The notes under the pieces are model-generated. The model saw only the letters and a program-made list of their open reading frames with translations, did no database searches and was not told where the DNA came from. 64,000 bases of DNA from Brevundimonas vesicularis (GTDB lineage: Bacteria > Pseudomonadota > Alphaproteobacteria > Caulobacterales > Caulobacteraceae): positions 558,001-622,000 of the forward strand of contig NZ_JACHLJ010000002.1 of NCBI RefSeq assembly GCF_014204545.1. The letters are read 5' to 3'. Positions 1 through 64,000 of the stretch are shown here, piece after piece. Numbering within the stretch: position 1 is the first letter of the stretch; every line of letters begins with the position of its first letter. A program made the translations under genes and the position numbers.

Positions 1-456
1 CTGGTTCACTTCGCCCGCGTCGCCTTCGGCGCCGCCACCACTAGCGAGAAGTTCACCGCCCGCGAGATCGAAGGCCTGGTGTCCGGCATGGTCCAGGGCG
101 GCCGCGCCTCGGTGGACTGGCGGATCGTCGACGGCGAGTTCACCAAGCCCCAGGCCCGCGCCCTGACCAACCTTGCCTATCTAACCGTCGGCGCCCTGCC
201 GATGGGCGGCGTCGCGACCATTCAGTCGCGGGTGGAAAACGGCCTGCTCTATCTGGAAGGCTTCGCTGAGGGCGCCCGCGCCCGGCTGAAGCCGGAGGCC
301 GTCACGGGTCTGGCTGGCGAACGCCTGGTCGACGGCCTGGCCGGCCAGTGGATCCAGCCCTACTGGCTGTGGCTGACCGTGAACGAGGCAGGCGGCGCTC
401 TACGCGTTAAGGTTGAAGACGGAAAGGTCGCACTGGTCGCGCGAATGCCCGCCTGA
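1..456 (+). CDS. chpT: Histidine phosphotransferase ChpT (C-terminal part)
   Basis: The reading frame is open from base 1, so the N-terminus, including the phosphorylated histidine helix, lies outside the window. The visible 151 residues (LVHFARVAFGAATTSEKF onward) correspond to the degenerate ATPase-like C-terminal domain of ChpT. In Caulobacter ChpT takes phosphate from the CckA receiver and hands it to CtrA and CpdR. Its start must be upstream; internal GTG/ATG codons near 79-90 are not starts. The next genes are a CheY-like receiver and cheR on the same strand, and cckA lies convergent 1.3 kb away. Identity rests on recalled family similarity plus the nearby cckA. Confidence 0.85.
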   Translation: MVHFARVAFGAATTSEKFTAREIEGLVSGMVQGGRASVDWRIVDGEFTKPQARALTNLAYLTVGALPMGGVATIQSRVENGLLYLEGFAEGARARLKPEAVTGLAGERLVDGLAGQWIQPYWLWLTVNEAGGALRVKVEDGKVALVARMPA

Positions 457-547
457 GGCGTTTCCAAACGACTCATTAACTGGCGTTTGAGATAAAAGCA
501 GTCCATGCGCCACGGGCGAAAGCCGTCGTGCCATTGAGGGATCGACC

Positions 548-925
548 TTGGACTTCCGAACCTGCCTGATCGTCGACGACAGCCGCATCATCCGCAAGGT
601 TGCGCGTCGCATCGTCGAGGGCCTGGGCTATGAGGTCGATGAGGCGGCGGACGGCTCCGAGGCCCTGGCCTATTGCACCGGCGCCATGCCCGACGTGCTG
701 CTGGTGGACTGGAACATGCCCGTGATGGACGGCATCACCTTCCTGCGTCGCCTGCGCGCCATGCCGGGCGGCAAGCAACCCAAGGTGCTGTTCTGCACGA
801 TCGAGACCCGCCCCGAGCGGATCGCCGAAGCTCTGGCCGCCGGCGCCGACGACTATGTGATGAAGCCGTTCGACGGCGAAATCCTGCAGTCCAAGCTGAC
901 GGAGGTCGGAGCGATCGCCGCATGA
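548..925 (+). CDS. CheY-like single-domain response regulator
   Basis: This 125-residue protein is a bare receiver domain with no output domain. Acidic pocket D10/D11, phospho-acceptor D54 (LLVDWNMP), T84 and K106 (VMKPF) are all present, so it should be phosphorylatable. It starts with TTG, preceded by GAGGGA about 7 bases upstream; no better ATG exists. The stop overlaps the cheR start (ATGA), which indicates translational coupling. The pairing with cheR and chpT suggests a chemotaxis or cell-cycle receiver. Its partner kinase cannot be read from the sequence. Confidence 0.88.
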   Translation: MDFRTCLIVDDSRIIRKVARRIVEGLGYEVDEAADGSEALAYCTGAMPDVLLVDWNMPVMDGITFLRRLRAMPGGKQPKVLFCTIETRPERIAEALAAGADDYVMKPFDGEILQSKLTEVGAIAA

Positions 926-1737
926 CGCCTGAGGACTTCGACAAGCTGCAGTCCCTTCTCGCCACCCGCGCCGGCTATCGGCTGTCGCGGGATCGCATTC
1001 ACCTGGCCGAACACCGGCTGGGTCCGATCGCGCGGCGCGAAGGCTACGCCAATGTCGAGGCTCTGCTGACGAACCTGTGGGCCAATCCGGTCGCCTCGCT
1101 GGCCTGGTCGGTCATCGAGGCTCTGCTGAACGCCGAGACCTGGTTCCGCCGCGACCGCACGCCCTTCCGCATTCTCGAAACCGAACTTCTGCCGGCCCTG
1201 TCCAAGGCGCGGCCCGACGGGCGGATCAAGATCTGGTCGGCCGGCTGCTCGACCGGCCAGGAGGCCTGGTCCATCGCCATGACGGCCAGGGAGATCGGTG
1301 TCGATGTCGATCTGGTCGCCACCGACCTGTCGCAGCGCGCGATCGAGAAGGCGCGCTCGGGCCTCTATACCGGCTTCGAAATCCAGCGCGGGCTTACGGC
1401 CAAGACTATGCTGCGCTGGTTCGAACCGCGAGAAGACCAGTGGATCGTCAAGGCCGAACTGGCTGACGCCGTGCGTTTCGGTCGCGCCAACCTGCTGGAC
1501 GAACCGACCGATGACGCCCGTTTCGACGTCATCTTCTGCCGCAATGTGATGGCCGATATGGACCCGTCGCGCCGGGCGCGTCTGCTCGACGGACTGGAGC
1601 GCCGCCTCGTCGATGACGGCTGCCTGCTTCTGGGCGTGGACGAAAGTCTTGAAGGCGAGACGGTCGCCTTCCGCGCCGTGAATGGCCGCCGGGGCCTGTA
1701 TGTAAAGGCGCCATCCGCGCTTCGCCGCGCCGCCTGA
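922..1737 (+). CDS. cheR: Chemotaxis protein methyltransferase CheR
   Basis: The 271-residue protein has the CheR layout: an N-terminal helical domain (about 1-75), then a SAM-dependent methyltransferase domain with the glycine-rich motif WSAGCSTGQE (about 105-115) and FDVIFCRNVM (about 210). CheR transfers methyl groups from SAM to glutamates of chemoreceptors. Its ATG overlaps the stop of the upstream receiver gene by 4 bases, and GGAGGT lies about 16 bases upstream. It is convergent with cckA, whose stop is 22 bases away. A chemoreceptor ending in a possible CheR-tethering pentapeptide is encoded at 41784-43301. Confidence 0.92.
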   Translation: MTPEDFDKLQSLLATRAGYRLSRDRIHLAEHRLGPIARREGYANVEALLTNLWANPVASLAWSVIEALLNAETWFRRDRTPFRILETELLPALSKARPDGRIKIWSAGCSTGQEAWSIAMTAREIGVDVDLVATDLSQRAIEKARSGLYTGFEIQRGLTAKTMLRWFEPREDQWIVKAELADAVRFGRANLLDEPTDDARFDVIFCRNVMADMDPSRRARLLDGLERRLVDDGCLLLGVDESLEGETVAFRAVNGRRGLYVKAPSALRRAA

Positions 1738-1758
1738 CCCCGCCCTTCATGCGGGCGA

Positions 1759-3810
1759 TCAGCCCGCGTGCAGCTCCTGCTTCACCCGCTCCGCCAGCGT
1801 CTTGATGTCCAGCGGCTTGGGCAGGAAGGATACGCCCGTCTCGTCTTGCAACAGGTCCGAGAAGTCGCTCTCGGCATAGCCCGAGATGAACATGACCGGC
1901 GCGTCGCCGAGATATTTGCGCGCCTTCTTCAGCAAGGACGGGCCGTCCAGCCCCGGCATGATGACGTCGGAGATCATCATGTCGATCTGGCCGGCGTGTT
2001 CCTCGGCTAGCAGCAGGGCCTCCTCGCCGTCGGCGGCCTCTATGACCTCATAGCCCCGCTGGCGCAGCAGCCGGGCGGCGATGCCGCGCACGGCGTCCTC
2101 GTCCTCGACGAACAGGATGCGGCCGGCGCCCGACAGGTCGCGCGGCGCCTTGGCCTTGACCTCGACCGGCTGAACCTCGGCCAGCTCCGCCTCGCCCGCC
2201 GCCGGCAGGAAGATGCGGAAGGCGGCGCCTGCGCCTTCGATATTGCTGACGGTGATGTGGCCGCCCGCCTGCTGCACGATGCCATAGACGGTGGCCAGAC
2301 CCATGCCGGTCCCCTCGTTCACCGCCTTGGTGGTGAAGAAGGGTTCAAAGATCTTGTCCGCCAGTTCGGGCGGCACGCCGGGTCCGGTGTCCGACACCTC
2401 GATCAGGGCCACCTCATCCGTCGGCGCATCGGCCCAGCCCAGGCCCCGCGCCTCGTCGCCCGTCAGGCGGCGCGTGGCGATGGTGACGACGCCGGCGCCC
2501 GGCTCGACCACGCCGCGCATGGCGTCGCGCGCATTGACGGCCAGGTTCATCACCGCCGTCTCCAGCTGAGACTTGTCGGCCAGCACGACCGGCAGATCGC
2601 GGCCGTAGTCGGTCTCCAGCCGCACGTCCTCGCGCAGCAGCCGCCGCAGCAGGATGGCGAACTCGCCCACCAGTTCACCCAGGTCCAGCCGCTCGCGCCG
2701 CACCGTCGACTTGCGCGAGAAAGCCAGCAGCTTGCGCACCAGATCGGCCGCGCGGATGGCCGTCTGGCGGATCTCGTTCAGCCCCTCGTAGGAGGGATCG
2801 CCCACCGGGTGCCGTTCCAAAAGACCCGACAGCTGAAGCTGGATCGCCGTCAGCAGATTGTTGAAGTCGTGCGCGACGCCCCCGGCCAGTTGGCCCACGG
2901 CCTGCATCTTCTGGGCCTGGTTGAGCTGAAGCTCCATCGACTTCTGGCCCGAGACGTCGAACAGCCAGATGCGCCGCCTGTCGCCCTCGGGCGCCACATA
3001 CAGATGCAGCATCTTGTCGGGATAGGCCCGCGCGACCAGTTCGATCGGCCCCGACGATCCGCCCGCCAGCTTCAGCCGCGCCTCGGCGATGCCGCCCGGA
3101 TCGAACAGATGCCCAAAGGCCGCATCGCGCGCCGCCCCCGGTCCGGTCAGAACCGCCAGCGCCGGATTGGCCTCTTCCGCCCGGCCGGAAAACAGGTCGT
3201 CGCCGCCGATCACGGCCGAGCCGAACGGCGCCCCGGCCGCCATGGCTCGCGCCTCGCCGGTCGCCGCGGCGGCGGGCGTGTGAACGGGCGCGGCGGCGAT
3301 GGGCAGGACGGCGTCCGGCGCCGCGCGCATCAGGAACCTGCCCTCGCCCGTCTTTCCATCGCCGATCTGGCCGATGACGACCTCGACCTCGCGCTGTCCG
3401 ATCATGACGATGGCGCGGCCCGGCTCGCCTTTGCGCGCCTGGGCGAAGGCCATGTACAGCGCCTGGGCCGACTTGCCGCGCGGCAGGGCGCCGGTCGCCC
3501 CATTGGCCTCGGACCAGGCGGCGTTGAAGGCCAGGATCTGTCCTGAATCCCAGACCAGCGCCGCCGGTTCGGCCATGGCGTCCAACACCTCGATGGCCGC
3601 ATCGCTGCTCGGCTTAGCGTCCGCCGCCCGGCGGAAGCCGAAAAGACCGATCAGGGCGATCGCGCCCACGGTCAGAATCAGCACCAGTCCCGGCGCCGAG
3701 GTCGGGTTGGCGCGAAACGCCGGATAGGCCAGCGCCGCAATCGCCGCCACGACGCCGAACGCCATCACGCCGGACAACAGGTCGAACGAAGGGCGGCGGG
3801 TGGACGTCAT
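1759..3810 (-). CDS. cckA: Cell-cycle hybrid histidine kinase CckA
   Basis: The 683-residue protein has two N-terminal membrane helices (about 11-32 and 38-59), two PAS-like regions (about 70-165 and 195-290), a HisKA domain with phospho-His H314 ([11 protein letters not shown]), a HATPase domain (DTGPGVP, GTGMGLA) and a C-terminal receiver with D615 (MISDVIMPG). The layout and length match Caulobacter CckA, which feeds ChpT and through it CtrA and CpdR. It follows flhB at the end of the fliQ-fliR-flhB run on the same strand. The flhB-cckA gap of 51 bases holds a GAATC (GANTC, CcrM-type) site at 3821-3825. The very similar chpT partner is convergent nearby. Confidence 0.93.
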
Positions 3811-3861
3811 ACAGCCTCGCGAATCAGTGTTGCGATCATACGCCCAAATCCTGACGCAGCC

Positions 3862-4938
3862 TTACCGGCGCTTACGGGACTGGAAGACGAAGCCGATGAT
3901 CTTGGCGGCGGCGTCGAAATGTTCGCGCGGAATGACCTCGTCCACCTCGACGGTGGCGTACAGGGCGCGCGCCAACGGCACATTCTCGACGATCGGCACG
4001 CCGTGCTCCGTCGCCACTTCGCGGATGCGCAGGGCCAGGGCGTCGACGCCCTTGGCCACGCAGATCGGCGCCCCGTCGCCCTGATCCGGCTCATAGCGCA
4101 GGGCGACCGAATAGTGGGTCGGGTTGGTCACGATGACGGTGGCCTTGGGCACATTGGCCATCATCCGCTGACGGCTGCGCTGCATGCGGATCTGCTTCAG
4201 CTTGGCCTTGATGTGCGGGTCGCCTTCGGACTGTTTGAAGTCTTCCTTCAGCTCTTCCTTGGTCATCCGCATCCGCTTGGCGAAGCGCATCTTCTGCCAG
4301 ATGAAGTCGGCCCCGGCCGTGGCGCCCAGCAGGATGATCGAGGCCACGAACAGCGAGATGGCCATGTCGCGCGCCAGCGGCAGGATCGCCAGCGGGCTGA
4401 TCGAGGCCATGTTCTCGAACTCGCGCAGGTGCGGCTTCAACACCATCCAGCACACCGCGCACACGGCGATCAGCTTCAGGAAGGTCTTGACGAACTGCGC
4501 CAGGCCGTCGGGGCCGAAGATGCGTTTGAACCCCTGCATCGGACTGACCGCCGACCATTTGGGCTTCAGCTTTTCGGCGGTGAAGATCAGGCCTGACTGG
4601 GCGACATTGCCCCCGACTCCGCCCAGGATGGTCGCCAGCATGACGGCTCCCAAAAAGGGCGCCACGGCCCAGACGGCGCGCACCATGATCTGGTTGCCCG
4701 CGCCCGAGTTCAGCACCCCCAGCATCTCGTGCGGGGCGGCGATGAAGGGCAGCATCTGTTCGGCGATGGACGAGGCGAACCAGCCGCCCCCCATCAGGAT
4801 CACCGCCGCCGCCCCCGCCAGCGACAGCACCTGGGCGACGTCGGGCGACTTGGCCGCATCGCCCTTCTTTCGGGCGTCCTCAAGCTTTCGCGGGGTCGCC
4901 TCTTCGGTTTTCGACTCGGGATCCGCGCCTTCAGCCAC
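3862..4938 (-). CDS. flhB: Flagellar export apparatus switch protein FlhB
   Basis: FlhB sits in the inner membrane and switches export specificity after self-cleavage. The 358-residue product has a basic N-terminus (KTEEATPRKLEDARKKGD), four membrane segments and a cytoplasmic C-domain with the autocleavage motif N272-P-T-H. I chose GTG at 4938 because GGGAGG lies just upstream and the family N-terminus begins there. This start overlaps the fliR stop by 8 bases (GTGGCTGA), so translation is probably coupled. A longer in-frame extension to 5007 has no family similarity. Confidence 0.94.
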   Translation of the reverse strand: MAEGADPESKTEEATPRKLEDARKKGDAAKSPDVAQVLSLAGAAAVILMGGGWFASSIAEQMLPFIAAPHEMLGVLNSGAGNQIMVRAVWAVAPFLGAVMLATILGGVGGNVAQSGLIFTAEKLKPKWSAVSPMQGFKRIFGPDGLAQFVKTFLKLIAVCAVCWMVLKPHLREFENMASISPLAILPLARDMAISLFVASIILLGATAGADFIWQKMRFAKRMRMTKEELKEDFKQSEGDPHIKAKLKQIRMQRSRQRMMANVPKATVIVTNPTHYSVALRYEPDQGDGAPICVAKGVDALALRIREVATEHGVPIVENVPLARALYATVEVDEVIPREHFDAAAKIIGFVFQSRKRR

Positions 4939-5704
4939 CGGGGCCTCCCAGCACGAAATACTCCGCCAGACGGCGGTAGCGGTCGATGAAGAGGGTGCCG
5001 AGCGCACCCAGGCTCAGGGCGAAGATCGACAGGCCCAGGATGACGCTCAAGGGCGCAGCGGCGAAATAGACCTGGAACGACGGCATGACCCGCGCCACCA
5101 GGCCGGACGCCAGGTTGAAGATCAAGGCGAAGACCAGCACCGGCGCCGACAACTGCACGCCCAGCAGGAAGCTGTCGCCCAAGGTCCGCACGGCCATCTG
5201 GGTGAAGTCGGCCATCATCAGCGGCTGGGCCTGCGAGATCAGCCGATACGAGCCCACCATGCCGGCGATGAACAGGTGGTGGGTGTCGGTGGCGAACAGC
5301 AGCGTCACTCCCAACAGGGCCAGAAAGGCGGCGATGGTCGAACCGGGTTGGGCCTGCATCGGATTGGCGGTCTGGGCGAAGCTGAGCGTCGTCTGCAACG
5401 ACACGATCTCGCCCGCCGTCGCCAGGGCGCTCATGAACATGCGCAGCAGAAGGCCGATCATCAGGCCGACGACCACCTCGCGGATGATCCACCCGACCAT
5501 CAGCCCCATGCTGTCCGGCAGGCCCGGCAGCGAACCGCGCACCACCGGCCACAGCGCCAGACTGATGACCAGGGCCAGCGACAGTCGCACGCGCGGGGGC
5601 ACATAGGCCTCGCCAAAGCCGGGGATCAGCATCAGGATCGCTGCGATCCGGGCGAAGATCAGCCCCCCGGCCCAGACCTGATCAGCGGTCGCATAAGCGT
5701 CCAC
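4931..5704 (-). CDS. fliR: Flagellar export protein FliR
   Basis: FliR is an integral membrane component of the flagellar type III export gate, with FliP, FliQ, FlhA and FlhB. The 257-residue product is strongly hydrophobic with about six membrane segments and the family stretch TLSFAQTANP around the middle. GTG at 5704 is the preferred start: it shares one base with the fliQ stop (TAGTG) and gives the usual FliR length. The frame extends further upstream to 5908 but that part is a shadow of fliQ. The 3' end overlaps flhB by 8 bases. Confidence 0.94.
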   Translation of the reverse strand: MDAYATADQVWAGGLIFARIAAILMLIPGFGEAYVPPRVRLSLALVISLALWPVVRGSLPGLPDSMGLMVGWIIREVVVGLMIGLLLRMFMSALATAGEIVSLQTTLSFAQTANPMQAQPGSTIAAFLALLGVTLLFATDTHHLFIAGMVGSYRLISQAQPLMMADFTQMAVRTLGDSFLLGVQLSAPVLVFALIFNLASGLVARVMPSFQVYFAAAPLSVILGLSIFALSLGALGTLFIDRYRRLAEYFVLGGPGG

Positions 5705-5967
5705 TACATCCCCGCGATGCGGGCCGCGATCTGGCGCATGAAGCCGCCCAACAGGGCGCCCATCAGCGGCAGGAACAGGATCAGCGAAACGAAGATGGCG
5801 ATGATCTTGGGCGCATAGATCAGGGTCTGTTCCTGGATCTGCGTTAGGGCCTGAAACAGGCCGATCACCACACCGACGACCAGACCGACCAGCAGCACCG
5901 GCAGGCAAAGCTGGATCGTCAGCCAGATGGCGTCGCGCCCAACGTCCAGAACTTCCGCGCCGTTCAT
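5704..5967 (-). CDS. fliQ: Flagellar export protein FliQ
   Basis: This 87-residue protein has two membrane helices (about 14-39 and 51-74), the typical size and topology of FliQ in the flagellar export gate. It is the first gene of a tightly packed fliQ-fliR-flhB run followed by cckA. A CtrA-type motif (TTAG, 7 bases, TTAAC) lies 45-60 bases upstream on the coding strand, in keeping with the known CtrA control of early flagellar genes in Caulobacter. Confidence 0.94.
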   Translation of the reverse strand: MNGAEVLDVGRDAIWLTIQLCLPVLLVGLVVGVVIGLFQALTQIQEQTLIYAPKIIAIFVSLILFLPLMGALLGGFMRQIAARIAGM

Positions 5968-6011
5968 CGGCCCACTCCAGAAACTACTGGGCAGAAAATG
6001 CCGACAGGATG

Positions 6012-6027
6012 GTTAACAGGCCGCTAA
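6012..6027 (-). promoter_or_regulatory. CtrA-like binding site upstream of fliQ
   Basis: On the minus strand the sequence reads TTAG, CGGCCTG, TTAAC. The known CtrA consensus is TTAA-N7-TTAAC, so only one base differs and the spacing is exact. It sits 45-60 bases before the fliQ start. Confidence 0.65.
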
Positions 6028-6141
6028 CCAGACGCGTCTTCGTCCAGACCTGACCACGGAAAAATCTCGCGTGCGGCCTTGAACGGCGCCGCTTCCATGC
6101 CGACTTCCCCGCCTTCGCCTTGGGGAGCGCCAGCCATTCGA

Positions 6142-6194
6142 TTTCAGACGAATTAGACGAATTAGACTCTCTTTTTCCGACTCCACCGTCTGAA
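6142..6194 (+). promoter_or_regulatory. Composite repeat element upstream of folE
   Basis: Three 9-base units follow each other (TTCAGAC-type, then two AATTAGAC-type), ending at 6167. After 20 bases containing a T-run comes GTCTGAA (6188-6194), which inverts the first unit. The same arrangement, in the same orientation to its gene, occurs upstream of ftsY (53078-53131). It ends 71 bases before the folE start. Protein-binding or promoter function is inferred from position and duplication. Confidence 0.55.
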
Positions 6195-6265
6195 CGCGCG
6201 TCCGCCTCGTAATGGGACGGCTCGCCCTCTCCCCTTCCCTCAAGCGCTCCGCTATCTAGGCCGCC

Positions 6266-6850
6266 ATGACCGACGCCCCCGCCTCCAAAGTCTCCCAGGC
6301 CGACGCCGAAGCCGCCGTCCGCACCCTGATCGAATGGGCCGGCGACAACCCGGACCGCGAAGGTCTGCTGGAAACCCCCGCCCGCGTCGCCAAGAGCTAC
6401 CGCGAGCTTTTCCAGGGCTATGAGGTCGATCCGCTCTCCTATCTCGAGAAGACGTTCGAGGAGACCGGCGGCTACGACCAGTTGGTCGTGCTGAAGGACA
6501 TCCGCTTCGTCAGCTTCTGCGAGCACCACATGCTGCCGGTCGTGGGCAAGGCGCACGTCGCCTATCTGCCGACGGACCGCGTCGTCGGCATCTCCAAACT
6601 GGCCCGGGTCGTGCGCGGCTTCGCGCGGCGCCTGCAGATCCAGGAGAAGATGACCTCCGAGATCGCCGAGGCCATCCAGACCGTCCTGCGCCCCCACGGC
6701 GTCGGCGTGGTCATCGAGGCCGAGCACAGCTGCATGACCCTGCGCGGCGTCAATGCGCCGGGCGCCAGCCTGTCGACCAGCCACCTGATCGGCGTCGTCC
6801 GCGACGACCCCCGCACCCGCGAAGAGTTCCTGCGACTGGTCCGAGGCTAG
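6266..6850 (+). CDS. folE: GTP cyclohydrolase I
   Basis: GTP cyclohydrolase I converts GTP to 7,8-dihydroneopterin triphosphate, the first step of folate/pterin synthesis, in the cytoplasm. The 194-residue protein is of normal type I length and carries the zinc and active-site motifs FCEHHMLP and EAEHSCMTLRGV with STSHLIG near the C-terminus. It stands alone. The promoter region holds the composite repeat described at 6142-6194, and the following acyltransferase starts 64 bases downstream. Confidence 0.96.
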   Translation: MTDAPASKVSQADAEAAVRTLIEWAGDNPDREGLLETPARVAKSYRELFQGYEVDPLSYLEKTFEETGGYDQLVVLKDIRFVSFCEHHMLPVVGKAHVAYLPTDRVVGISKLARVVRGFARRLQIQEKMTSEIAEAIQTVLRPHGVGVVIEAEHSCMTLRGVNAPGASLSTSHLIGVVRDDPRTREEFLRLVRG

Positions 6851-6914
6851 GATTTCCCCAATCGCGCGATCTGGCGCGGCTCTTGCGGCGAGACGGCGGA
6901 AGGAGGCTCCAACG

Positions 6915-8072
6915 ATGCCCTGGTCCGTGATTTCGACCCGCAATGAGACAGTTCAGATCGCGCGCGGCGGCTGGCTGGACGCTCTGCGTTTCATCGTGGC
7001 CTTCCTGATCATCCTGCATCACTTCCAGGCCGCAGGGCCGGCGCCCCTGGCGCACGTGATCAATCCGATCTTCGAGCGCGGCGGCTTCCTGCTGACCAAC
7101 TTCTTCCTGATCGACAGCGGCTATGTGCTGATGCGCGTCTATGGCGCGGCAGTGGACAAGGGCCGGCTGTCGCCGGGCGACTTCTTCCTCAAGCGGTTCC
7201 TGCGCGTCGTGCCCGCCCACCTGATCATGGGCCTGTCGCTGGTCGGTTTCGTGCTGCTGGCCACCGCCGCCGGCGTCCCGCCCCGCAATCCCGAATGGTT
7301 CGCCTGGGACCAGCTGCCCGCCCAGCTGCTGCTGCTTCAGTCCTATGGCGTCTATGGCGGCCTGGGCTGGAACGCCCCGACATGGTCGATCTCGGCCCTG
7401 ATCGGCTGCTACCTGGCCTTCCCCTGGATCATTCGCGGCCTGATGCGCCTGGGTCCGTGGTCGGCGCTGGCCATGGGCGTCGGCGTCTATCTGGTCGCCA
7501 ACCAGCTGTGCTGGCACTTCCTGGGCTACCCCGTCTATCAGATGCCCATGCGCTACGGCATCATCCGCGCCCTGCCGCTGTTCTTCCTGGGGATGTGCCT
7601 GGCCTGGTTCGCCCAGAAGGTCTGGATCGCGCCGCGCCTGGCCGGCTGGGCCGGCGTCCTGGCCGCCGTCGGCTTCTTCGCGCTTGAGCTTCACGACAAG
7701 CACGCCCTGGCCGCCCTGGCCCTGATCTCGATCATCATCCTGGCCGCCGGCGCCGTGCCGGTGAAGAAGCCCTCCAAACTGGTCGAGACGGCCGCCATGG
7801 TCTCCTTCTCCATGTTCATCTCCAACGAGGTGATCCGCATCGTCTGGTTCGGCGTGGTCAACGCCGTGGAGGCCCGCATCTTTCTGCCCCTCGCCGCCCA
7901 ATGGGGCCTGTGGGGCCTGGGCGTTGCGGCGGCTGTCGCCTTCGCCTTCGCCTTCCACTTCGCCATCGACAATCCGATCCAGACCCGCATCCGCAGCTGG
8001 CTGAAGCGTCGCAGCGTCCGTCGCGGCACGGTCCAGCCCAAACTGGGCCCGATCATCTCCATCGACGGCTGA
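6915..8072 (+). CDS. Acyltransferase 3 family membrane protein
   Basis: The 385-residue protein has about ten membrane helices and the acyltransferase-3 (OafA/NodX-like) signature near the N-terminus, LDALRFIVAFLIILHHF, with the conserved histidines in the first helix. Such enzymes transfer acetyl or other acyl groups to sugars of lipopolysaccharide, polysaccharide or peptidoglycan at the inner membrane; the acceptor cannot be told here. ATG at 6915 is well supported by AAGGAGG 9 bases upstream. No polysaccharide genes lie beside it. Confidence 0.85.
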   Translation: MPWSVISTRNETVQIARGGWLDALRFIVAFLIILHHFQAAGPAPLAHVINPIFERGGFLLTNFFLIDSGYVLMRVYGAAVDKGRLSPGDFFLKRFLRVVPAHLIMGLSLVGFVLLATAAGVPPRNPEWFAWDQLPAQLLLLQSYGVYGGLGWNAPTWSISALIGCYLAFPWIIRGLMRLGPWSALAMGVGVYLVANQLCWHFLGYPVYQMPMRYGIIRALPLFFLGMCLAWFAQKVWIAPRLAGWAGVLAAVGFFALELHDKHALAALALISIIILAAGAVPVKKPSKLVETAAMVSFSMFISNEVIRIVWFGVVNAVEARIFLPLAAQWGLWGLGVAAAVAFAFAFHFAIDNPIQTRIRSWLKRRSVRRGTVQPKLGPIISIDG

Positions 8073-8101
8073 TCGACCGGCCTTTGCCTATCGGCGATCC
8101 T

Positions 8102-8113
8102 CGACCAAAGTCG
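8102..8113 (+). promoter_or_regulatory. Motif CGACCAAAGTCG upstream of MHS transporter
   Basis: CGACCAAAGTCG lies about 100 bases before the transporter start. An exact copy, in reverse orientation, occurs in the gap between the LuxR-type regulator and the porin gene (14144-14155). This links the transporter to the kinase/regulator/porin/acs group. Confidence 0.5.
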
Positions 8114-8211
8114 CTCTCTCCAGTCGCCTCCCTCTCGGTCAATGTTGGCGTCCACGTATCCGCAGGGATGCGCAGAACGGCCGATAACGGCGACTTGGGA
8201 GGAAATGGATC

Positions 8212-9885
8212 ATGGCTACCGACGCTCCAATTGCGTCTGGGGAAGAGGAACACACCGTCGATCGCAGCGATCGCCTGGTCATCCTCGCCTCATCGGTCGG
8301 CACCGTCATCGAGTGGTACGACTTCTATCTTTACGGCTCGCTGGCGGCGATCATCACCGTCCAGTTCTTCTCGGGCGTCAACGAAACCACCGGCTACATC
8401 TTCGCTCTGATGGCCTTCGCCGCCGGCTTTGCGGTGCGGCCCTTCGGCGCCATCGTCTTCGGGCGGCTGGGCGACCTTTGGGGACGCAAGAACACCTTCC
8501 TCGTCACCATGCTGTTGATGGGTCTGTCGACCTTCGTCGTCGGCCTGTTGCCGCCCTATGCGGTCATCGGCATCGCGGCGCCCATCATCCTGGTGCTGAT
8601 GCGCCTGATCCAGGGCCTGGCCTTGGGCGGTGAATACGGCGGCGCCGCCACCTACGTCGCCGAGCACGCCCCGCGCGGCAAGCGCGGCTTCTACACCTCC
8701 TTCATCCAGATCACCGCGACCGCCGGCCTGGTGCTGAGCCTGGTGGTGATCCTGAGCGTTCGCTACACGCTGGGCGAGGAAGCCTTCGCCGCCTGGGGCT
8801 GGCGCATTCCGTTCCTGGTCTCGATCCTGCTCCTGGGCGTCTCCTTGTGGATCCGCCTGAAGCTGGCCGAAAGCCCGTCGTTCAAGCGGATGAAGGCTGA
8901 GGGCAAGGGCTCCAAGACCCCGCTGAAGGACAGCTTCGGCAAATGGCCCAACCTGAAGCTGGTGCTGATCGCCCTTCTGGGTCTCACCGCCGGTCAGGCC
9001 GTCATCTGGTACACCGGTCAGTTCTACGCCCTGTTCTTCCTGGAACGGGTCATGAAGGTCGACGCCACCCTGGTCTATGTGCTGCTGACCATCGCGCTTC
9101 TGGCCGCCTCGCCCTTCTTCATCTTCTGGGGTTGGCTGTCGGACAAGGTGGGGCGCAAGCCGATCATCCTGGCCGGCTGCCTGATCGCGGCCCTGACCTA
9201 TTTCCCGCTGTTCAACGCCCTGACCCAGGCCGCTAATCCAAAACTGGCCGCCGCCGCCGCCTCGGCGCCCGTCACGGTCTATGCCGATCCGGCCGACTGT
9301 AATCTGCAGTTCGATCCGGTCGGCAAGACGGTGTTCAACCACTCCTGTGACGTGGCCAAATCCTACCTGGCCAAGGCGGGCGTGACCTACACCAACGTCG
9401 CGGCGCCGGCGGGCACGGTCGCCGAGGTCCGCATCGGCGATCAAGTCGTCATCCCCAGCTTCCGGGGCGACGCCATGGCCCCGGCCGATTTCGCCGCCCA
9501 GAAGAAGACCTGGGACAAGAGCCTGGGCGAGGCGCTGACCGCCGCCGGCTATCCGGCCAAGGCCGACAGCGCCTTGGTCAACAAGCCGATGGTGGTGCTG
9601 ATCCTGTTCATCCTCGGCTTCTATGTGACCATGGTCTACGGACCAATCGCGGCGGCTCTGGTCGAGATGTTCCCGACCAACATCCGCTACACCTCCATGT
9701 CCCTGCCCTATCACATCGGCAACGGCTGGTTCGGCGGCTTCCTGCCGACCACCGCCTTCGCCATCGTGGCGGCGACGGGCAACATCTACTCCGGCCTCTG
9801 GTACCCGATCGTGGTGGCCCTGGGGACGGTCGTTCTGGGCTTCCTGCTGGTTAAGGAAGGCAAGGACGTCGATCTGAACGCCTGA
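8212..9885 (+). CDS. MFS transporter, metabolite:H+ symporter (MHS) type
   Basis: The 557-residue protein has 12 predicted membrane helices and MHS-family motifs (GTVIEWYDFYLYG near the start, RPFGAIVFGRLGDLWGRK, RLIQGLALGGEYGGAATYVAEHAP). MHS members import organic acids and betaines with protons. The protein is longer than usual because a polar stretch of about 110 residues (roughly 345-455, with two cysteines) is inserted in the second half, probably facing the periplasm. GGAGGAAATGGATC precedes the ATG. The upstream motif shared with the porin/regulator gap suggests a role in carboxylate uptake within the acetate module; the substrate is not proven. Confidence 0.87.
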   Translation: MATDAPIASGEEEHTVDRSDRLVILASSVGTVIEWYDFYLYGSLAAIITVQFFSGVNETTGYIFALMAFAAGFAVRPFGAIVFGRLGDLWGRKNTFLVTMLLMGLSTFVVGLLPPYAVIGIAAPIILVLMRLIQGLALGGEYGGAATYVAEHAPRGKRGFYTSFIQITATAGLVLSLVVILSVRYTLGEEAFAAWGWRIPFLVSILLLGVSLWIRLKLAESPSFKRMKAEGKGSKTPLKDSFGKWPNLKLVLIALLGLTAGQAVIWYTGQFYALFFLERVMKVDATLVYVLLTIALLAASPFFIFWGWLSDKVGRKPIILAGCLIAALTYFPLFNALTQAANPKLAAAAASAPVTVYADPADCNLQFDPVGKTVFNHSCDVAKSYLAKAGVTYTNVAAPAGTVAEVRIGDQVVIPSFRGDAMAPADFAAQKKTWDKSLGEALTAAGYPAKADSALVNKPMVVLILFILGFYVTMVYGPIAAALVEMFPTNIRYTSMSLPYHIGNGWFGGFLPTTAFAIVAATGNIYSGLWYPIVVALGTVVLGFLLVKEGKDVDLNA

Positions 9886-9894
9886 TCCTGCTTT

Positions 9895-9957
9895 GGAGCC
9901 TGATCGGCTGAGGTGAAATCGCTTCGCGATTTCGACCGATGCCGTGAATCAGGCTCC
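9895..9957. repeat. Nested palindrome after the MHS transporter
   Basis: The outer arms GGAGCCTGAT (9895-9904) and ATCAGGCTCC (9948-9957) are perfect inverted repeats. Inside lies GAAATCGC-TTC-GCGATTTC (9915-9933), a second perfect hairpin. There is no T-run, so it looks more like an intergenic palindromic element than a terminator. Confidence 0.7.
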
Positions 9958-9967
9958 CATCATTCTG

Positions 9968-10018
9968 GACCGAAATCTGGGTTCAGATGGACGGCGTCCA
10001 CCTGAACCGATTTCGGTC
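9968..10018. repeat. Long imperfect palindrome
   Basis: GACCGAAATC (9968-9977) pairs with GATTTCGGTC (10009-10018). Inside this, GGTTCAGATGGA (9980-9991) pairs with TCCACCTGAACC (9997-10008) with one mismatch around a 5-base loop. The fold-back spans about 51 bases. Confidence 0.7.
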
Positions 10019-10033
10019 TAGGCGGAATGAAGG

Positions 10034-10060
10034 GCGGGTCGTCGCAAGACGGCCCGCCTT
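10034..10060 (+). terminator. Probable rho-independent terminator
   Basis: GCGGGTCGTC, loop GCAA, GACGGCCCGC followed by a short T-stretch. It ends just before the first possible start of the kinase gene, which favours the later kinase start at 10100. The T-run is short, so efficiency is uncertain. Confidence 0.55.
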
Positions 10061-10099
10061 TCGCTTGTGAAACACCCCGTGCCCGGTTCAGATGCCCCG

Positions 10100-13000
10100 A
10101 TGTTCAGCCTGACGATCCTCGGCCTGGTCGCCGCCTATATGGCGGTGCTGTTCGCCGTCGCCTGGTCTCAGGAACGGCCGTCGGCGCGCGCGCGCGGCAA
10201 GGGGTTGGGGCCGTCGGTCTATGCCCTGTCGTTGGCCATCTACTGCACCTCATGGACCTACTATGGCGCGGTCGGCACGGCGGCGCGGGACGGGTGGGAG
10301 TATCTGCCCATCTACATCGGGCCGGTGATCGGCCTGACCCTGCTGTTCCCGCTTTGGCGCCGCATCGCCGCCGCCGCCCGGCGCGAGAACGTCGGCTCGA
10401 TGGCGGACTTCGTGGCCTCGCGTTACGGCAAGAGCCAGACCCTGGGCGCGGCGGTCACGGTCGTCGCCATCCTGGGGTCGCTGCCGTATATCGCGCTTCA
10501 GCTGAAGTCGCTGTCGATGGCCGGCGCCCTTTTGACCGCCGGCACGCCGGTGGCGGGGTCCGAGGGACTGACGGTTCTGGTGCTGGCCGGCGTCCTGGCC
10601 TTCTTCGCCATCCTGTTCGGGGCGCGCCGTCCCGACCTGACCGAGCACAATCGCGGCCTGATCCAGGCGATCGGGCTGGAATCGATGGTCAAGCTGGGCG
10701 CCCTGCTATTCGTCGCCGTCTTCGCCCTGGTCCTGCTGCTGAACGAAGGCTCGCCCCCGCGCATCGTCGAGGGTCTGGGCGCCCTGGCTGCGCCGCCCGA
10801 GGTCACGCCGCGATTCACCGCCATCACCCTGCTGTCGACCCTGGCGATCTTCTGCCTGCCGCGTCAGTTCCACGTCGCTTTCGTCGAAGGCGGTCAGCCG
10901 TCGGACGTGAAACGGGCGCGCTGGATATTTCCCCTCTATCTGTTGCTGACCAGTCTGGCGGTGCTGCCGCTGGTGGCGGCCGGCGCCCTGTTCGCGCCGT
11001 CGGTCAATCCGGACCTGCTGGTGCTGGCCCTGCCGTTCCAGCGGGGCGAGACCCTACTGACGGCCGTGGTCTTCGTCGGCGGCTTTTCGGCCGCCACCGC
11101 CATGGTCATCGTCGAGGCCGTCGCCCTGTCGGCCATGGTGTCCAACAGCCTGATCCTGCCCTTCCTGGCGCGCGAGCGTTGGCGGGTGCGCGGCGACGCC
11201 TCGGACATGGCGGGGACCATTCTCCAGGTCCGGCGCGGGGCCATTGTCGCGGTCCTGTTGCTGGCCTGGCTCTATTATCAGGCGACGGACCAGTCGCGCG
11301 GCCTGGCGGCGATGGGGCTGGTGTCCTTCGCGGCGATGGCCCAGCTGGCGCCGGCCCTGTTCGGCGCGGTCCTTTGGCGGGGCGGCCATGCGCAAGGGGC
11401 GCTGGCGGGCATGACGGTCGGCATGGGCGTCTGGATCGTCATGCTGGCCATGCCCCAGCTGTCGCCCGGCGCGCCCTGGCACCTGCACGTCATGCTGGGG
11501 GTCAAGGATCCTCTGGCGCTCGGCGTCTTCGTCAGCCTGGGGCTCAATCTGGCGGCCTATATCGGGGTGTCCCGCTTCGCTCAGCCCCGTCTGATCGACC
11601 GGGTCCAGGCCCGCGCCTTCGTGGATCGGCTGGGACCGGACTGGATGGAGGCCCGGCCCGCGCCGTCGGGCGCCTCGGTCGGCGATCTGCGCGCCCTGGT
11701 CGCCCGCTTCATCGGCGACGAACGGGCCGAGCGCGCCTTCACCGCCTGGGGCGATGAGACCGACACCCGGCTGCGTGACGCCGACCCAGCCGATGCGGCG
11801 CTTGCCCGCGCCGCCGAGCGGATGTTGGCCGGCGCCATCGGCGCGGCCTCGGCCCGGCGGGTCATCGCGGCGGCCCTGGCCGGGGTCGGCCGCGCGCCCG
11901 AGGACGTGGTGCGGATGCTGGACGAGGCGTCCCAAGCGGTTCAGTTCAACCGCGACCTGTTGCAGACCACGCTCGACAACATCGACCAAGGCGTGATCGT
12001 GGTGGACGAAGATCTGCGCGTCACCGCCTGGAACCGGCGCTACGTCGCCATGTTCGACCTGCCGCCAGGCTTCGTCCACGTCGGCCTGCCCATCGCCGTC
12101 ATCTATCGCCTGAACGCCGAACGCGGCGAAAGCCCCGATGACATCGAGGCTTGGGTCGAGCGCCGGCTGGAGGCGCTGAGCCGCCGCATTCCCCACGACC
12201 ACGAACGCCAGCAGCCCGACGGCCGGGTGCTGCGCTCCTCTGGTGCGCCGATCCCCGGCGGCGGCTACGCCACCAGCTACACCGACATCACCGCCCTGCG
12301 CCAAGCCGCGCGCGAGCTGGAGGAGGCCAACGAACGGCTGGAGGCGCGCGTTGCGGACCGCACCGCCCGGCTGGACGAGGCCCGACGCGTCGCCGAAGAC
12401 GCCACGGCCTCCAAGACCCGGTTCCTGGCCGCCGCCAGCCACGACCTTCTGCAACCGCTGCACGCCGCCCGCCTGTTCATCGCCGCCTTGAAGGAGGAGC
12501 CGGCGCTGGAAGACGCGACCAGCCGCACCCTGGCCGTCAACGCGGACCGCGCCATCGACAGCGCCCACCGTCTGCTGACCGCCCTGCTGAACCTGTCCAA
12601 GCTGGAAGCCGGCGGGGTGCGGACCAATGTCGCGCGGTTGTCGCTGGGCGGCCTGTTCGACGAACTGCGCCGTGAGTTCGCGCCCGTGGCCGAGGCCAAG
12701 GGTCTGGACCTGACCGTGATGTCCAGCGGCCTGTGGGTCGCGTCCGACCGCGATTTGCTGCGGTCCATGCTGCAGAATTTGGTGGCGAACGCCATCCGCT
12801 ATACGGATGCCGGCCGGGTGCTTGTCGGGGCGCGTCGGCGGGGCGAGACGGTGCAGCTGTTCGTCTGCGACACCGGACGCGGCATTCCCGACACCGAACA
12901 CGAAACCGTCTTCGGCGAGTTCGTGCGTCTGCCCGGCGCCGTCGATGAGCCGGGCGCAGGCCTGGGTCTGGCCATCGTGCGCCGCCTGTCCAGCCTGCTC

Positions 13001-13465
13001 GACCACCCGCTGGAGCTAAGTTCTCGTGTGGGTCGCGGCACGACCTTCCGGATCACCGTGCCGCGCAGCGCAGCCGATCTGCCCGCCGAGGTTCCGCCGG
13101 TGCGCGAGGCCCGCCTGCCGCTGGCGGGCCTGCGCGTGCTGTGCGTGGACAATGAGCCGGTGATCCTGGACGCGCTGAACGCCCTGCTCACCCGCTGGGG
13201 CGCACGACCGACGCTGGTCGCCAGCGTCGAGGCGGCCAAGGCGGCGCAAGGGCCGTTCGACGCCGCCGTGGTCGATCTGCATCTGGGCGACGGCCCCGAA
13301 GGGTTCGCCGTCGTCGACTGGCTGAGGCCCCAGGGCGTGCGCCGCATCGCCCTGGTCACAGCCGACACCCGCGACGGGCTGAACGAGCAGGCGACGGCGG
13401 CCGGCGCCGTTTTGCTGCCCAAGCCGATCAAGCCGGCGGCGCTGAAGGCCTTCCTGTCGAGCTAG
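10100..13465 (+). CDS. Hybrid histidine kinase with sodium/solute symporter domain (CrbS/MxtR-like)
   Basis: This protein of about 1,121 residues joins an N-terminal SSS-family transporter domain (about 13 helices, roughly 1-500), a PAS domain (NIDQGVIVVDEDLRVTAWNRRY, near 630), a coiled coil, HisKA with phospho-His around residue 781 (AAASHDLLQPLHA), HATPase (DTGRGIPD, GAGLGLAIV) and a C-terminal receiver with Asp near 1059 (VVDLHLGDG). This fusion is typical of CrbS/MxtR-type kinases that control acetate use with a LuxR-type partner. That partner is convergent, 11 bases away. I prefer ATG 10100; GTG 10067 is in frame but abuts a terminator hairpin. Whether the transporter part moves or only senses its ligand is unknown. 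Confidence 0.88.
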   Translation: MFSLTILGLVAAYMAVLFAVAWSQERPSARARGKGLGPSVYALSLAIYCTSWTYYGAVGTAARDGWEYLPIYIGPVIGLTLLFPLWRRIAAAARRENVGSMADFVASRYGKSQTLGAAVTVVAILGSLPYIALQLKSLSMAGALLTAGTPVAGSEGLTVLVLAGVLAFFAILFGARRPDLTEHNRGLIQAIGLESMVKLGALLFVAVFALVLLLNEGSPPRIVEGLGALAAPPEVTPRFTAITLLSTLAIFCLPRQFHVAFVEGGQPSDVKRARWIFPLYLLLTSLAVLPLVAAGALFAPSVNPDLLVLALPFQRGETLLTAVVFVGGFSAATAMVIVEAVALSAMVSNSLILPFLARERWRVRGDASDMAGTILQVRRGAIVAVLLLAWLYYQATDQSRGLAAMGLVSFAAMAQLAPALFGAVLWRGGHAQGALAGMTVGMGVWIVMLAMPQLSPGAPWHLHVMLGVKDPLALGVFVSLGLNLAAYIGVSRFAQPRLIDRVQARAFVDRLGPDWMEARPAPSGASVGDLRALVARFIGDERAERAFTAWGDETDTRLRDADPADAALARAAERMLAGAIGAASARRVIAAALAGVGRAPEDVVRMLDEASQAVQFNRDLLQTTLDNIDQGVIVVDEDLRVTAWNRRYVAMFDLPPGFVHVGLPIAVIYRLNAERGESPDDIEAWVERRLEALSRRIPHDHERQQPDGRVLRSSGAPIPGGGYATSYTDITALRQAARELEEANERLEARVADRTARLDEARRVAEDATASKTRFLAAASHDLLQPLHAARLFIAALKEEPALEDATSRTLAVNADRAIDSAHRLLTALLNLSKLEAGGVRTNVARLSLGGLFDELRREFAPVAEAKGLDLTVMSSGLWVASDRDLLRSMLQNLVANAIRYTDAGRVLVGARRRGETVQLFVCDTGRGIPDTEHETVFGEFVRLPGAVDEPGAGLGLAIVRRLSSLLDHPLELSSRVGRGTTFRITVPRSAADLPAEVPPVREARLPLAGLRVLCVDNEPVILDALNALLTRWGARPTLVASVEAAKAAQGPFDAAVVDLHLGDGPEGFAVVDWLRPQGVRRIALVTADTRDGLNEQATAAGAVLLPKPIKPAALKAFLSS

Positions 13466-13476
13466 GAGTTGGCGAG

Positions 13477-14085
13477 TTAAGCCGGGTCCAGCGACTTGGC
13501 CAGGATCACCGCCTGGGTCCGGTTGTGAACACCCAGCTTTCGAAACACGCTGGTCAGATGCGCCTTGATGGTGGCTTCGGAGACGCCGAGGTCGAAGGCG
13601 ATCTGCTTGTTGAGCCGGCCGGCCTTCAGCCCTTCGAGAATCCGCAGTTGCGACGGCGTCAGGCTGGCGACGCGGCCGGCCAGATCGTCGTCGGCCTCAG
13701 GCACATCCGGCGCCCAGCTGTCGCCGGCCAGAATGGCGGCGATGGCCTCGACCATCTGCGGCAGGGACGAAGACTTGGGAATGAAGCCAGCGGCGCCCAG
13801 ACCCAGGGCGTGACGCACCACCGGCGCATCCTCGCTGGCCGACACCACCGCAACGGGCACGGTCGGCTGCTCGGCCCGCACGGCGGCGAGGCCCGCCATG
13901 CCCTCGCTGTCCGACAGCTTCAGATCCAGCAGCAACAGATCCACGGGCCGCGCGACCATCGCGGCCCGGGCCTCGGCCAGGCTGGCGCATTCCACCACCT
14001 CCGCGCCCGGCGCCGCCTTGTCGACGGCCGAGCGCAGGGCGGCGCGGAACAGGGGATGGTCGTCGGCGACGACGATGCGATCCAT
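13477..14085 (-). CDS. LuxR/NarL-type response regulator (CrbR/ErdR-like)
   Basis: The 202-residue protein has a receiver domain (D8/D9, acceptor D54 in LLLLDLKLSD, K near 104) and a C-terminal LuxR-type helix-turn-helix (about 138-195: LTPSQLRILEGLKAGRLNKQIAFDLGVSEATIKAHLTS). It is convergent with the transporter-fused kinase and divergent from the porin-acs operon. This is the arrangement of CrbS/CrbR and MxtR/ErdR systems, which activate acs in other proteobacteria. The gap before the porin holds an inverted repeat (TTGGTC, 7 bases, GACCAA) that is a reasonable target site. Confidence 0.9.
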   Translation of the reverse strand: MDRIVVADDHPLFRAALRSAVDKAAPGAEVVECASLAEARAAMVARPVDLLLLDLKLSDSEGMAGLAAVRAEQPTVPVAVVSASEDAPVVRHALGLGAAGFIPKSSSLPQMVEAIAAILAGDSWAPDVPEADDDLAGRVASLTPSQLRILEGLKAGRLNKQIAFDLGVSEATIKAHLTSVFRKLGVHNRTQAVILAKSLDPA

Positions 14086-14143
14086 GGGCTTCCTTCCGTG
14101 CGCGGCGTCTGACCGGCCGCGTCGTCGCCATCATGGCGCGGTT

Positions 14144-14167
14144 CGACTTTGGTCGAAATTAGACCAA
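14144..14167. promoter_or_regulatory. Operator-like inverted repeat between regulator and porin
   Basis: TTGGTC (14149-14154) and GACCAA (14162-14167) are perfect inverted repeats 7 bases apart. The left part overlaps CGACTTTGGTCG (14144-14155), the exact reverse complement of the motif before the MHS transporter. It lies 80-103 bases before the porin start. Confidence 0.6.
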
Positions 14168-14246
14168 TGGCCAATGGCTCCCCGAGGCTGGAGGCGGAAA
14201 GGTCGTCAAAGGGACGCCCGCGCCAGACGGGCGCGGGAGGTTCATC

Positions 14247-15599
14247 ATGATCACGAAAAGCCTGATGGCGGGAGCCGCCGCCGTTGCACTGATGGCGACG
14301 CCCAGCCTGGCCTCGGCTCAGGACCAAGCCGCGCTCGAGGCGCGCATCGCTCAGCTCGAAGCCCAGTTGAACGCCTTGAAGTCCGAGGTCGTCGCCGCGC
14401 GAACCCAGCAGGCGGCGCAACAGCAGGACATCATCCGCCTGGAAACCCGCCCCGCCGCGCCCGCCCCGGTCCAGCAGGCCGCCGCTCCGGCTGCGTCCAG
14501 CGACGGCTTCCGTATCGGCGACCACACGGTCAAGTTCGGCGGCTTCGTCAAGGTGGACGCCTACGCCACCCGCTATTCCGGCGGCGATCCGGTCAATGGC
14601 GATGCGCTGCGTGAGTTCCACATTCCCGGCTCCATCCCCATCGGCGGGACCGATGAGGATACGGCGACCGACTTCAACGCCCGCCAGACCCGGTTCTGGC
14701 TGACCACCGACGGCATGGTCGGCGGCCACAAGATCGGCACTCGGATGGAGATGGACTTCCAGACCCAGCCCGGCGTCGCCGACCAGCGGACCACCAGCCC
14801 GGCGAACCCGACCCTGCGTCGCGCCTTCATCACCATCGACAACTGGCTGATCGGCCAGGAGTGGACCAACTTCCAGAACACCGCCGTCCTGCCTGAATCC
14901 GCCGACTTCATCGGCGCGGCCGAGGGCACGGTCTTCGCCCGTCAGGTCCAGGTCCGCTACACCCGCGGTCCCTTCTCGGTTTCGGTCGAGAACCCCGAGA
15001 CGACGGTGACTCCGTTCGGCGGCGGCGCGCGCATCATCGCAGACGACAACAGCATCCCGGACTTCACCGCCCGTTACGCGGTGTCCAGGCCCTGGGGCGA
15101 CTTCCAGTTCGCCGGCCTGCTGCGTCAGCTGAAGTATCAAAACCCAGCGACGAACATCGACTCCACCGCAACGGGCTGGGGCTTGTCGGCCTCGACCAAG
15201 ATCAAGGTCGGCGCCAAGGACGATCTGCGCCTGATGGTGACGGGCGGCGAGGGCATCGGCCGCTATGTCGGTCTGAACTTCTCCAACGACGCGGTGCTGA
15301 ACGGCGCGGGCGATCTGGATGCGATCGGCGTCGTCGCCGGCTTCGCCGCCTATCGCCACGTCTGGGCGCCCGGCTGGCGTTCCAGCCTGATCTGGTCGGC
15401 GCAGAAGGTGGACAACGACCTGGCCTTCACAGGCCTGGCCGCCAACCGCTCGGCCCAGAGCCTCCACGCCAACTTGATCTGGTCGCCGGTTACGGCGTTT
15501 GATGTCGGGGCCGAGCTGATGTTCGCGGACCGCGAGATCGAAACCGGCGCCAGCGGCGACATGACCCGTCTGATCCTGTTCGCCAAATACGGATTCTGA
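14247..15599 (+). CDS. DcaP-type trimeric outer-membrane porin
   Basis: The 450-residue protein has a signal peptide (cleavage likely after ATPSLASA, about residue 24), a coiled-coil stretch (about 25-75, [19 protein letters not shown]) and a beta-barrel ending in F, as in DcaP porins that pass dicarboxylates and other negatively charged solutes. It is immediately upstream of acs on the same strand (gap of 4 bases), so the two are probably co-transcribed, and its promoter carries the putative regulator site. A carboxylate substrate is inferred from this setting. Confidence 0.85.
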
Positions 15600-15603
15600 T
15601 TTG

Positions 15604-17559
15604 ATGCCGGAGACGTCTCGCGTGCCTGATCCCGCCCTCTATCCCGTCCCCGCCGACTGGGCCGCCAAGGCGCACATGGACCGGGAGGCGTATGAGGCGG
15701 CGCGGATCGCCGCGCGCGAGACCCCCGACGCCTTCTGGGCCGAACAGGCAAAGCGTCTGGACTGGATCACCCCGCCGACCCGGATCAAGGACGTCTCCTT
15801 CAACAAGGAAGATTTCCGTATCCGCTGGTTCGAGGACGGCGTCCTGAACGTTTCGGCGAACTGCATTGACCGTCACCTGCCCCACCGCAAGGACGAGACG
15901 GCGATCATTTGGGAGGGCGATGATCCCGCCGACAGCCGCCACATCACCTTCGGCGAACTGCACGCCGAGGTGTGCCGCATGGCCAATGTGCTGAAGGCGC
16001 ATGGGGCCAAAAAGGGCGACCGGATCACCCTGTATCTGCCCATGATCCCCGAGGCCGCCTACGCCATGCTGGCCTGTGCGCGAATCGGCGCGGTGCATTC
16101 CGTCGTCTTCGGCGGCTTCTCGCCCGACAGCCTGTGCGGCCGGATCGAGGACTGCGGCTCCAACCTGGTCATCACTGCCGACGAGGGTCTGCGCGGCGGC
16201 AAGCACATTCCGTTGAAGGCCAATGTCGACGAGGCCCTGACGAAGGTGAAGGTCGATACTGTCCTGGTCATCCGCCGCACCGGCGCCGACGTGCCGATGA
16301 TCGAGGGCCGCGACTTCGACTATGGGCAGGAGGCCGCAAAGGTCGACGCGGACTGCCCGCCCGAGCCGATGAACGCCGAGGATCCGCTGTTCATCCTCTA
16401 CACCTCCGGCTCGACGGGCAAGCCCAAGGGCGTGCTGCACACCACGGGCGGCTATCTGTTCTGGGCCGCCTGGACGCACGAGATCGTCTTTGACTATCGC
16501 CCCGGCGAGGTCTTCTGGTGCACGGCCGACGTGGGCTGGGTCACGGGCCACTCGTATATGGTCTATGGACCGCTCGCGAATGCGGCGACGACCCTGATGT
16601 TCGAGGGCGTCCCCAACTATCCCGACGCCGGCCGCTTCTGGCAGGTGGTGGACAAGCACAAGGTCGAGATCTTCTACACCGCCCCCACCGCCCTGCGCGC
16701 CCTGATGCGCGAAGGCGATGCGCCGGTGAAGGCCTCCTCGCGCGCCTCGTTGCGTCTGCTCGGCACGGTCGGCGAGCCGATCAATCCCGAGGCTTGGCGC
16801 TGGTATCACGAGGTGGTCGGCGACGGCCGTTGCCCCATCGTGGACACTTGGTGGCAGACCGAGACGGGCGGCCATCTGATCACCCCTCTGCCCGGCGCCA
16901 CCGACCTGAAGCCGGGATCGGCGACCCTGCCCCTGCCCGGCGTCGAGCTTCAGATCGTGGACGCCGAGGGCCAGCCGCTGGAGGGCGCGGCGTCTGGCAA
17001 TCTGTGCATCACCGACAGCTGGCCGGGCCAGATGCGCACCGTCTATGGCGACGATCAGCGCTTCTTTGACACCTATTTCTCGACCTATCCCGGCCGATAC
17101 TTCACCGGCGACGGCTGCCGTCGTGACGAGGACGGCTATTACTGGATCACCGGCCGGGTGGACGACGTGATCAACGTCTCCGGCCACCGCATGGGCACAG
17201 CCGAGGTCGAGAGCGCGCTGGTCCTGCACGACGATGTCGCCGAGGCGGCGGTCGTCGGCTATCCCCACGATATCAAGGGTCAGGGCATCTACGCCTATGT
17301 CACCCTGAACAACGGGGTCGAGGCGACCGAGGATCTGAGAAAGGCCCTCGTCGCCCACGTCCGCCACGAGATCGGCCCCATCGCCGCCCCCGACGTGATC
17401 CAGTGGGCGCCGGGCCTGCCCAAGACCCGGTCCGGCAAGATCATGCGGCGCATCCTGCGCAAGATCGCCGAGAACGAGATCGGCGCGCTGGGCGACACCT
17501 CGACCCTGGCCGACCCTTCGGTCGTGGACGATCTGGTCAAGAACCGCGCCGGGGCCTGA
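15604..17559 (+). CDS. acs: Acetyl-CoA synthetase (AMP-forming)
   Basis: The enzyme activates acetate with ATP and CoA to acetyl-CoA. The 651-residue protein has normal length and all family motifs: [32 protein letters not shown] and the C-terminal [11 protein letters not shown], where K612 is the lysine acetylated in known homologues. ATG 15604 gives a 4-base gap from the porin stop; TTG 15601 and GTG 15622 are alternatives. Position after a DcaP-type porin and beside a CrbSR-like pair supports acetate scavenging rather than another acyl substrate. Confidence 0.95.
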
Positions 17560-17627
17560 CGACGCGGGTTCAATGCGGGGACTGATGCGCCTATCTGTGC
17601 GTCAGCCTGCCGCAGCCTGAGCCGTCC

Positions 17628-18623
17628 ATGCCTCGTTTCCTGTCCCGCCTGCCGATCGACGGCTATCTGCTGGCCCTGATCGGCATGGTGATCCTGGCGG
17701 CCCTGTTCCCCGCCAGCGGACAGGCGGCCGTGGTCATGGACGGGGTGGTCAAGGCCGCCATCGCCCTGCTGTTCTTCCTGTATGGCGCGCGGATGTCGCC
17801 GGCGGCCATCGGCGCGGGCCTGCTGCACTGGCGGCTTCAGGGCACGGTCTTCCTCTCGACCTTCCTGCTGTTTCCGCTGCTGGGGCTGGGCTTGGTCTTC
17901 ATGATGCGGGGGTCGCTTCAGCCTGATCTGCTGACCGGGATGCTTTATCTGTGCCTGCTGCCGTCCACGGTGCAGTCGTCCATCGCCTTCACCTCCATCG
18001 CCGGCGGCAATGTCGCGGGCGCCCTGACCAGCGCCAGCCTGTCGAACCTGCTGGGCGTGATCGTGACGCCGCTGCTGGTCGCCCTGCTGATCGGCGGCGC
18101 CAATGGCGGCATCCATCTGCAGTCCATCCTCGACATCGGTCTGCAGATCCTGGCCCCCTTCGCCGTGGGCCAGCTGTGCCGTCCGCTGCTGAAGGACTGG
18201 CTGGGCCGCCACGCCAAACTGATCGGCCTGGTCGACCGCGGCTCCATCCTGCTGATCGTCTATGCCGCCTTCAGCGAGGGCGTCGTCGCCGGCGTCTGGT
18301 CCCAGGTCGCGCCGCTGGATCTTGCCAAGGTCATCGGCCTGAACATCGCCCTGCTGGCCATCGTCCTGGCCCTGACCCTTTTCGCCGGCCGCGCGCTGAA
18401 GTTCGATCGCCCCGACCGGATCGTCATCCTGTTCTGCGGCTCCAAGAAGAGCATGGCCACCGGCATCCCGATGGCCGGCATCCTGTTCGCCGGTCACGCG
18501 GTGCCGCTGATCGTCCTGCCGATCATGCTGTTCCACCAGATCCAGCTGTTCGCCTGCACCATCATCGCCCAGCGCTATGCGCGAGAGAATGAAGCGCGCG
18601 CCCAGAGTCCGGTCTTACCTTGA
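17628..18623 (+). CDS. SLC10/YfeH-type bile acid:sodium symporter family protein
   Basis: The 331-residue membrane protein has about ten helices and resembles the YfeH / SLC10A7 branch of the bile acid:sodium symporter superfamily (LFFLYGARMSP in the third helix region, LPSTVQSSIAFTSIAGGN, CGSKKSMATGIPMA). The substrate of bacterial YfeH-type proteins is not established. It is separated from acs by 68 bases, so it may be read through from acs, but nothing in the sequence proves it. Confidence 0.85.
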   Translation: MPRFLSRLPIDGYLLALIGMVILAALFPASGQAAVVMDGVVKAAIALLFFLYGARMSPAAIGAGLLHWRLQGTVFLSTFLLFPLLGLGLVFMMRGSLQPDLLTGMLYLCLLPSTVQSSIAFTSIAGGNVAGALTSASLSNLLGVIVTPLLVALLIGGANGGIHLQSILDIGLQILAPFAVGQLCRPLLKDWLGRHAKLIGLVDRGSILLIVYAAFSEGVVAGVWSQVAPLDLAKVIGLNIALLAIVLALTLFAGRALKFDRPDRIVILFCGSKKSMATGIPMAGILFAGHAVPLIVLPIMLFHQIQLFACTIIAQRYARENEARAQSPVLP

Positions 18624-18662
18624 GCGCCGTTCAGCCTTGAGATAGACCGGCCTCAGGCCATC

Positions 18663-18736
18663 GCGGGCATGATGTAGTGGTAGCCTGAAAGCTTCCCAAG
18701 CTTTTCGTGCGGGTTCGATTCCCGCTGCCCGCTCCA
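18663..18736 (+). tRNA. tRNA-Gly, anticodon CCC
   Basis: A full cloverleaf can be folded: acceptor GCGGGCA / TGCCCGC, a D-arm with GTAGTGGTAGC, anticodon stem AAAGC / GCTTT with loop TTCCCAA (anticodon CCC), T-arm GCGGG-TTCGATT-CCCGC, discriminator T and an encoded CCA (18734-18736). There is no integrase gene or repeat of the 3' end nearby, so it is not marking an integrated element. Confidence 0.96.
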
Positions 18737-18745
18737 GCCGTTGAC

Positions 18746-18773
18746 GAAGGCGCGACGTCGCCGCCGCGCCTTC
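18746..18773. terminator. Hairpin between tRNA-Gly and convergent gene
   Basis: GAAGGCGCG (18746-18754) pairs perfectly with CGCGCCTTC (18765-18773) around a 10-base loop, followed by a pyrimidine-rich stretch. It can serve transcription ending after the tRNA and, on the other strand, after the TraB/GumN gene. Confidence 0.55.
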
Positions 18774-18782
18774 CTTCCCTTC

Positions 18783-19745
18783 TCAGTTCGCCGCTTCGAC
18801 CGTCACGCCGCGCTTTTGCAGGATGGCCTGGACGCTGTCGTCGCCGGTCAGGTGGGCGGCGCCCACGGCGATGAAGGCGGTGCCGGAACCTTCGAGCAGG
18901 GTCTGGATCTGGTTGGCCCAGTCGGTGTTCCGATCCACCAGAATGGCCTGATAGAGGGCAGGCGAAGCCTCCTTCATTTCCATGATGGTGACGCGGTCCA
19001 ACGTGGCCACGTCGCCACGGGCCCAGGCCTCGACCATTTCATCCAGCTTGGTGGCGGCGTTCTCGAAGTCCTTCAGCGTCTCGCGCAGGAAGACCAGTTG
19101 CACGTCGTCGGGCAGGCCGGCCAGGATGCCGATCTGTTTGTCGATGGTCTCGAAGCCGTGGATCGGCTTGCCCGCCGCCTCGGCCCGCGCCTTCAGCACC
19201 AGCTCGACGCCGGACTTGGGATCGTAGCCGGCCTTGATCAGCGGCGCGACCGACAGGCTGAGCGCCGCGAGCCAGGGCTTCATCGGCTGAAGCTGGGCGG
19301 CGGAGGCGCCCATGGCCTGGGCGGCCGCGTCCAGTTCGGCGTTTTCTTCCGGCGTCAGGCGGCTGGACAGAGGCGTCTCGGGCGACAGGCCGTGCTGCTG
19401 GATCAGGGGCATGATGGCGGCCTGGTCATCGGGATTGCTGATCTCGAACCAGATGTCCGAGGCGCTGTTGAAGGCGGCCTCGACGCGGGGGCTGGACCAG
19501 CCGATCGTCGGGCGAAGAACATGGACCGAGCCGAACAGATACAGGGTCGAGTCCGCATCCTTGACCACCCACAGGGCGGGGCCTTCGCCCTGGATCGGCG
19601 CAGGGACGGCCGGCGCGGCGGTCTGGGCCAAGGCGTCGGCCGGGACGCCGGCGATGGCGACGAACAACGCCAGGCCGCCGGCGACGCCCACGGCCCCACG
19701 CGCCACGCTGGAAACAGACGACAGAAGGCGATCAGTGAAGGTCAT
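18783..19745 (-). CDS. TraB/GumN family protein, exported
   Basis: The 320-residue product starts at ATG 19745 with a signal peptide (MTFTDRLLSSVSSVARG..., hydrophobic GVAGGLALFVAIAGV, cleavage after ADALAQ). The mature part has the TraB/GumN features LYLFGSVHVLRP near its start and VGAAHLTGDDSV near its end. The family is related to Tiki-type proteins and is often suspected to be a metalloprotease; the role of bacterial members is not settled. A longer in-frame start at 19820 would bury the signal peptide and is disfavoured. It follows the membrane protein gene 19790-20440 by 44 bases. Confidence 0.82.
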   Translation of the reverse strand: MTFTDRLLSSVSSVARGAVGVAGGLALFVAIAGVPADALAQTAAPAVPAPIQGEGPALWVVKDADSTLYLFGSVHVLRPTIGWSSPRVEAAFNSASDIWFEISNPDDQAAIMPLIQQHGLSPETPLSSRLTPEENAELDAAAQAMGASAAQLQPMKPWLAALSLSVAPLIKAGYDPKSGVELVLKARAEAAGKPIHGFETIDKQIGILAGLPDDVQLVFLRETLKDFENAATKLDEMVEAWARGDVATLDRVTIMEMKEASPALYQAILVDRNTDWANQIQTLLEGSGTAFIAVGAAHLTGDDSVQAILQKRGVTVEAAN

Positions 19746-19789
19746 GAGAGGTCTCGTTGTTGTCGAAAATGAAAGAGAAGCAGGACGGA

Positions 19790-20440
19790 TCAGGCCAGGC
19801 CCCGACGCACGCCGATCCACATGGAGCAGCCCAGATAGAGCGCCATCAGGACAGCGTAGATGTCCCAGGCCGTAATGGCGGGCGCGGCGCCCAGACGCTC
19901 GGCGGCGGCCCAGAGGAACAAGACCAGCTGGCCCGCAAAGAAGGTGACCGCCGCCGCCTCGATCACAGCCCGACGCACGAGTTCGTCGGCCTGGCGATAG
20001 ACGCGCACATTCATCACCGTGTGGAGCACCAGCAGAAGGCCGATGGCGCCCAGGCCAAGCACGGGATTGACGCCCGCCAGGCTGAGGACGACCGGCAGGG
20101 TCAGGATGACACCGGAAAAGCCTATGACCAGCGCCTGAAACCGGGCCAGAGCCGTCTCATCCGGCGAGGCGGGACCATCCAGATTATACATCCGGCCGAG
20201 GCGGTCGGCGTTCAGGCTGACATACAGCGCCCACAGCGATCCCGCGGCCAGGGCCAGGCCGACCAGCGTCGCCAGGCCATCCGACCAGCGCAAGTTCATG
20301 TCGCTCGGTCCGAATCCGCCCGGCGCGATCCTGGCCAGCCAGGCCCCGACGCCGTAGCCGACCACCCCGAAGATGGCGCCGAAAACAAAGGCGCGAACCC
20401 AGCGCGGCCAGGATGCGGGAGAGAGGGTGGAGGACTTCAT
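19790..20440 (-). CDS. Multi-pass membrane protein of unknown function
   Basis: The 216-residue protein has about six hydrophobic segments (for example AFVFGAIFGVVGYGVGAWLA and LATLVGLALAAGSLWALYV) and no catalytic motif I can recognise. Its ATG overlaps the stop of the XRE regulator gene by 4 bases (ATGA), so the two are translated together. With the other small membrane protein upstream of the regulator it forms a three-gene unit. In many bacteria small XRE regulators are encoded next to membrane proteins of this sort; the function is unknown. Confidence 0.75.
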   Translation of the reverse strand: MKSSTLSPASWPRWVRAFVFGAIFGVVGYGVGAWLARIAPGGFGPSDMNLRWSDGLATLVGLALAAGSLWALYVSLNADRLGRMYNLDGPASPDETALARFQALVIGFSGVILTLPVVLSLAGVNPVLGLGAIGLLLVLHTVMNVRVYRQADELVRRAVIEAAAVTFFAGQLVLFLWAAAERLGAAPAITAWDIYAVLMALYLGCSMWIGVRRGLA

Positions 20441-20643
20441 TTCGTCGGCTCCTGATCGTCCGAGAAGATGGATTCGATGGGCTGGCCGAAGACGCGGGCG
20501 ATCTTGAAGGCCAGCGGCAGGGAGGGGTCGTAACGGCCGGTCTCCAGCGCGTTCACGGTCTGGCGCGACACGCCCAGATGTTCGGCCAGCTGCGCCTGGC
20601 TCCAGTCGCGCTCGGCGCGCAGGACCTTGAGACGATTATTCAT
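20437..20643 (-). CDS. XRE-family (Cro/CI) transcriptional regulator
   Basis: This 68-residue protein is little more than a helix-turn-helix (LKVLRAERDWSQAQLAEHLGVSRQTVNALETGRYDPSLPLAFKIARVFG), resembling the YozG-type group of small XRE proteins. It lies between two membrane-protein genes, 4-base overlapping with the downstream one and 3 bases from the upstream one. It probably controls its own operon through the inverted repeat at 21118-21134. Confidence 0.9.
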   Translation of the reverse strand: MNNRLKVLRAERDWSQAQLAEHLGVSRQTVNALETGRYDPSLPLAFKIARVFGQPIESIFSDDQEPTK

Positions 20644-20646
20644 GGC

Positions 20647-21105
20647 TCAGCCCCGCATCCGCGCCAGCCACCACCACACCCAGACGACGGTGTAGCCGAT
20701 CAGCATGGGGGCGATCATCAAGGCGGCCCCGGCGGAGAGATAGTCGATGGGCGAGCCGCCCGATCCGATCTGGCGCGCGATGATATCGCGCCAAGGCCCG
20801 GCCGAGGACAGGATCACGCCGACGCCGCTGACGCACATGCCCGCCGTGCCGCCCCAGTACCAGGCCGCCTTGTGCGCCTCACGCGCGGCCTCGTCGATCA
20901 CGCGCATCCATTCGGCGCCGATCCACAGAGAGCCGGCCATGATGGCGGCGGCGAAGACAGCGGTCACGATCAGCTCGCCCATCTCGGGTGCGATCCATCC
21001 TGAGCTGGAGGCGTAGCCGACCGCGATGCCGCCCAGGAGGGCGAACAGCAGGCCGCCGCCGAACGTGATCACCGTCGCCTTGATTACCGGCCGCCACTTG
21101 CGCAT
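20647..21105 (-). CDS. Small membrane protein, first gene of XRE operon
   Basis: The 152-residue protein has four hydrophobic segments (TVITFGGGLLFALLGGIAVGY, LIVTAVFAAAIMAGSLWIG, GTAGMCVSGVGVILSSAG, AGAALMIAPMLIGYTVVWVWWWL) and no motif I recognise. The following XRE gene starts 3 bases after its stop. An operator-like inverted repeat lies just before the start codon, so this is the first gene of the unit. Confidence 0.78.
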   Translation of the reverse strand: MRKWRPVIKATVITFGGGLLFALLGGIAVGYASSSGWIAPEMGELIVTAVFAAAIMAGSLWIGAEWMRVIDEAAREAHKAAWYWGGTAGMCVSGVGVILSSAGPWRDIIARQIGSGGSPIDYLSAGAALMIAPMLIGYTVVWVWWWLARMRG

Positions 21106-21117
21106 CAGTCAACACCC

Positions 21118-21134
21118 CTTGTCCTATTGACAAG
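21118..21134. promoter_or_regulatory. Inverted repeat before the XRE operon
   Basis: CTTGTC-CTATT-GACAAG is a perfect inverted repeat, and a further TTGACA follows at 21140-21145. It lies 13-29 bases before the first gene of the XRE operon and is a likely autoregulatory site. Confidence 0.55.
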
Positions 21135-21190
21135 TTACATTGACATTACAGCTCCAGCACTGTCAAGCGCCCTTTCCACGAAAAGGCGCG

Positions 21191-22408
21191 CTACTCGACC
21201 TTGGCGGCGGCGATCAGTTCGGGACGGGCGATGGCGCGGGGCGCGGTTTCAACCGGCGTCAAATCCGGCAAGGCCTTGCCCTCGTGATCGACCTGCAGGT
21301 CCTCGAACCGGCGCGCGGAGACCATGACCTGGCTCTCAAGCGAACCGACGAACTGATTGTACTTGCCGACCGCCGTATCCAGCGCCCGTCCGACGGCTGA
21401 GGCATGACCGCCCATGACCGATAGCCGCTTGTAGAGCTCGCGCCCCAGGGCGGCGACCTTGTCGGCGTTGGCCGCCTGTTCTTCCGCCCGCCAGCCATAG
21501 GCGACGGCCTTGCACAGGGCGAACAGGGTCGAGGGGGTGACGATGACGACGCGCGACGCCATCGCCTGGGTCATCAGGTCCGGCTCGTGGTCCAGGGCGG
21601 TGACCAGGAAGGCGTCGCCGGGCACGAACAGGACGACGAAATCCGGGCTGGGCTTGAACTGGTCCTGATAGGCCTTGGACGACAGCTGGCGCACGTGGGT
21701 CTTCAGGCTGGCGGCGGTGCGCAGGCCGACCGAACGGGCGCGCGCCTCTTCGTCGCCGTCGCCCTCGTCGAAGGCCAGCGGGACCTTGGCGTCGATCACA
21801 AACATGCCGCCGCCGGGCAGGCGGACGATGAAGTCAGGCCGGTTCTGACGGCCCTCGTCGTCGGCGCTGGACGTCTGCTCGGTGAAGTCGAACCGCCCCG
21901 CCATGCCGGCGGCCTCCAGAACGTTGCGGCAGGTCTGCTCGCCCCAGCGGCCGCGACGGCCCGTATTGCCGCGCAGGGCTTCGGTCAGCTTGCGCGCCTC
22001 GTCACGCGTGGCGGACGAGGCCGTCATCAGCTGGGCCAGCTGCTCGCGCAGACCCCCAGTCTCTTCGGACCGCGTCTTCTCCAGCGCGGCGACATGCTCC
22101 TGGAACTTGGTCAGGGTGTCGGCGACGGGTTTCAGTTGGGCGGCCATCCGCTCGCGCGCCAGCTGGTCCTGGGCGCGGAAGGTCTCGGTCGCGCGGCTGA
22201 CCATGTGATCCGCCACGACCTGGGCCGACTGCGCCGCCTGAGCCTTGAGCAGTTCGCCCATGGTCACGCGGCTTTCCTCGACCAGATCGATGCGGGCCTC
22301 GGCCGCCGCCAGCGCGCCGCTCGTCCTCTGCCAACCCATATAGGCCCACAGAAAACCGCCCGCGAAGGCGGCGGCCAGCACAGCAAGGATTGGCGCAAGC
22401 ATGTTCAT
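21191..22408 (-). CDS. rmuC: DNA recombination protein RmuC
   Basis: The 405-residue protein has an N-terminal membrane helix (about 4-24), a long coiled-coil region (about 30-145) and the RmuC nuclease-like domain (RGRWGEQTCRNVLEAAGM, RPDFIVRLPGGGMFVIDAKVPL, FVPGDAFL). RmuC limits recombination at inverted repeats in E. coli; the PD-(D/E)XK-type motif (PDFIV...IDAKV) is present. It stands alone on the minus strand, starting 32 bases from a divergent open stretch. Confidence 0.92.
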   Translation of the reverse strand: MNMLAPILAVLAAAFAGGFLWAYMGWQRTSGALAAAEARIDLVEESRVTMGELLKAQAAQSAQVVADHMVSRATETFRAQDQLARERMAAQLKPVADTLTKFQEHVAALEKTRSEETGGLREQLAQLMTASSATRDEARKLTEALRGNTGRRGRWGEQTCRNVLEAAGMAGRFDFTEQTSSADDEGRQNRPDFIVRLPGGGMFVIDAKVPLAFDEGDGDEEARARSVGLRTAASLKTHVRQLSSKAYQDQFKPSPDFVVLFVPGDAFLVTALDHEPDLMTQAMASRVVIVTPSTLFALCKAVAYGWRAEEQAANADKVAALGRELYKRLSVMGGHASAVGRALDTAVGKYNQFVGSLESQVMVSARRFEDLQVDHEGKALPDLTPVETAPRAIARPELIAAAKVE

Positions 22409-22529
22409 GCTCCGTTCCTAACGAGAGTCGCCGTCAATGAGAAGCGCGCGCCTTCGGGACGCCGCTTGTCCGGAACGTCGCCGTTGCGATGACGTTGGTG
22501 TCTCAGCCATTTGCACGAAGGACGCGCCC

Positions 22530-22892
22530 ATGACCCCCGAAAAGCCCCACCGACACGACACCGCCGCCGATGCGGTGCACGACGGCCGGCCGGTCGACGC
22601 CGAACTGGTGCGCAGCGGCCGCAAGAACCCGCGCATCGCCGTCATCCTGGCGGTTTCGACCCTCGCCGCCGCGGTGCTGCTGTTGGGACTTTGGTTCGTG
22701 ACCAACGGCGCTTTCAACGCCAAGAACGCTGAGACGGGCCCGCAAGCCGCCGCCACCGAGACCCAGGCGTTCGCGGGCGACAGCCAGACCCCGCCCGCCG
22801 CCGACGCGCCGACGGATTCGACGGGCCGCGCCGTCGCCACACCCACAGGCGAAGCGCCGAACGTCAACGCCCCGACGGTTCCTTCGAACTAA
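22530..22892 (+). CDS. Hypothetical protein with one membrane helix
   Basis: The 120-residue product has a charged N-terminal part (about 1-35), one membrane helix (RIAVILAVSTLAAAVLLLGLWFV, about 38-60) and a low-complexity Ala/Pro/Thr tail. AAGGA lies 9 bases before ATG 22530. I do not recognise a family. It is convergent with recR, 5 bases away. Confidence 0.65.
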   Translation: MTPEKPHRHDTAADAVHDGRPVDAELVRSGRKNPRIAVILAVSTLAAAVLLLGLWFVTNGAFNAKNAETGPQAAATETQAFAGDSQTPPAADAPTDSTGRAVATPTGEAPNVNAPTVPSN

Positions 22893-22897
22893 TTCGG

Positions 22898-23500
22898 TCA
22901 GGCCGGGCGGCGGGCGCGAAGGGCCTGAACGATGGTGCCGTCGTCCAGCCAGTCGAGTTCCCCGCCAACCGGCACCCCGCGCGCCAGCGAGGTGATCTCC
23001 ACATCCGGTCCGGCGATCCGCTCGGCGACATAGTGGGCGGTCGTCTGGCCATCGACCGTGGCCGGCAGGGCCAGCACGACCTCGCGCACGCCCCCGCCCC
23101 TCACGCGCCCGACCAGTTCCGTGACCCGCAGATGCTCGGGTCCCACGCCATCCAGAGCGGACAGCAATCCGCCCAGCACATGGTATTTGCCGCGAAAGGC
23201 GCCGGATCGCTCCATCGCCCACAGGGCGCCGGCCTCCTCGACCACGCAGATCAGGCCATTGTCGCGCGATCCGTCCGAACAGATGGCGCAGGGGTCGCGC
23301 GTATCCGGCGCGCCGCAAACCGAGCACGAGACGACCTTTTCCGCCGTCTCAGCCAACGACGCCGCCAGCGGGACCAGCAACTGCTCGCGGCGCTTCAACA
23401 GCGCCAGCGCCGCACGCCGCGCCGAGCGCGGACCCAGGCCAGGCAGTTTGGCGAGAAGGGAGATCAGCCGTTCGATCTCCGGCCCGGCGGAGGCGGCCAT
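22898..23500 (-). CDS. recR: Recombination protein RecR
   Basis: RecR acts with RecO and RecF to load RecA at gaps. The 200-residue protein has a helix-hairpin-helix ([14 protein letters not shown]), a four-cysteine zinc motif (CSVCG...CAIC, about 58-72) and a Toprim domain ([17 protein letters not shown]). Its ATG shares one base with the stop of ybaB (TGATG), the usual ybaB-recR pairing. In most bacteria dnaX precedes this pair; here dnaX is 4 kb away on the other strand. Confidence 0.96.
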
Positions 23501-23829
23501 CAGAACAGTTTCGGCATTCCGGGAATGTTCATCCCGGCCATGGGGCCTGCGGCCTCGCGCATCAGGGCGTTGTTCTGCTCATCCAGCTTGCGCTTGGCGT
23601 CGGCATGGGCGGCGACGATCAGATCGGCCAGGATCTCGCCCTCGCCCGGGCTCAGCAGACTGTCGTCGATCTTGATGGCCGTAATCTCGCCAGGGCCTTT
23701 GAGGGACACCGAGACGAGACCGCCGCCGGAAGAACCCTCGGCGATCGTTTCGGCCATCTTGGCCTGCGCGTCCTGCAGCTTTTGCTGCATCGCCTGGGCC
23801 TGCTGCATCAGTTGGGTCAGATCTTTCAT
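23500..23829 (-). CDS. YbaB/EbfC nucleoid-associated protein
   Basis: The 109-residue protein fits the YbaB/EbfC family: N-terminal helix [25 protein letters not shown] and the core [28 protein letters not shown]. Family members bind DNA as dimers and are almost always encoded just before recR, as here (1-base overlap). Confidence 0.95.
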
Positions 23830-23944
23830 GCCCTCTAGATAGGGCGAACGAAGCCTGGGCGACAGGGGGGGTTGTGCTCGGTGCGCGATATCGAAACCCA
23901 GCCTATCAGGATTGGCGCTTGCGGCTGTTTCAAAACACCCTAAT

Positions 23945-23965
23945 TAGCACCTGTACTCGTTGCTA
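23945..23965. promoter_or_regulatory. Inverted repeat before the nitroreductase gene
   Basis: TAGCA, 11 bases, TGCTA lies 23-43 bases before the start codon at 23988 and is a plausible regulator site. No regulator gene is adjacent. Confidence 0.4.
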
Positions 23966-23987
23966 TTTAAGTCAGGAACGCATTCCC

Positions 23988-24602
23988 ATGGCCTATGACG
24001 CTACTCATCAACGCGACGTTCCGCTGTCGGACGCCGCCCTGTCGCAACTGTTCACCGAGGCGCGCACGCGCAACGGCTGGACCGACCGCCCCGTCGCGCC
24101 GGACCTGCTGCACAGGCTGTATGACCTGACCAAGTTCGGGCCCACGGCGGTCAACGGATCGCCCGCCCGCTTCGTCTTCGTCACCTCTCCCGAGGCCAAG
24201 GCGCGCCTGGTCCCGCTGATGAGCGAAGGCAATCGCGACAAGACGCAGCAGGCCCCGGTGACGGTGATCGTCGGTCAAGACATGGACTTCCACGACCATC
24301 TCGACGCCCTGTTCCCCCACGCGCCGGGCGCCAAGGCCTGGTTCGCAGACGAGGCCGGCCGGCGCGAGACCGCCTTCCGCAACGCCTCGCTGCAGGGCGG
24401 CTATCTGACCATCGCCGCCCGCGCCCTGGGTCTGGATGTCGGGCCGATGTCCGGCTTCGACGCCGTCGGCGTGAAGGCCGCGTTCTTCCCCGACAGCCAT
24501 GTCGAGCCGAACTATATCCTCAACCTCGGCTATGGCTCGGACGAGAACCTTTTTCCGCGCTCTCCACGCCTGTCGTTCGACGAGGCCGCGCAAATCCTCT
24601 GA
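23988..24602 (+). CDS. Nitroreductase-family protein, RutE/malonic semialdehyde reductase type
   Basis: The 204-residue FMN-dependent oxidoreductase matches the RutE-like subgroup ([67 protein letters not shown]). Such enzymes reduce malonic semialdehyde or similar aldehydes. No other rut genes are present, so pyrimidine breakdown is not implied. ATG 23988 is preferred over an in-frame upstream start at 23874, which would cross the promoter palindrome. A strong terminator follows. Confidence 0.87.
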
Positions 24603-24629
24603 GCCGAGTCGTCGGCCAGAAATGAAGAA

Positions 24630-24654
24630 GGGCGGCCCGTCGGGCCGCCCTTTT
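24630..24654. terminator. Rho-independent terminator, shared by convergent genes
   Basis: GGGCGGCCC and GGGCCGCCC form a perfect stem followed by TTTT; A-rich sequence on the other side allows it to work for both the nitroreductase gene and the convergent cytochrome gene. Confidence 0.85.
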
Positions 24655-24674
24655 GTCGTTCATCGCCAGAACGA

Positions 24675-25409
24675 TCAGGTGTTGGGCGGCGCAGACGCCG
24701 TCGCGGCGGGCGGGGCCGCCGGGGTCGCCTGCGACGCGGCGGGGGCGCCGACGGCCGGGGTGGTGCCGGTCGCTTCGGTCGCCGCGGCGCCTTCGGTCAC
24801 CGGGGCCTCGCCCGTTGCAGGCGCGCCGGCGGCTGGCGCGGCCGCGCCAGGCTGACGGGTGGGATCCGGCGCCGGGATTGCGAAGCCGCCCGAGCCCTGA
24901 GTGCGCAGCCAGGCGATCAGATTGATGCGCGTCTGGGTGTCGCGGATGCCGGCGAAGGACATCTTGGTGCCTGGCACATATTTGGCCGGGGCCGTGATGA
25001 AGCTGTTGATCTGGTCATAGCCCCAGGTCGGCGCCTCGGCCTTATGCTTGGCCATGGCGTCGGAATAGGCAAAGCCCGGACGGTGCATGACCGGCCCACC
25101 GACCACGCCCCACAGATTCGGACCGATCTTGTCGGCACCGCCCTGGTGCGCGTCATGGCAGGCCTGGCAACGCGCGAAGGCGGCCTCGCCGGCGGCCAGA
25201 TCGGCGGTCGGCAGCACCGTGCCCCAGTCGGGCGCCAGTTCGGCGGCTTCACCGCCGGCGGCTTCTTCCGGCGCATCGACGAAATAGCCCATCTTTTCGG
25301 GGGCTTCCGAATGATAGACGAGGCCCGAGGCCTGCTGGACGACCAGGATGACGAACGCCGTCCCCAGAGCCGCGCCGAAAATCTTGTTCCACTTAAGATC
25401 GCCGCTCAT
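24675..25409 (-). CDS. Membrane-anchored monohaem cytochrome c
   Basis: The 244-residue product has an uncleaved N-terminal anchor (IFGAALGTAFVILVVQQASGLVY), a haem-binding CQACH and a distal methionine in GTKMSFAGI, like CycM-type c552 cytochromes that carry electrons to terminal oxidases at the outer face of the inner membrane. The C-terminal 75 residues are a low-complexity Ala/Pro/Thr tail (AAAPAAGAPATGEAP...) with no known role. ATG 25409 is chosen because the anchor follows at once; the frame stays open upstream to 25631 without family similarity. Confidence 0.88.
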   Translation of the reverse strand: MSGDLKWNKIFGAALGTAFVILVVQQASGLVYHSEAPEKMGYFVDAPEEAAGGEAAELAPDWGTVLPTADLAAGEAAFARCQACHDAHQGGADKIGPNLWGVVGGPVMHRPGFAYSDAMAKHKAEAPTWGYDQINSFITAPAKYVPGTKMSFAGIRDTQTRINLIAWLRTQGSGGFAIPAPDPTRQPGAAAPAAGAPATGEAPVTEGAAATEATGTTPAVGAPAASQATPAAPPAATASAPPNT

Positions 25410-25551
25410 ACGCCTGGTCGTTTCCCTCTGCCGGCCGGGCCCCTCGAAAACACGCCCCGGACATAATCTTGCTTTGGCGTCTCTGGCACGGTAGCGCCGC
25501 CTTCGCAACCGGCCCAACGCGCGACGGGCCAGACAGGCGTCAGGGAAGTCG

Positions 25552-26274
25552 ATGAATCCGTTGATAATGATACCGGCTCGCATGGCCGCGACCCGTCTGC
25601 CGAACAAGCCGTTGGCCCTGATCGGCGACACGCCGATGATCGTGCGCGCCTATCGCCAGGCCGAGGCCTCGGGCCTGCCGGTCGTGGTCGCCGCCGGCGA
25701 TCCCGAGATCGTCGAGGCGGTGGAAGCCGCAGGCGGCCGCGCCGTCCTGACCGACCCGGCTCTGCCCTCGGGCTCGGACCGCATTCGCGCCGCCGTGGAC
25801 GCCATCGACCCCGAGGGCGATTTCGACGCCGTCATCAACGTTCAAGGCGACATGCCCTTCGCCAGCCCCGGTCTGGCCGTCGCCTGCGCCGCCATTCTGC
25901 ACGGCGAGCCGACCTGCGACATCGCCACCCTGGTCGCCGCCGAGGCCGAGGCATCGGACCGGACCAATCCCGATGTGGTCAAGGCGGTGCTGGCCCTGGG
26001 CGAAGGCGAACGCCAGGCGCGCGCCCTCTATTTCACCCGTTCGACCCTGTATGGCGACGCCCCCGTCTGGCGCCATATCGGCGTCTATGGCTATCGCCGC
26101 GAGGCGCTGAACCGCTTCTGTGCCGCGCCGCCGTCGCCGCTGGAGAAGCGCGAGAAGCTGGAGCAGCTGCGTGCGCTCGAGATGGGCATGCAGATCTGGG
26201 CCGCCGTCATCGACGAAGCCCCCCTGTCCGTCGACAATCCCGCCGACCTGGAGGCGGCGCGGGCGCTGGTCTAA
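25552..26274 (+). CDS. kdsB: 3-deoxy-manno-octulosonate cytidylyltransferase
   Basis: KdsB couples KDO to CMP for lipid A core synthesis. The 240-residue protein has the nucleotidyltransferase motif PARMAATRLPNKPLALIG at its start, INVQGDMPF (metal site) and EKLEQLRALEMGMQIWA, all typical. The start codon ATG 25552 is at the family N-terminus. It is not in a visible operon; a 420-base non-coding region follows. Confidence 0.95.
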   Translation: MNPLIMIPARMAATRLPNKPLALIGDTPMIVRAYRQAEASGLPVVVAAGDPEIVEAVEAAGGRAVLTDPALPSGSDRIRAAVDAIDPEGDFDAVINVQGDMPFASPGLAVACAAILHGEPTCDIATLVAAEAEASDRTNPDVVKAVLALGEGERQARALYFTRSTLYGDAPVWRHIGVYGYRREALNRFCAAPPSPLEKREKLEQLRALEMGMQIWAAVIDEAPLSVDNPADLEAARALV

Positions 26275-26526
26275 CGCCGGAATTGCACCCAGCGAAAATG
26301 GTGCAATGGCGTGCAATTTCAGCGGATATAACTGATTTACCTAGGAATAATTTCGACCGAATTGCACGGGTGCAATTTCTTTTGCGACGCTGGTCGCGCG
26401 ACGATGTCAAAGACCCGTCGGCATTATAGGCCGGGTCGGGACCCTGTATGGCAAACGGTCGATGCGGAGCCGTAAACCCTTGAAACGGCGCGGTTTCGTT
26501 TGTCCAAGTGGGATGGAGACGGATTT
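26275..26526. other. Non-coding gap between convergent genes kdsB and nudC (left part)
   Basis: No supported gene is seen here. The stretch holds five TTGCAC half-sites (26281-26377) and further short hairpins (GACCCG around 26429 with CGGGTC around 26446). A small RNA is possible but no promoter or terminator could be assigned with confidence. Confidence 0.5.
26281..26377. promoter_or_regulatory. Cluster of five TTGCAC/GTGCAA half-sites
   Basis: Half-sites are AATTGCAC at 26281, GTGCAA at 26301, GTGCAATT at 26311, and the perfect palindrome AATTGCAC-GG-GTGCAATT at 26360-26377. Such density is typical of a regulator binding region, yet the flanking genes both end here rather than start. Confidence 0.5.
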
Positions 26527-26685
26527 CTCCCTCCCCGCTTCGGGGAGGGTGACCGAGCGGAGCGAGGTCGGGTGGGGGTGGCAAGGCGACGTCCCAGGGA
26601 CCTGTCTCTAATCAAACAGGTGCGGCCCTGCCGGGCCGTCCCCACCCGGTCGCTGCGCGACCACCCTCCCCCGCTGGGGAGGGAG
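26527..26685. repeat. Inverted-repeat intergenic element, CTCCCTCCCC type
   Basis: Ends are CTCCCTCCCC (26527-26536) and GGGGAGGGAG (26676-26685). Both arms fold locally as well (CCTCCCC-GCTTC-GGGGAGG), and the inner parts GTCGGGTGGGG and CCCCACCCGG also pair. It belongs to the same general family as the elements at 39609, 55578 and 57124. Confidence 0.75.
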
Positions 26686-26694
26686 AGACAGTCG

Positions 26695-27615
26695 TCAGGC
26701 CTCCTCGACCCAGGCCTTGATCAGGCTGTGGGCGATGGCGAAGGGCGGCGGGGCCTGAATGCTGGCGTGATCGCCCGCCAGCACGGCGCGCGCCTCGGCC
26801 CGCGTCAGCCAGGCGACCGCTTCCAGTTCCGTCTGGTCCGGTTGCGCCTGATCGTCCGACACCTCTGCGATCAGCCCGATCATCAGTTGCGACGGGAAGG
26901 GCCAGGGCTGGCTGGAGTGATAGGCCGTGGCGATCACGGTCAGGCCGGCCTCTTCTTTCACCTCGCGGGCGCAGGCCTCCTCGATGGATTCGCCCGGTTC
27001 CAGGAAACCGGCCAGGGCCGACATCCGCCCGGCAGGCCAGGCCGCCTGACGGCCCAGCAGGCAGATGGGCTCGGCCCCGCCCTTATAAACCGGCAGCATG
27101 ATGGTGACCGGATCGACGCGCGGGAAATGTTCGGCGCCGCAGGCCGGGCAGATCCGCTTCCAGCCGCCCGACGCCGTCTCGCTCAGCGTGCCGCAGTTGG
27201 CGCAGAAGCCGTGTTTGCGTCGCCAGTCGAACAGGCTCTTGGCCCCGCCCGCGATCGCCGCATCCGCCGCCGGCAGGATCGCCGCCGCCGCGCGCATCTC
27301 TTGAAAGGCGCCCAGCCCGGCCAGCGGCCCGTCGGTCGGATCGATGGAGCCTTCGAACTCGATGGCGAAGACGGGTTCGTCGTTCCACAGGCCCAGAAAC
27401 GCCTCGCGATCGCGCACCAGAGCGCGCGCATGGCGCATCTGCAGCCACGCCAGCCTCGGCCCCTCGCCCGTCTCCTCGATCAGCGGCCGCCCTTCCCAGA
27501 GCGCCAGGGCCTGGGCGTAGGACTTGGCGGCCTGCTCGGCCAGCCAGTCGGGATCATTCCTCAGGTCGCCGGCCCGATCGAGCGGATTGCCGGCAAAGGT
27601 GTTCTGATGGGCCAT
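26695..27615 (-). CDS. nudC: NADH pyrophosphatase NudC (Nudix)
   Basis: NudC hydrolyses NAD(H) and can remove NAD caps from RNA. The 306-residue protein has an N-terminal domain, a four-cysteine zinc ribbon (CANCG...CPACG), the Nudix box GFLEPGESIEEACAREVKEEAG and the NudC signature SQPWPFPSQLM. ATG 27615 is chosen at the family N-terminus. It is divergent from the SRP RNA gene, whose start is about 25 bases away. Confidence 0.94.
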   Translation of the reverse strand: MAHQNTFAGNPLDRAGDLRNDPDWLAEQAAKSYAQALALWEGRPLIEETGEGPRLAWLQMRHARALVRDREAFLGLWNDEPVFAIEFEGSIDPTDGPLAGLGAFQEMRAAAAILPAADAAIAGGAKSLFDWRRKHGFCANCGTLSETASGGWKRICPACGAEHFPRVDPVTIMLPVYKGGAEPICLLGRQAAWPAGRMSALAGFLEPGESIEEACAREVKEEAGLTVIATAYHSSQPWPFPSQLMIGLIAEVSDDQAQPDQTELEAVAWLTRAEARAVLAGDHASIQAPPPFAIAHSLIKAWVEEA

Positions 27616-27639
27616 GCGGCCTTGTAACTCTTGATTCCA

Positions 27640-27747
27640 ACCGCCGCACCCGTCATATCTCCGCTTGGAGATCGCGGGCGAAGGTTTCGCCAATCTGGTC
27701 AGGGCCGGAAGGCAGCAGCCACAACGAATTCCCCTTCGGGTCGCGGT
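27640..27747 (+). ncRNA. ffs: Signal recognition particle RNA (small, 4.5S type)
   Basis: The conserved domain IV core CTGGTCAGGGCCGGAAGG-CAGCAGCC (27687-27714) contains the GGTCAGG...GGAAGG-AGCAGCC internal loops that bind Ffh. The ends pair (ACCGC...CACCC with GGGTCGCGGT), giving about 108 nt; exact ends are estimated. The receptor gene ftsY is also in this window (52080-53015), unlinked. Placement just upstream of dnaX is common in alphaproteobacteria. Confidence 0.9.
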
Positions 27748-27898
27748 CTCTACTTCCTCACATCTTTAGTGCGCTATCGCTCGCCGCGCGGCGGCTCGCT
27801 GCTTGAGCGCGTCTGGTGCGCCCATTCCTTCTCTCCACGGGGGAAGGCTGATGGGAATCGCTTCTTCCCGCCCCTCAGCCGCTGTAAGACGTCTTTCC

Positions 27899-29755
27899 AT
27901 GACGGACAGCGATACGAATCTCGACGGCCCGCCTTGGGAAGAGGACGACGTCGCCCCGCGCGACGAGAACACCGACGACATGTTCGGCGCGCCGGCCGCA
28001 GCGGCGCCCGAGCCGGTCGTTGCGCCCGCCGCCGCCCCGGTCACCAAGCCCGCCCGCGCCGAAGTCGCGCCCCACGTCGATGACGGCGCCGCCTATCAGG
28101 TGCTGGCGCGCAAGTATCGGCCGCGCACCTTCGAAGATCTGATCGGTCAGGAGGCGATGGTGCGCACCCTGACCAACGCCTTCGCCACGGGCCGGATCGC
28201 CCACGCCTTCATGCTGACGGGCGTGCGCGGCGTCGGCAAGACGACCACCGCTCGCCTTTTGGCCCGCGCCCTGAACAACGAAACCGACGTCATCGACAAG
28301 CCGTCGCTGACCCTGACCGCCCACGGCCGGCACGACGCCGCCATCATGGCCGGCCAGCATATGGATGTGATGGAGATGGACGCGGCGTCGCACACCGGCG
28401 TCAACGACATTCGCGACATCCTGGAAAGCGTCCGCTATGCGCCCGTCGAGGCGCGCTACAAGGTCTATGTGCTGGACGAGGTCCACATGCTGTCGACGCA
28501 GGCGTTCAACGCCCTGCTGAAGACGCTGGAAGAGCCGCCGCCCCACGCCAAATTCATCTTCGCCACCACCGAGATCCGCAAGGTGCCGGTGACGATCCTG
28601 AGCCGGTGCCAGCGCTTCGACCTGCGTCGGGTCGAGCCGGAAATCCTGGTCGAGCACCTGGGCCGGATCGCCGACCGCGAAGGCATGAAGATCGAGAACG
28701 ACGCCCTCGCATTGATCTCACGCGCGGCCGAGGGGTCGGTGCGCGACGGCCTGTCGCTGCTGGACCAGGCCCTGGTGCAGGCTGAGCGCGGCGAGACGGT
28801 CAAGACCGAGACGGTGCGCGACATGTTGGGTCTGGCCGACCGCACCCAGACCATCGCCCTGTTCGAAAGCGTCATGGCCGGCCGCACGCCCGAGGCGCTG
28901 GAGAGTTTCCGCACCCTCTATGGCTTCGGCGCCGATCCGGTGCAGGTGACCAACGACCTGCTAGAACATTGCCACGCCGCCTCGGTCGCCAAGATGCTGG
29001 GCCCGAACGCGACGCGCCTGCCCAATGATCAAGCCCAGAAGCTGGCGGCCCTGGGCGCGGCCATTCCGGCCGCGACCCTGTCGCGGACCTGGCAGATGCT
29101 GCTGAAGGCGCTGGACGAGGTGCGGCGCGCGCCCAATCCGGCCGATTCGGTCGAGATGGCCATCGTGCGCCTGGCCTACGCCGCCGACCTGCCGGGGCCG
29201 GAGGAGGCGCTGAAGCGGCTGCAGTCCGGCGAACCGATTGGAGGCGGCTCGGCCCCGCGTGGCGGCGGTGGCGGCGGCGGAAGCCACGCCAGTACGGGGG
29301 CGCAGCTGGCCGCTCGCCCCGTCATGGCCCCCGCCCTGCCCGATCCGCAAACCTTCGAACAGGTCGTCGCCCTGATCGGCGAGAAGCGCGAGGTCGGGCT
29401 TCAGATGGATGTGGAGCGGTATGTGAAGCCGGTCTCGTTCAAGCCCGGCGCCATTGTCTATGAAAGCGTCCAGGGCGCGCCCATCGAACTGGCCCGCAAG
29501 CTGTCGGCGCGCCTGCGCGAATGGACCGGCCGCACCTGGCTTATCGCCGCCAACGGCCAGGGCGGCGCCGAGACGGTCATCGAAATCCAGAAAAAGGCCC
29601 GCGCCGCCGAACGCGCCGAGGTCGAGGCCAATCCCTTTGTCCAGGCGGTGCTCCAGGCCTTCCCCGGCGCCAAGCTGGGCGAGATCAAGACCATCGCCCC
29701 GACCGTGGTCACCCCGGAAATCCCCGACGTGGTCGAGGACGACGACGAGGACTGA
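27899..29755 (+). CDS. dnaX: DNA polymerase III subunit tau (DnaX)
   Basis: DnaX is the clamp-loader ATPase. The 618-residue protein has Walker A GVRGVGKTTTARLLARAL, DEVHML (Walker B), SRCQRFD and GSVRDGLSLLDQA, then a Gly/Ala linker (about 455-475) and a C-terminal tau domain. The four zinc-binding cysteines usual between Walker A and EMDAASHTG are absent. ATG 27899 begins the family-like acidic leader; an in-frame ATG at 27803 would overlap non-coding sequence after the SRP RNA. It normally travels with ybaB-recR, which here are 4 kb away and inverted. Confidence 0.95.
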   Translation: MTDSDTNLDGPPWEEDDVAPRDENTDDMFGAPAAAAPEPVVAPAAAPVTKPARAEVAPHVDDGAAYQVLARKYRPRTFEDLIGQEAMVRTLTNAFATGRIAHAFMLTGVRGVGKTTTARLLARALNNETDVIDKPSLTLTAHGRHDAAIMAGQHMDVMEMDAASHTGVNDIRDILESVRYAPVEARYKVYVLDEVHMLSTQAFNALLKTLEEPPPHAKFIFATTEIRKVPVTILSRCQRFDLRRVEPEILVEHLGRIADREGMKIENDALALISRAAEGSVRDGLSLLDQALVQAERGETVKTETVRDMLGLADRTQTIALFESVMAGRTPEALESFRTLYGFGADPVQVTNDLLEHCHAASVAKMLGPNATRLPNDQAQKLAALGAAIPAATLSRTWQMLLKALDEVRRAPNPADSVEMAIVRLAYAADLPGPEEALKRLQSGEPIGGGSAPRGGGGGGGSHASTGAQLAARPVMAPALPDPQTFEQVVALIGEKREVGLQMDVERYVKPVSFKPGAIVYESVQGAPIELARKLSARLREWTGRTWLIAANGQGGAETVIEIQKKARAAERAEVEANPFVQAVLQAFPGAKLGEIKTIAPTVVTPEIPDVVEDDDED

Positions 29756-29764
29756 GGTTGCGGT

Positions 29765-30319
29765 CTACCGCGGTGCGCGCTTGGCCAGGATGCGTTGCAG
29801 GGTGCGGCGGTGCATGCCCAGGCGGCGCGCTGTCTCCGAGACATTGTGGTCGCAAAGCTCATAGACGCGCTGGATATGCTCCCAGCGCACGCGGTCGGCG
29901 CTCATCGGGTTTTCGGGCGGCTCGGGCGAATCGCCGGTGGCGAGCAGGGCCTTGACCACGTCGTCGGCGTCGGCGGGCTTGGACAGATAGTCGACGGCGC
30001 CGGCCTTGACCGCCGCGACCGCCGTGGCGATGGCGCCGTAGCCGGTCACCATGACGATGCGGGCGTCCTCGCGCTTTTCGCGCACCGCTTCGACGATCTT
30101 CAGGCCGTTGCCATCCTCAAGCCGCATGTCCAGCACGGCGAAGGCCGGGGCCTTGTCGCGCAGCAGCTGCATCGCCTCAGCAACGGATTCAGCGGTCGTC
30201 ACCTGAAAGCCGCGCGCCTCCAGCGCCCGCCCCATCCGGGTGCGCAGGGCCTGGTCGTCGTCCAGCAGCAGCAGGGACTTGTCGGGCAGGGCGGCGATGC
30301 GGGATTCGAGTTCTGACAT
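29765..30319 (-). CDS. regA: Redox response regulator RegA/ActR/PrrA
   Basis: The 184-residue protein has a receiver domain (DDD near 20-22, acceptor Asp in FAVLDMRLEDGNG, about residue 63, K in LSKPAD) and a Fis-type helix-turn-helix at the C-terminus (VSETARRLGMHRRTLQRILAKRAPR), nearly invariant in RegA. It controls redox-regulated genes such as oxidases and carbon metabolism. The cognate kinase gene regB lies 87 bases upstream on the same strand. Confidence 0.94.
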   Translation of the reverse strand: MSELESRIAALPDKSLLLLDDDQALRTRMGRALEARGFQVTTAESVAEAMQLLRDKAPAFAVLDMRLEDGNGLKIVEAVREKREDARIVMVTGYGAIATAVAAVKAGAVDYLSKPADADDVVKALLATGDSPEPPENPMSADRVRWEHIQRVYELCDHNVSETARRLGMHRRTLQRILAKRAPR

Positions 30320-30406
30320 GCGTTTCTCTCCTGCCGCTTCAAGTCGGGACGGGTAGCGCGCGGGTCAAGGCCAAGGTTCCGCCTGCGACGCTTGGACCCA
30401 ATCGCC

Positions 30407-31861
30407 TCATGACGCGACCTCCAACGCCGGCCGCGCCCAGCGCACCGCCACGCGCGCGCCGCGTGCCGAGCCCTTGGCCTCCGATTGCGGCAGGCCCTGC
30501 CCCACGCTGACAGAGCCGCCTGTCCGTTCCAGCAGGGTGCGGGCGATGAAGAAGCCCAGGCCCATGCCGCCCTGACTGGGGGCGATGGGCGGCTCGACCG
30601 TTGCGCGGGGTTTGGACGGACGGGCGGCGGCGGCGATCTGGGCGGCCAGGGCCTGGCGCGCCTTGCCCTGCGGCCGACTGGTCACATAGGGCTCGCCCAG
30701 CCGGGGCAGGATGTCGCCTGCGAAGCCCGGACCATCGTCCAGAATCTCGATCTCGATCCAGCCGGCGTCCACCACCGCCTGGACCCGTACCGTCGTCTTG
30801 GCGAAATCGGCCGCGTTCTCGACCAGGGTGGACAGGCCGTGGATCACCTCTGGCATCCGGCGCACGCGCGGCGCGGGCTGACCCGGCGGCGTCTTGACCA
30901 GCACATCAAAGGCCAGGTCGAAGCCCCGATGCGGCTCCACCACCTCTTCCAGCAGGGCCTTCAGCGAGACGTCGGCATACAGGGCGTCGTCGCCCTCGGG
31001 CTGTTGCGACAACTGGGTCAGGATGCCCCGGCACCGTTCGGCCTGTTGCAGGATCAGGGTTGCGTCCTCGGCCGCGTCGCTGTCGGGAGCCGAGGCGCGC
31101 TGAAGCTCCTTGGCCACCACCTGAATGGTCGCCAGCGGCGTGCCGAGCTCATGCGCCGCCGCCGCCGCCAGCCCGCCCAGCGCCGCCAGCCTCTGTTCGC
31201 GTTGGAGCACGTCCTGAGTGGTCGCCAGAGCCAGTTCCAGCTTCTCCGCATCGGCCGCCACCCGCCAGGCATAGCCGGCGGTGAAGACCACGCCGGTCAC
31301 CAGGGCCATGGCCATGCCGAGACGATAAAGCGTCGGCAGGTGGAAGTTCTCATGCGGCCGCCAGGGCAATGGCTCGGACCAAAAGAACAGCACCCCGACC
31401 GCGATCAGCGCCAACACGCCCAGCATCAGGGCCTGACGCGCCGGCAGGGCCGCCGCCGCGATAGTCACGGGCGCGACCAGCAGCAAGCAGAACGGATTCT
31501 CCAGCCCGCCCGTCAGACCCAGCAACACGCCCAGCTGGAAGATGTCGAAGCCCAGATGGATCGCCGTCGTGCGCCCGTCGGGCAAGCTGGCCTCCAGCCG
31601 GCGCACCCGCCCCATGGCCCCCACATTCACCGCCGCGCTGATCGCGATAACGATCAGGCACGGCCAGAGCGGCAGGGGAAAATGCAGCCCCTGATGCGCC
31701 GTCAGGATCGCCGCGCTCTGGCCGATGATGGTCAGCCAGCGCAGAACGATCAGGGTCCGCAGCGAAAACCCCCGTCCGCGACGCGGCGCATCGCTCCAGC
31801 CGTTCAAGGGCTCCGAGGAGGATGCGCCGTGCGGCGCCATGCGGGCTTCTGTCGAGGTCAC
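30407..31861 (-). CDS. regB: Redox sensor histidine kinase RegB/PrrB/ActS
   Basis: The 484-residue protein has about six membrane helices, the quinone-site heptad GGLENPF, phospho-His H237 (AAHELGTPLATI) and the redox cysteine C277 (ERCRGIL). The 40-residue spacing between them equals that of Rhodobacter RegB (H225, C265), so redox sensing should be intact. The HATPase domain contains DDGPGF and GGMGLGFFIA, with an unusual basic insertion between them. ATG at 31861 or the in-frame ATG seven codons later could be used. senC is divergent, 44 bases away. Confidence 0.95.
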   Translation of the reverse strand: MTSTEARMAPHGASSSEPLNGWSDAPRRGRGFSLRTLIVLRWLTIIGQSAAILTAHQGLHFPLPLWPCLIVIAISAAVNVGAMGRVRRLEASLPDGRTTAIHLGFDIFQLGVLLGLTGGLENPFCLLLVAPVTIAAAALPARQALMLGVLALIAVGVLFFWSEPLPWRPHENFHLPTLYRLGMAMALVTGVVFTAGYAWRVAADAEKLELALATTQDVLQREQRLAALGGLAAAAAHELGTPLATIQVVAKELQRASAPDSDAAEDATLILQQAERCRGILTQLSQQPEGDDALYADVSLKALLEEVVEPHRGFDLAFDVLVKTPPGQPAPRVRRMPEVIHGLSTLVENAADFAKTTVRVQAVVDAGWIEIEILDDGPGFAGDILPRLGEPYVTSRPQGKARQALAAQIAAAARPSKPRATVEPPIAPSQGGMGLGFFIARTLLERTGGSVSVGQGLPQSEAKGSARGARVAVRWARPALEVAS

Positions 31862-31905
31862 ACGCCTTCTATAGACCGATCACATCCGTTTCGTGAGAGG
31901 CCGTC

Positions 31906-32529
31906 ATGCCGCGTCGTTCCATCCTGCTGTTCGCGGGCGCCTGCATCGCCATCGCCGTGGCGCTCGCCATCATCACAGTCGTGGTGGTCAGCGGTCGTGC
32001 GCCCACATCGGACGGCGCCGAGGTGACGTCGACCGGTCAGCCTCTCGTCGGCGGCGACTTTAAACTGGTCAATCAGGATGGGCAGCCCGTCGATCAGACG
32101 ATGCTGAACGGCAAATGGAGCCTGGTCTTCTTCGGCTTCACCTACTGTCCCGAGTTCTGCCCGACCACTCTCGCTGAGCTGGGCGCGGTGCAGCAGCGGC
32201 TGGGCGACAAGGCGGACAATCTGCAGATCGTCTTCGTCAGCGTCGATCCCGAACGCGACACGCCCCAGGCGCTGAAGGACTATCTGTCGTCCGACGGCTT
32301 TCCCAAGGGGACCATCGGCCTGACGGGCACGCCCGAGCAGGTGGCGACCGCCGCCAAGGCCTACCGCGCCTTCTATCAGAAGGTCGGCGAGGGCGAGGGC
32401 TATACGATGAACCACTCCCTGACCGTCTATCTGATGGGGCCGGACGGCAAGTTCCGCACCGCCGTCGCCTATGGAATGGGGCCGGACAAGACGACCAGGA
32501 TCATCGAACAGGCGATGGCGCGGGGTTAG
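31906..32529 (+). CDS. senC: SCO1/SenC copper chaperone
   Basis: The 207-residue protein is anchored by one N-terminal helix (about 6-28) and has the SCO copper site: C81-P-E-F-C85 and H170 (TMNHSL). SCO proteins insert copper into cytochrome oxidase Cu-A and influence RegB signalling in Rhodobacter. The senC-regB-regA neighbourhood is conserved in alphaproteobacteria. No oxidase genes are in the window. Confidence 0.93.
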   Translation: MPRRSILLFAGACIAIAVALAIITVVVVSGRAPTSDGAEVTSTGQPLVGGDFKLVNQDGQPVDQTMLNGKWSLVFFGFTYCPEFCPTTLAELGAVQQRLGDKADNLQIVFVSVDPERDTPQALKDYLSSDGFPKGTIGLTGTPEQVATAAKAYRAFYQKVGEGEGYTMNHSLTVYLMGPDGKFRTAVAYGMGPDKTTRIIEQAMARG

Positions 32530-32549
32530 CGGCGACCCCATAATCCTTT

Positions 32550-32580
32550 TGCAGGGTGATGCATTATATGTTGCCCTGCA
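32550..32580. promoter_or_regulatory. Inverted repeat before phaZ
   Basis: TGCAGGG (32550-32556), 17 bases, CCCTGCA (32574-32580), lying 30-60 bases before phaZ. The TGC-rich arms are of the kind reported for the polyhydroxyalkanoate regulator PhaR, so it may link phaZ to polymer storage control. The assignment is tentative. Confidence 0.4.
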
Positions 32581-32609
32581 CAAACGGCGCTCGGCCGTAT
32601 CGGATCGTC

Positions 32610-33890
32610 ATGCTCTACGCCTTTCACGAACTCGCCTACCAGTCGGCCCTGCCGTTCCGGGTCGGCGCGCAACTGGCCCGCAGCTTCTGGACCTCGCCGT
32701 TCAACCCGGCGGCCGACACCGCCATCGGCCGCACGGCCTACGCCTCGGCCGAACTGTTCGAGAGCGTGACGCGGCGCTACGGCAAGCCAGCCTGGAAGCT
32801 GGAAACCATCGACATCGGCGGCAAGCCGGTGCGCACCACCGAACAGGTGATCTGGCAGAGCCCGTGGTGCCGCCTGGTCCGCTTCGCCCGCAACATCGGC
32901 GACCTGAAGCGCGCCAAGAAGCCCGCCTCCGGCCCGGCAGTCCTGATTGTGGCGCCGCTGTCGGGCCACTACGCCACCCTGCTGCGCGGTACGGTCGAGG
33001 CTTTCCTTCAGGACCACGACGTCTATGTCACCGACTGGGTCAACGCCCGCCAGGTGCCGATGCTTGAGGGCCGGTTCGACTTCTTCGACTACATCGACCA
33101 CGTCCGGCTGATGCTGGCCGAGATCGGCGGCCGCGCCCACGTCGTCGGCGTGTGCCAGCCCGGCCCGCCCGTTCTGGCCGCCGGCGCGGTGATGGCTGAG
33201 GACGGGGACGAAAACCGTCCCCTGTCGATGACCTTCATGGGGTCGCCCATCGACGCGCGCCTGTCGCCGACCGTCACCAACCAGTTGGCCGAGGAAAAGC
33301 CCTTCACCTGGTTCAAGTCGAACATGATCCACACCGTGCCCCTGCCCTATGCGGGCTTCGGGCGGCGCGTCTATCCGGGCTTCGTCCAGCTCTACAGCTT
33401 CATGTCGATGAACGAGGATCGCCACCGCGACGCCCACTGGAACTATTTCACCAGTCTGATCGCTGGCGACGGCGACGGGGTCGAGAAGCACGAGGAATTC
33501 TACGACGATTATCTGTCGGTGCTGGACCTGACCGAAGAATTCTACCTCCAGACCATCGACATCGTCTTCCAGCAGCATCTGCTGGCGCGGGGGCTGTTGG
33601 AGCATCGCGGGCGCAAGGTCGATCTGTCCAGGATCACCGACATCGGCCTGATGACCGTCGAAGGCGAGAAGGACGACATCTCCGGCGTCGGCCAGACCCA
33701 GGCCGCGCACGGCCTGTGCCCCAATATCCCCGAGGATCGCCGCGTCCTCTACGTCCAGCCGGGCGTGGGCCATTACGGCGTGTTCAACGGCCGGCGCTTC
33801 CGCGACGAGATCTATCCCCGCGTGCGCGATTTCATCGCCCAGAACGAGGCCGCCGGTGGCGTATCGCAACGGTCAGCGGCTGCCGCTTGA
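32610..33890 (+). CDS. phaZ: Intracellular polyhydroxybutyrate depolymerase
   Basis: PhaZ breaks down stored polyhydroxybutyrate granules. The 426-residue protein has the family start MLYAFHELAYQSALPFR and a cysteine-type lipase box (GVCQPGPPVL) where extracellular depolymerases have serine, plus catalytic Asp/His candidates (GEKDDISGVGQT, PGVGHYGVFNGRRF). ATG 32610 matches the family start; the frame is open up to 32556 through an inverted repeat. A phasin gene (50278-50748) elsewhere in the window agrees with polymer storage. The 3' end overlaps the next gene by 35 bases. Confidence 0.93.
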   Translation: MLYAFHELAYQSALPFRVGAQLARSFWTSPFNPAADTAIGRTAYASAELFESVTRRYGKPAWKLETIDIGGKPVRTTEQVIWQSPWCRLVRFARNIGDLKRAKKPASGPAVLIVAPLSGHYATLLRGTVEAFLQDHDVYVTDWVNARQVPMLEGRFDFFDYIDHVRLMLAEIGGRAHVVGVCQPGPPVLAAGAVMAEDGDENRPLSMTFMGSPIDARLSPTVTNQLAEEKPFTWFKSNMIHTVPLPYAGFGRRVYPGFVQLYSFMSMNEDRHRDAHWNYFTSLIAGDGDGVEKHEEFYDDYLSVLDLTEEFYLQTIDIVFQQHLLARGLLEHRGRKVDLSRITDIGLMTVEGEKDDISGVGQTQAAHGLCPNIPEDRRVLYVQPGVGHYGVFNGRRFRDEIYPRVRDFIAQNEAAGGVSQRSAAAA

Positions 33891-34578
33891 CGAAAGCGGG
33901 GCCGGCGCTGGTCCCGTCCTCAGGCTTTCGGTCAATCCACGCGCGCGACGTCTGTCGGTGCGGATCGACGCGCGCGCTGGCGAGGCCGTGGTCATCGCCC
34001 CGAGCGAGCGCGGCCTGGGCCAGGCCGTCGCCTTCGCCCGATCCAAGGCCGTGTGGATCAGCGAACGCCTGGCCGTCCGCCCCAAGAGCCGCCCGCTGGA
34101 ACCGGGCCAGGTCATCTCCCTGCGCGGTAGGCTCGTGCGGCTTGAGGCCGTGCCCGGCGCGGGCGCCGCGCGCCTGGTCGAGGACGGGACGATCATCCGC
34201 TCAGGCGGCGAGGGCGAGGCCTATGCTCGCCGGGTCGAGAACCTGTTGAAGCGCGAGGCGCGTGATACGCTGCTGGAACGCACCGACCACCATCTGCGCG
34301 CCCTGGGCCAGGGCCCGGTCAAGATGGGCATCGCCGACACCCGGTCGCGCTGGGGTTCGTGCAGCCCGCACAACCGCACCATCCGCTATTCCTGGCGCGT
34401 CATCATGGCCCCGCCCCCGGTCATCGACTACCTCGCCGCCCACGAGGTCGCCCACCTGGTCCACGCCGACCACAGCCCGGCCTACTGGTCCGTGGTCGAA
34501 CGGCTGGTCGGGGATCACAAGCCTTGGCGCAAATGGCTGAAGGATTACGGCGGCGCGCTGCACGCCGTGGGGCGGTAG
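33856..34578 (+). CDS. YgjP-like zinc metallopeptidase (M48-related, DUF45)
   Basis: The 240-residue protein has the YgjP/WLM-type metallopeptidase core: SRWGSCSPHNRTIRYSWRVIMAPPPVIDYLAAHEVAHLVHADHSPAYW, with zinc ligands in HEVAH and a second histidine in HADHS. The substrate is unknown. GTG 33856 is the start that gives the family N-terminus and overlaps the end of phaZ by 35 bases, which suggests co-transcription with phaZ. Confidence 0.87.
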   Translation: MAYRNGQRLPLDESGAGAGPVLRLSVNPRARRLSVRIDARAGEAVVIAPSERGLGQAVAFARSKAVWISERLAVRPKSRPLEPGQVISLRGRLVRLEAVPGAGAARLVEDGTIIRSGGEGEAYARRVENLLKREARDTLLERTDHHLRALGQGPVKMGIADTRSRWGSCSPHNRTIRYSWRVIMAPPPVIDYLAAHEVAHLVHADHSPAYWSVVERLVGDHKPWRKWLKDYGGALHAVGR

Positions 34579-34636
34579 GCGGAAACCCCGGCGGTCGGGC
34601 GCGTTTCAGCATGGCTCGTCCACTCAGGAACGCCCC

Positions 34637-35014
34637 ATGAAAACGATGATCACCCTGTCGATCGCGCTCGGCCTCGCGGTCGCCGCCGCCTCGTCCGCCA
34701 GCGCCCAGTCGCAGGCCACGATGAACGCCAACGCCGCTCAGGAACTGCAGCGCGCCGATCGGGCGCTGAACAGCCAGTACACGACGACGATGGCACGGCT
34801 GTCACCCGCAAGCCGCACCCTGTTGCGCACCGCTCAACGCACCTGGATCAGCTTCCGCGATCAGCAATGCCGTTTCGAGGCGTCCGGCGTTCAGGGCGGT
34901 TCCGCCTATCCGATGGTGCATTCGACCTGCCTCGCGCGTCTGACGACGGAGCGGACGCGACAGTTGCGGACCCTCAGCCAATGTCAGGAAGGCGACCTGT
35001 CCTGCCCCCGCTGA
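34637..35014 (+). CDS. LprI-like (DUF1311) periplasmic protein
   Basis: The 125-residue product has a signal peptide (cleavage after SASA, about residue 23) and the DUF1311/LprI pattern: LRTAQRTWISFRDQQCRFEA...HSTCLARLTTERTRQL with four cysteines in the mature part, probably two disulphides. LprI of Mycobacterium inhibits lysozyme; the role of this homologue is not established. A strong terminator follows at 35034. Confidence 0.85.
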   Translation: MKTMITLSIALGLAVAAASSASAQSQATMNANAAQELQRADRALNSQYTTTMARLSPASRTLLRTAQRTWISFRDQQCRFEASGVQGGSAYPMVHSTCLARLTTERTRQLRTLSQCQEGDLSCPR

Positions 35015-35033
35015 CCCACGTCTGAAATGCAGA

Positions 35034-35066
35034 GGGAGGCGACCGCCGGGTCGCCTCCCTTTTTTA
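35034..35066 (+). terminator. Rho-independent terminator after the LprI-like gene
   Basis: GGGAGGCGACC, loop GCCG, GGTCGCCTCCC and a run of six to seven T. This is the strongest intrinsic terminator in the window. Confidence 0.93.
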
Positions 35067-35085
35067 CGCGCCGTTGGCGTCGCGA

Positions 35086-37179
35086 TCAGAAGAAGAGGGC
35101 GTCGCCCTTGCGTTCCGGCGCCGGGCGGCCTTCGGGCTGCTGCGGGTTCGGCGCATCGCGATAGCCGCCCTTGGGAGACGCGGGACTGGACGGCTGCGGC
35201 GACGGCGGCTGCATCGGCGCCTGGTCGTCCGGGACATAGGGCTCTCCTGCCAGGGGATCGACGGGTTCGATGGGCAGGCCGTTCTGGTCCAGCCCGCTCA
35301 TCAGATCGCCGATCGGATCGGGCGCGACCCAGCCTTCGGGCATGGGCGGACCGTTGGGGATGGCGGGGGCGTCCAGGCGCGGCAGGGCCGCCTCCATGAA
35401 GCCCTTCCAGATGGCGGCCGGCGACGAGCCGCCGGTCACGCCGCGCATGGCGGTGTTGTCGTCCTTGCCGACCCAGACGGCGGTGACGAAGCCGCCGGTA
35501 TAGCCGACGAACCAGGCGTCCTTGTAGTCCGAGGTCGTGCCGGTCTTGCCCGCCAGATCCCGGCCCGAGATCGCCGCCGACCGGCCCGAGCCGCTGGTCA
35601 CGACGCCGCGCAGCATCTGGTTCATGTAGTACAGCGACGGATTATTGATCGCCTGACCGCTCTGACCCGATTGGCGCTGATAGATGACGCGGCCCTGGGG
35701 CGTGCGGATGCGGCTGATGCCATAGGCGTCGACACGGCGGCCGCCGTTAGCGAAGGCGTCATAGGCGGTGGCCATTTCGATCGGCGAGACCTCGACCGCG
35801 CCCAGCGCCATCGCCGGCTCCAGACCGATGCGGCTTTCAATGCCCAGACGCCGCGCGGCGCGGGCCACGCTGTCGCGCCCGACCTGATCGGCGACATAGG
35901 CCGCCACCGTATTGGTCGACTGGGCCACGGCCTGAGCCAGGGTCATGTTTCCGCTGAAGGTGCCGGAATAGTTGCGGGGCGACCAGTTGCCGATGGTGAT
36001 CGGCTGATCGACCACCGGGGTCTGGGGCGTGTAGCCGGCCTCGACCGCCGCCAGATAGACGAAGGGTTTGAAGGCCGAACCCGCCTGGCGCTTGGCGTCG
36101 ACGGCGCGGTTGAACTGGCTGTCGGCATAGGAGGAGCCGCCGATCATGGCCCGCACCCGGCCGTCGCCGTCCAGCGCGACCAAGGCCGCCTGCTGCACGC
36201 CCTTGCCGGCGTCACGATCCAGAATGCGGCGCACCGACCGCTCGGCCGCCGTCTGCAGCGTCAGGTCCAGCGTCGTCTCGACCACCATGTCCTCGGTCGG
36301 TTCGCCGACCAGGCTGCGGATCGACTTGTCCAGCCAGTCGATGAAATACTGGGCGTGCTGGGTCGCGAGCGTTCGCGAGACGATGACCGGCTGGGTCACG
36401 GCCTGTTCGCGCTGGGCCGCGGTGATGACGCCGGCCTCTTCCATCTCGTTCAGCACGACGGTGGCGCGGGCGGCGGCGCGCTCGCTCTCGGACACGGGCG
36501 AATAGCGCGACGGGGCCTTCAGCAGGCCCGCCAGAAGCGCGGCCTCGCCGACCGTCAGGTTCTTGGCCGACTTGTCGAAATAGCGCTGCGACGCCGCCTC
36601 GATCCCATAGGCCCCGGCGCCGAAATAGACCCGGTTCAGATACAGGGCCAGGATCTCCTTCTTGGAGAATTTCATCTCCAGCCAGACGGCCAGCATCAGC
36701 TCCTGCACCTTGCGGCGCATGTTCTGGTCGGGCGTCAGGAACAGGTTCTTGGCCAGTTGTTGCGTCAGGGTCGAACCGCCCTGCACCACCCGCCCGGCGC
36801 GGACGTTGGTCGCCATCGCCCGCATCATGCCGATGGGGTCGAAGCCGGGGTGGTGATAGAAGCGCCGGTCCTCGATCGCGATGAAGGCGGCAGGCACATA
36901 GTCCGGCAGGGCGTCCAGATCGGCGGGCGGCGCCATCTGGGTGCCTCGCGTCGCGATCAGCGCCCCATTGCGATCCAGATAGGTGATCGAGGGCTGGCGA
37001 TCGACCTGATACAGGCTGGAAGTGTCCGGCAGGCCGCGCGCGAAGACGGCGAAGAAGACGACCAGGAAGATCAGCCCCCAGACCGCCAGCACGGCGCTCC
37101 AATAGAACAACCGTCCCAGGGCCGACCGGCGGGGCTTGCCCTGCGCCTGTGGTCCGCCCGCATTCACCGGTCCCGCCAT
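35086..37179 (-). CDS. Class A penicillin-binding protein (PBP1A type)
   Basis: This bifunctional peptidoglycan synthase has a cytoplasmic tail, one membrane helix (about 25-47), a glycosyltransferase domain (AIEDRRFYHHPG, GGSTLTQQLAKNLFL, KEILALYLNRVYFG) and a transpeptidase domain with S368 in SAFK, SQSTNT as the SxN motif and KTGTTSDYKDAW. At 697 residues it is somewhat short of E. coli PBP1A and lacks its OB insertion. The last 55 residues are Pro-rich and unstructured. It is a single gene, convergent with the LprI-like gene. Confidence 0.93.
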   Translation of the reverse strand: MAGPVNAGGPQAQGKPRRSALGRLFYWSAVLAVWGLIFLVVFFAVFARGLPDTSSLYQVDRQPSITYLDRNGALIATRGTQMAPPADLDALPDYVPAAFIAIEDRRFYHHPGFDPIGMMRAMATNVRAGRVVQGGSTLTQQLAKNLFLTPDQNMRRKVQELMLAVWLEMKFSKKEILALYLNRVYFGAGAYGIEAASQRYFDKSAKNLTVGEAALLAGLLKAPSRYSPVSESERAAARATVVLNEMEEAGVITAAQREQAVTQPVIVSRTLATQHAQYFIDWLDKSIRSLVGEPTEDMVVETTLDLTLQTAAERSVRRILDRDAGKGVQQAALVALDGDGRVRAMIGGSSYADSQFNRAVDAKRQAGSAFKPFVYLAAVEAGYTPQTPVVDQPITIGNWSPRNYSGTFSGNMTLAQAVAQSTNTVAAYVADQVGRDSVARAARRLGIESRIGLEPAMALGAVEVSPIEMATAYDAFANGGRRVDAYGISRIRTPQGRVIYQRQSGQSGQAINNPSLYYMNQMLRGVVTSGSGRSAAISGRDLAGKTGTTSDYKDAWFVGYTGGFVTAVWVGKDDNTAMRGVTGGSSPAAIWKGFMEAALPRLDAPAIPNGPPMPEGWVAPDPIGDLMSGLDQNGLPIEPVDPLAGEPYVPDDQAPMQPPSPQPSSPASPKGGYRDAPNPQQPEGRPAPERKGDALFF

Positions 37180-37388
37180 GTCCGTCCTTCAGATGCCGCC
37201 CTGGGCGAGTTTTCGTTCATCGGCTGTGTATCGCGTCTGAACGCCCGCCGAAACGGTCCCGCTGACTTCACGGGATCGTGAGCGGCTATTTCGCCGAAAG
37301 AAAGGCGCGCCGGGCCAGCCAAACGCCGGTTTCAGCCCCGTCGTATTCGACGGTCATACCCACGTCGCGGACGGATGGGTCACGGCGC

Positions 37389-38360
37389 CTATTTCGCCAG
37401 GAAGGCGTCCAGATCGGCGTAGAAGGCCTGGGGCTGGTCGAACATGATGAAGTGGGCGCTGTCGTCGATCCGCTTCAGCTGGGCGTCCTTCAGATTGGCG
37501 AACGACATCCGATAGATGCTGTCGGTGATCTGGGGCGTCATGCGCGGATCGTTGAACTTGGCGTACACCACCTCGGTCGGGGCGGTGATCTTGGCCAGTT
37601 CGGGACGCAGGTCCGTCGTGATCAGCTCGCGGAAGGCGGCGGCCGAGACCTTCTGGTCGCTTTCGCGCATGTCTTCCAGCGCCTCGGCGCGGCGGCTTTC
37701 GGTGTTGATCATGCCGTTGATGCTGGTGGTCGCCTGGGCGACATAGGCCTCGCGCGGGCTGGTGGCCTGGGCGGCCCAAATCTGGTCCGCGACCGGGGTC
37801 ACGCTTTCGGCCGAGGCGCCGGGCGCGGCGAACATCGCGCCCATGAAGGGGATCATGTCCACGACCATCAGCTTGCCGACCGCATCAGGATGGCGCGCGG
37901 CCAGCATCATGCCGATGGTGCCGCCCATCGAATGGCCGACGACGACCAGCTTGGTCAGGCCCTTCTCACGGATGTAGCGGGCGATCTCTTCGGCGACCGG
38001 CGCAGCGACGGGCGACGGCGTCGCACCTTGCGCATTGCCCTCGGCCGGCGCGCCGGCGAAGCCCTGGACGTGGATGCGGTGTATGCGCCAACCCGAGCCC
38101 AGATGATCCACCGTCCCCTGCCAGACCTCCGGCGAGGAGCTGAGGCCAGGGATCAGGATGATGTCGCGACCATCCATGTCGCCGTCGACGCGAACGTGGA
38201 TGCGGTCGGACTGAAAGTCGGCATGCGAGTGTCCGTGGGCGTGACCCGCCTCCGCATGGGCGCCATGCCCGTCCTGCGCCAGGGCGGCCGGTGAGACACA
38301 TAGCAGGGCCGCGGCCGCTGCGGCGCCGACGGTGCGGTTCAGAATGGATGCGATGGTCAT
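37389..38360 (-). CDS. Secreted alpha/beta hydrolase with His-rich N-terminus
   Basis: The 323-residue product begins at ATG 38360 with a signal peptide (cleavage after AALAQ, about residue 28). The first mature residues are histidine-rich (eight His in about 20 residues, DGHGAHAEAGHAHGHSHADF), then an alpha/beta-hydrolase fold: PGLSSSPEVWQG, nucleophile elbow GHSMGG, and a C-terminal His in DSAHFIMFDQP. The substrate is unknown. The His stretch may bind metal. It is divergent from the Rieske oxygenase gene with 108 bases between starts. An in-frame upstream start at 38507 would hide the signal peptide. Confidence 0.85.
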   Translation of the reverse strand: MTIASILNRTVGAAAAAALLCVSPAALAQDGHGAHAEAGHAHGHSHADFQSDRIHVRVDGDMDGRDIILIPGLSSSPEVWQGTVDHLGSGWRIHRIHVQGFAGAPAEGNAQGATPSPVAAPVAEEIARYIREKGLTKLVVVGHSMGGTIGMMLAARHPDAVGKLMVVDMIPFMGAMFAAPGASAESVTPVADQIWAAQATSPREAYVAQATTSINGMINTESRRAEALEDMRESDQKVSAAAFRELITTDLRPELAKITAPTEVVYAKFNDPRMTPQITDSIYRMSFANLKDAQLKRIDDSAHFIMFDQPQAFYADLDAFLAK

Positions 38361-38418
38361 GATCAAACTCCCCTTTGACGTCCGCTTATGCCGCACCAAC
38401 TTTGATATGTAAAGTTCT

Positions 38419-38463
38419 CTGTCAGGTGATATGAGACAGGCGCCGCGCGGCTCTGTTAGACAG
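38419..38463. promoter_or_regulatory. Two CTGT/ACAG inverted repeats in divergent promoter
   Basis: CTGTC, 11 bases, GACAG (38419-38439) and CTGT-TAG-ACAG (38453-38463) lie between the divergent hydrolase and Rieske oxygenase genes, the second ending 5 bases before the oxygenase ATG. The shared half-site suggests one regulator. Confidence 0.45.
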
Positions 38464-38468
38464 TCGGC

Positions 38469-39599
38469 ATGAAGCCCGTCGATGCCGCTCCCGTCCAGTC
38501 CCCCCAAGTCGAACCCGCCCCTTCAAAAGCCGGCGCGCAGCCGTTCGGCAAGGGGTTCGTCACCGACGCCTGGTATTTCGTCGCCCTGGGCCGCGACGTC
38601 GCCCCGGCCAGCCTGAAACGCTACGAGATCATGGGCGAGCCGGTGCTGATCGGCCGCACCCGCGCGGGCCAGGTCTATGCGATGCGCGACATCTGTCCCC
38701 ACCGCGCCGCGCCCCTGTCGGCCGGCAAGCTGGTCGAAAAGCCCGGCGAGGGCGAGACGGTCGAATGCCCCTATCATGGCTGGCGGTTCCGGCCCGACGG
38801 CGTCTGCGCCGCCATTCCGTCTCTGGTCGAGGACCAGGCGTTCGAGGCCAATCGCATCCGCGTGCGATCCTATCCGGTGCGCGAAAGCCAAGGGATCGTC
38901 TTCGTCTGGATGGCGTCCGACGCCCGCAATCCGATGGAGCCGGACCACGAGCCGCCGGTCTTCCCCGGCGTCGTCGGCGGCGAGGCCAAGCTGGTCGAGG
39001 CGATGGATTTCGACAGCCACATCGACCACGCCGTCGTCGGTCTGATGGATCCGGCGCATGGGCCTTACGTCCACCAGCAATGGTGGTGGCGGTCCGAACA
39101 TTCGATGCACGAAAAGTCCAAGGCCTTCGCCCCGACCGCGTACGGCTGGGCCATGGTGCGGCATGCGCCGTCGTCGAACAGCCGCCTCTACAAGATCCTG
39201 GGCGGCGCGCCCGCGACCGAGATCACATTCCGTCTGCCCGGCTTCCGCTGGGAGCACATCCAGGTGGGCGAAAAACAGGTTCTAGCCCTGACCTGCCTGA
39301 CGCCGATCACCGACACCAAGACGCGCATCACCCAGATCTTCTGGTCCGACCACTGGGTTTTCGGCCTGGCCAAGCCTTTCCTGCGCATGGGGGTCGTCGC
39401 CTTCCTGAAACAGGACGGCGGCATGGTGAACCTGCAGAACGAAGGCCTGCGCTACGACCCCGCCCTGATCTGGATCGACGACGCCGACAAGCAGGCCAAA
39501 TGGTATCAGCAACTGAAGCGTGAATGGGCCAAGAGCCGCGCCGAGGCGCGCCCCTTCGTCAATCCGATCCAGCCTGTGACGCTGAGGTGGAAAAGCTGA
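38469..39599 (+). CDS. Rieske [2Fe-2S] aromatic ring-hydroxylating oxygenase
   Basis: The 376-residue protein has an N-terminal Rieske domain (CPHRAAPLS and CPYHGWRF as cluster ligands, about 75-110) and a mononuclear-iron oxygenase domain, with candidate facial-triad histidines in DSHIDHAVVGLMDPAHGPYVH. It resembles vanillate demethylase-type and related oxygenases, but the substrate cannot be read. No reductase partner is adjacent, so electron transfer must come from elsewhere. It is divergent from the secreted hydrolase and may share its regulation. Confidence 0.87.
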   Translation: MKPVDAAPVQSPQVEPAPSKAGAQPFGKGFVTDAWYFVALGRDVAPASLKRYEIMGEPVLIGRTRAGQVYAMRDICPHRAAPLSAGKLVEKPGEGETVECPYHGWRFRPDGVCAAIPSLVEDQAFEANRIRVRSYPVRESQGIVFVWMASDARNPMEPDHEPPVFPGVVGGEAKLVEAMDFDSHIDHAVVGLMDPAHGPYVHQQWWWRSEHSMHEKSKAFAPTAYGWAMVRHAPSSNSRLYKILGGAPATEITFRLPGFRWEHIQVGEKQVLALTCLTPITDTKTRITQIFWSDHWVFGLAKPFLRMGVVAFLKQDGGMVNLQNEGLRYDPALIWIDDADKQAKWYQQLKREWAKSRAEARPFVNPIQPVTLRWKS

Positions 39600-39608
39600 A
39601 GACCGCGT

Positions 39609-39754
39609 CCTTCTCCCCTCGGGGGAGAAGGTGGCTCGCGGAGCGAGACGGATGAGGGGGCTGCCAATCGCAACCTCGCCGTTGCCGTTTCGAGGCGGAC
39701 AGATACCCCTCATCCGAGGCCTGCGGCCCCACCTTCTCCCCCAAGGGGAGAAGG
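39609..39754. repeat. Inverted-repeat element, CCTTCTCCCC type, without gene
   Basis: Ends are CCTTCTCCCC (39609-39618) and GGGGAGAAGG (39745-39754). Each arm folds locally. The outer approximately 50 bases on each side closely match the ends of the DUF559-bearing element at 57124-57590, but the interior of this copy is short and non-coding. Confidence 0.8.
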
Positions 39755-39761
39755 GCGATGA

Positions 39762-40778
39762 TCAGATCTTCAGCCCGTGCTCTCCGGCCAGGTCGGCCAG
39801 CTTGACCATCGGGCGGGGGCCCCAGTGGGCGATGACTTCGGAGGCGGCCAGCGAGCCCAGCTTGCCGGCCTCTTCCAGCGTCAAGCCGCGCGCGAGGCCC
39901 AGCAGGAAGCCGGCGGCGTACTGGTCGCCGGCGCCGGTGGTGTCGATGACCTTGGCCACCGGATAGGCGGCGACCACGACGCGCTCGTCGCCCTTGATCA
40001 CGACCGAGCCGTGCTCGCCGCGCGTCACGGCGGCGATCTCGACGATGGCGGCCAGTTTCGCGGCGGCGGCGTCGAAGTCTTCAGTTTCGAACAGGGCGCC
40101 CAGTTCGGCCTCATTGGCCAGGACGATGTCGGCGGACTGGGTGATGAAATCCAGCAGTTCGGCGCGCCAGCGGGCGACGACGAAGGTGTCGGACAGGGTG
40201 ATGGCGACCTTGCGGCCCGCCTTGTGCGCGGCGGCGGCGGCGCGTTCGAAGGCGGCGCGGGCGGGCGCCGGATCGAACAGATAGCCTTCCAGATAGACGA
40301 TCTCGCTGGCGCCGATCAGGGCCTCGTCGATGTCGTCGGCATACAGCTGGTTTGCGGCGCCCAGGAAGGTCGCCATGGTGCGCGCGCCGTCCGACAGGAC
40401 GTTGATCAGGCAGCGGCCGGTGCCGAAGCCCTGATTCGCCCCGCCCGTCAGGACAGGCGTGTCGAAGTGAACGCCGGCGGCGCGGATGTCGTGGGTGAAG
40501 ACCTGGCCCAGCGTATCGTCGGCGACCTTGCCGATATAGGCCGCGCGGCCGCCGAACGAGCCGACGCCCGCCACGGTGTTGCCGGCCGATCCGCCCGAGG
40601 CCTCCACGCCCGGCGCCATGGCGTCATACAGGGCGGCGCTGCGTTCGGCGTCGACCAGTTGCATAGAGTTGGGCGCCAGGTCCTGGGCCGTCAGGAAGGC
40701 GGCGTCGCAGGGGCTGAGGACATCGACGATGGCGTTGCCGACGGCGCAGACGTCATATTGGGCGGTGTTCTGGGTCAT
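39762..40778 (-). CDS. Adenosine kinase, PfkB family
   Basis: The 338-residue protein is a PfkB-type sugar/nucleoside kinase with the two signatures: the N-terminal GGSAGNTVAGVGSFGGRAAYIGKV and the C-terminal DTTGAGDQYAAGFLLGLA with catalytic Asp in GAGD. The overall pattern (start YDVCAVGNAIVDV, ITLSDTFVVARWRAELLDFI) matches bacterial adenosine kinases that phosphorylate adenosine released from S-adenosylhomocysteine. It is divergent from the ATP-grasp gene. A perfect palindrome lies in the gap. Confidence 0.87.
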   Translation of the reverse strand: MTQNTAQYDVCAVGNAIVDVLSPCDAAFLTAQDLAPNSMQLVDAERSAALYDAMAPGVEASGGSAGNTVAGVGSFGGRAAYIGKVADDTLGQVFTHDIRAAGVHFDTPVLTGGANQGFGTGRCLINVLSDGARTMATFLGAANQLYADDIDEALIGASEIVYLEGYLFDPAPARAAFERAAAAAHKAGRKVAITLSDTFVVARWRAELLDFITQSADIVLANEAELGALFETEDFDAAAAKLAAIVEIAAVTRGEHGSVVIKGDERVVVAAYPVAKVIDTTGAGDQYAAGFLLGLARGLTLEEAGKLGSLAASEVIAHWGPRPMVKLADLAGEHGLKI

Positions 40779-40820
40779 GGTCGCGCCTTAGCCGGTCAAT
40801 GCCCGCACGTCATCCGAAAT

Positions 40821-40842
40821 CATATAAGGAAGCCCTTATATG
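40821..40842. promoter_or_regulatory. Perfect palindrome between adenosine kinase and ATP-grasp genes
   Basis: CATATAAGG (40821-40829), loop AAGC, CCTTATATG (40834-40842). It is 43 bases from the adenosine kinase start and 29 from the ATP-grasp start, so a bound protein could act on both. Confidence 0.65.
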
Positions 40843-40870
40843 CTCCGCGTCGCTTCGGTATGAGGACCGC

Positions 40871-41743
40871 ATGACCCAGATCGCCGTCCTGACCCCCGAC
40901 CCCGCCGACAAGACCTATGTCGGCCGCTGGCCCGAGGTTCTGGAGCGGTTGAAAGCGACGCTGGAGAGCACGGGCGCGACGGTTACGGCAACGCCCTGGA
41001 CCAATCATGTCGAGGACGCATCTGGCCTTGCAGCCTACGATCTGATCCTGCCCGTCATCGCCTGGGGCTATCATCGCGATCATGGGCGCTGGCTGAAGGC
41101 TTGCGCGACGTGGAGCGAGGCCGGCCTGGCGGTCGCCAATCCCGCCGAGGTGCTGCGTTGGAACTCAGACAAGGCCTATCTGGCGCGACTGGCGGACAAG
41201 GGCGTGCCGATCCCGCAGACGCGTTGGACCGACCGCGTGGCCCAGGATCAGGTGGACGCCGCCTTCGCCGAGACGGGCGCGCCGGTGCTGATCGTCAAAC
41301 CCACGGTGTCGGCCGGGGCGTTTCGCACCCTGCGCCTGACGCCAGGCGAAGTGTTGGACGACGCGCCCGAGGGCGCAGCGATGATCCAGCCCTATCTGAA
41401 GTCGATCGAGACCGAGGGCGAGACCTCGCTGCTGTTCTTCGGCGGCCGGTTCAGCCATGCGGTCAACAAACGGCCGGTGGCGGGCGACTTCCGCATCCAG
41501 GTCCAGTTCGGCGGCCTGTATAGGGCCGTGACGCCTGACGCGGCGGCGATGGCCTTGGCTGAGCAGGTGCTGGCCGCCATCGGCGAACCGCTGCTCTACG
41601 CCCGCATCGACATGGCCCGCGATGACGCCGGCCAGTGGGTGCTGATGGAGGCCGAACTGATCGAGCCGGACTTCTACCTGGACCACGACCCCGCGAACGG
41701 CGCCGGCTTCGCCGAGGCCGTCAAGGCGCGGCTGGAGGCCTAG
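40871..41743 (+). CDS. ATP-grasp domain protein
   Basis: The 290-residue protein has an ATP-grasp fold like RimK/glutathione-synthetase types: an N-terminal pre-ATP-grasp domain (IAVLTPDPADKTYVGRW), then PVLIVKPTVSAGAF, MIQPYLKSIETEGETSLLFFGGRFSHAVNKRP and the metal-binding MEAELIEPDFYLDHDP. It should ligate a carboxylate to an amine or thiol; the substrates are unknown. ATG 40871 fits the family start. Its promoter region is shared with the divergent adenosine kinase gene. Confidence 0.82.
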   Translation: MTQIAVLTPDPADKTYVGRWPEVLERLKATLESTGATVTATPWTNHVEDASGLAAYDLILPVIAWGYHRDHGRWLKACATWSEAGLAVANPAEVLRWNSDKAYLARLADKGVPIPQTRWTDRVAQDQVDAAFAETGAPVLIVKPTVSAGAFRTLRLTPGEVLDDAPEGAAMIQPYLKSIETEGETSLLFFGGRFSHAVNKRPVAGDFRIQVQFGGLYRAVTPDAAAMALAEQVLAAIGEPLLYARIDMARDDAGQWVLMEAELIEPDFYLDHDPANGAGFAEAVKARLEA

Positions 41744-41783
41744 GCCGCCTCGCGCTGAACCGCGCCCGAACGAGGCCTGGACC

Positions 41784-43301
41784 TCAGAACTCTTCCCAAT
41801 CCGATTGAACAGCGGCCACAGCCGCTCTGGCGCCGCCGCCGGCCGCCATGCGGGCGCGTGCAGGGGCGGCGTGGGCGCGGGCGAAGCTTTCCACGCGGGC
41901 CCTCATCTGGTGGATGGGAGCCGTCTGGATCGGCGTCGAGGCCGCGGCGACCTGGCTGGTTTCGAAGCGGCCGACCAGTTCGGCCAGTTCGGCGGCCTCG
42001 CGGCTCAGGCTCAGGCTGGCGGCGGTCGATTGCTCGACCATGGCTGCGTTCTGCTGGGTGACCTGATCCATCTGGTTCACGGCGGTGTTGACCTCGGCCA
42101 GACCGACGGCCTGTTCCTGGGATGAGGCGCGGATTTCGCTCATCAGGGTGCTGATCTCTTCGATCCGCCCCGCAATGCCCGCCAGGGCCTCGCCCGATTG
42201 ACGCACCAGAACCACCCCGTCCTTGACCTGGCCGGAGCTGGCCGAGATCAGCGTCTTGATCTCCTTTGCCGATTCCGCCGAACGCTGGGCCAGGGCGCGC
42301 ACTTCGGAGGCCACCACCGCAAAGCCGCGACCGGCTTCGCCCGCGCGGGCGGCCTCGACGCCGGCGTTCAGCGCCAGGAGATTGGTCTGGAAGGCGATCT
42401 CGTCGATCACACCGATGATCTGGCTGATCTCGTTGGAGGATCGCTCGATCTCACCCATGGCCGCGACGGCCTTCTGGACGACCGCGCCGCCGGTCTCGGC
42501 CTGACTGCGGCCCTGGGTGACTACGCCGTCGGCCGCCCGGGCGTTCTCGGCCGTCTTGCGCACCGTTGCGGTGATCTGGTGCAGCGCCGCGGCGGTCTCC
42601 TCAAGGCTGGCGGCCTGCTGTTCGGTGCGGCGCGACAAATCTTCGGCGGCGCTGCCGATCTCGTGCGCCCCCGACTGCATCGAGCCGGCGTTGGCGCCAA
42701 TGACGCTGACCGCCTGATCCAGCGTCGTCATGGCCTGATTGAAATTATCGCGCAGGACGGCGTAGTCGCCCGGGAAGTCGTCCTGGATACGATAGGACAG
42801 GTCCCCGGCCGCCATGGCCGACAAGCCCCTGGCCGTGCCTGCGACAACAGCGGCCTGGACCTGGGCGGCTTGACGGTCCGCTTCGGCCCGGCGTTCGCGC
42901 TCTTCTTCGACGGCGGTCACGTCCGTGGCGAACTTAACGACCTTATAGGGGCGCCCGTCGCTGTCCAAGATCGGATTGTAGCTGGCCTCGATCACCACCC
43001 GCTGGCCGCCCTTACCGTAGCGCACGAACTTGTCCGCGACGAACTCGCCGGCGTTCAACCGCCGCCACAACTGGGCGTAGGCCGGCGTCTGCGCTTCACT
43101 CGGATCGACGAACATCTTGTGGTGACGTCCGACGATTTCAGCCGGCTCATATCCAACCACCGATAGGAAGTTCTGATTGGCCTTCAGAATGACGCCATCC
43201 AGATCGAACTGGATAACCGCTTGAGAGCGACTGACTGCTGCCATCATACTGCGCAGCTCGTTGAGCGTCTTGTCGTCTCGTTTTTTAGCGAACAGGCGCA
43301 A
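41784..43301 (-). CDS. Cytoplasmic PAS-containing methyl-accepting chemotaxis protein
   Basis: The 505-residue protein has no membrane helix. It has a PAS domain (about 22-135: [32 protein letters not shown]), a HAMP-like region (about 155-215) and an MCP signalling domain with the hairpin tip [48 protein letters not shown]. It ends in DWEEF, a plausible CheR-tethering pentapeptide. The PAS domain suggests sensing of redox, oxygen or a small ligand. A CtrA-like site (TTGA, 7 bases, TTAAC) lies 29-44 bases upstream. Confidence 0.93.
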
Positions 43302-43329
43302 TGCAAAAATCTTTCATACTGAGGTGAAC

Positions 43330-43346
43330 GTTAATGCCACATCAAC
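43330..43346 (-). promoter_or_regulatory. CtrA-like site upstream of the chemoreceptor
   Basis: On the minus strand it reads TTGA, TGTGGCA, TTAAC against the consensus TTAA-N7-TTAAC: one mismatch with correct spacing, 29 to 44 bases before the receptor start. Confidence 0.45.
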
Positions 43347-43442
43347 ACTTTAAATCGGGTGTCGGCATGGTTAGCGCGCTAAAGGCTCAACTTGGGGGAG
43401 AATATTTCTCAGCAGCGTAGCTTCGGCAGCCTAGAAGCCGCT

Positions 43443-43961
43443 ATGCCGCCCCCTGGTTCCATGAGGTCATATTTGTCTCCACGCCGTCATCTGCCGTCGC
43501 CGGATCAGCGCGACGATCTTCAGCTGGAAGTCGCGATGACGCTGATGGTGACGGCCAAGCGATGGAAGTTGCGCGTCGCTGATCTGTTTCGACGGTCCGG
43601 TCACACGGGCGCGCCGACCGTGGTGCTTTATTTCCTAGCCGATGAACCCAAAGGCCTGACGCTTTCGGAGTTGGCGAACAGGATGGAGCTGTCCGGCGCA
43701 TCCCTGACTCGTCTGGTGCAAAGGCTCGAGAAAGACGGGATGGTCAGCCGGCGTCGGATGATCGGAGATGGACGATCATGGCTGATACAGATGGAGCCGG
43801 CCGGGCGCGCCGAAGTCGAGGCGTTTGAGATCCATGCCGCGGCCATGCGCGAGCGAATGTTCGAAGGCATGTCGGAGGAAGATATGGCCGCTGCACTCCG
43901 CGTGCTGAAGGCTTTGGCCGAAAAACTGACCCACGGGCCTGACGCCGCACCGGGAATCTAG
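43443..43961 (+). CDS. MarR-family transcriptional regulator
   Basis: The 172-residue protein has a winged helix-turn-helix of MarR type (LYFLADEPKGLTLSELANRMELSGASLTRLVQRLEKDGMVSRRRMIGDGRSWLIQMEPAGRAEVE). ATG 43443 is the best start; an in-frame TTG at 43392 with AAAGG upstream and an ATG at 43461 are alternatives. It is divergent from the chemoreceptor, and the gap holds the palindrome TTAGCGCGCTAA (43371-43382). The 3' end overlaps nth by 4 bases, tail to tail. Confidence 0.85.
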   Translation: MPPPGSMRSYLSPRRHLPSPDQRDDLQLEVAMTLMVTAKRWKLRVADLFRRSGHTGAPTVVLYFLADEPKGLTLSELANRMELSGASLTRLVQRLEKDGMVSRRRMIGDGRSWLIQMEPAGRAEVEAFEIHAAAMRERMFEGMSEEDMAAALRVLKALAEKLTHGPDAAPGI

Positions 43962-44701
43962 CCCGCCTCGCCCAGCGCCATCAGGCCCGCTCGCGACGGG
44001 CACAGGTCGGCGATGATGCAGGACAGGCATTTGGGCTTGCGCGCCGTGCAGGTGTAGCGGCCGTGCAGGATCAGCCAGTGGTGCGCCTTGGGCAGCCAGT
44101 CCTCGGGCACGACCTTGAACAGCTGGGCCTCGACCTTGTCCGGCGTACCTGCATTGGCCAGTCCCAACCGGTGCGAGACGCGAAAGACGTGGGTGTCCAC
44201 GGCGATGGCCGCCTCGATCCCCAGTTCGTTCAGAACCACCGAGGCCGTCTTGCGACCCACACCGGGCAGGGCCTGTAGATCGGCGCGGTTCAGCGGGACC
44301 TCGCCCCCATGTTGTTCCAGCACGATCCGGCTCAGCGCGATAACGTTCTTCGCCTTGCCGCGATAGAGGCCGATGGAGGCGATGAAGGGGATCAGCCCCT
44401 CCTCGCCCAGGGCCAGCATCTTCTTCGGCGTATCCGCGACCTTGAACAAACGCTCGGTCGCCTTGTTGACCGAGACGTCCGTCGCCTGGGCCGACAGGGC
44501 GACGGCGACGACCAGAGTGAAGGGATTGGAGAAATCCAGCTCGGTCTTGGGTTCCGGCATGACGCCGGACAGGCGTTCGAAGATCGCCTCGACACGGTCT
44601 TCGTCGGGCGGCCAGCGCAGCACGGGGATGGCCGCCCCGGTCATCACGGCCGGGCGTTTGGCGGGCTTGGCGGCGGGCTTTCTGGCCTTGGCGGGCTTCA
44701 T
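43958..44701 (-). CDS. nth: Endonuclease III
   Basis: Nth removes oxidised pyrimidines and cuts at abasic sites. The 247-residue protein has the HhH-GPD motif LPGVGRKTASVVLNELG with the catalytic lysine, VDTHVFRVSHRLGL with the catalytic Asp, and the [4Fe-4S] cluster cysteines in the pattern C-X6-C-X2-C-X5-C near the C-terminus. An Ala/Lys/Pro-rich leader of about 28 residues precedes the enzyme. Its ATG overlaps the stop of the upstream amine oxidase gene by 4 bases, so the two are coupled. Confidence 0.95.
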   Translation of the reverse strand: MKPAKARKPAAKPAKRPAVMTGAAIPVLRWPPDEDRVEAIFERLSGVMPEPKTELDFSNPFTLVVAVALSAQATDVSVNKATERLFKVADTPKKMLALGEEGLIPFIASIGLYRGKAKNVIALSRIVLEQHGGEVPLNRADLQALPGVGRKTASVVLNELGIEAAIAVDTHVFRVSHRLGLANAGTPDKVEAQLFKVVPEDWLPKAHHWLILHGRYTCTARKPKCLSCIIADLCPSRAGLMALGEAG

Positions 44702-46029
44702 GCCTCGCTGTCGTCCCCGGGGCGACGCGGGTCAAGACCCAGGCCCTTGAGCGCTTGGGCGGTCAGGGCGGCGTCGGCGGCGCGCTCGCCCTCCATCCAG
44801 GCGCCGTGGGCCGTGCCGTAATAGACCGGCGCCGTCGCCTCGCCGGCCAGGAAAATGCGGTCCTCGACCGACGTGCGCAGCTTGGCCCGATCCGCCGCAT
44901 GGCCCGGCAAGGCGTGGGAATAGGCGCCGCGCGACCAGGGATCGACGCCCCAGCCGCTGACCGCGACCGCCTCCAGCCGACGGCGCATGTCCGATCCCAG
45001 GGCCGCGACCAGTTCGGACACGGCGAAGTCGAACAGGGCGGCCGGCCCTTGCGCCTCCAGCCCCCAGGCCAGGTCGGCTCCGAAATAGGCTTCGATCATC
45101 GGCCGTCCGAACGGCCGCAGGTGATAGCCGCCGGTCTCGGCCGTATCGGTGCGAGTCCAAATCTGGGTGTCGGGCTGGAAATCGCCGGCTCCGCGCACCG
45201 TCATATGCACCTTGGACGCCAGGCCCAGCAGCACGCCCGCCGTCGCCTCGAGCAGGGCCGGAACCGGCGGATCGATGCGGATCGTCTCGCTGGAGATCAG
45301 GCTGTTGGGCACGGTCAGGATGACGATCCGCGCCGTCAGTTCACCGCGATTGGTCTCCAGGCGCAGCACGGGTCCGGTGCGGTCGATGCGGCTGACGGCG
45401 CAGTCCGTGACCGTGATGGACGAAACGGCCTCCCCCAGCCGGGCGATCAGGCGGCCATAGCCCTCGCGCACCCGCCAGTTCACGCCGGTGTCGCCATAGG
45501 CGTCGTAATCCAGGCTGGACACCTCGGCGAACCGCGCGCCGTTCAGGGCGCCCGAGATGGCGTCCATGCGCAGGTTCCAGCGACAGTCGGGATCGAAGAA
45601 GTCCGACGCCGGACGATCCTCACCCACACCCGCCCGGACGAGGGCCGCCGCCTCGGTCACCCGCTGGTCAAAGGCGGCGAAGGCCTCGCCGAACGCGGCC
45701 TGATCCGCGCGGGTCATCTCGTGATCAAAGGCCTGGGTGCGCCAGGGCGGCGGCGTCTGGTCCAGCGTCAGCCCCTCGGCCTCGACCCGTCCGGCCAGCA
45801 CATTGTCGTCGGCGGAATGCAGCCAGCCGCACCCCATGTCCAACCCTTCGCCCTCGGCCCGAACCGTCCAGGCGCGCCCGCCGATCCGGTCGCGAGCCTC
45901 CAGCACCAGAACCGACAGGCCGGGCCGCAGCAGACGGCGGGCCGCGGCGATGCCGGCGGCGCCTGCGCCGATCACCACGACATCGACCTGGGACGGCAGC
46001 GGCTGGGAGGCGGAGATGCGGGCGTTCAT
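44698..46029 (-). CDS. FAD-dependent amine oxidase
   Basis: The 443-residue flavoprotein has the dinucleotide-binding start VVVIGAGAAGIAAARRLL, the amine-oxidase motif ARDRIGGRAWTV and the C-terminal FAD-contact stretch RIFLAGEATAPVYYGTAHGAWMEGERAA. This fits flavin monoamine oxidase/polyamine oxidase types; the amine is unknown. It overlaps the start of nth by 4 bases. The presence of polyamine-making genes in the same window makes a polyamine substrate conceivable but unproven. Confidence 0.87.
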   Translation of the reverse strand: MNARISASQPLPSQVDVVVIGAGAAGIAAARRLLRPGLSVLVLEARDRIGGRAWTVRAEGEGLDMGCGWLHSADDNVLAGRVEAEGLTLDQTPPPWRTQAFDHEMTRADQAAFGEAFAAFDQRVTEAAALVRAGVGEDRPASDFFDPDCRWNLRMDAISGALNGARFAEVSSLDYDAYGDTGVNWRVREGYGRLIARLGEAVSSITVTDCAVSRIDRTGPVLRLETNRGELTARIVILTVPNSLISSETIRIDPPVPALLEATAGVLLGLASKVHMTVRGAGDFQPDTQIWTRTDTAETGGYHLRPFGRPMIEAYFGADLAWGLEAQGPAALFDFAVSELVAALGSDMRRRLEAVAVSGWGVDPWSRGAYSHALPGHAADRAKLRTSVEDRIFLAGEATAPVYYGTAHGAWMEGERAADAALTAQALKGLGLDPRRPGDDSEA

Positions 46030-46091
46030 GGCGTCAGGACATACACGAAAACCGGTCGTGATCGGCGCCGTCCCAATCGCCTATTGATTTT

Positions 46092-46107
46092 TGGACGGCG
46101 GGGTCCA
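46092..46107. promoter_or_regulatory. Inverted repeat before the efflux operon
   Basis: TGGAC, 6 bases, GTCCA lies 44-59 bases before the first efflux gene. The TetR gene closes the same operon, so this is a candidate autoregulatory operator. Confidence 0.4.
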
Positions 46108-46150
46108 TTTTAGCGCCGCTTCAAAACGCCGCACCTCCCCCGGATTCTCC

Positions 46151-47236
46151 ATGTCGCCTGAACTCAAGAAACGCCTGCCGCTGTTCGCGGCCGCCCTCGT
46201 CGGCCTGGCCCTGATCGTGGGCGGCATCGTCTGGTGGGTGAACGGCCAGCGTTGGGAAAGCACCGACAACGCCTTCGTCCAGGCCGACACCACCCTGGTC
46301 AGCCCGCAACTGTCCGGCCGGGTCACCGAGGTTCTGGTGGGCGACAACCAGCGGGTCGCGGCAGGGCAGATCCTGGTGAAGCTGGACGATTCCGACCAGA
46401 AGGCGCAGCTCGCTCAGGCCGAGGCCAATCTGGCCGCCGCCATCGCCGCCGTCGGCCATGTCGACGCCCAGACCGAGCAGGAACAGGCCACCATCGCCGC
46501 CCGCGCCGCCTCCGTCGCCCAGGCCAACGCCCAGGCCGGTCTGGCCCGCGCCGAGGTCGATCGTTACGGCAAGCTGGCCGAACAGGGCTGGGTCTCGCAA
46601 CAGCGCATCCAGACCGAGCGCGCCTCGGCCGCCACCGCCGCCGCCAGCGTCCAGCAGGCCCAGGCCGCTCTGGTCGCCGAACAACGCACCGCCGGGGTGC
46701 TGGGCTCGACCCGCCAGCAGAGCGTCGCCGCCGTCGAACAGGCCCGCGCCGTCGTTGATCAGGCCCGCATTGCGCTGGAGCGCACCGTCATCCGCGCGCC
46801 GGTCGCCGGCGTTGTCGGCGCCCGCAGCGTGCGGCCCGGCCAGTATGTCAACGCTGGCACGCAACTGCTGTCGGTCGTGCCCCTGACCAACACCTACATC
46901 GTCGCCAACTTCAAGGAGACGCAGCTGGACAAGGTGCGCCTGGGCCAGACCGTCGAGATTTCCGCCGACGCCTTCCCGGGCCGCAAGATCGAGGGCCGCG
47001 TCGATAGCTTCGCCCCCGCCACCGGGTCCGAGTTCGCCCTGATCCCGGTCGAGAACGCCACGGGCAACTTCACCAAGATCACCCAGCGCGTGCCGGTCCG
47101 AATCGTCGTCAGCGGCGCAGACCGCAGCCTTGCTTTGCGCCCCGGCCTGTCGGTGGACGTCAAGATCGACCTGAAGAGCCAGGGCGGCCAGAGCTTCGCC
47201 GAAGCCGCCACGACGACCGGAGCCGCAGGCCAGTGA
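46151..47236 (+). CDS. HlyD/EmrA-type membrane fusion protein
   Basis: The 361-residue protein has one N-terminal membrane helix (about 9-30), the typical N-terminal motif STDNAFVQADTTLVSPQLSGRVTEVLVGDNQRVAAGQ, a long helical hairpin (about 95-200) and a second lipoyl half with RAPVAGVVGARSVRPGQYV. It would connect the inner-membrane pump encoded next to an outer-membrane channel. The GTG of the pump gene overlaps its stop. No outer-membrane factor gene is adjacent. Confidence 0.92.
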   Translation: MSPELKKRLPLFAAALVGLALIVGGIVWWVNGQRWESTDNAFVQADTTLVSPQLSGRVTEVLVGDNQRVAAGQILVKLDDSDQKAQLAQAEANLAAAIAAVGHVDAQTEQEQATIAARAASVAQANAQAGLARAEVDRYGKLAEQGWVSQQRIQTERASAATAAASVQQAQAALVAEQRTAGVLGSTRQQSVAAVEQARAVVDQARIALERTVIRAPVAGVVGARSVRPGQYVNAGTQLLSVVPLTNTYIVANFKETQLDKVRLGQTVEISADAFPGRKIEGRVDSFAPATGSEFALIPVENATGNFTKITQRVPVRIVVSGADRSLALRPGLSVDVKIDLKSQGGQSFAEAATTTGAAGQ

Positions 47237-48843
47237 CCGCCGCCAACCCCGCCGCAGATGGCGGGGCCCCTGTCGCGCAAAAGGGTCCCGTCGCCGGCCA
47301 TCCCGAAATTAACTGGACCATGCTGCTGCTGGGCTTCGCCGGCATGGTGGTGGGCCAGTTCATGGCCATTCTGGACATCCAGATCGTCGCCGCCTCCCTG
47401 CCTCAGATCCAGGCGGGGGTCGGCGCCTCGGCCGACGAGATCAGCTGGATCCAGACCGCTTATCTGATCCCCGAGGTGGTGATGATCCCGCTGTCGGGCT
47501 TCCTGTCACGGCTGTGGGGGACGCAGCGGCTGTTTCTGGCCTCGTGCGCCGGCTTCGTGCTGATGAGCATCGCTACGGGCCTGTCGTCGTCGATCGACAT
47601 GATGATCCTGTTCCGGGCCATTCAGGGTTTCGTGGGCGGGGCCATGATCCCGACCGTCTTCGCCGTCGCCTTCACCGCCTTTCCGCCCGACAAGCGCGTT
47701 ACCGCCAGCGTGGTCATGGGCCTGATCGTCACCCTGGCGCCGACCGTCGGACCCACGCTGGGCGGGCATCTGACGGAGTGGCTGAGCTGGCGCTGGCTGT
47801 TCTTCATCAACGTCGGGCCGGGCCTGCTGGTGCTGTTTCTGGTCGGGCGCTACGGCAATTTCGACAAGGGCGATCCGACGCTGGCGAAAGGGTTCGACTG
47901 GTGGGGCCTGGGCTTCATGGCCGCCTTCCTCATGTCCATGCAATTCGTGTTGGAGGAAGGGGCCAAGAACGACTGGTTCGACGACACCCATATCCTGCTG
48001 CTGGCGGTGGTCGCGGCGGTCGCGGGACCGATCTTCATCTGGCGCTCCCTGACCTATCGCCAGCCGATCGTGGAGTTGCGCGCCTTTGGCAATCGCAACT
48101 TCCTGGTCGGGTTCATCATGACCTTCATCGTCGGTTTCGCCCTGTTCGGCGGCACCTTCCTGCTGCCGCTCTTCCTGGGCCGCGTGCTGGGCTATTCGTC
48201 GTCAGAGGTCGGCACCACCATGGTCGTTTCGGGCCTGGCCATGTTCGCCACCGGCCCCTTTGCTGGTCGACTGGTGCGCAAGCTGGATGCGCGGGTGCTG
48301 ATGTTCGGCGGCTTCATGCTGTGCGCCTGGGGGATGTGGGAGGCGCGCGTCGTCACCGATGACTGGGGCTTCTGGAACTTCGCCTCGGTCCAGGCCTTCC
48401 GCGGCGTCGGCGTTATGCTGGCCATGATCGCGTCGCAGCAGGTGACGATGGCGACCCTGCCGCCGCACATGGTCAAGAACGCCTCGGGACTGGTGAACCT
48501 GTCGCGCAACGTCGGCGGCGCCTTCGGCTTGGCGATCCTGAACACCAGCCTGACGTCCAACACGGCCCTGCACATGAGCGAACTGACCAGCGCCATCGAT
48601 CAGGGCGACCAGGCGATGCGCAACATGATGGCCGGCATGACCCAGCGGTTCGCCGGCTCCATCGACCCGGCCGCCTCGGCGATGAAGGCCATCTATGGGA
48701 TGTTGCAGAAGCAGGCGACGACGATGGCGTTCGGCGACGCCTTCGCCCTGCTGGCCATCCTGTGCGCAAGCGCGGCCTTCGTCACCCTGGCCGCCCAGCC
48801 GGTGAAGGCGCAGGGCGGCGCCCCGCCCTCGGACGTCCACTAA
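47233..48843 (+). CDS. EmrB/QacA-type (DHA2) multidrug transporter
   Basis: The 536-residue MFS protein has 14 predicted membrane helices and DHA2 motifs (LDIQIVAASLPQIQAGVGASADEISWIQTAYLIPEVVMIPLSGFL, RAIQGFVGGAMIPTVFA, GPTLGGHLTEWLSWRWLFFINV). With the HlyD-type protein encoded immediately upstream it forms an EmrAB-like proton-driven efflux pump. GTG 47233 is the start, coupled by a GTGA overlap. The stop shares one base with the start of the TetR gene (TAATG). Confidence 0.93.
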   Translation: MTAANPAADGGAPVAQKGPVAGHPEINWTMLLLGFAGMVVGQFMAILDIQIVAASLPQIQAGVGASADEISWIQTAYLIPEVVMIPLSGFLSRLWGTQRLFLASCAGFVLMSIATGLSSSIDMMILFRAIQGFVGGAMIPTVFAVAFTAFPPDKRVTASVVMGLIVTLAPTVGPTLGGHLTEWLSWRWLFFINVGPGLLVLFLVGRYGNFDKGDPTLAKGFDWWGLGFMAAFLMSMQFVLEEGAKNDWFDDTHILLLAVVAAVAGPIFIWRSLTYRQPIVELRAFGNRNFLVGFIMTFIVGFALFGGTFLLPLFLGRVLGYSSSEVGTTMVVSGLAMFATGPFAGRLVRKLDARVLMFGGFMLCAWGMWEARVVTDDWGFWNFASVQAFRGVGVMLAMIASQQVTMATLPPHMVKNASGLVNLSRNVGGAFGLAILNTSLTSNTALHMSELTSAIDQGDQAMRNMMAGMTQRFAGSIDPAASAMKAIYGMLQKQATTMAFGDAFALLAILCASAAFVTLAAQPVKAQGGAPPSDVH

Positions 48844-49460
48844 TGGCGCGCCGTCTTGGACAGGTCGATGAACGAAAGAGCGAGGCGATCCTCGACGCCG
48901 CCGCAACGCTGTTCGCCGACAAAGGGCTGCAGGCCAAGATGGACGAGATCGCAAAACTGGCCGGCGTCTCCAAACAGACGGTCTACAACCGCTTCGCCTC
49001 CAAGCTGGAGATCGCCCAGGCTCTGGCGTCCAAGCGGGTCGAGGACATCGTGGCCCCTCTGCGCGGCGCCGGCGATCCGCAGACGGTGCTGGAAACCCTG
49101 GCCCTGACGCTGCTGAACCGGGTGTGCAGCGGCGACAAGGTCGGCTCGATGCGCGGGGTCGCCCTGGTCTCGGTCGAGGCGCCTGACATCGCCCACGCCA
49201 TCTATGAGGCCGGTCCGCGTCGCAGCCTGCGCGAACTGGGCGCCTGGCTGGCGGAACAGACGCGGCTGGGCCGGATGAACGTCGCCGATCCGGAAGAGGC
49301 GGCCGAGATGTTCGCCGGCCTGGTGCTGGGCCACGGCCATCTGCGCGCCATGCTGGACGTGCCGCAGCTGGAGGCCGGCAAACGAGCAGGCCGCGCCAGA
49401 GAGGCTGCGCGCATCTTCATGGCCGCCCATCCGCCCGCCACGGCCGCCAAGACTTCCTGA
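48843..49460 (+). CDS. TetR-family regulator of the efflux operon
   Basis: The 205-residue protein has an N-terminal TetR helix-turn-helix (ILDAAATLFADKGLQAKMDEIAKLAGVSKQTVYNRFASKLEI) and an AefR-like C-terminal ligand domain. It is the last gene of the three-gene efflux unit, overlapping the pump stop by one base, and probably represses the unit through the inverted repeat at 46092-46107. The ligand is unknown. Confidence 0.92.
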   Translation: MARRLGQVDERKSEAILDAAATLFADKGLQAKMDEIAKLAGVSKQTVYNRFASKLEIAQALASKRVEDIVAPLRGAGDPQTVLETLALTLLNRVCSGDKVGSMRGVALVSVEAPDIAHAIYEAGPRRSLRELGAWLAEQTRLGRMNVADPEEAAEMFAGLVLGHGHLRAMLDVPQLEAGKRAGRAREAARIFMAAHPPATAAKTS

Positions 49461-49507
49461 GCCCGGCGCGCTACAGTCGCCCCACCCTGTCGCTTGAGAC
49501 CGCCTTC

Positions 49508-50281
49508 ATGCTGATCCACCTGTCCTCCTGGCCCGAAATCGATGCGCGATTGAACGACGGCGGTCCGCTGTCGAAGACGGTGGTCGTGCCGATCGGCTCC
49601 AACGAACAGCACGGGCCCACGGGGCTTCTGGGCACCGACTGGCTGTGCCCGGAGATCATCGCTCATGCAGCCGAGAAGACCGACGCCAACCTGATCGTGG
49701 CCCCGACCTTCAACATCGGCATGGCCCAGCATCACCTGGCCTTCGCCGGCACGATCAGCCTGCGCCCCTCGACCTTCATGGCCGCGATCACGGACTGGGT
49801 GTCGTCCTTGAGCCGTCACGGGTTCGAGCGGATATATTTCCTGAACGGGCACGGCGGGAACGTCGCGACCATCGAGGCGACGATTTCGGAAATCTACGCC
49901 GAGTGGAGCTTCGTCGAGGACAGCCCGCCCTTCATCCTGAAGCTGAAGAACTGGTGGGACCTGCCCGGCGTCCATGGCCTGTGCAACCGCCTGTTCCCGA
50001 CCGGCCATGGCATGCACGCCACTCCGTCCGAGATCGCCGTGACCCAGGCCGCCTATCCCGATCGGATCAAGACCGCCGACTACAGCCCACAGATCGCGCC
50101 CAACGGCCCGATCCGCGACGCCTTGGACTATCGCGCCCGCTTCCCCGACGGCCGGATCGGCTCGGACCCGGCCCAGGCCAGTCCCGAGAAGGGCCAGCAG
50201 ATCATCGACGCGGCGGTCCCCGCCCTGTTGAGCGACATCGCGGCCTTCGCCGCCGAGACCCAGCCGGGAGCGTCGCTCTGA
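49508..50281 (+). CDS. Creatininase-family amidohydrolase
   Basis: The 257-residue protein has the creatininase metal-site motifs VVPIGSNEQHGPTGLLGTD and YFLNGHGGN with a later HGMHATPSEIA. The family includes creatinine amidohydrolase and relatives in cofactor synthesis such as MftE and ArfB; which reaction this one catalyses cannot be told. Its stop overlaps the possible CTG start of the phasin gene. Confidence 0.88.
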   Translation: MLIHLSSWPEIDARLNDGGPLSKTVVVPIGSNEQHGPTGLLGTDWLCPEIIAHAAEKTDANLIVAPTFNIGMAQHHLAFAGTISLRPSTFMAAITDWVSSLSRHGFERIYFLNGHGGNVATIEATISEIYAEWSFVEDSPPFILKLKNWWDLPGVHGLCNRLFPTGHGMHATPSEIAVTQAAYPDRIKTADYSPQIAPNGPIRDALDYRARFPDGRIGSDPAQASPEKGQQIIDAAVPALLSDIAAFAAETQPGASL

Positions 50282-50748
50282 CCCGCAAAACCCCCACAGC
50301 TGCCAGCGCAGCCGTCGTCGGCGCCGAGATCCTGGCCGCCTCGGCCGAGGTCATCGCGGCCCGCACCGGCCGGATGGCGCAGGGCCTGACCAGCGCCAAG
50401 GGGCAGGACTTCAAGGAGCTGTCGCTGATGAGCTCGGAGAAGACCGAAGCGATGTCCGCCTCTGCCGACGCCATGGCCGCCAGCGCCGGGGCCATTGGTC
50501 AGCGGCTGGGCCGCGTAGCGCTGGACGAAAGCGCCCATGCCCTGCGAGCGGCGGCGGCTGTCACCCAGGCCCGCACCCCGGCCAAGGCGGCCGAGGCCCA
50601 GTTCAGGTACGCCATGGGCTGGTGGAGCCGGGCGGCGGCCCATGCCATGACCCTGAACGGCGAACTGCTGAAGGCCCAGGCCGAGGCGCTGGCCCCGATC
50701 CACAAGACCGCGACCGCCAACGCCAAACGGCTGCGCAAGACGCGCTAG
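50278..50748 (+). CDS. Phasin-family protein
   Basis: The 156-codon frame encodes an Ala-rich, heptad-like helical protein (IAARTGRMAQGLTSAKGQDFKELSLMSSEKTEAMSASADAMAASAGAIGQRLGR...FRYAMGWWSRAAAHAMTLNGELLKAQAEALAPI) that fits phasins, which coat polyhydroxyalkanoate granules. No ATG or GTG occurs before residue 33 (ATG 50374), which would cut into the domain. CTG 50278 overlaps the upstream stop as CTGA, like the ATGA couplings seen elsewhere, and is my tentative start. The 3' end meets the MarR gene tail to tail with a 4-base overlap. Confidence 0.75.
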   Translation: MTRKTPTAASAAVVGAEILAASAEVIAARTGRMAQGLTSAKGQDFKELSLMSSEKTEAMSASADAMAASAGAIGQRLGRVALDESAHALRAAAAVTQARTPAKAAEAQFRYAMGWWSRAAAHAMTLNGELLKAQAEALAPIHKTATANAKRLRKTR

Positions 50749-51359
50749 GCCGGCTCCACCAGCTTCAGCTTGGGCTTTTTGAGCTTGGCGGGCTTGGCGG
50801 GGCGGTCGGCCTTTTTGGCGGCCTTCTCGGCCTTCCTGGCTTCCTTCTCGACCGCCTTCAGCGCCTTCTTGGCGGCCTTGGCCTCGGCCTTGGCGGCGTC
50901 GGGAGCGGCGTCGGCGGCGGCGGCCAGATCGGCCAGTTGATTGAGGAAGGTCTCGCGTTGCCCCTTGGGCAGCAGGGCCATGATCCGCTTGTCGGCGGCC
51001 TCGACCAGCGGCCGCGCAGCCTCCAACCGGGCTGAGCCTTCAGCCGACAGACGAACCGCCTTGGCGCGGGCGTCCAGGGTCGAACGCTCCCGCTCCAACA
51101 GGCCCTTGGTCGTCATGCGCGTGACCAGATCCGCCAGGGTCGAGCGGTCGATGCCGGTCATCCGCACCAGTTCGGTCTGGGTCAGACCGGCCTTGAGAGA
51201 CACCGCCTCCAGCACCGCGAACTGGCGCTGGGTCAGGCCGTCGGCGCCGGTCTCCTCGGCGTAGATGTCGAGCGCCAGTTGCAGGGCGCGGTGCATCAGG
51301 TGGCTGGGCGAGGTGGCCAGGGGGCCGACCTTCCTTGCCGCTTTTCCCGCCTTCACCAT
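50745..51359 (-). CDS. MarR-family regulator with histone-H1-like Lys/Ala tail
   Basis: Residues about 20-145 of this 204-residue protein form a MarR domain (LTQRQFAVLEAVSLKAGLTQTELVRMTGIDRSTLADLVTRMTTKGLLERERSTLDARAKAVRLS). The last 60 residues are almost only Ala, Lys, Pro and Glu (KAEAKAAKKALKAVEKEARK...KKPKLKLVEPA), like AlgP or histone H1 tails, which bind DNA without sequence preference. Such a tail is not part of ordinary MarR proteins. It is convergent with the phasin gene. Confidence 0.88.
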   Translation of the reverse strand: MVKAGKAARKVGPLATSPSHLMHRALQLALDIYAEETGADGLTQRQFAVLEAVSLKAGLTQTELVRMTGIDRSTLADLVTRMTTKGLLERERSTLDARAKAVRLSAEGSARLEAARPLVEAADKRIMALLPKGQRETFLNQLADLAAAADAAPDAAKAEAKAAKKALKAVEKEARKAEKAAKKADRPAKPAKLKKPKLKLVEPA

Positions 51360-51457
51360 CGCGCCGCTCCCCTGAAGTTTCGTCCGAACACGTATCAGCT
51401 CTGCTTTACGATTTGACGGGGAAAGCGCGTCGGTTCCGTGACAGTTCCGCTTGGTCC

Positions 51458-52078
51458 CTAGAGACCGGTATCAGGCGAGACGGGTGTCGGCTCGTCGTCC
51501 TTGATCAGGTGCTTCATGATGAAGAAGACCTGCCAGACGCCGAAGACGGCCGAGGCGATCCACAGGCCGCCGCGGAAGGCGACCCATGTGTCATCTGACT
51601 GGGTGCGCCAGACGATCTCGTTGACGATGCAGACGGCCGCAAAATACAGGCCGTAACGCAGGGTCAGGCCCCGCCAGCCCACGTCGGTGATGCGGATCGC
51701 CTCGCCCAGCAGATATTTGAACGGATAGCGGTTCAGCGGCAGCGACCCCAGCAGCACGACCGCCAGCAGGCCGTTCTGGATCGACAGCTTGATCTTCAAC
51801 AGGTTCGGATCGTGGAAGACGATGGTCAGCACGCCGAAGATCAAGGCGAACCCGCCGGTCAGCAGCGGCAGGGGCGCCAGACGACGCTCGACCACATAAC
51901 CGACGATCAGGGCGATCAGGGACGCGCCCACCAGGACCCACGTCGCCTGGACCAGGGCTTCCTGCCCATCCAGACCGCGCGCGAACCGGTTGACCGCATA
52001 GGCGGCCATGAAGGCCACGAGCGCGCCGAAATCGACGGCCTGGCGGATGTTGGAAGCCTTCTTCGGCGTCTCGGTCAT
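51458..52078 (-). CDS. yciB: Inner-membrane septation protein YciB/IspZ
   Basis: The 206-residue protein has about five to six membrane helices and family motifs TIVFHDPNLLKIKLSIQNGLLAVVLLGSL and GWRGLTLRYGLYF, fitting the YciB/IspZ family involved in envelope integrity and division. It follows ftsY on the same strand with one base between the stop and its ATG, so the two are an operon, as in Caulobacterales relatives. Confidence 0.92.
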   Translation of the reverse strand: MTETPKKASNIRQAVDFGALVAFMAAYAVNRFARGLDGQEALVQATWVLVGASLIALIVGYVVERRLAPLPLLTGGFALIFGVLTIVFHDPNLLKIKLSIQNGLLAVVLLGSLPLNRYPFKYLLGEAIRITDVGWRGLTLRYGLYFAAVCIVNEIVWRTQSDDTWVAFRGGLWIASAVFGVWQVFFIMKHLIKDDEPTPVSPDTGL

Positions 52079-52079
52079 G

Positions 52080-53015
52080 TCAGTCTTCCAGTCCCACTAG
52101 CGAGCGGGAGAAGGCGCGGGCGTCGAACGGTTGCAGGTCCTCGACCCCTTCGCCGACGCCGATCAGCATCAGGGGGGCGTCGGACGCCTGGGCCACCGGC
52201 ACCAGCACGCCGCCGCGCGCCGTGCCGTCCAGCTTGGTCATGACCACGCCGGTCACGAAGGCGGTGCGGCCGAAGATCTGTTCCTGGGCCAGGGCGTTGC
52301 GGCCCACGGTGGCGTCCAGCACCAGCAGGGTGTCGTGCGGCGCCTCGGGATCGACCTTCTTCAGCACGCGGACGATCTTGAGCAGTTCGTCCATCAGGGC
52401 GGACTTGTTCTGCAGTCGGCCGGCGGTGTCGATCAGGACGACGTCATAGCCTTCGGCCCGCGCCTTGGTATAGGCGTCGAAGGCCAGGCCCGCCGCATCG
52501 GCGCCGTCGCGACGGCTTTCGAAGTCGGCGCCGGCGCGCTCGGCCCAGACCTTCAGCTGTTCGCGGGCGGCGGCGCGGAAGGTGTCGCCGGCGACGATCA
52601 TCACCTTGGCGCCCTTGCCCGTCAGATCGGCGGCGATCTTGCCCAAGGTCGTGGTCTTGCCCGAGCCGTTCACCCCGACGAACAGGACGACATAGGGTTT
52701 AGGGCCGGACAGGGGGTCGAAGGTCGCCTGGCGCGGCGACAGTTCGGCGGCCACCGCCTCGGCCAGCGCCTCCTTGACCTCGCGCTCGGGCGCGTCCTTG
52801 CCGAACTTCAGGCCGCGAAAGCGTTCGACGATCCGGGCCGAGGCGGCCGGGCCGAGATCGCTCTCCAGCAGATGCTCCTCCAGCTGCTCCAGCGAGGCCT
52901 CGGACAGAGGCTCCTTGACGAAGGTGGCGACGACCTGATCGGTCATCTGTTTGGAGGAGCGCGAGAGCCCAGCGGACAGGCGCTGGAACCAGCCCTTTTT
53001 CGGCGTGTCGTTCAT
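52080..53015 (-). CDS. ftsY: Signal recognition particle receptor FtsY
   Basis: FtsY docks SRP-ribosome complexes at the membrane. The 311-residue protein has a short N-terminal region (no long acidic A domain) and an NG domain with GTPase motifs GVNGSGKTTTLGKIA, DTFRAAAREQL, DTAGRLQ and TKLDGTARGG. It precedes yciB. Its promoter region carries the composite repeat shared with folE. Confidence 0.95.
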   Translation of the reverse strand: MNDTPKKGWFQRLSAGLSRSSKQMTDQVVATFVKEPLSEASLEQLEEHLLESDLGPAASARIVERFRGLKFGKDAPEREVKEALAEAVAAELSPRQATFDPLSGPKPYVVLFVGVNGSGKTTTLGKIAADLTGKGAKVMIVAGDTFRAAAREQLKVWAERAGADFESRRDGADAAGLAFDAYTKARAEGYDVVLIDTAGRLQNKSALMDELLKIVRVLKKVDPEAPHDTLLVLDATVGRNALAQEQIFGRTAFVTGVVMTKLDGTARGGVLVPVAQASDAPLMLIGVGEGVEDLQPFDARAFSRSLVGLED

Positions 53016-53077
53016 GCAGTGGCTTTAGCGGGGGCGAGGGCCAACGTCATCCGCATTCGCGAAGGTCGTCCGCGACG

Positions 53078-53131
53078 TTTCAGACGGTCGGCGACAAAAA
53101 CACCGTCTAATTCGTCTAATTGGTCTGAAAT
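53078..53131 (-). promoter_or_regulatory. Composite repeat element upstream of ftsY
   Basis: On the plus strand GTCTAATTC, GTCTAATTG and GTCTGAAAT follow directly (53105-53131); TTTCAGAC lies 19 bases to the left (53078-53085). Read on the ftsY strand this is the folE element at 6142-6194 with one changed base in the 9-base units. It lies about 63-116 bases before ftsY. Confidence 0.55.
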
Positions 53132-53275
53132 CGGGACCTCCCTGTCAGCGTGAGTTTGAAGACGAGGAGTATAGACCCGCGCAAAATCGACGACGGCGGA
53201 CGGCCGCTAGAAATCGGCAAGCCGTTGAAAGCGCGAGGTTTCGAGCCTGCGGTTAGGACGGCTGTCGTCATTTCT

Positions 53276-53443
53276 CTTTCGTCATCCTCCAGCAAGCCGC
53301 TGACGGCGCAGACCGTGGGACCCAGCAGCGCCGAAGGCGATGCGTCGGCTGGGCGAATGTTTGAAGCCTGGCGTGCGCGACAGGTTCGCGCTCACGCGCG
53401 CCGCTGGGTCCCCCGGTCGCTGCGCGTCGGAGGATGACGAAAG
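53276..53443. repeat. Fold-back element with 15-bp perfect terminal inverted repeats
   Basis: Ends are CTTTCGTCATCCTCC (53276-53290) and GGAGGATGACGAAAG (53429-53443), perfectly inverted. A second perfect pair lies inside: GGGACCCAGC (53317-53326) and GCTGGGTCCC (53403-53412). There is no open frame of note within. Confidence 0.8.
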
Positions 53444-53534
53444 AGTACAGGCGTGAAGACGTTTCCGTCCCTTCATCATTCGCGCCTATATGAAGGCCGA
53501 CGACCGGCGCGGGCCGGGTGATGCGGACGATCCG

Positions 53535-55574
53535 ATGGCTGAAGCTCTGTTCCATTCTCCCAAGACCCACGGCTTCGTGCGCGTGGCGGCGGCGACGCCG
53601 GTCAGCCACGTGGGCGACCCCAGGGCGAACGGCCAAGAGCATGTCGCGCTGATCCGTCAGGCGGGCGAGCAGGGCGTGGACCTGATGGTCTTTCCCGAGC
53701 TGTCGCTGTCGGCCTATGCGATCGACGATCTGCACATGCAGGCGGCGCTGCTGGACGAGGTCGAGCGACAGATCGCCGTGGCAGCCGAGGCGACGGCCGA
53801 GGCGGGCGTCGTGGCGGTGGTCGGGGCGCCGATCCGCAACGGCGACGCCCTGTATAACTGCGCCGTGGTGATCGGAGCGGGCGAGGTTCTGGGGGTCGTG
53901 CCCAAGACCTATCTGCCCAACTATCGCGAATACTATGAGAAACGCTGGTTCGCGCCGGCGACGGCGCGCGCCGAGGACGTGATCCGGCTGAACGGCGAGA
54001 CGGTGGACTTCGCGCCGGGTCTGTTGTTCGAGGCCGTCAATCGGCCGGGCTTCGTCTTCTCCGTCGAGATCTGCGAGGACTATTGGGCGCCGCTGCCGCC
54101 TTCTACGCGGGCCGCGCTGGCGGGCGCGCGGATCGTGCTGAACCTGTCGGCGTCCAACATCGTCATCGGCAAGGCGGACGAACGGGCGATGCTGAGCGCC
54201 AGCCATTCGGCGCGAACGCTGTCAGCCTATGTCTTCGCCGCCTCGGGCTGGGGCGAGAGCACCACCGACTTGGCCTGGGACGGGCAGGCGACGATCCACG
54301 AACTGGGGTCCAAGCTGGCCGAGGGCGCGCGGTTCGCCTTGGACAGCCACCTGACGATCGCAGACGTGGACGTGGACCGGATCGGGCTGGACCGGTTGCG
54401 CAACGGCACCTTCGCGGAATGTGCGAGAAACGAAGGCGAGCCGGCGACGGTCGTGCCCTTCATGGCGCGCGAGGATCATGAGGCCAGCGAGCTGATCCGA
54501 CCGCTGGACCGGTTCCCCTTCGTGCCGGACGACGCCGGGCGGCTGGATCAGGACTGCTATGAGGCGTTCAATATCCAGGTGCAGGGGCTGATGCGCCGGA
54601 TGACGGCGACGGGGGCCAAGTCGCTGGTGATCGGCGTGTCCGGCGGGCTGGATTCGACCCAGGCCCTGCTGGTCGCATGCCGCGCCTTCGACCGGCTGGA
54701 TCTGCCGCGGACCAATATCCTGGGCTTCACAATGCCGGGGTTCGCGACCTCGGACGGGACCAAGTCCAACGCCTGGGCGCTGATGACCGCGCTGGGCGTC
54801 ACGGGCGCCGAGATCGACATCCGCCCCGCCGCCGAACAGATGTTCAAGGACATCGGCCACCCCTATGCCGAGGGTCAGCCGGTGCATGACATCACCTTCG
54901 AGAACGTGCAGGCGGGGCTGAGGACCGATTATCTGTTCCGGCTGGCGAACCAGCACAGGGCCTTCGTGTTGGGGACCGGGGACCTGTCGGAACTGGCGCT
55001 GGGTTGGGCCACATACGGCGTCGGCGACCATATGAGCCATTACAACGTCAACGGCGGGGTGGCGAAGACGTTGATCCGGCACCTGATCCGCTGGGTGGCG
55101 GCGGGCGACCTGATCGGCGCGGGCGCGCGCGACACGCTGCACGCTATTCTGGATACCGAGATTTCGCCCGAGCTGGTGCCGGCAAAGGACGGGGTGATCC
55201 AGTCGACGGAAAGGACCGTCGGCCCCTATGCGTTGAACGATTTCTTCCTGTTCTACATCAGTCGGTTCGGGATGACGCCGTCCAAGGTCGCCTTCCTGGC
55301 GCATCAGGCCTGGGGCGATGCGGGCGCAGGGCATTGGCCAGCGAATACGCCGGACGACGAGAAGGTCGAATACGACCTGGCGACGATCAAGGTCTGGCTT
55401 AGGAAGTTCCTGATCCGCTTCTTCCAGACCGCCCAGTTCAAGCGCTCGGCCCTGCCGAACGGGCCCAAGGTGGTCACCGGCGGATCGCTGTCGCCGCGCG
55501 GCGACTGGCGCGCGCCATCGGACGGCGATGCGCGGGTGTGGCTGGATGAACTGGACGCGAACGTGCCGGACTGA
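53535..55574 (+). CDS. nadE: Glutamine-dependent NAD+ synthetase
   Basis: The enzyme amidates deamido-NAD with ammonia released from glutamine. The 679-residue protein has an N-terminal CN-hydrolase glutaminase domain with E (FPELSLSAY), K ([17 protein letters not shown]) and C (VEICEDYW), and a C-terminal synthetase domain with the P-loop [10 protein letters not shown]. The ATG at 53535 gives the family start [18 protein letters not shown]; an in-frame ATG at 53490 adds 15 unrelated residues. A fold-back repeat lies before it and an inverted-repeat element after it. Confidence 0.94.
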
Positions 55575-55577
55575 ACC

Positions 55578-55704
55578 GTCTCCTCCCCGCTTTGCGGGGA
55601 AGTGGCTCGAAGCGTAGCGGAGAGACGGAGGGGCTCTTGGCTGTGTGGGTAGAAGCCCCCTCCACCACTTCGTGGTCCCCCTCCCCATTGCATGGGGAGG
55701 AGAC
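55578..55704. repeat. Inverted-repeat element, GTCTCCTCCCC type
   Basis: Ends are GTCTCCTCCCC (55578-55588) and GGGGAGGAGAC (55694-55704), perfectly inverted. Inner stretches GGAGGGGCT and AGCCCCCTCC also pair. It begins 4 bases after the nadE stop and ends 20 bases before the next start codon. Confidence 0.8.
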
Positions 55705-55724
55705 GCGGCACTAGAAGCTTGGCC

Positions 55725-55949
55725 ATGACCGACGACGTGACCAAAGATTCCAACGGCAACATCCTGGCTGACGGCGACAGCGTGACCCTGACCAAGGATC
55801 TGAAGGTCAAGGGATCGGGCGGGGTGACGCTGAAGCGCGGGACGTTGGTCAAGAACATCCGGCTGACCGGCGATACGGACGAGATCGAGGCCAATGTGGA
55901 GAAGGTGCGCGGCCTGGTCCTGCGCACCGAGTTCGTGAAGAAGGCCTGA
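55725..55949 (+). CDS. PhnA/YjdM C-terminal-domain protein
   Basis: The 74-residue protein matches the C-terminal domain of PhnA/YjdM (VTKDSNGNILADGDSVTLTKDLKVKGSGGVTLKRGTLVKNIRLTGDTDEIEANVEKVRGLVLRTEFVKKA) without its N-terminal zinc ribbon. Despite the name, this family has no shown role in phosphonate use. It starts at ATG 55725 and sits 41 bases before the CobW-like gene on the same strand. Confidence 0.87.
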   Translation: MTDDVTKDSNGNILADGDSVTLTKDLKVKGSGGVTLKRGTLVKNIRLTGDTDEIEANVEKVRGLVLRTEFVKKA

Positions 55950-55990
55950 CCCTCTTCCCTTCGCGCGATACAGCCGCCATCTAGCGGCCT

Positions 55991-57112
55991 ATGACCGACA
56001 CCCTCGCCGCCCCCGCCTCGACCGCCGCGACCAATGGCAAGATCCCCGTCACCGTCCTGACCGGCTATCTCGGGGCGGGCAAGACGACGTTGCTGAACCG
56101 GATCCTGACCGAGGATCACGGCAAGCGCTATGCCGTCATCGTCAACGAGTTCGGCGAGATCGGCATCGACAACGACCTGGTGGTCGGCGCCGACGAGGAC
56201 GTGTTCGAGATGAACAACGGCTGCGTCTGCTGCACGGTGCGGGGCGACCTGATCCGCGTGGTCGCCGGCCTGATGAAGCGCCAGCGTCCCGGCAAGCCCG
56301 CCTTCGACGCCATCATCGTGGAGACGACGGGCCTGGCCGACCCCGGTCCGGTGGCCCAGACCTTCTTCGTGGACGAGGACGTCAAGGCCAAGACCCAGCT
56401 GGACAGCGTCACGACCCTGGTCGACGCCAAACACGTGATGGCGCGCCTGGACGACTCCAAGGAGGCGCGCGAGCAGGTGGCCTTCGCCGACCGGATCATC
56501 CTGAACAAGGTCGATCTGGCGACGGCCGACGAACTGGACGCGGTCGAGGCGCGTCTACGGGCGCTGAACCCGTTGGCGCCCATCGTGCGGGCCGAGCGGT
56601 CGAACGTGCCGCTGGATCAGGTGCTGGGCCTGGGGGCCTTCGATCTGGAACGCATTCTCGAGGTCAAGCCGGACTTCGTGAACCCGCCGCACGGCGCAGA
56701 CGGCCATGTTCATGATGAGCACTGCGGCCACGATCATCACGATCACGGGCATGATCACCATCACCACGATCATTCGCATGATCACGGCCATGGCGCGCGC
56801 GGTCACGCCCACCAGGACGACATCAAGGGCATCTCCCTGTCGCTGGATCGGCCGCTGGACGGGGCCAAGTTCACCGCCTGGCTGGACCGGTTGCTGGGCG
56901 AGCAGGGTCAGAACATCCTGCGCGCCAAAGGCATCATCGACGTGAAGGGCGAGAACCGCCGCCTGGTCTTCCAGGCCGTGCATATGATCCTTGAGGGCGA
57001 CCTGCAACGCGAATGGGGCGCCGCCGAACGCCGCAGGAGCCGCGCGGTGTTCATCGGCCGCGATCTGGACGAGGCCGCGCTGAAGGCCGGCTTCGAGGCC
57101 TGCGCCGCCTAG
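55991..57112 (+). CDS. CobW/COG0523-family metal-chaperone GTPase
   Basis: The 373-residue protein has Walker [16 protein letters not shown], the metal-binding CVCC in [18 protein letters not shown] for guanine binding, a histidine-rich loop (about 237-275, more than 15 His) and a C-terminal CobW domain. COG0523 proteins deliver zinc, cobalt or other metals. I see neither a Zur-type operator nor cobalamin genes, so the metal is open. The next feature downstream is the DUF559-bearing repeat element. Confidence 0.92.
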
Positions 57113-57123
57113 CCACCCTTGAT

Positions 57124-57590
57124 CCTTCTCCCCTTGGGGGAGAAGGTGGCCCGCAGCGCGGGTCGATGAGGGGGCTGCCGGATACAAATGTGGCAATCGC
57201 CGCCAAGAACCCGGCAGTCACGCCGTCTTCGCGCCGACATGACAGGCGCGGAAGCGATCCTATGGTCGATGCTGCGGAACCGGCAGCTGGATGGCCTGAA
57301 GTTCAGGCGGCAGGCGCCAGTCGCTGGGGCCATCGCCGATTTCGCCTGTCATGAGATCAGACTGATCATAGAGCTGGACGGCGGCGTGCACGATCTGCAC
57401 GAGGCGCGGGACGCCGTACGAGACGAGCGGCTTCGCGTCGCGGGCTATACGGTCATGCGATTCAGGAACGCCGACTTCTCGAAAAATCCGGCGGTTGTGC
57501 TGGACGCGATACGGCGACATGCGAGCATGCGGACACAGCCCCCTCATCCGACCGGCTCCGCCGGCCACCTTCTCCCCCGAGGGGAGAAGG
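57124..57590. mobile_element. Putative small mobile element with DUF559 nuclease gene
   Basis: Terminal inverted repeats CCTTCTCCCC (57124-57133) and GGGGAGAAGG (57581-57590) enclose one gene. The outer approximately 50 bases on each side match the gene-free element at 39609-39754. No target duplication is evident. Calling it mobile is an inference from the shared ends and differing interiors. Confidence 0.5.
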
Positions 57591-57604
57591 AAACCGACGA
57601 GTAA
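57188..57604 (+). CDS. DUF559 endonuclease-like protein
   Basis: The 138-residue protein has the DUF559 pattern (related to Vsr/very-short-patch and restriction-like nucleases): RRLRADMTGAEAILWSMLRNRQLDGLKFRRQ, then DFACHEIRLIIELDGGVHD with the likely metal-binding D/E residues, and GYTVMRFRNADFSKNPAVVLDAI. The last 20 or so residues (PPHPTGSAGHLLPRGEKETDE) are encoded by the flanking repeat itself. ATG 57188 fits the family start; ATG 57239 is possible. No function of this family has been firmly shown. Confidence 0.82.
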   Translation: MWQSPPRTRQSRRLRADMTGAEAILWSMLRNRQLDGLKFRRQAPVAGAIADFACHEIRLIIELDGGVHDLHEARDAVRDERLRVAGYTVMRFRNADFSKNPAVVLDAIRRHASMRTQPPHPTGSAGHLLPRGEKETDE

Positions 57605-57607
57605 GGC

Positions 57608-58660
57608 TTACTTCTCGAACAGCTTGTTCCAGCGGCGCTTGTCGCGGGCCTTCCAGGCGCCGCGGTGGTAGGCGTCGGAGCCGATCAGGGGGACGACCGT
57701 GGTGGCCTCGGCGAAAACCATCTGTTCGTGGGTGGTCTGGACCTTGCCCCACGAGGCCGCCTCTTTCAGCGTCGAAGACGAGCATGCGCCGTCGCGGACG
57801 TCGGCGACGGTGATCTGAACCGCATAGCGGTGCATCTCGGCCTCGACACCCAGGATTTCGGCGCAGACGACAGTGTCCTGGGCGAAGTTCTTGGGCACGC
57901 CGCCGCCGACCATGAACAGGCCGGTGACGCCGGCGGCGATCTTGATGTCGGTCAGTTCGCGGAAGTCGGCGATGGCGTCCAGCATCAGATAGGGCAGACC
58001 GGCGGCGGCGCGTTCCTTCTGGTGTTTCACTAGACCAAAGCCGGCCGAGCTATCGACGAAGGCCGGGCAGAAGATCGGCACGCCCTCTTCATAGGCGGTC
58101 TGGATCAGCGAGCCGGGCTTTTTCGCATTACCCTCGCTCAGCCACTTGCCCATCTCCCAGATAAATTCGCGGCTGGAATAGCCGCGCGGCTCCAGCCGGT
58201 TGGCGATCTCCAGGATGGTGTGGTCGCAGGCCTGGAGCTCTTCCTCGTCGATATAGGTGTCGTAGATCCGGTCGATGTAGTTGTCTCGCAGGACGTTGTC
58301 GTCCACCTCGCCGGCCGCCTGGTAGTGTTTGAAGCCCAAGGCCTCGAAGAAATCCATGTCGACGATCGAGGCGCCGGTGGCGACCACAGCATCGACCATG
58401 CCGAACTTCACCATGTCGCGGTACACGTGCATGCAGCCGCCGGCCGAGGTCGAACCGGCCAGGATCAGCCAGGGCGAGCAGTCCTTGTCCTCGATGGCCA
58501 TCGAGAAGATGTCGGCGGCGCGGGCGGTGTCGCGCGACGAGAAGGACATTCTGCGCATCGAGTCGATGATCGGGCGCGCGTCGAAGCTGGTGATGTCGAC
58601 GTGCTCGACGACATTCTGCAGCAGTTGGGCCTTGGTGTTCGATTGAACGGGAGCGTTCAT
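57608..58660 (-). CDS. Deoxyhypusine synthase-like enzyme (probable homospermidine-type synthase)
   Basis: The 350-residue protein belongs to the deoxyhypusine synthase family: LAGSTSAGGCMHVYRDMV, GASIVDMDFFEALG, FVDSSAGFG, and EAASWGKVQ with the lysine that forms the enzyme-imine intermediate. Bacteria lack eIF5A, and family members there make homospermidine or related polyamines from spermidine/putrescine or guanidino analogues. The type III ornithine decarboxylase gene lies upstream on the same strand with 211 bases between. ATG 58660 is the family start. Confidence 0.87.
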   Translation of the reverse strand: MNAPVQSNTKAQLLQNVVEHVDITSFDARPIIDSMRRMSFSSRDTARAADIFSMAIEDKDCSPWLILAGSTSAGGCMHVYRDMVKFGMVDAVVATGASIVDMDFFEALGFKHYQAAGEVDDNVLRDNYIDRIYDTYIDEEELQACDHTILEIANRLEPRGYSSREFIWEMGKWLSEGNAKKPGSLIQTAYEEGVPIFCPAFVDSSAGFGLVKHQKERAAAGLPYLMLDAIADFRELTDIKIAAGVTGLFMVGGGVPKNFAQDTVVCAEILGVEAEMHRYAVQITVADVRDGACSSSTLKEAASWGKVQTTHEQMVFAEATTVVPLIGSDAYHRGAWKARDKRRWNKLFEK

Positions 58661-58753
58661 TTCGGCGGTTTCCCTGTGATTTGAGCGCCCGTCGAACAAG
58701 CAGACGTGCCGGGACGGAGCGACCGACAGGACCGATAGACGCCCAACCTTCAG

Positions 58754-58854
58754 CCGTCACCCTCGCACTTGATCCGAGGGTCGGACGTTCCGCCGCGCTC
58801 CTCGCGAGGAAGACGCAGAGCGGCCGATCCCCGGATGGAGCCCGAGGATGACGG
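58754..58854. repeat. Fold-back element, CCGTCAYCCTCG type
   Basis: CCGTCACCCTCG (58754-58765) and CGAGGATGACGG (58843-58854) are inverted repeats with one mismatch. The ends resemble those of the element at 53276-53443 (shared TCATCCTC core). It fills most of the gap between the two polyamine genes. Confidence 0.7.
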
Positions 58855-58871
58855 ATGTCAGATGGAGCGTC

Positions 58872-60152
58872 CTACTTCCGGCGCGACTTGCGCTGACCGG
58901 CCTTACCCTTGGGCCGTGACAGGCGCACGACCTTGCGGGCGTTCTCTTCCGCCGTGGTGCGCACGGTGGGGATGGAACGTGGAGCCAGACCGTACAGCGA
59001 GGCCATCGGGGCGTCCTCGACCGCGGCGATGTCATGTTCGCCATAGCCGTTGAAGCCCGTCGACATGGCCACGCCATAAGCGCCCAGCATGCCGATCTCG
59101 ATGAAGTCGCCTTCGCGCACATCGGCCGGCAGCCAGAAGGGGCCTGGCATATGGTCGATGGAATCGCAGGTCGGGCCGTAGAACTGGAAGGCCTTCAGCT
59201 CGCCCGCGCTTTCGCCCCCATTTACGCTTTCTGGCCGCACCAGCTTGGTCGGGAAGGGCCAGCGCGAGTGGGTCGCGTCGAACAGCGAGCCGTAGGAGCC
59301 GTCGTTCAGATACAGGGCGTCGCCCTTGCGCAGGTCGACGCGGGCCAGGATCGACGAGGATTCGGCGACCAGCGCCCGGCCGGGCTCGCACCACAGCTCG
59401 GTCGTTTCCGACACCGGCATCTCGTTGAAGCCGCGATGGATGGCGTCGGCGTATTCGCTCATGTCCGGCGGGACCATGCCCGGATAGACGGACGGGAAGC
59501 CGCCGCCGACATCGACGATATCGACGATCACGCCCGCACGGCTGATCGACCGGCCGACCTGGGCCATGGCGGCCTGATAGGCGGTCGGGCGCATGCACTG
59601 GCTGCCGACGTGGAAGGAGACGCCCATCAGGCCGTCCTTGACCGCCTGGCGCGTCGCCATCAGCAGGGCCGGCGCCTGATCCGACGAGACGCCGAACTTG
59701 CCCGACAGCGTATAGGCGGCGCCGTCGGCCGAGACGGCCATCCGCACGATCAGGTTCAGGTCGTCCGCGCCGCCGGTGGCGTCGAGGATCTTGTTCAGCT
59801 CGTCGATGCAGTCGAGCGAGAAGGTGCGCACGCCGTGATCGAAATAGGCCTTGGTGATTGCAGAGCGGCTCTTGACCGGGTGCATGAAGGCCAGGCGCAC
59901 GTCATGGCTGACCGAGCGGACCAGCTCGATCTCGGCGATGGACGCCACGTCGAAGCCGCGAACGCCGGCCTCGATCAGGGTCTCCACGACCCAACGCGAA
60001 GGGTTGGCCTTCACAGCGTAGAAGACGTCGGCCTTTAGATTATCCTGGAACCAGCGCGCCGCTACGGAAACCGAACGCGGCCGCACGAGGGCGACGGGAC
60101 GTTCAGGGGACCGCTCACGGACCAGGTCCAGGGGAAGCTGATACGTGCGCAA
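58872..60152 (-). CDS. Type III PLP-dependent ornithine/lysine decarboxylase
   Basis: The 426-residue protein has the alanine-racemase-fold decarboxylase pattern: K48 (VFYAVKANP) for PLP, HVGSQC, GGGFPSVYPG, CEPGRALVAES, and the active-site cysteine in YGPTCDSIDHM. It should make putrescine from ornithine; lysine or diaminopimelate are less likely because the stretch matches the bacterial ODC group. TTG 60152 is the start: AGGGGG lies about 12 bases upstream and the family N-terminus begins there. The C-terminus has a basic tail (SRPKGKAGQRKSRRK). The DHS-like gene follows. Confidence 0.9.
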   Translation of the reverse strand: MRTYQLPLDLVRERSPERPVALVRPRSVSVAARWFQDNLKADVFYAVKANPSRWVVETLIEAGVRGFDVASIAEIELVRSVSHDVRLAFMHPVKSRSAITKAYFDHGVRTFSLDCIDELNKILDATGGADDLNLIVRMAVSADGAAYTLSGKFGVSSDQAPALLMATRQAVKDGLMGVSFHVGSQCMRPTAYQAAMAQVGRSISRAGVIVDIVDVGGGFPSVYPGMVPPDMSEYADAIHRGFNEMPVSETTELWCEPGRALVAESSSILARVDLRKGDALYLNDGSYGSLFDATHSRWPFPTKLVRPESVNGGESAGELKAFQFYGPTCDSIDHMPGPFWLPADVREGDFIEIGMLGAYGVAMSTGFNGYGEHDIAAVEDAPMASLYGLAPRSIPTVRTTAEENARKVVRLSRPKGKAGQRKSRRK

Positions 60153-60300
60153 TTCACGTAACCCCCTGCTAATTGTTAAACCCAGACCGGCGTTAGCGGC
60201 GCAGACAGGACCTACGGGGTCCGCCGGAGAGCGCGATATGGGGACGCGCGACTGTCATGTAAAGAGGTTTTTTCGTGGCGGGGCGTAGGTTTGACTGTCA
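60153..60300 (-). promoter_or_regulatory. Leader region of the ornithine decarboxylase gene
   Basis: The stretch before the decarboxylase contains a hairpin GGACC-TACGG-GGTCC (60208-60222), a GGCG/CGCC-rich fold around it and an AGGGGG ribosome-binding site. Structured leaders (the speF RNA motif) are known before decarboxylases of this type in alphaproteobacteria; I cannot confirm the full motif by eye. Confidence 0.35.
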
Positions 60301-60381
60301 CAAATCCACTCTGCGCCCTCTACGACACGATCCAGCGGCAACCTTGACCGTTCTGCATCGTTGCGATGGTCGGAGGGTTTG

Positions 60382-61611
60382 ATGAACCGTTGGCTGTTCT
60401 TTTGGCGCAAGATGCGGCGTCAGCTGTGGGTGCGCGCCACGGCCTATGCCGTCGCGGGCGTCGCCGCAGCCTTGCTGGCCGCCGCCCTGGCCCCCTGGGT
60501 GCCGCAGGAGATGGCCGAGCGTCTGGGCGGTGAGTCTGTGGAATCGATCCTGACGATCCTGGCGTCCAGCCTGCTGGGCGTGGCGACCTTTTCGGTCGGC
60601 GCCATGGTCACGGCCTATACGTCGGTGTCGTCGGCGGCCAGTCCGCGCGTCGCGGCCCTGGTCACCAGCGACGACGAGACCCAGAAATCGCTGGCGACCT
60701 TTGTTGGAGCGTTCCTCTACGCCATCGTCGCCGTCACTGCGATCAACGCCCATTATTACGGCCAGAACGGCCGGGCGATCCTGTTCCTGGTCAGCCTCGT
60801 CATGGTGGGTCTGGTGGCGTTTAGGCTCCTGGCCTGGATCAACCGCCTGTCCAGCCTGGCGCGGGTCGGTCACATGATCGATCTGGTCGAGGCCCGGGCG
60901 CGCGAGGCGCTGGAACAGCGGCGCGACAATCCGTTTCTGGGCGGGCGCGTGGGGCATTTGCAGAACGGCGCGGACGTGACGGCGCCGGAAACCGGCTATG
61001 TCCAGAACGTCGATCCCGATCGCCTGCAGGCCATGGCCGAAAAGCGGGATTGCCATGTCGAGGTGGTCGCTGCGCCGGGCGCCTTCGTGCGACGCGGCGA
61101 GGTCCTCGCCCGGGTCAGCCTGCCGGCCTGCGACAAAGAGGCCCAGGACGCCTTCTGCTCCGCCTTCGCGATCGGAGACTCGCGCTCCTATGATCAAGAC
61201 CCGCGCTTTGGCCTGATCGTTCTGGGCGAGATCGCCGCCAAGGCCCTGTCGCCTGGCATCAACGATCCCGGAACGGCCATTCAGGTGGTGTCGACCGGTG
61301 TGAGGCTGATGGACATCTGGGCCCGAGACGGCGGGGAAGACGAAAAGCGGACCCTGCGCGATCGCCTGATGATGCCGGGCGTCTGCGAACACGACCTGCT
61401 CGACGATCTGTTCGGCCCAATCGCCCGCTATGGAGCCGGCGACGTGGCGGTCGCCATCAGACTGCAAAAAGGCCTGAGGGCGCTGGCCTCGACCCCTTGT
61501 CTGGCCGCGCCGGTCCGGACAATGGCTGATCAGGCGCTGGAGCGATCGCGCGCCGCCTTGCCGATTCCGGCGGACTACGCCCGGGTGAAGGGTGCGGCGG
61601 AAGGCTCCTGA
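60382..61611 (+). CDS. DUF2254 membrane protein
   Basis: The 409-residue protein has four membrane helices in its first half (VRATAYAVAGVAAALLAAALAPWV, ILTILASSLLGVATFSVGAMV, TFVGAFLYAIVAVTAINAHYY, ILFLVSLVMVGLVAFRLLAWI) and a soluble C-terminal half with KALSPGINDPGTA, the hallmark of DUF2254. Function is unknown. GGAGGG lies 8 bases before ATG 60382. It is a single gene before phnC. Confidence 0.87.
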   Translation: MNRWLFFWRKMRRQLWVRATAYAVAGVAAALLAAALAPWVPQEMAERLGGESVESILTILASSLLGVATFSVGAMVTAYTSVSSAASPRVAALVTSDDETQKSLATFVGAFLYAIVAVTAINAHYYGQNGRAILFLVSLVMVGLVAFRLLAWINRLSSLARVGHMIDLVEARAREALEQRRDNPFLGGRVGHLQNGADVTAPETGYVQNVDPDRLQAMAEKRDCHVEVVAAPGAFVRRGEVLARVSLPACDKEAQDAFCSAFAIGDSRSYDQDPRFGLIVLGEIAAKALSPGINDPGTAIQVVSTGVRLMDIWARDGGEDEKRTLRDRLMMPGVCEHDLLDDLFGPIARYGAGDVAVAIRLQKGLRALASTPCLAAPVRTMADQALERSRAALPIPADYARVKGAAEGS

Positions 61612-61717
61612 ACGGCTCGGGTCTGGACGAGATTGCGCCCGACGTGCGATTAGGGCTTGCCCGAGCGTGATTTCAGCTTATTGCGGCGCCCCTTCGCCAT
61701 AGCCTCCTAGCGAGTTC

Positions 61718-62527
61718 ATGAGTTCATCCGCAGCCGCCGCCGCCCCTGGGCTAGTCCTGGCGCGTGACGTGTCGAAGACCTTCGGATCGCGAAAGGCGCT
61801 GGACGGCGTCTCGATTTCCGTGGCCTCCGGCGAAATGGTCGCCCTGATCGGTCCGTCCGGTTCGGGCAAGTCCACCCTGCTCCGCTCCATCACCGGCCTG
61901 CAGTCGATCGACGCCGGCGCCGGCACGATCCAGGTGTTCGGCGAGACCGTGCAGAAGGACGGCCGGGTCACCGGCGCCGTGCGCAAGGCGCGCGGCAAGC
62001 TGGGCATGATCTTCCAGCAGTTCAATCTGGTCGGTCGCCTGAGCCTGTTCTCCAACGTCATGCTGGGCGCGCTGGGGCGTCTGCCCGGATGGAAGGGCCT
62101 GCTGGGCCTGTGGCCCCAGGCGGATAAGGACAAGGCCATGGCGGCCCTGCACCGCGTCGGCGTCAGCGACTACGCCGCGCAGCGCGCCAACACGCTCTCC
62201 GGCGGCCAACAGCAGCGCGGCGCCATCGCCCGCGCCATCGTGCAAGGCGCCAAAGCCATTCTGGCCGACGAACCCGTCGCCTCGCTGGACCCTGTGTCGG
62301 CCCGCAAGGTGATGGAACTGCTGGTCGAGCTGAACAAGCGCGACGGCATGGGGGTGATCGTGACCCTGCACCAGGTCGACTACGCCATCCGCTACTGCGA
62401 CCGCGTCATCGCCCTGCAAGGCGGCAAGATCGTCTATGACGGCCCGTCCACGGCGCTGGACCAAAAGCGCCTGATCGAAATCTACGGTCCCGAGTTCGAG
62501 GACGCGTTCTGGGAGACCAAGGCATGA
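61718..62527 (+). CDS. phnC: Phosphonate/phosphite ABC transporter ATPase PhnC
   Basis: The 269-residue ATPase has Walker A GPSGSGKSTLLRSI, Q-loop FQQFNLVGRLSLFSNV, signature LSGGQQQRGAIARAI, Walker B ILADEPVASLDP and switch His in TLHQVDYA; the pattern is that of PhnC. The phnD start overlaps its stop by 4 bases (ATGA), so phnCDE form an operon. No obvious PhoB box is seen before it. No C-P lyase genes are in view, so phosphonate, phosphite or phosphate could be the substrate. Confidence 0.94.
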   Translation: MSSSAAAAAPGLVLARDVSKTFGSRKALDGVSISVASGEMVALIGPSGSGKSTLLRSITGLQSIDAGAGTIQVFGETVQKDGRVTGAVRKARGKLGMIFQQFNLVGRLSLFSNVMLGALGRLPGWKGLLGLWPQADKDKAMAALHRVGVSDYAAQRANTLSGGQQQRGAIARAIVQGAKAILADEPVASLDPVSARKVMELLVELNKRDGMGVIVTLHQVDYAIRYCDRVIALQGGKIVYDGPSTALDQKRLIEIYGPEFEDAFWETKA

Positions 62528-63540
62528 GCCTGTCGCGCATTTCCCCCACCCGCCGCCTGTTCGCTGCGGCCGGCGCCGCCGTCATGATCCTGGGCCTGGC
62601 GGCCTGCGGCGGCGGCGAGGACAAGAAGGCTGCGGGCGGCGCGCCCAGCGAGATCACCTTCTCGATCCTGTCAGCCGAAGGCCAGGCCTCGGCCGGTCCG
62701 CTGTGGCAGCCGCTGCTGGACGACATGTCCAAGGCCATCGGCGTGCCGGTGAAGCCCTACTTCGGTTCGAACTACACCGTTCTGGTCGAGGCCATGCGCG
62801 GCAACCACACCCAGGTGGGCTGGTTCTCGGCCAAGCCTGAGGTCGAGGCCATCGACCGCGCCAAGGCCGAGGTCATCGCCCGCACCGTCAACCGCGAGGG
62901 TCTGGACAGCTATCAGTCGACGCTGATCGTCAAGAAGGGCTCAGGCATCACGCTGGATCAGGTCATGGCGTGCGGCAAGAAGTACAACTTCGGCATCGGC
63001 GACGCCCAGTCGACGTCGGGCACCCTGGCCCCGCTGACCTTCCTGTTCAATCCGCGCGGCGTAGTCCCCAGCCAGTGCTTCAAGACCGTGCGCTCGGCCA
63101 ACCACCAGGCCAACGCCTTCGGCGTGGCGACCGGCGTGATCGACGTGGCGACCTCCAACAGCGTGAACACCGTCTTCATGCGCAAGGAGAACCCGCAGCT
63201 GGCCGGCCAGATCGAGGAAATCTGGACCTCGCCGCCGATCCCCGAAAGCGGCATCGTCGTGCGCGAGGACCTGGATCCTGCGCTGAAAGAAAAGATCCGC
63301 GGCTTCTTCCTGACCTATGGCCAGGGCGAAGGCGCCGAGGCCGAGCGTCAGCGCAAGGTTCTGGCGGACCTGGAATATTCGCGCTTCACCGCCGCCGACG
63401 ACAGCTATCTGGACCCGATCCGCGAAATGATCGCCGACCAGAAACTGGGCGAGGCCCGCGCCAAGGGCGACACGGCCGCCGCCGCCGCCGCCGAGCGCGA
63501 GCTTCAACGCCTGCGCAGCCTGCGTGAGGTCCGGCCTTGA
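62524..63540 (+). CDS. phnD: Phosphonate ABC transporter substrate-binding lipoprotein PhnD
   Basis: The 338-residue protein begins with a lipoprotein signal (lipobox LAAC, cysteine about residue 28) and has the PhnD pattern ITFSILSAEGQASAGPLWQPLLDDMSKAIGVPVKPYFGSNYTVLVEAMRGNHTQVGWFSAKP, with FGIGDAQSTSGTLAPLTFLF in the second lobe. It should bind the ligand in the periplasm. It ends in an Ala/Glu/Arg-rich helix. The stop overlaps the phnE start (TTGA). Confidence 0.94.
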   Translation: MSLSRISPTRRLFAAAGAAVMILGLAACGGGEDKKAAGGAPSEITFSILSAEGQASAGPLWQPLLDDMSKAIGVPVKPYFGSNYTVLVEAMRGNHTQVGWFSAKPEVEAIDRAKAEVIARTVNREGLDSYQSTLIVKKGSGITLDQVMACGKKYNFGIGDAQSTSGTLAPLTFLFNPRGVVPSQCFKTVRSANHQANAFGVATGVIDVATSNSVNTVFMRKENPQLAGQIEEIWTSPPIPESGIVVREDLDPALKEKIRGFFLTYGQGEGAEAERQRKVLADLEYSRFTAADDSYLDPIREMIADQKLGEARAKGDTAAAAAAERELQRLRSLREVRP

Positions 63541-64000
63541 CCGCAGTCGCGTCTCCCGCCGTCGCGATTCCGGCGGCGCCCAAGAAGTCCGCCCTCGCCT
63601 GGGTCGCCGACGTCCTGGTCTGGGGCGGCGTCGCCGCCGTCCTGCTGTACAGCATCGACGCCGTCGATCTGGGCAACATCTCGCGTCTGTTCGCCGGCAA
63701 CGACAGCACCCAGTTGTTCGTCCACGACCTGCTGCGTCCCGACTTCAGCGACTGGAAGATGTTCGTCGCCAAGATGTGGGAGACGGTGCAGATCGCGCTG
63801 TGGGGCACCTTCCTGGCCGTCATCCTTGGCATTCCGCTGGGTCTGGCTGCGGCGCGCAACATCGCGCCCGTCTGGGTCGTGACGCCGGTGCGCTGGATCA
63901 TGAACCTGCTGCGCTCGGTGCCGGATCTGGTGATCGGCCTGCTGTTCGTCACCGCCGTTGGCCTGGGGCCTCTGGCGGGTGTTCTGGCCATCACCCTGAA
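63537..64000 (+). CDS. phnE: Phosphonate ABC transporter permease PhnE (5' part)
   Basis: The frame is open from TTG 63537 to the end of the window (154 codons) and lacks its stop. A membrane helix (about 23-43, LAWVADVLVWGGVAAVLLYSI) is followed by the permease domain start MWETVQIALWGTFLAVILGIPLGLAAARNI and RSVPDLVIGLLFVTAVGLGPLAGVLAIT, which contains the beginning of the EAA-type region of PhnE. TTG is preferred because it overlaps the phnD stop as TTGA. Confidence 0.9.
   Translation, partial: MTAVASPAVAIPAAPKKSALAWVADVLVWGGVAAVLLYSIDAVDLGNISRLFAGNDSTQLFVHDLLRPDFSDWKMFVAKMWETVQIALWGTFLAVILGIPLGLAAARNIAPVWVVTPVRWIMNLLRSVPDLVIGLLFVTAVGLGPLAGVLAITL

What the first reader, a model, noticed from the sequence alone, without database searches (positions are those of the whole stretch)
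57124..57590. A DUF559 nuclease gene carried inside a palindromic element whose empty twin lies at 39609-39754
Both elements end in CCTTCTCCCC and GGGGAGAAGG and share about 50 bases at each side, but one contains a DUF559 gene and the other about 50 bases of filler. The nuclease's last residues are encoded by the repeat itself. This resembles an autonomous element and its MITE, or the RAYT/REP relation, with a Vsr-like nuclease instead of a transposase. Related palindromes with different end sequences stand at 26527 and 55578. A nuclease that moves or maintains intergenic palindromes would be new.
Basis: partly seen in the sequence, partly recalled or inferred. Interest (0 to 1): 0.72.

Follow-up and report, generated by a model that had tools for sequence, protein, structure and literature searches.

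The report
Nuclease-bearing mobile DNA hairpin element
A small nuclease gene sits between two inverted hairpin repeats and appears to move with them as one unit, and the same kind of gene accompanies long-puzzling hairpin repeats in many bacteria, including the BoxC repeats of E. coli, so the origin of those repeats becomes testable.

Summary
Window 57124-57590 is a 467-bp element: hairpin, short stem, GATGAGGGG, a DUF559 (Vsr-like) nuclease gene, then the same parts inverted; 39609-39754 is its gene-less form. The genome's other DUF559 gene lies in a differently sequenced repeat pair, whose gene-less form stands at window 55578. In the genus 57 of 71 DUF559 loci have strong flanking inverted repeats; in named genomes of several phyla 42 of 76, against 0 of 374 size-matched genes. 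Related nuclease elements at unlinked sites share sequence up to the outer hairpin bases. Copies come and go between close species and E. coli strains, sometimes leaving one hairpin. Hairpin arm and GATGAGGGG-like motif are covarying mirror repeats: E. coli's version is BoxC/PIT/TM, a triplex-forming repeat of unknown origin, and E. coli ycjD is a DUF559 gene beside a BoxC copy; sampled strains without it carry fewer BoxC. Best reading: a nuclease-driven, homing- or REPIN-like selfish element with gene-less derivatives. Cleavage and movement by the nuclease are inferred, not shown; target duplications were not found; some repeats persist without any DUF559 gene.

The parts
57124..57590 (+). 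whole nuclease-bearing element, family A
   Evidence: relatives share sequence up to the hairpins and diverge outside
57124..57146 (+). left terminal hairpin CCTTCTCCCC-TTG-GGGGAGAAGG
57148..57164 (+). second stem of the left unit, GGCCCGCAGCGCGGGTC
   Evidence: sequence
57165..57174 (+). left third-strand motif GATGAGGGGG, mirror of the hairpin purine arm (one base short of the usual GGATGAGGGG; counted with 1 mismatch by the detector)
57188..57604 (+). DUF559 / EDxHD-type nuclease gene, 138 aa; the tail is encoded by the right repeat arm and flank
57539..57549 (-). right third-strand motif, CCCCCTCATCC on +
57551..57566 (-). second stem of the right unit
   Evidence: sequence
57568..57590 (-). 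right terminal hairpin
39609..39754 (.). gene-less element of the same family A (146 bp)
   Evidence: other families stand at this gap in G039, G028 and G009
55578..55704 (.). gene-less element of family B; the DUF559 gene with this repeat family is at G000:C2:157929-158234
   Evidence: pair in G079, lone hairpin in G039 and G028, none in G009, not alignable in G096
26527..26685 (.). gene-less element of family C (CCCTCCCC hairpin, GGGTGGGG third strand)
   Evidence: lone family-C hairpin at this site in G028

Best explanation
A DUF559 (Vsr-like, EDxHD-type) nuclease gene bounded by two inverted copies of a structured repeat forms a discrete selfish mobile element of about 0.4-0.7 kb. Each repeat unit is a polypyrimidine/polypurine hairpin plus a mirror-repeat third strand, so it could fold as an intrastrand triplex on single-stranded DNA. 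Gene-less pairs (mostly 85-173 bp), known in E. coli as BoxC/PIT/TM repeats, are non-autonomous derivatives that depend on the cognate nuclease for spread. Shown: the unit and its edges, the association, the mirror covariation, presence/absence, lone-hairpin states, purifying selection on the gene, and coupling of repeat copy number to the cognate nuclease. Inferred: the nuclease recognises the folded repeat and nicks or cuts at or near it, and break repair copies or transfers the element (homing-like, as known for EDxHD and GIY-YIG nucleases) instead of a transposase joining strands. Loss occurs by recombination or slippage between the two terminal hairpins, which are also direct repeats because they are palindromic, leaving one hairpin.
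For: Association: genus 60 of 71 loci above all 100 shuffles, 57 of 71 at score >=20, against 2 of 103 genes, both DUF559 genes by position; named genomes 42 of 76 (43 of 77 with one N-run artefact) against 0 of 374. Repeat units 3.15/kb within 350 bp of DUF559, 0.071/kb beyond 1 kb. Edges at the outer hairpin bases in unlinked relatives, two copies in G099 and two in G081. Presence/absence and lone hairpins. Mirror over direct third strand 232 to 24 of 692 readings. Copy number: repeat D median 10 in 26 genomes with the D nuclease, 1 in 75 others (p 1.5e-6; p 0.007 after subtracting 4 per genome); repeat F mean 2.6 in 11, 0.27 in 90 (p 1.8e-7; p 0.009 after subtracting 2). E. coli: ycjD beside BoxC/TMECO no. 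9, with a hairpin-derived tail; BoxC-like places median 19 in 37 sampled records with the ycjD-side copy, 8.5 in 22 without. Putative catalytic residues invariant in 24 and 49 sequences; dN/dS 0.02-0.29 in 46 pairs. Fold closest to 3hrl and homing endonuclease I-Bth0305I. GIY-YIG loci of the same genome set have no such unit, 0 of 27, against 23 of 29 DUF559 loci.
Against: No direct evidence that the protein binds or cuts the repeat. No target duplications in 159 elements, and no clean empty site: glyS and the E. coli gaps show replaced flanks. Repeats persist without any DUF559 gene in G083 (15 copies) and G041 (10), and G084 has 5 F copies without an F-type nuclease. 19 of 80 named loci have no unit within 350 bp, and E. 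coli ycjD lacks a left unit. The correlation of nuclease and flanking repeat sequence (rho 0.43) is partly expected from linkage. Copy-number coupling is not corrected for phylogeny; in E. coli it probably follows phylogroup. One of the 26 D-nuclease matches (G007) has an in-frame stop.
Confidence: 0.78

Rival explanations
1. Maintenance, not mobility: the nuclease is a hairpin/triplex-processing repair enzyme (Vsr- or SbcCD-like) that lets the cell tolerate repeats spread by something else; gene and repeat are linked because carrying both is beneficial.
For: The fold is shared with Vsr and with branched-DNA resolvases; a DUF559 protein of Caulobacter (VsrA) is linked to DNA damage and the SOS response (PMC12907096, passages); lone hairpins could be products of processing.
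Against: A repair gene need not sit inside the repeat pair, occur in several diverged copies per genome with different repeat families, or share sequence with unlinked relatives only up to the hairpins.
Confidence: 0.12
2. Hitch-hiking: another transposase (RAYT, IS200/IS605-like or other) moves the repeats, and DUF559 genes were captured in them as passengers.
For: Gene-less copies outnumber the nuclease gene in several genomes and persist in DUF559-free genomes; the layout resembles REPINs, which a separate gene is thought to move (PMC3116915, passages).
Against: The same gene family is the partner in several phyla with diverged repeat families; purifying selection; copy number follows the cognate nuclease; GIY-YIG genes pair with a different repeat class.
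Confidence: 0.06
3. Chance or composition: GC-rich palindromes are common between genes and DUF559 genes merely sit in such gaps.
For: The window copies are intergenic, and terminators are hairpins too.
Against: 0 of 374 size-matched genes, and 0 of 101 after leaving out the two DUF559 genes, and a 44-fold local density.
Confidence: 0.01

Closest known systems
BoxC / PIT / TM (intrastrand triplex motif) repeats of E. coli and many bacteria (PMC4666352: abstract, sections 12, 15, 18, 19, part 1 of 20, and passages)
   Same: Pyrimidine arm, loop, purine arm, loop, mirror third strand; inverted pairs; strain-variable loci; pair-to-hairpin deletions (their 'palindrome effect').
   Different: That work reports no mobility gene near the motifs and no mechanism; words beginning with nuclease, endonuclease or ycjD do not occur in its main text. 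Here the repeats are tied to DUF559 genes, and many families have a 15-25 nt second stem in place of a 3-nt loop.
REPIN / RAYT system (PMC3116915, passages)
   Same: Inverted repeat doublets, lone repeats as remnants, a distinct repeat family beside each enzyme gene.
   Different: The enzyme is a PD-(D/E)XK-type nuclease, not a Y1 transposase; the gene lies inside the pair, and the gene-bearing unit itself is found at unlinked sites.
EDxHD homing endonucleases (I-Bth0305I) (PMC3943268, passages)
   Different: No intron or intein seen here, no extra DNA-binding domain in 138 aa, ends are structured repeats, gene-less dispersed derivatives exist.
Vsr very-short-patch repair endonuclease
   Different: Flanked by its own repeats in most loci tested; mismatch nicking and methyltransferase link not tested here.
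MITEs and their parent insertion sequences
   Same: Gene-bearing unit and shorter gene-less units with the same inverted ends.
   Different: The only gene is a nuclease, not a transposase; no target duplication found.

Membership tests
DUF559 (PF04480) | profile match above the curated cut-off | tested here: met
   window 123 bits, L002 111.7, E. coli YcjD 167; cut-off 20.6
BoxC/PIT/TM triplex repeats | pyrimidine arm, complementary purine arm, third strand as mirror of the purine arm | tested here: met
   6 units in the window, among them both ends of 57124-57590 and 39609-39754; mirror fits better in 232, direct copy in 24 of 692 strand readings at 181 loci
BoxC/PIT/TM triplex repeats | triplex forms in vitro | not testable with these tools
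   shown for the E. coli motif by PMC4666352 (abstract), not for this one
REPIN/RAYT | inverted doublets of a palindromic repeat | tested here: met
   159 inverted pairs collected from the fetched loci, 68 of gene-less size
REPIN/RAYT | associated gene is a Y1 transposase | tested here: not met
   only DUF559, and MTES_1575 below its cut-off, match; nuclease fold
EDxHD homing endonuclease | EDxHD-type catalytic fold | tested here: met
EDxHD homing endonuclease | cuts the empty allele and is copied into it | not testable with these tools
   needs biochemistry and crosses
EDxHD homing endonuclease | catalytic domain tethered to extra DNA-binding modules | tested here: not met
   138 aa; one Pfam domain at residues 8-110 and a low-confidence tail
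Transposon / MITE | target-site duplication | tested here: not met
   159 elements, no excess of flanking direct repeats
Transposon / MITE | terminal inverted repeats bounding the mobile unit | tested here: met
   in the D2, TRT and A groups homology of unlinked relatives ends at the hairpins; some pairs lose similarity earlier inside the unit (output partly cut)
Vsr repair endonuclease | nicks T:G mismatches in a methylated motif, linked to a methyltransferase | not tested
   no assay; neighbourhoods were not screened for methyltransferases

The most novel reading that the evidence does not exclude
A transposase-free class of mobile elements spans much of the bacterial domain: small solitary nucleases (DUF559/EDxHD with triplex-forming palindromes, GIY-YIG with a second palindrome class) cut folded DNA and let the host's break repair move themselves and their gene-less repeats, so that many of the interspersed palindromic repeats of bacterial genomes, including E. 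coli BoxC, are homing-type parasites.
Probability: 0.4. Interest if true: 0.95.

Novelty: new variant of a known kind. Interest (0 to 1): 0.87.

Why it matters
BoxC/PIT/TM repeats have been known since the 1990s, fold into triplexes in vitro and mark unstable sites, but PMC4666352 found no mobility gene near them and left the mechanism open. A cognate nuclease gene gives a concrete cause to test in ordinary laboratory E. coli. It would add a transposase-free route by which short palindromes spread, give a role to a 'domain of unknown function' found in several phyla, and recast some 'Vsr-like repair' genes as selfish ones.

Tried and rejected
Target duplications: tested in 159 elements, none. 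Insertion into the centre of pre-existing palindromes: mean flank complementarity of 186 element readings is slightly above all 200 shuffled pairings (4.38 against a maximum of 4.24), with one striking case, L284, but the excess may come from imperfect end definition; kept as a lead only. Direct-copy or alternative-duplex reading of the third strand: disfavoured by the mirror test. Lone hairpins as unrelated terminators: unlikely at hrpB-mrcB and alx-sstT, where the lone hairpin is the pair with its middle missing; elsewhere not excluded. GIY-YIG as a negative control failed as a negative: 15 of 27 loci exceed shuffles, 10 of 27 score >=20, with another repeat class. The nuclease-repeat correlation is weak evidence by itself because both lie in one element. 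PADLOC and PHROGs libraries were not searched. Phages: 3 records with weak matches, not followed. One search gave no result (wrong blastn settings) and was rerun.

Sampling and dropped rows: L045 (short flank); L170, L185, L190 (short flanks) left out and L171 (N run) subtracted; three loci without anchor; L340, L348, L350 (cut); L149 left out of the class set; record H267 (231 kb). Genus and class loci were taken from the top of the profile ranking, not at random; the 20 came from genomes with several copies. The sets overlap: L164/L292, L231/L257 and L241/L258 share contig length or sequence, L192/L149 and L211/L146 share their repeat sequence, so the genus, class and named counts are not fully independent, and the 181 loci contain these doublets. 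Shuffles are two-base block shuffles, full dinucleotide shuffles. Control genes were scored with slightly different flank offsets from the ORF ends. Copy-number sums use exact-match patterns only.

Literature limits: the 14 papers holding 'DUF559' in the library were listed; by title and abstract none concerns intergenic repeats, and only some were opened. 'DUF559' with 'palindromic' gave 2 unrelated papers; further searches. No preprints are held, so a preprint could exist. From recall only: SbcCD, the strand-joining chemistry of nucleases and transposases, and early work on BoxC beyond what PMC4666352 cites. The genus name Brevundimonas is inferred, because contigs of unnamed genus genomes have the lengths and sequence of named Brevundimonas contigs.

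Full report
WHAT IS THERE. Window 57124-57590 starts and ends with the palindromic hairpin CCTTCTCCCC-nnn-GGGGAGAAGG. Inside each hairpin follows a short stem (GGCCCGCAGCGCGGGTC on the left) and then GATGAGGGGG, and the two units are inverted around a 138-codon DUF559 gene at 57188-57604. 39609-39754 has the same ends without the gene. The hairpin pattern occurs four times in the window and never in 100 shuffles. Two other gene-less pairs have the same plan but other sequences: 26527-26685 (CCCTCCCC arm, GGGTGGGG motif) and 55578-55704 (GTCTCCTCCCC arm, GGAGGGG motif; less perfect, missed by the detector). The profile search finds one more DUF559 gene in the genome, 457 kb away, and it lies inside a repeat pair of the 55578 family. 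So each of the two nucleases has its own repeat family, and both families also exist without a gene.

THE ASSOCIATION IS GENERAL. DUF559 was found in 94 of 101 genus genomes and 80 of 241 class genomes. The flank test aligned about 300 bp upstream of the domain with the reverse complement of about 350 bp downstream. In the genus 60 of 71 loci exceeded all 100 shuffles and 57 of 71 scored at least 20. Of 103 size-matched genes in 400 kb of five relatives two scored at least 20; by position and length both are the DUF559 genes orthologous to the window gene. In the class 18 of 30 loci exceeded all shuffles and 14 of 30 scored at least 20. Twenty loci chosen from genomes with several copies gave 18 of 20 at 20 or more; class genome G110 gave 7 of 8, with differing repeat sequences (L306 repeats a locus). 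Of 80 named loci 77 were testable: 43 scored at least 20, one of them an N-run artefact, hence 42 of 76; 0 of 374 size-matched genes on the same contigs did. The 42 include Alpha-, Beta- and Gammaproteobacteria and records labelled Bacteroidales, Chloroflexi (Anaerolineales, Viridilinea), Gastranaerophilales, Kiritimatiellae and Saganbacteria; many are metagenome bins, so single assignments may be wrong. At least five loci occur in two of these sets (see Tried and rejected).

THE REPEAT IS A TRIPLEX MOTIF. In the main families the GATGAGGGG-like motif is the mirror image of the hairpin's purine arm with one A replaced by T. Among hairpins near 181 DUF559 loci (692 strand readings, each hairpin being read on both strands) the mirror fitted better in 232 and a direct copy in 24; of 236 readings of the arm GGAGAAGG 115 had a perfect mirror and 4 a perfect direct copy; 22 of 24 distinct arms had at least one perfect mirror. 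This is the layout of the intrastrand-triplex motif known in E. coli as BoxC, PIT or TM (PMC4666352; abstract, sections 12, 15, 18, 19, part 1 of 20, and passages). A detector built on it found 3.15 units per kb within 350 bp of the 80 named DUF559 genes and 0.071 per kb beyond 1 kb; 45 of 80 loci have units on both sides, 16 on one side and 19 on none. A looser direct-copy detector gives 2.64 against 0.062 per kb, because many arms are nearly symmetric.

IT IS A DISCRETE UNIT AND IT COMES AND GOES. Nuclease-bearing relatives at unlinked sites share about 68-87% identical DNA up to the outer hairpin bases, where the BLAST match stops: L301 and L302 lie in one genome (G099), L268 and L284 in another (G081, 1.2 kb apart), and L301/L311, L262/L268 and L001/L275 behave alike. 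Some pairs lose similarity earlier inside the unit, some others are orthologues with matching flanks, and part of that output was cut. Of 159 collected pairs 91 are of gene-bearing size (median 481 bp) and 68 gene-less (median 145.5 bp). Between the window neighbours G000, G039 and G028 carry the nuclease element, G079 and G019 a lone hairpin, and G048 and G056 only ordinary spacer; G002 has the element beside the same downstream gene but with another left flank. At 55578 G000 and G079 have pairs, G039 and G028 lone hairpins and G009 nothing; the G039 hairpin has the loop of G000's right hairpin. At 39609 four genomes carry three different families. One gene-less copy lies in frame within glyS of G000; of 27 readable loci, itself included, 24 have no insertion and two others carry different families in the same linker. 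No direct target repeats were found.

E. COLI. YcjD is DUF559. Its gene lies between sapF and fabI, and 3361 of 5426 genomes hold at least 80% of the sapF-ycjD query region. BoxC copy no. 9 of the published MG1655 list (1351204-1351239) is 3' of ycjD (1351407-1351760, minus strand), and the last codons of ycjD (SPSP) run into a degenerate BoxC-like hairpin. No left unit was found, so this copy is probably decayed. At hrpB-mrcB, MG1655 has an inverted pair, UTAK-8 the same site with one hairpin, FDAARGOS_1293 none and JNEC-KY204 another pair; at alx-sstT, MG1655 has a pair and TUM13881 one hairpin, while two other strains have unrelated sequence there. In an even-step sample of 60 records (one small record dropped), 37 with the ycjD-side copy had a median of 19 BoxC-like places (14-30) and 22 without it 8.5 (1-16). 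This probably follows phylogroup and is not independent evidence strain by strain: PMC12817139 (passages) reports ycjD in place of the eef operon in phylogroups A, B1 and C and a few others.

COGNATE COUPLING IN TRANS. In 101 genus genomes repeat type D (exact 18-mer) has a median of 10 copies in the 26 genomes whose best D-type nuclease match is at least 61% identical, against 1 in the other 75 (p 1.5e-6; p 0.007 after taking 4 copies from each of the 26). Type F averages 2.6 in 11 genomes with its nuclease (at least 63% identical) and 0.27 in 90 others (p 1.8e-7; p 0.009 after taking 2 from each of the 11). Against this, G083 and G041 have 15 and 10 D copies and no DUF559 gene, and G084 has 5 F copies without an F-type nuclease: repeats can outlive the gene or be served by another. 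Nuclease and flanking repeat sequence correlate (57 loci, rho 0.43, largest of 2000 permutations 0.19), but linkage alone predicts some of this.

AN UNEXPECTED PARALLEL. GIY-YIG genes, meant as a negative control in the same 241-genome class set, gave 15 of 27 loci above shuffles and 10 of 27 at 20 or more, but with other palindromes such as GTCATTCCCGCGAAGGCGGGAATCCAG. None of the 27 had a triplex-type unit and 9 had a GTCAT-hairpin type; of 29 DUF559 loci of that genome set 23 had a triplex-type unit and none the GTCAT type. Among the 80 named DUF559 loci 5 had the GTCAT type. Both nuclease families are known homing-endonuclease families (PMC3943268, passages).

HOW IT PROBABLY WORKS. Inferred: on single-stranded or supercoiled DNA the terminal unit folds; the cognate nuclease nicks or cuts it or a similar target; repair copies the element to a new place or restores it where it was lost. 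Hydrolytic nucleases do not by themselves join strands (general knowledge), which fits the lack of target duplications and suggests dependence on host repair. Gene-less pairs would use the enzyme in trans. Loss between the palindromic ends leaves one hairpin, as seen in two E. coli loci and suggested at three window sites in relatives. Confidence is about 0.78 for a nuclease-borne mobile element with gene-less derivatives and about half of that for the homing-type route.

Noticed in passing
loci L322, L328, L330, L332, L333, L342, L345 (whole-genome class set): Solitary GIY-YIG nuclease genes are flanked by inverted palindromes of another class (GTCAT-hairpin-ATCCAG and CCTTCGACAAGCTCAGG types), suggesting a second nuclease-repeat pairing.
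   Followed up: partly
G000:C2:159429-159578 (L011): A gene-less element inserted in frame in glyS adds about 50 residues to glycyl-tRNA synthetase beta; G037 and G011 have other families at the same linker.
   Followed up: partly
L284 around 700-1225: Element inserted in the centre of a perfect palindrome (GGCAACCCGCTT / AAGCGGGTTGCC), possibly a terminator used as target.
   Followed up: partly
L246 (Neisseria gonorrhoeae), flanks of 2501-2824 and 3007-3707: The DUF559 gene has direct, not inverted, copies of a hairpin repeat on its two sides, followed by a ~281-bp spaced array of triplex-type units.
   Followed up: no
G083, G041 (genus genomes): 15 and 10 exact copies of a D-type repeat marker without any DUF559 gene: orphan repeat populations.
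   Followed up: no
PMC12907096 (Caulobacter VsrA): A DUF559 protein that causes SOS induction when a solitary cytosine methyltransferase is absent; whether its gene lies in such an element was not checked.
   Followed up: no
window 6139-6176 and 53096-53133: A 38-nt inverted repeat, 89% complementary, 47 kb apart, unlike the hairpin families.
   Followed up: no
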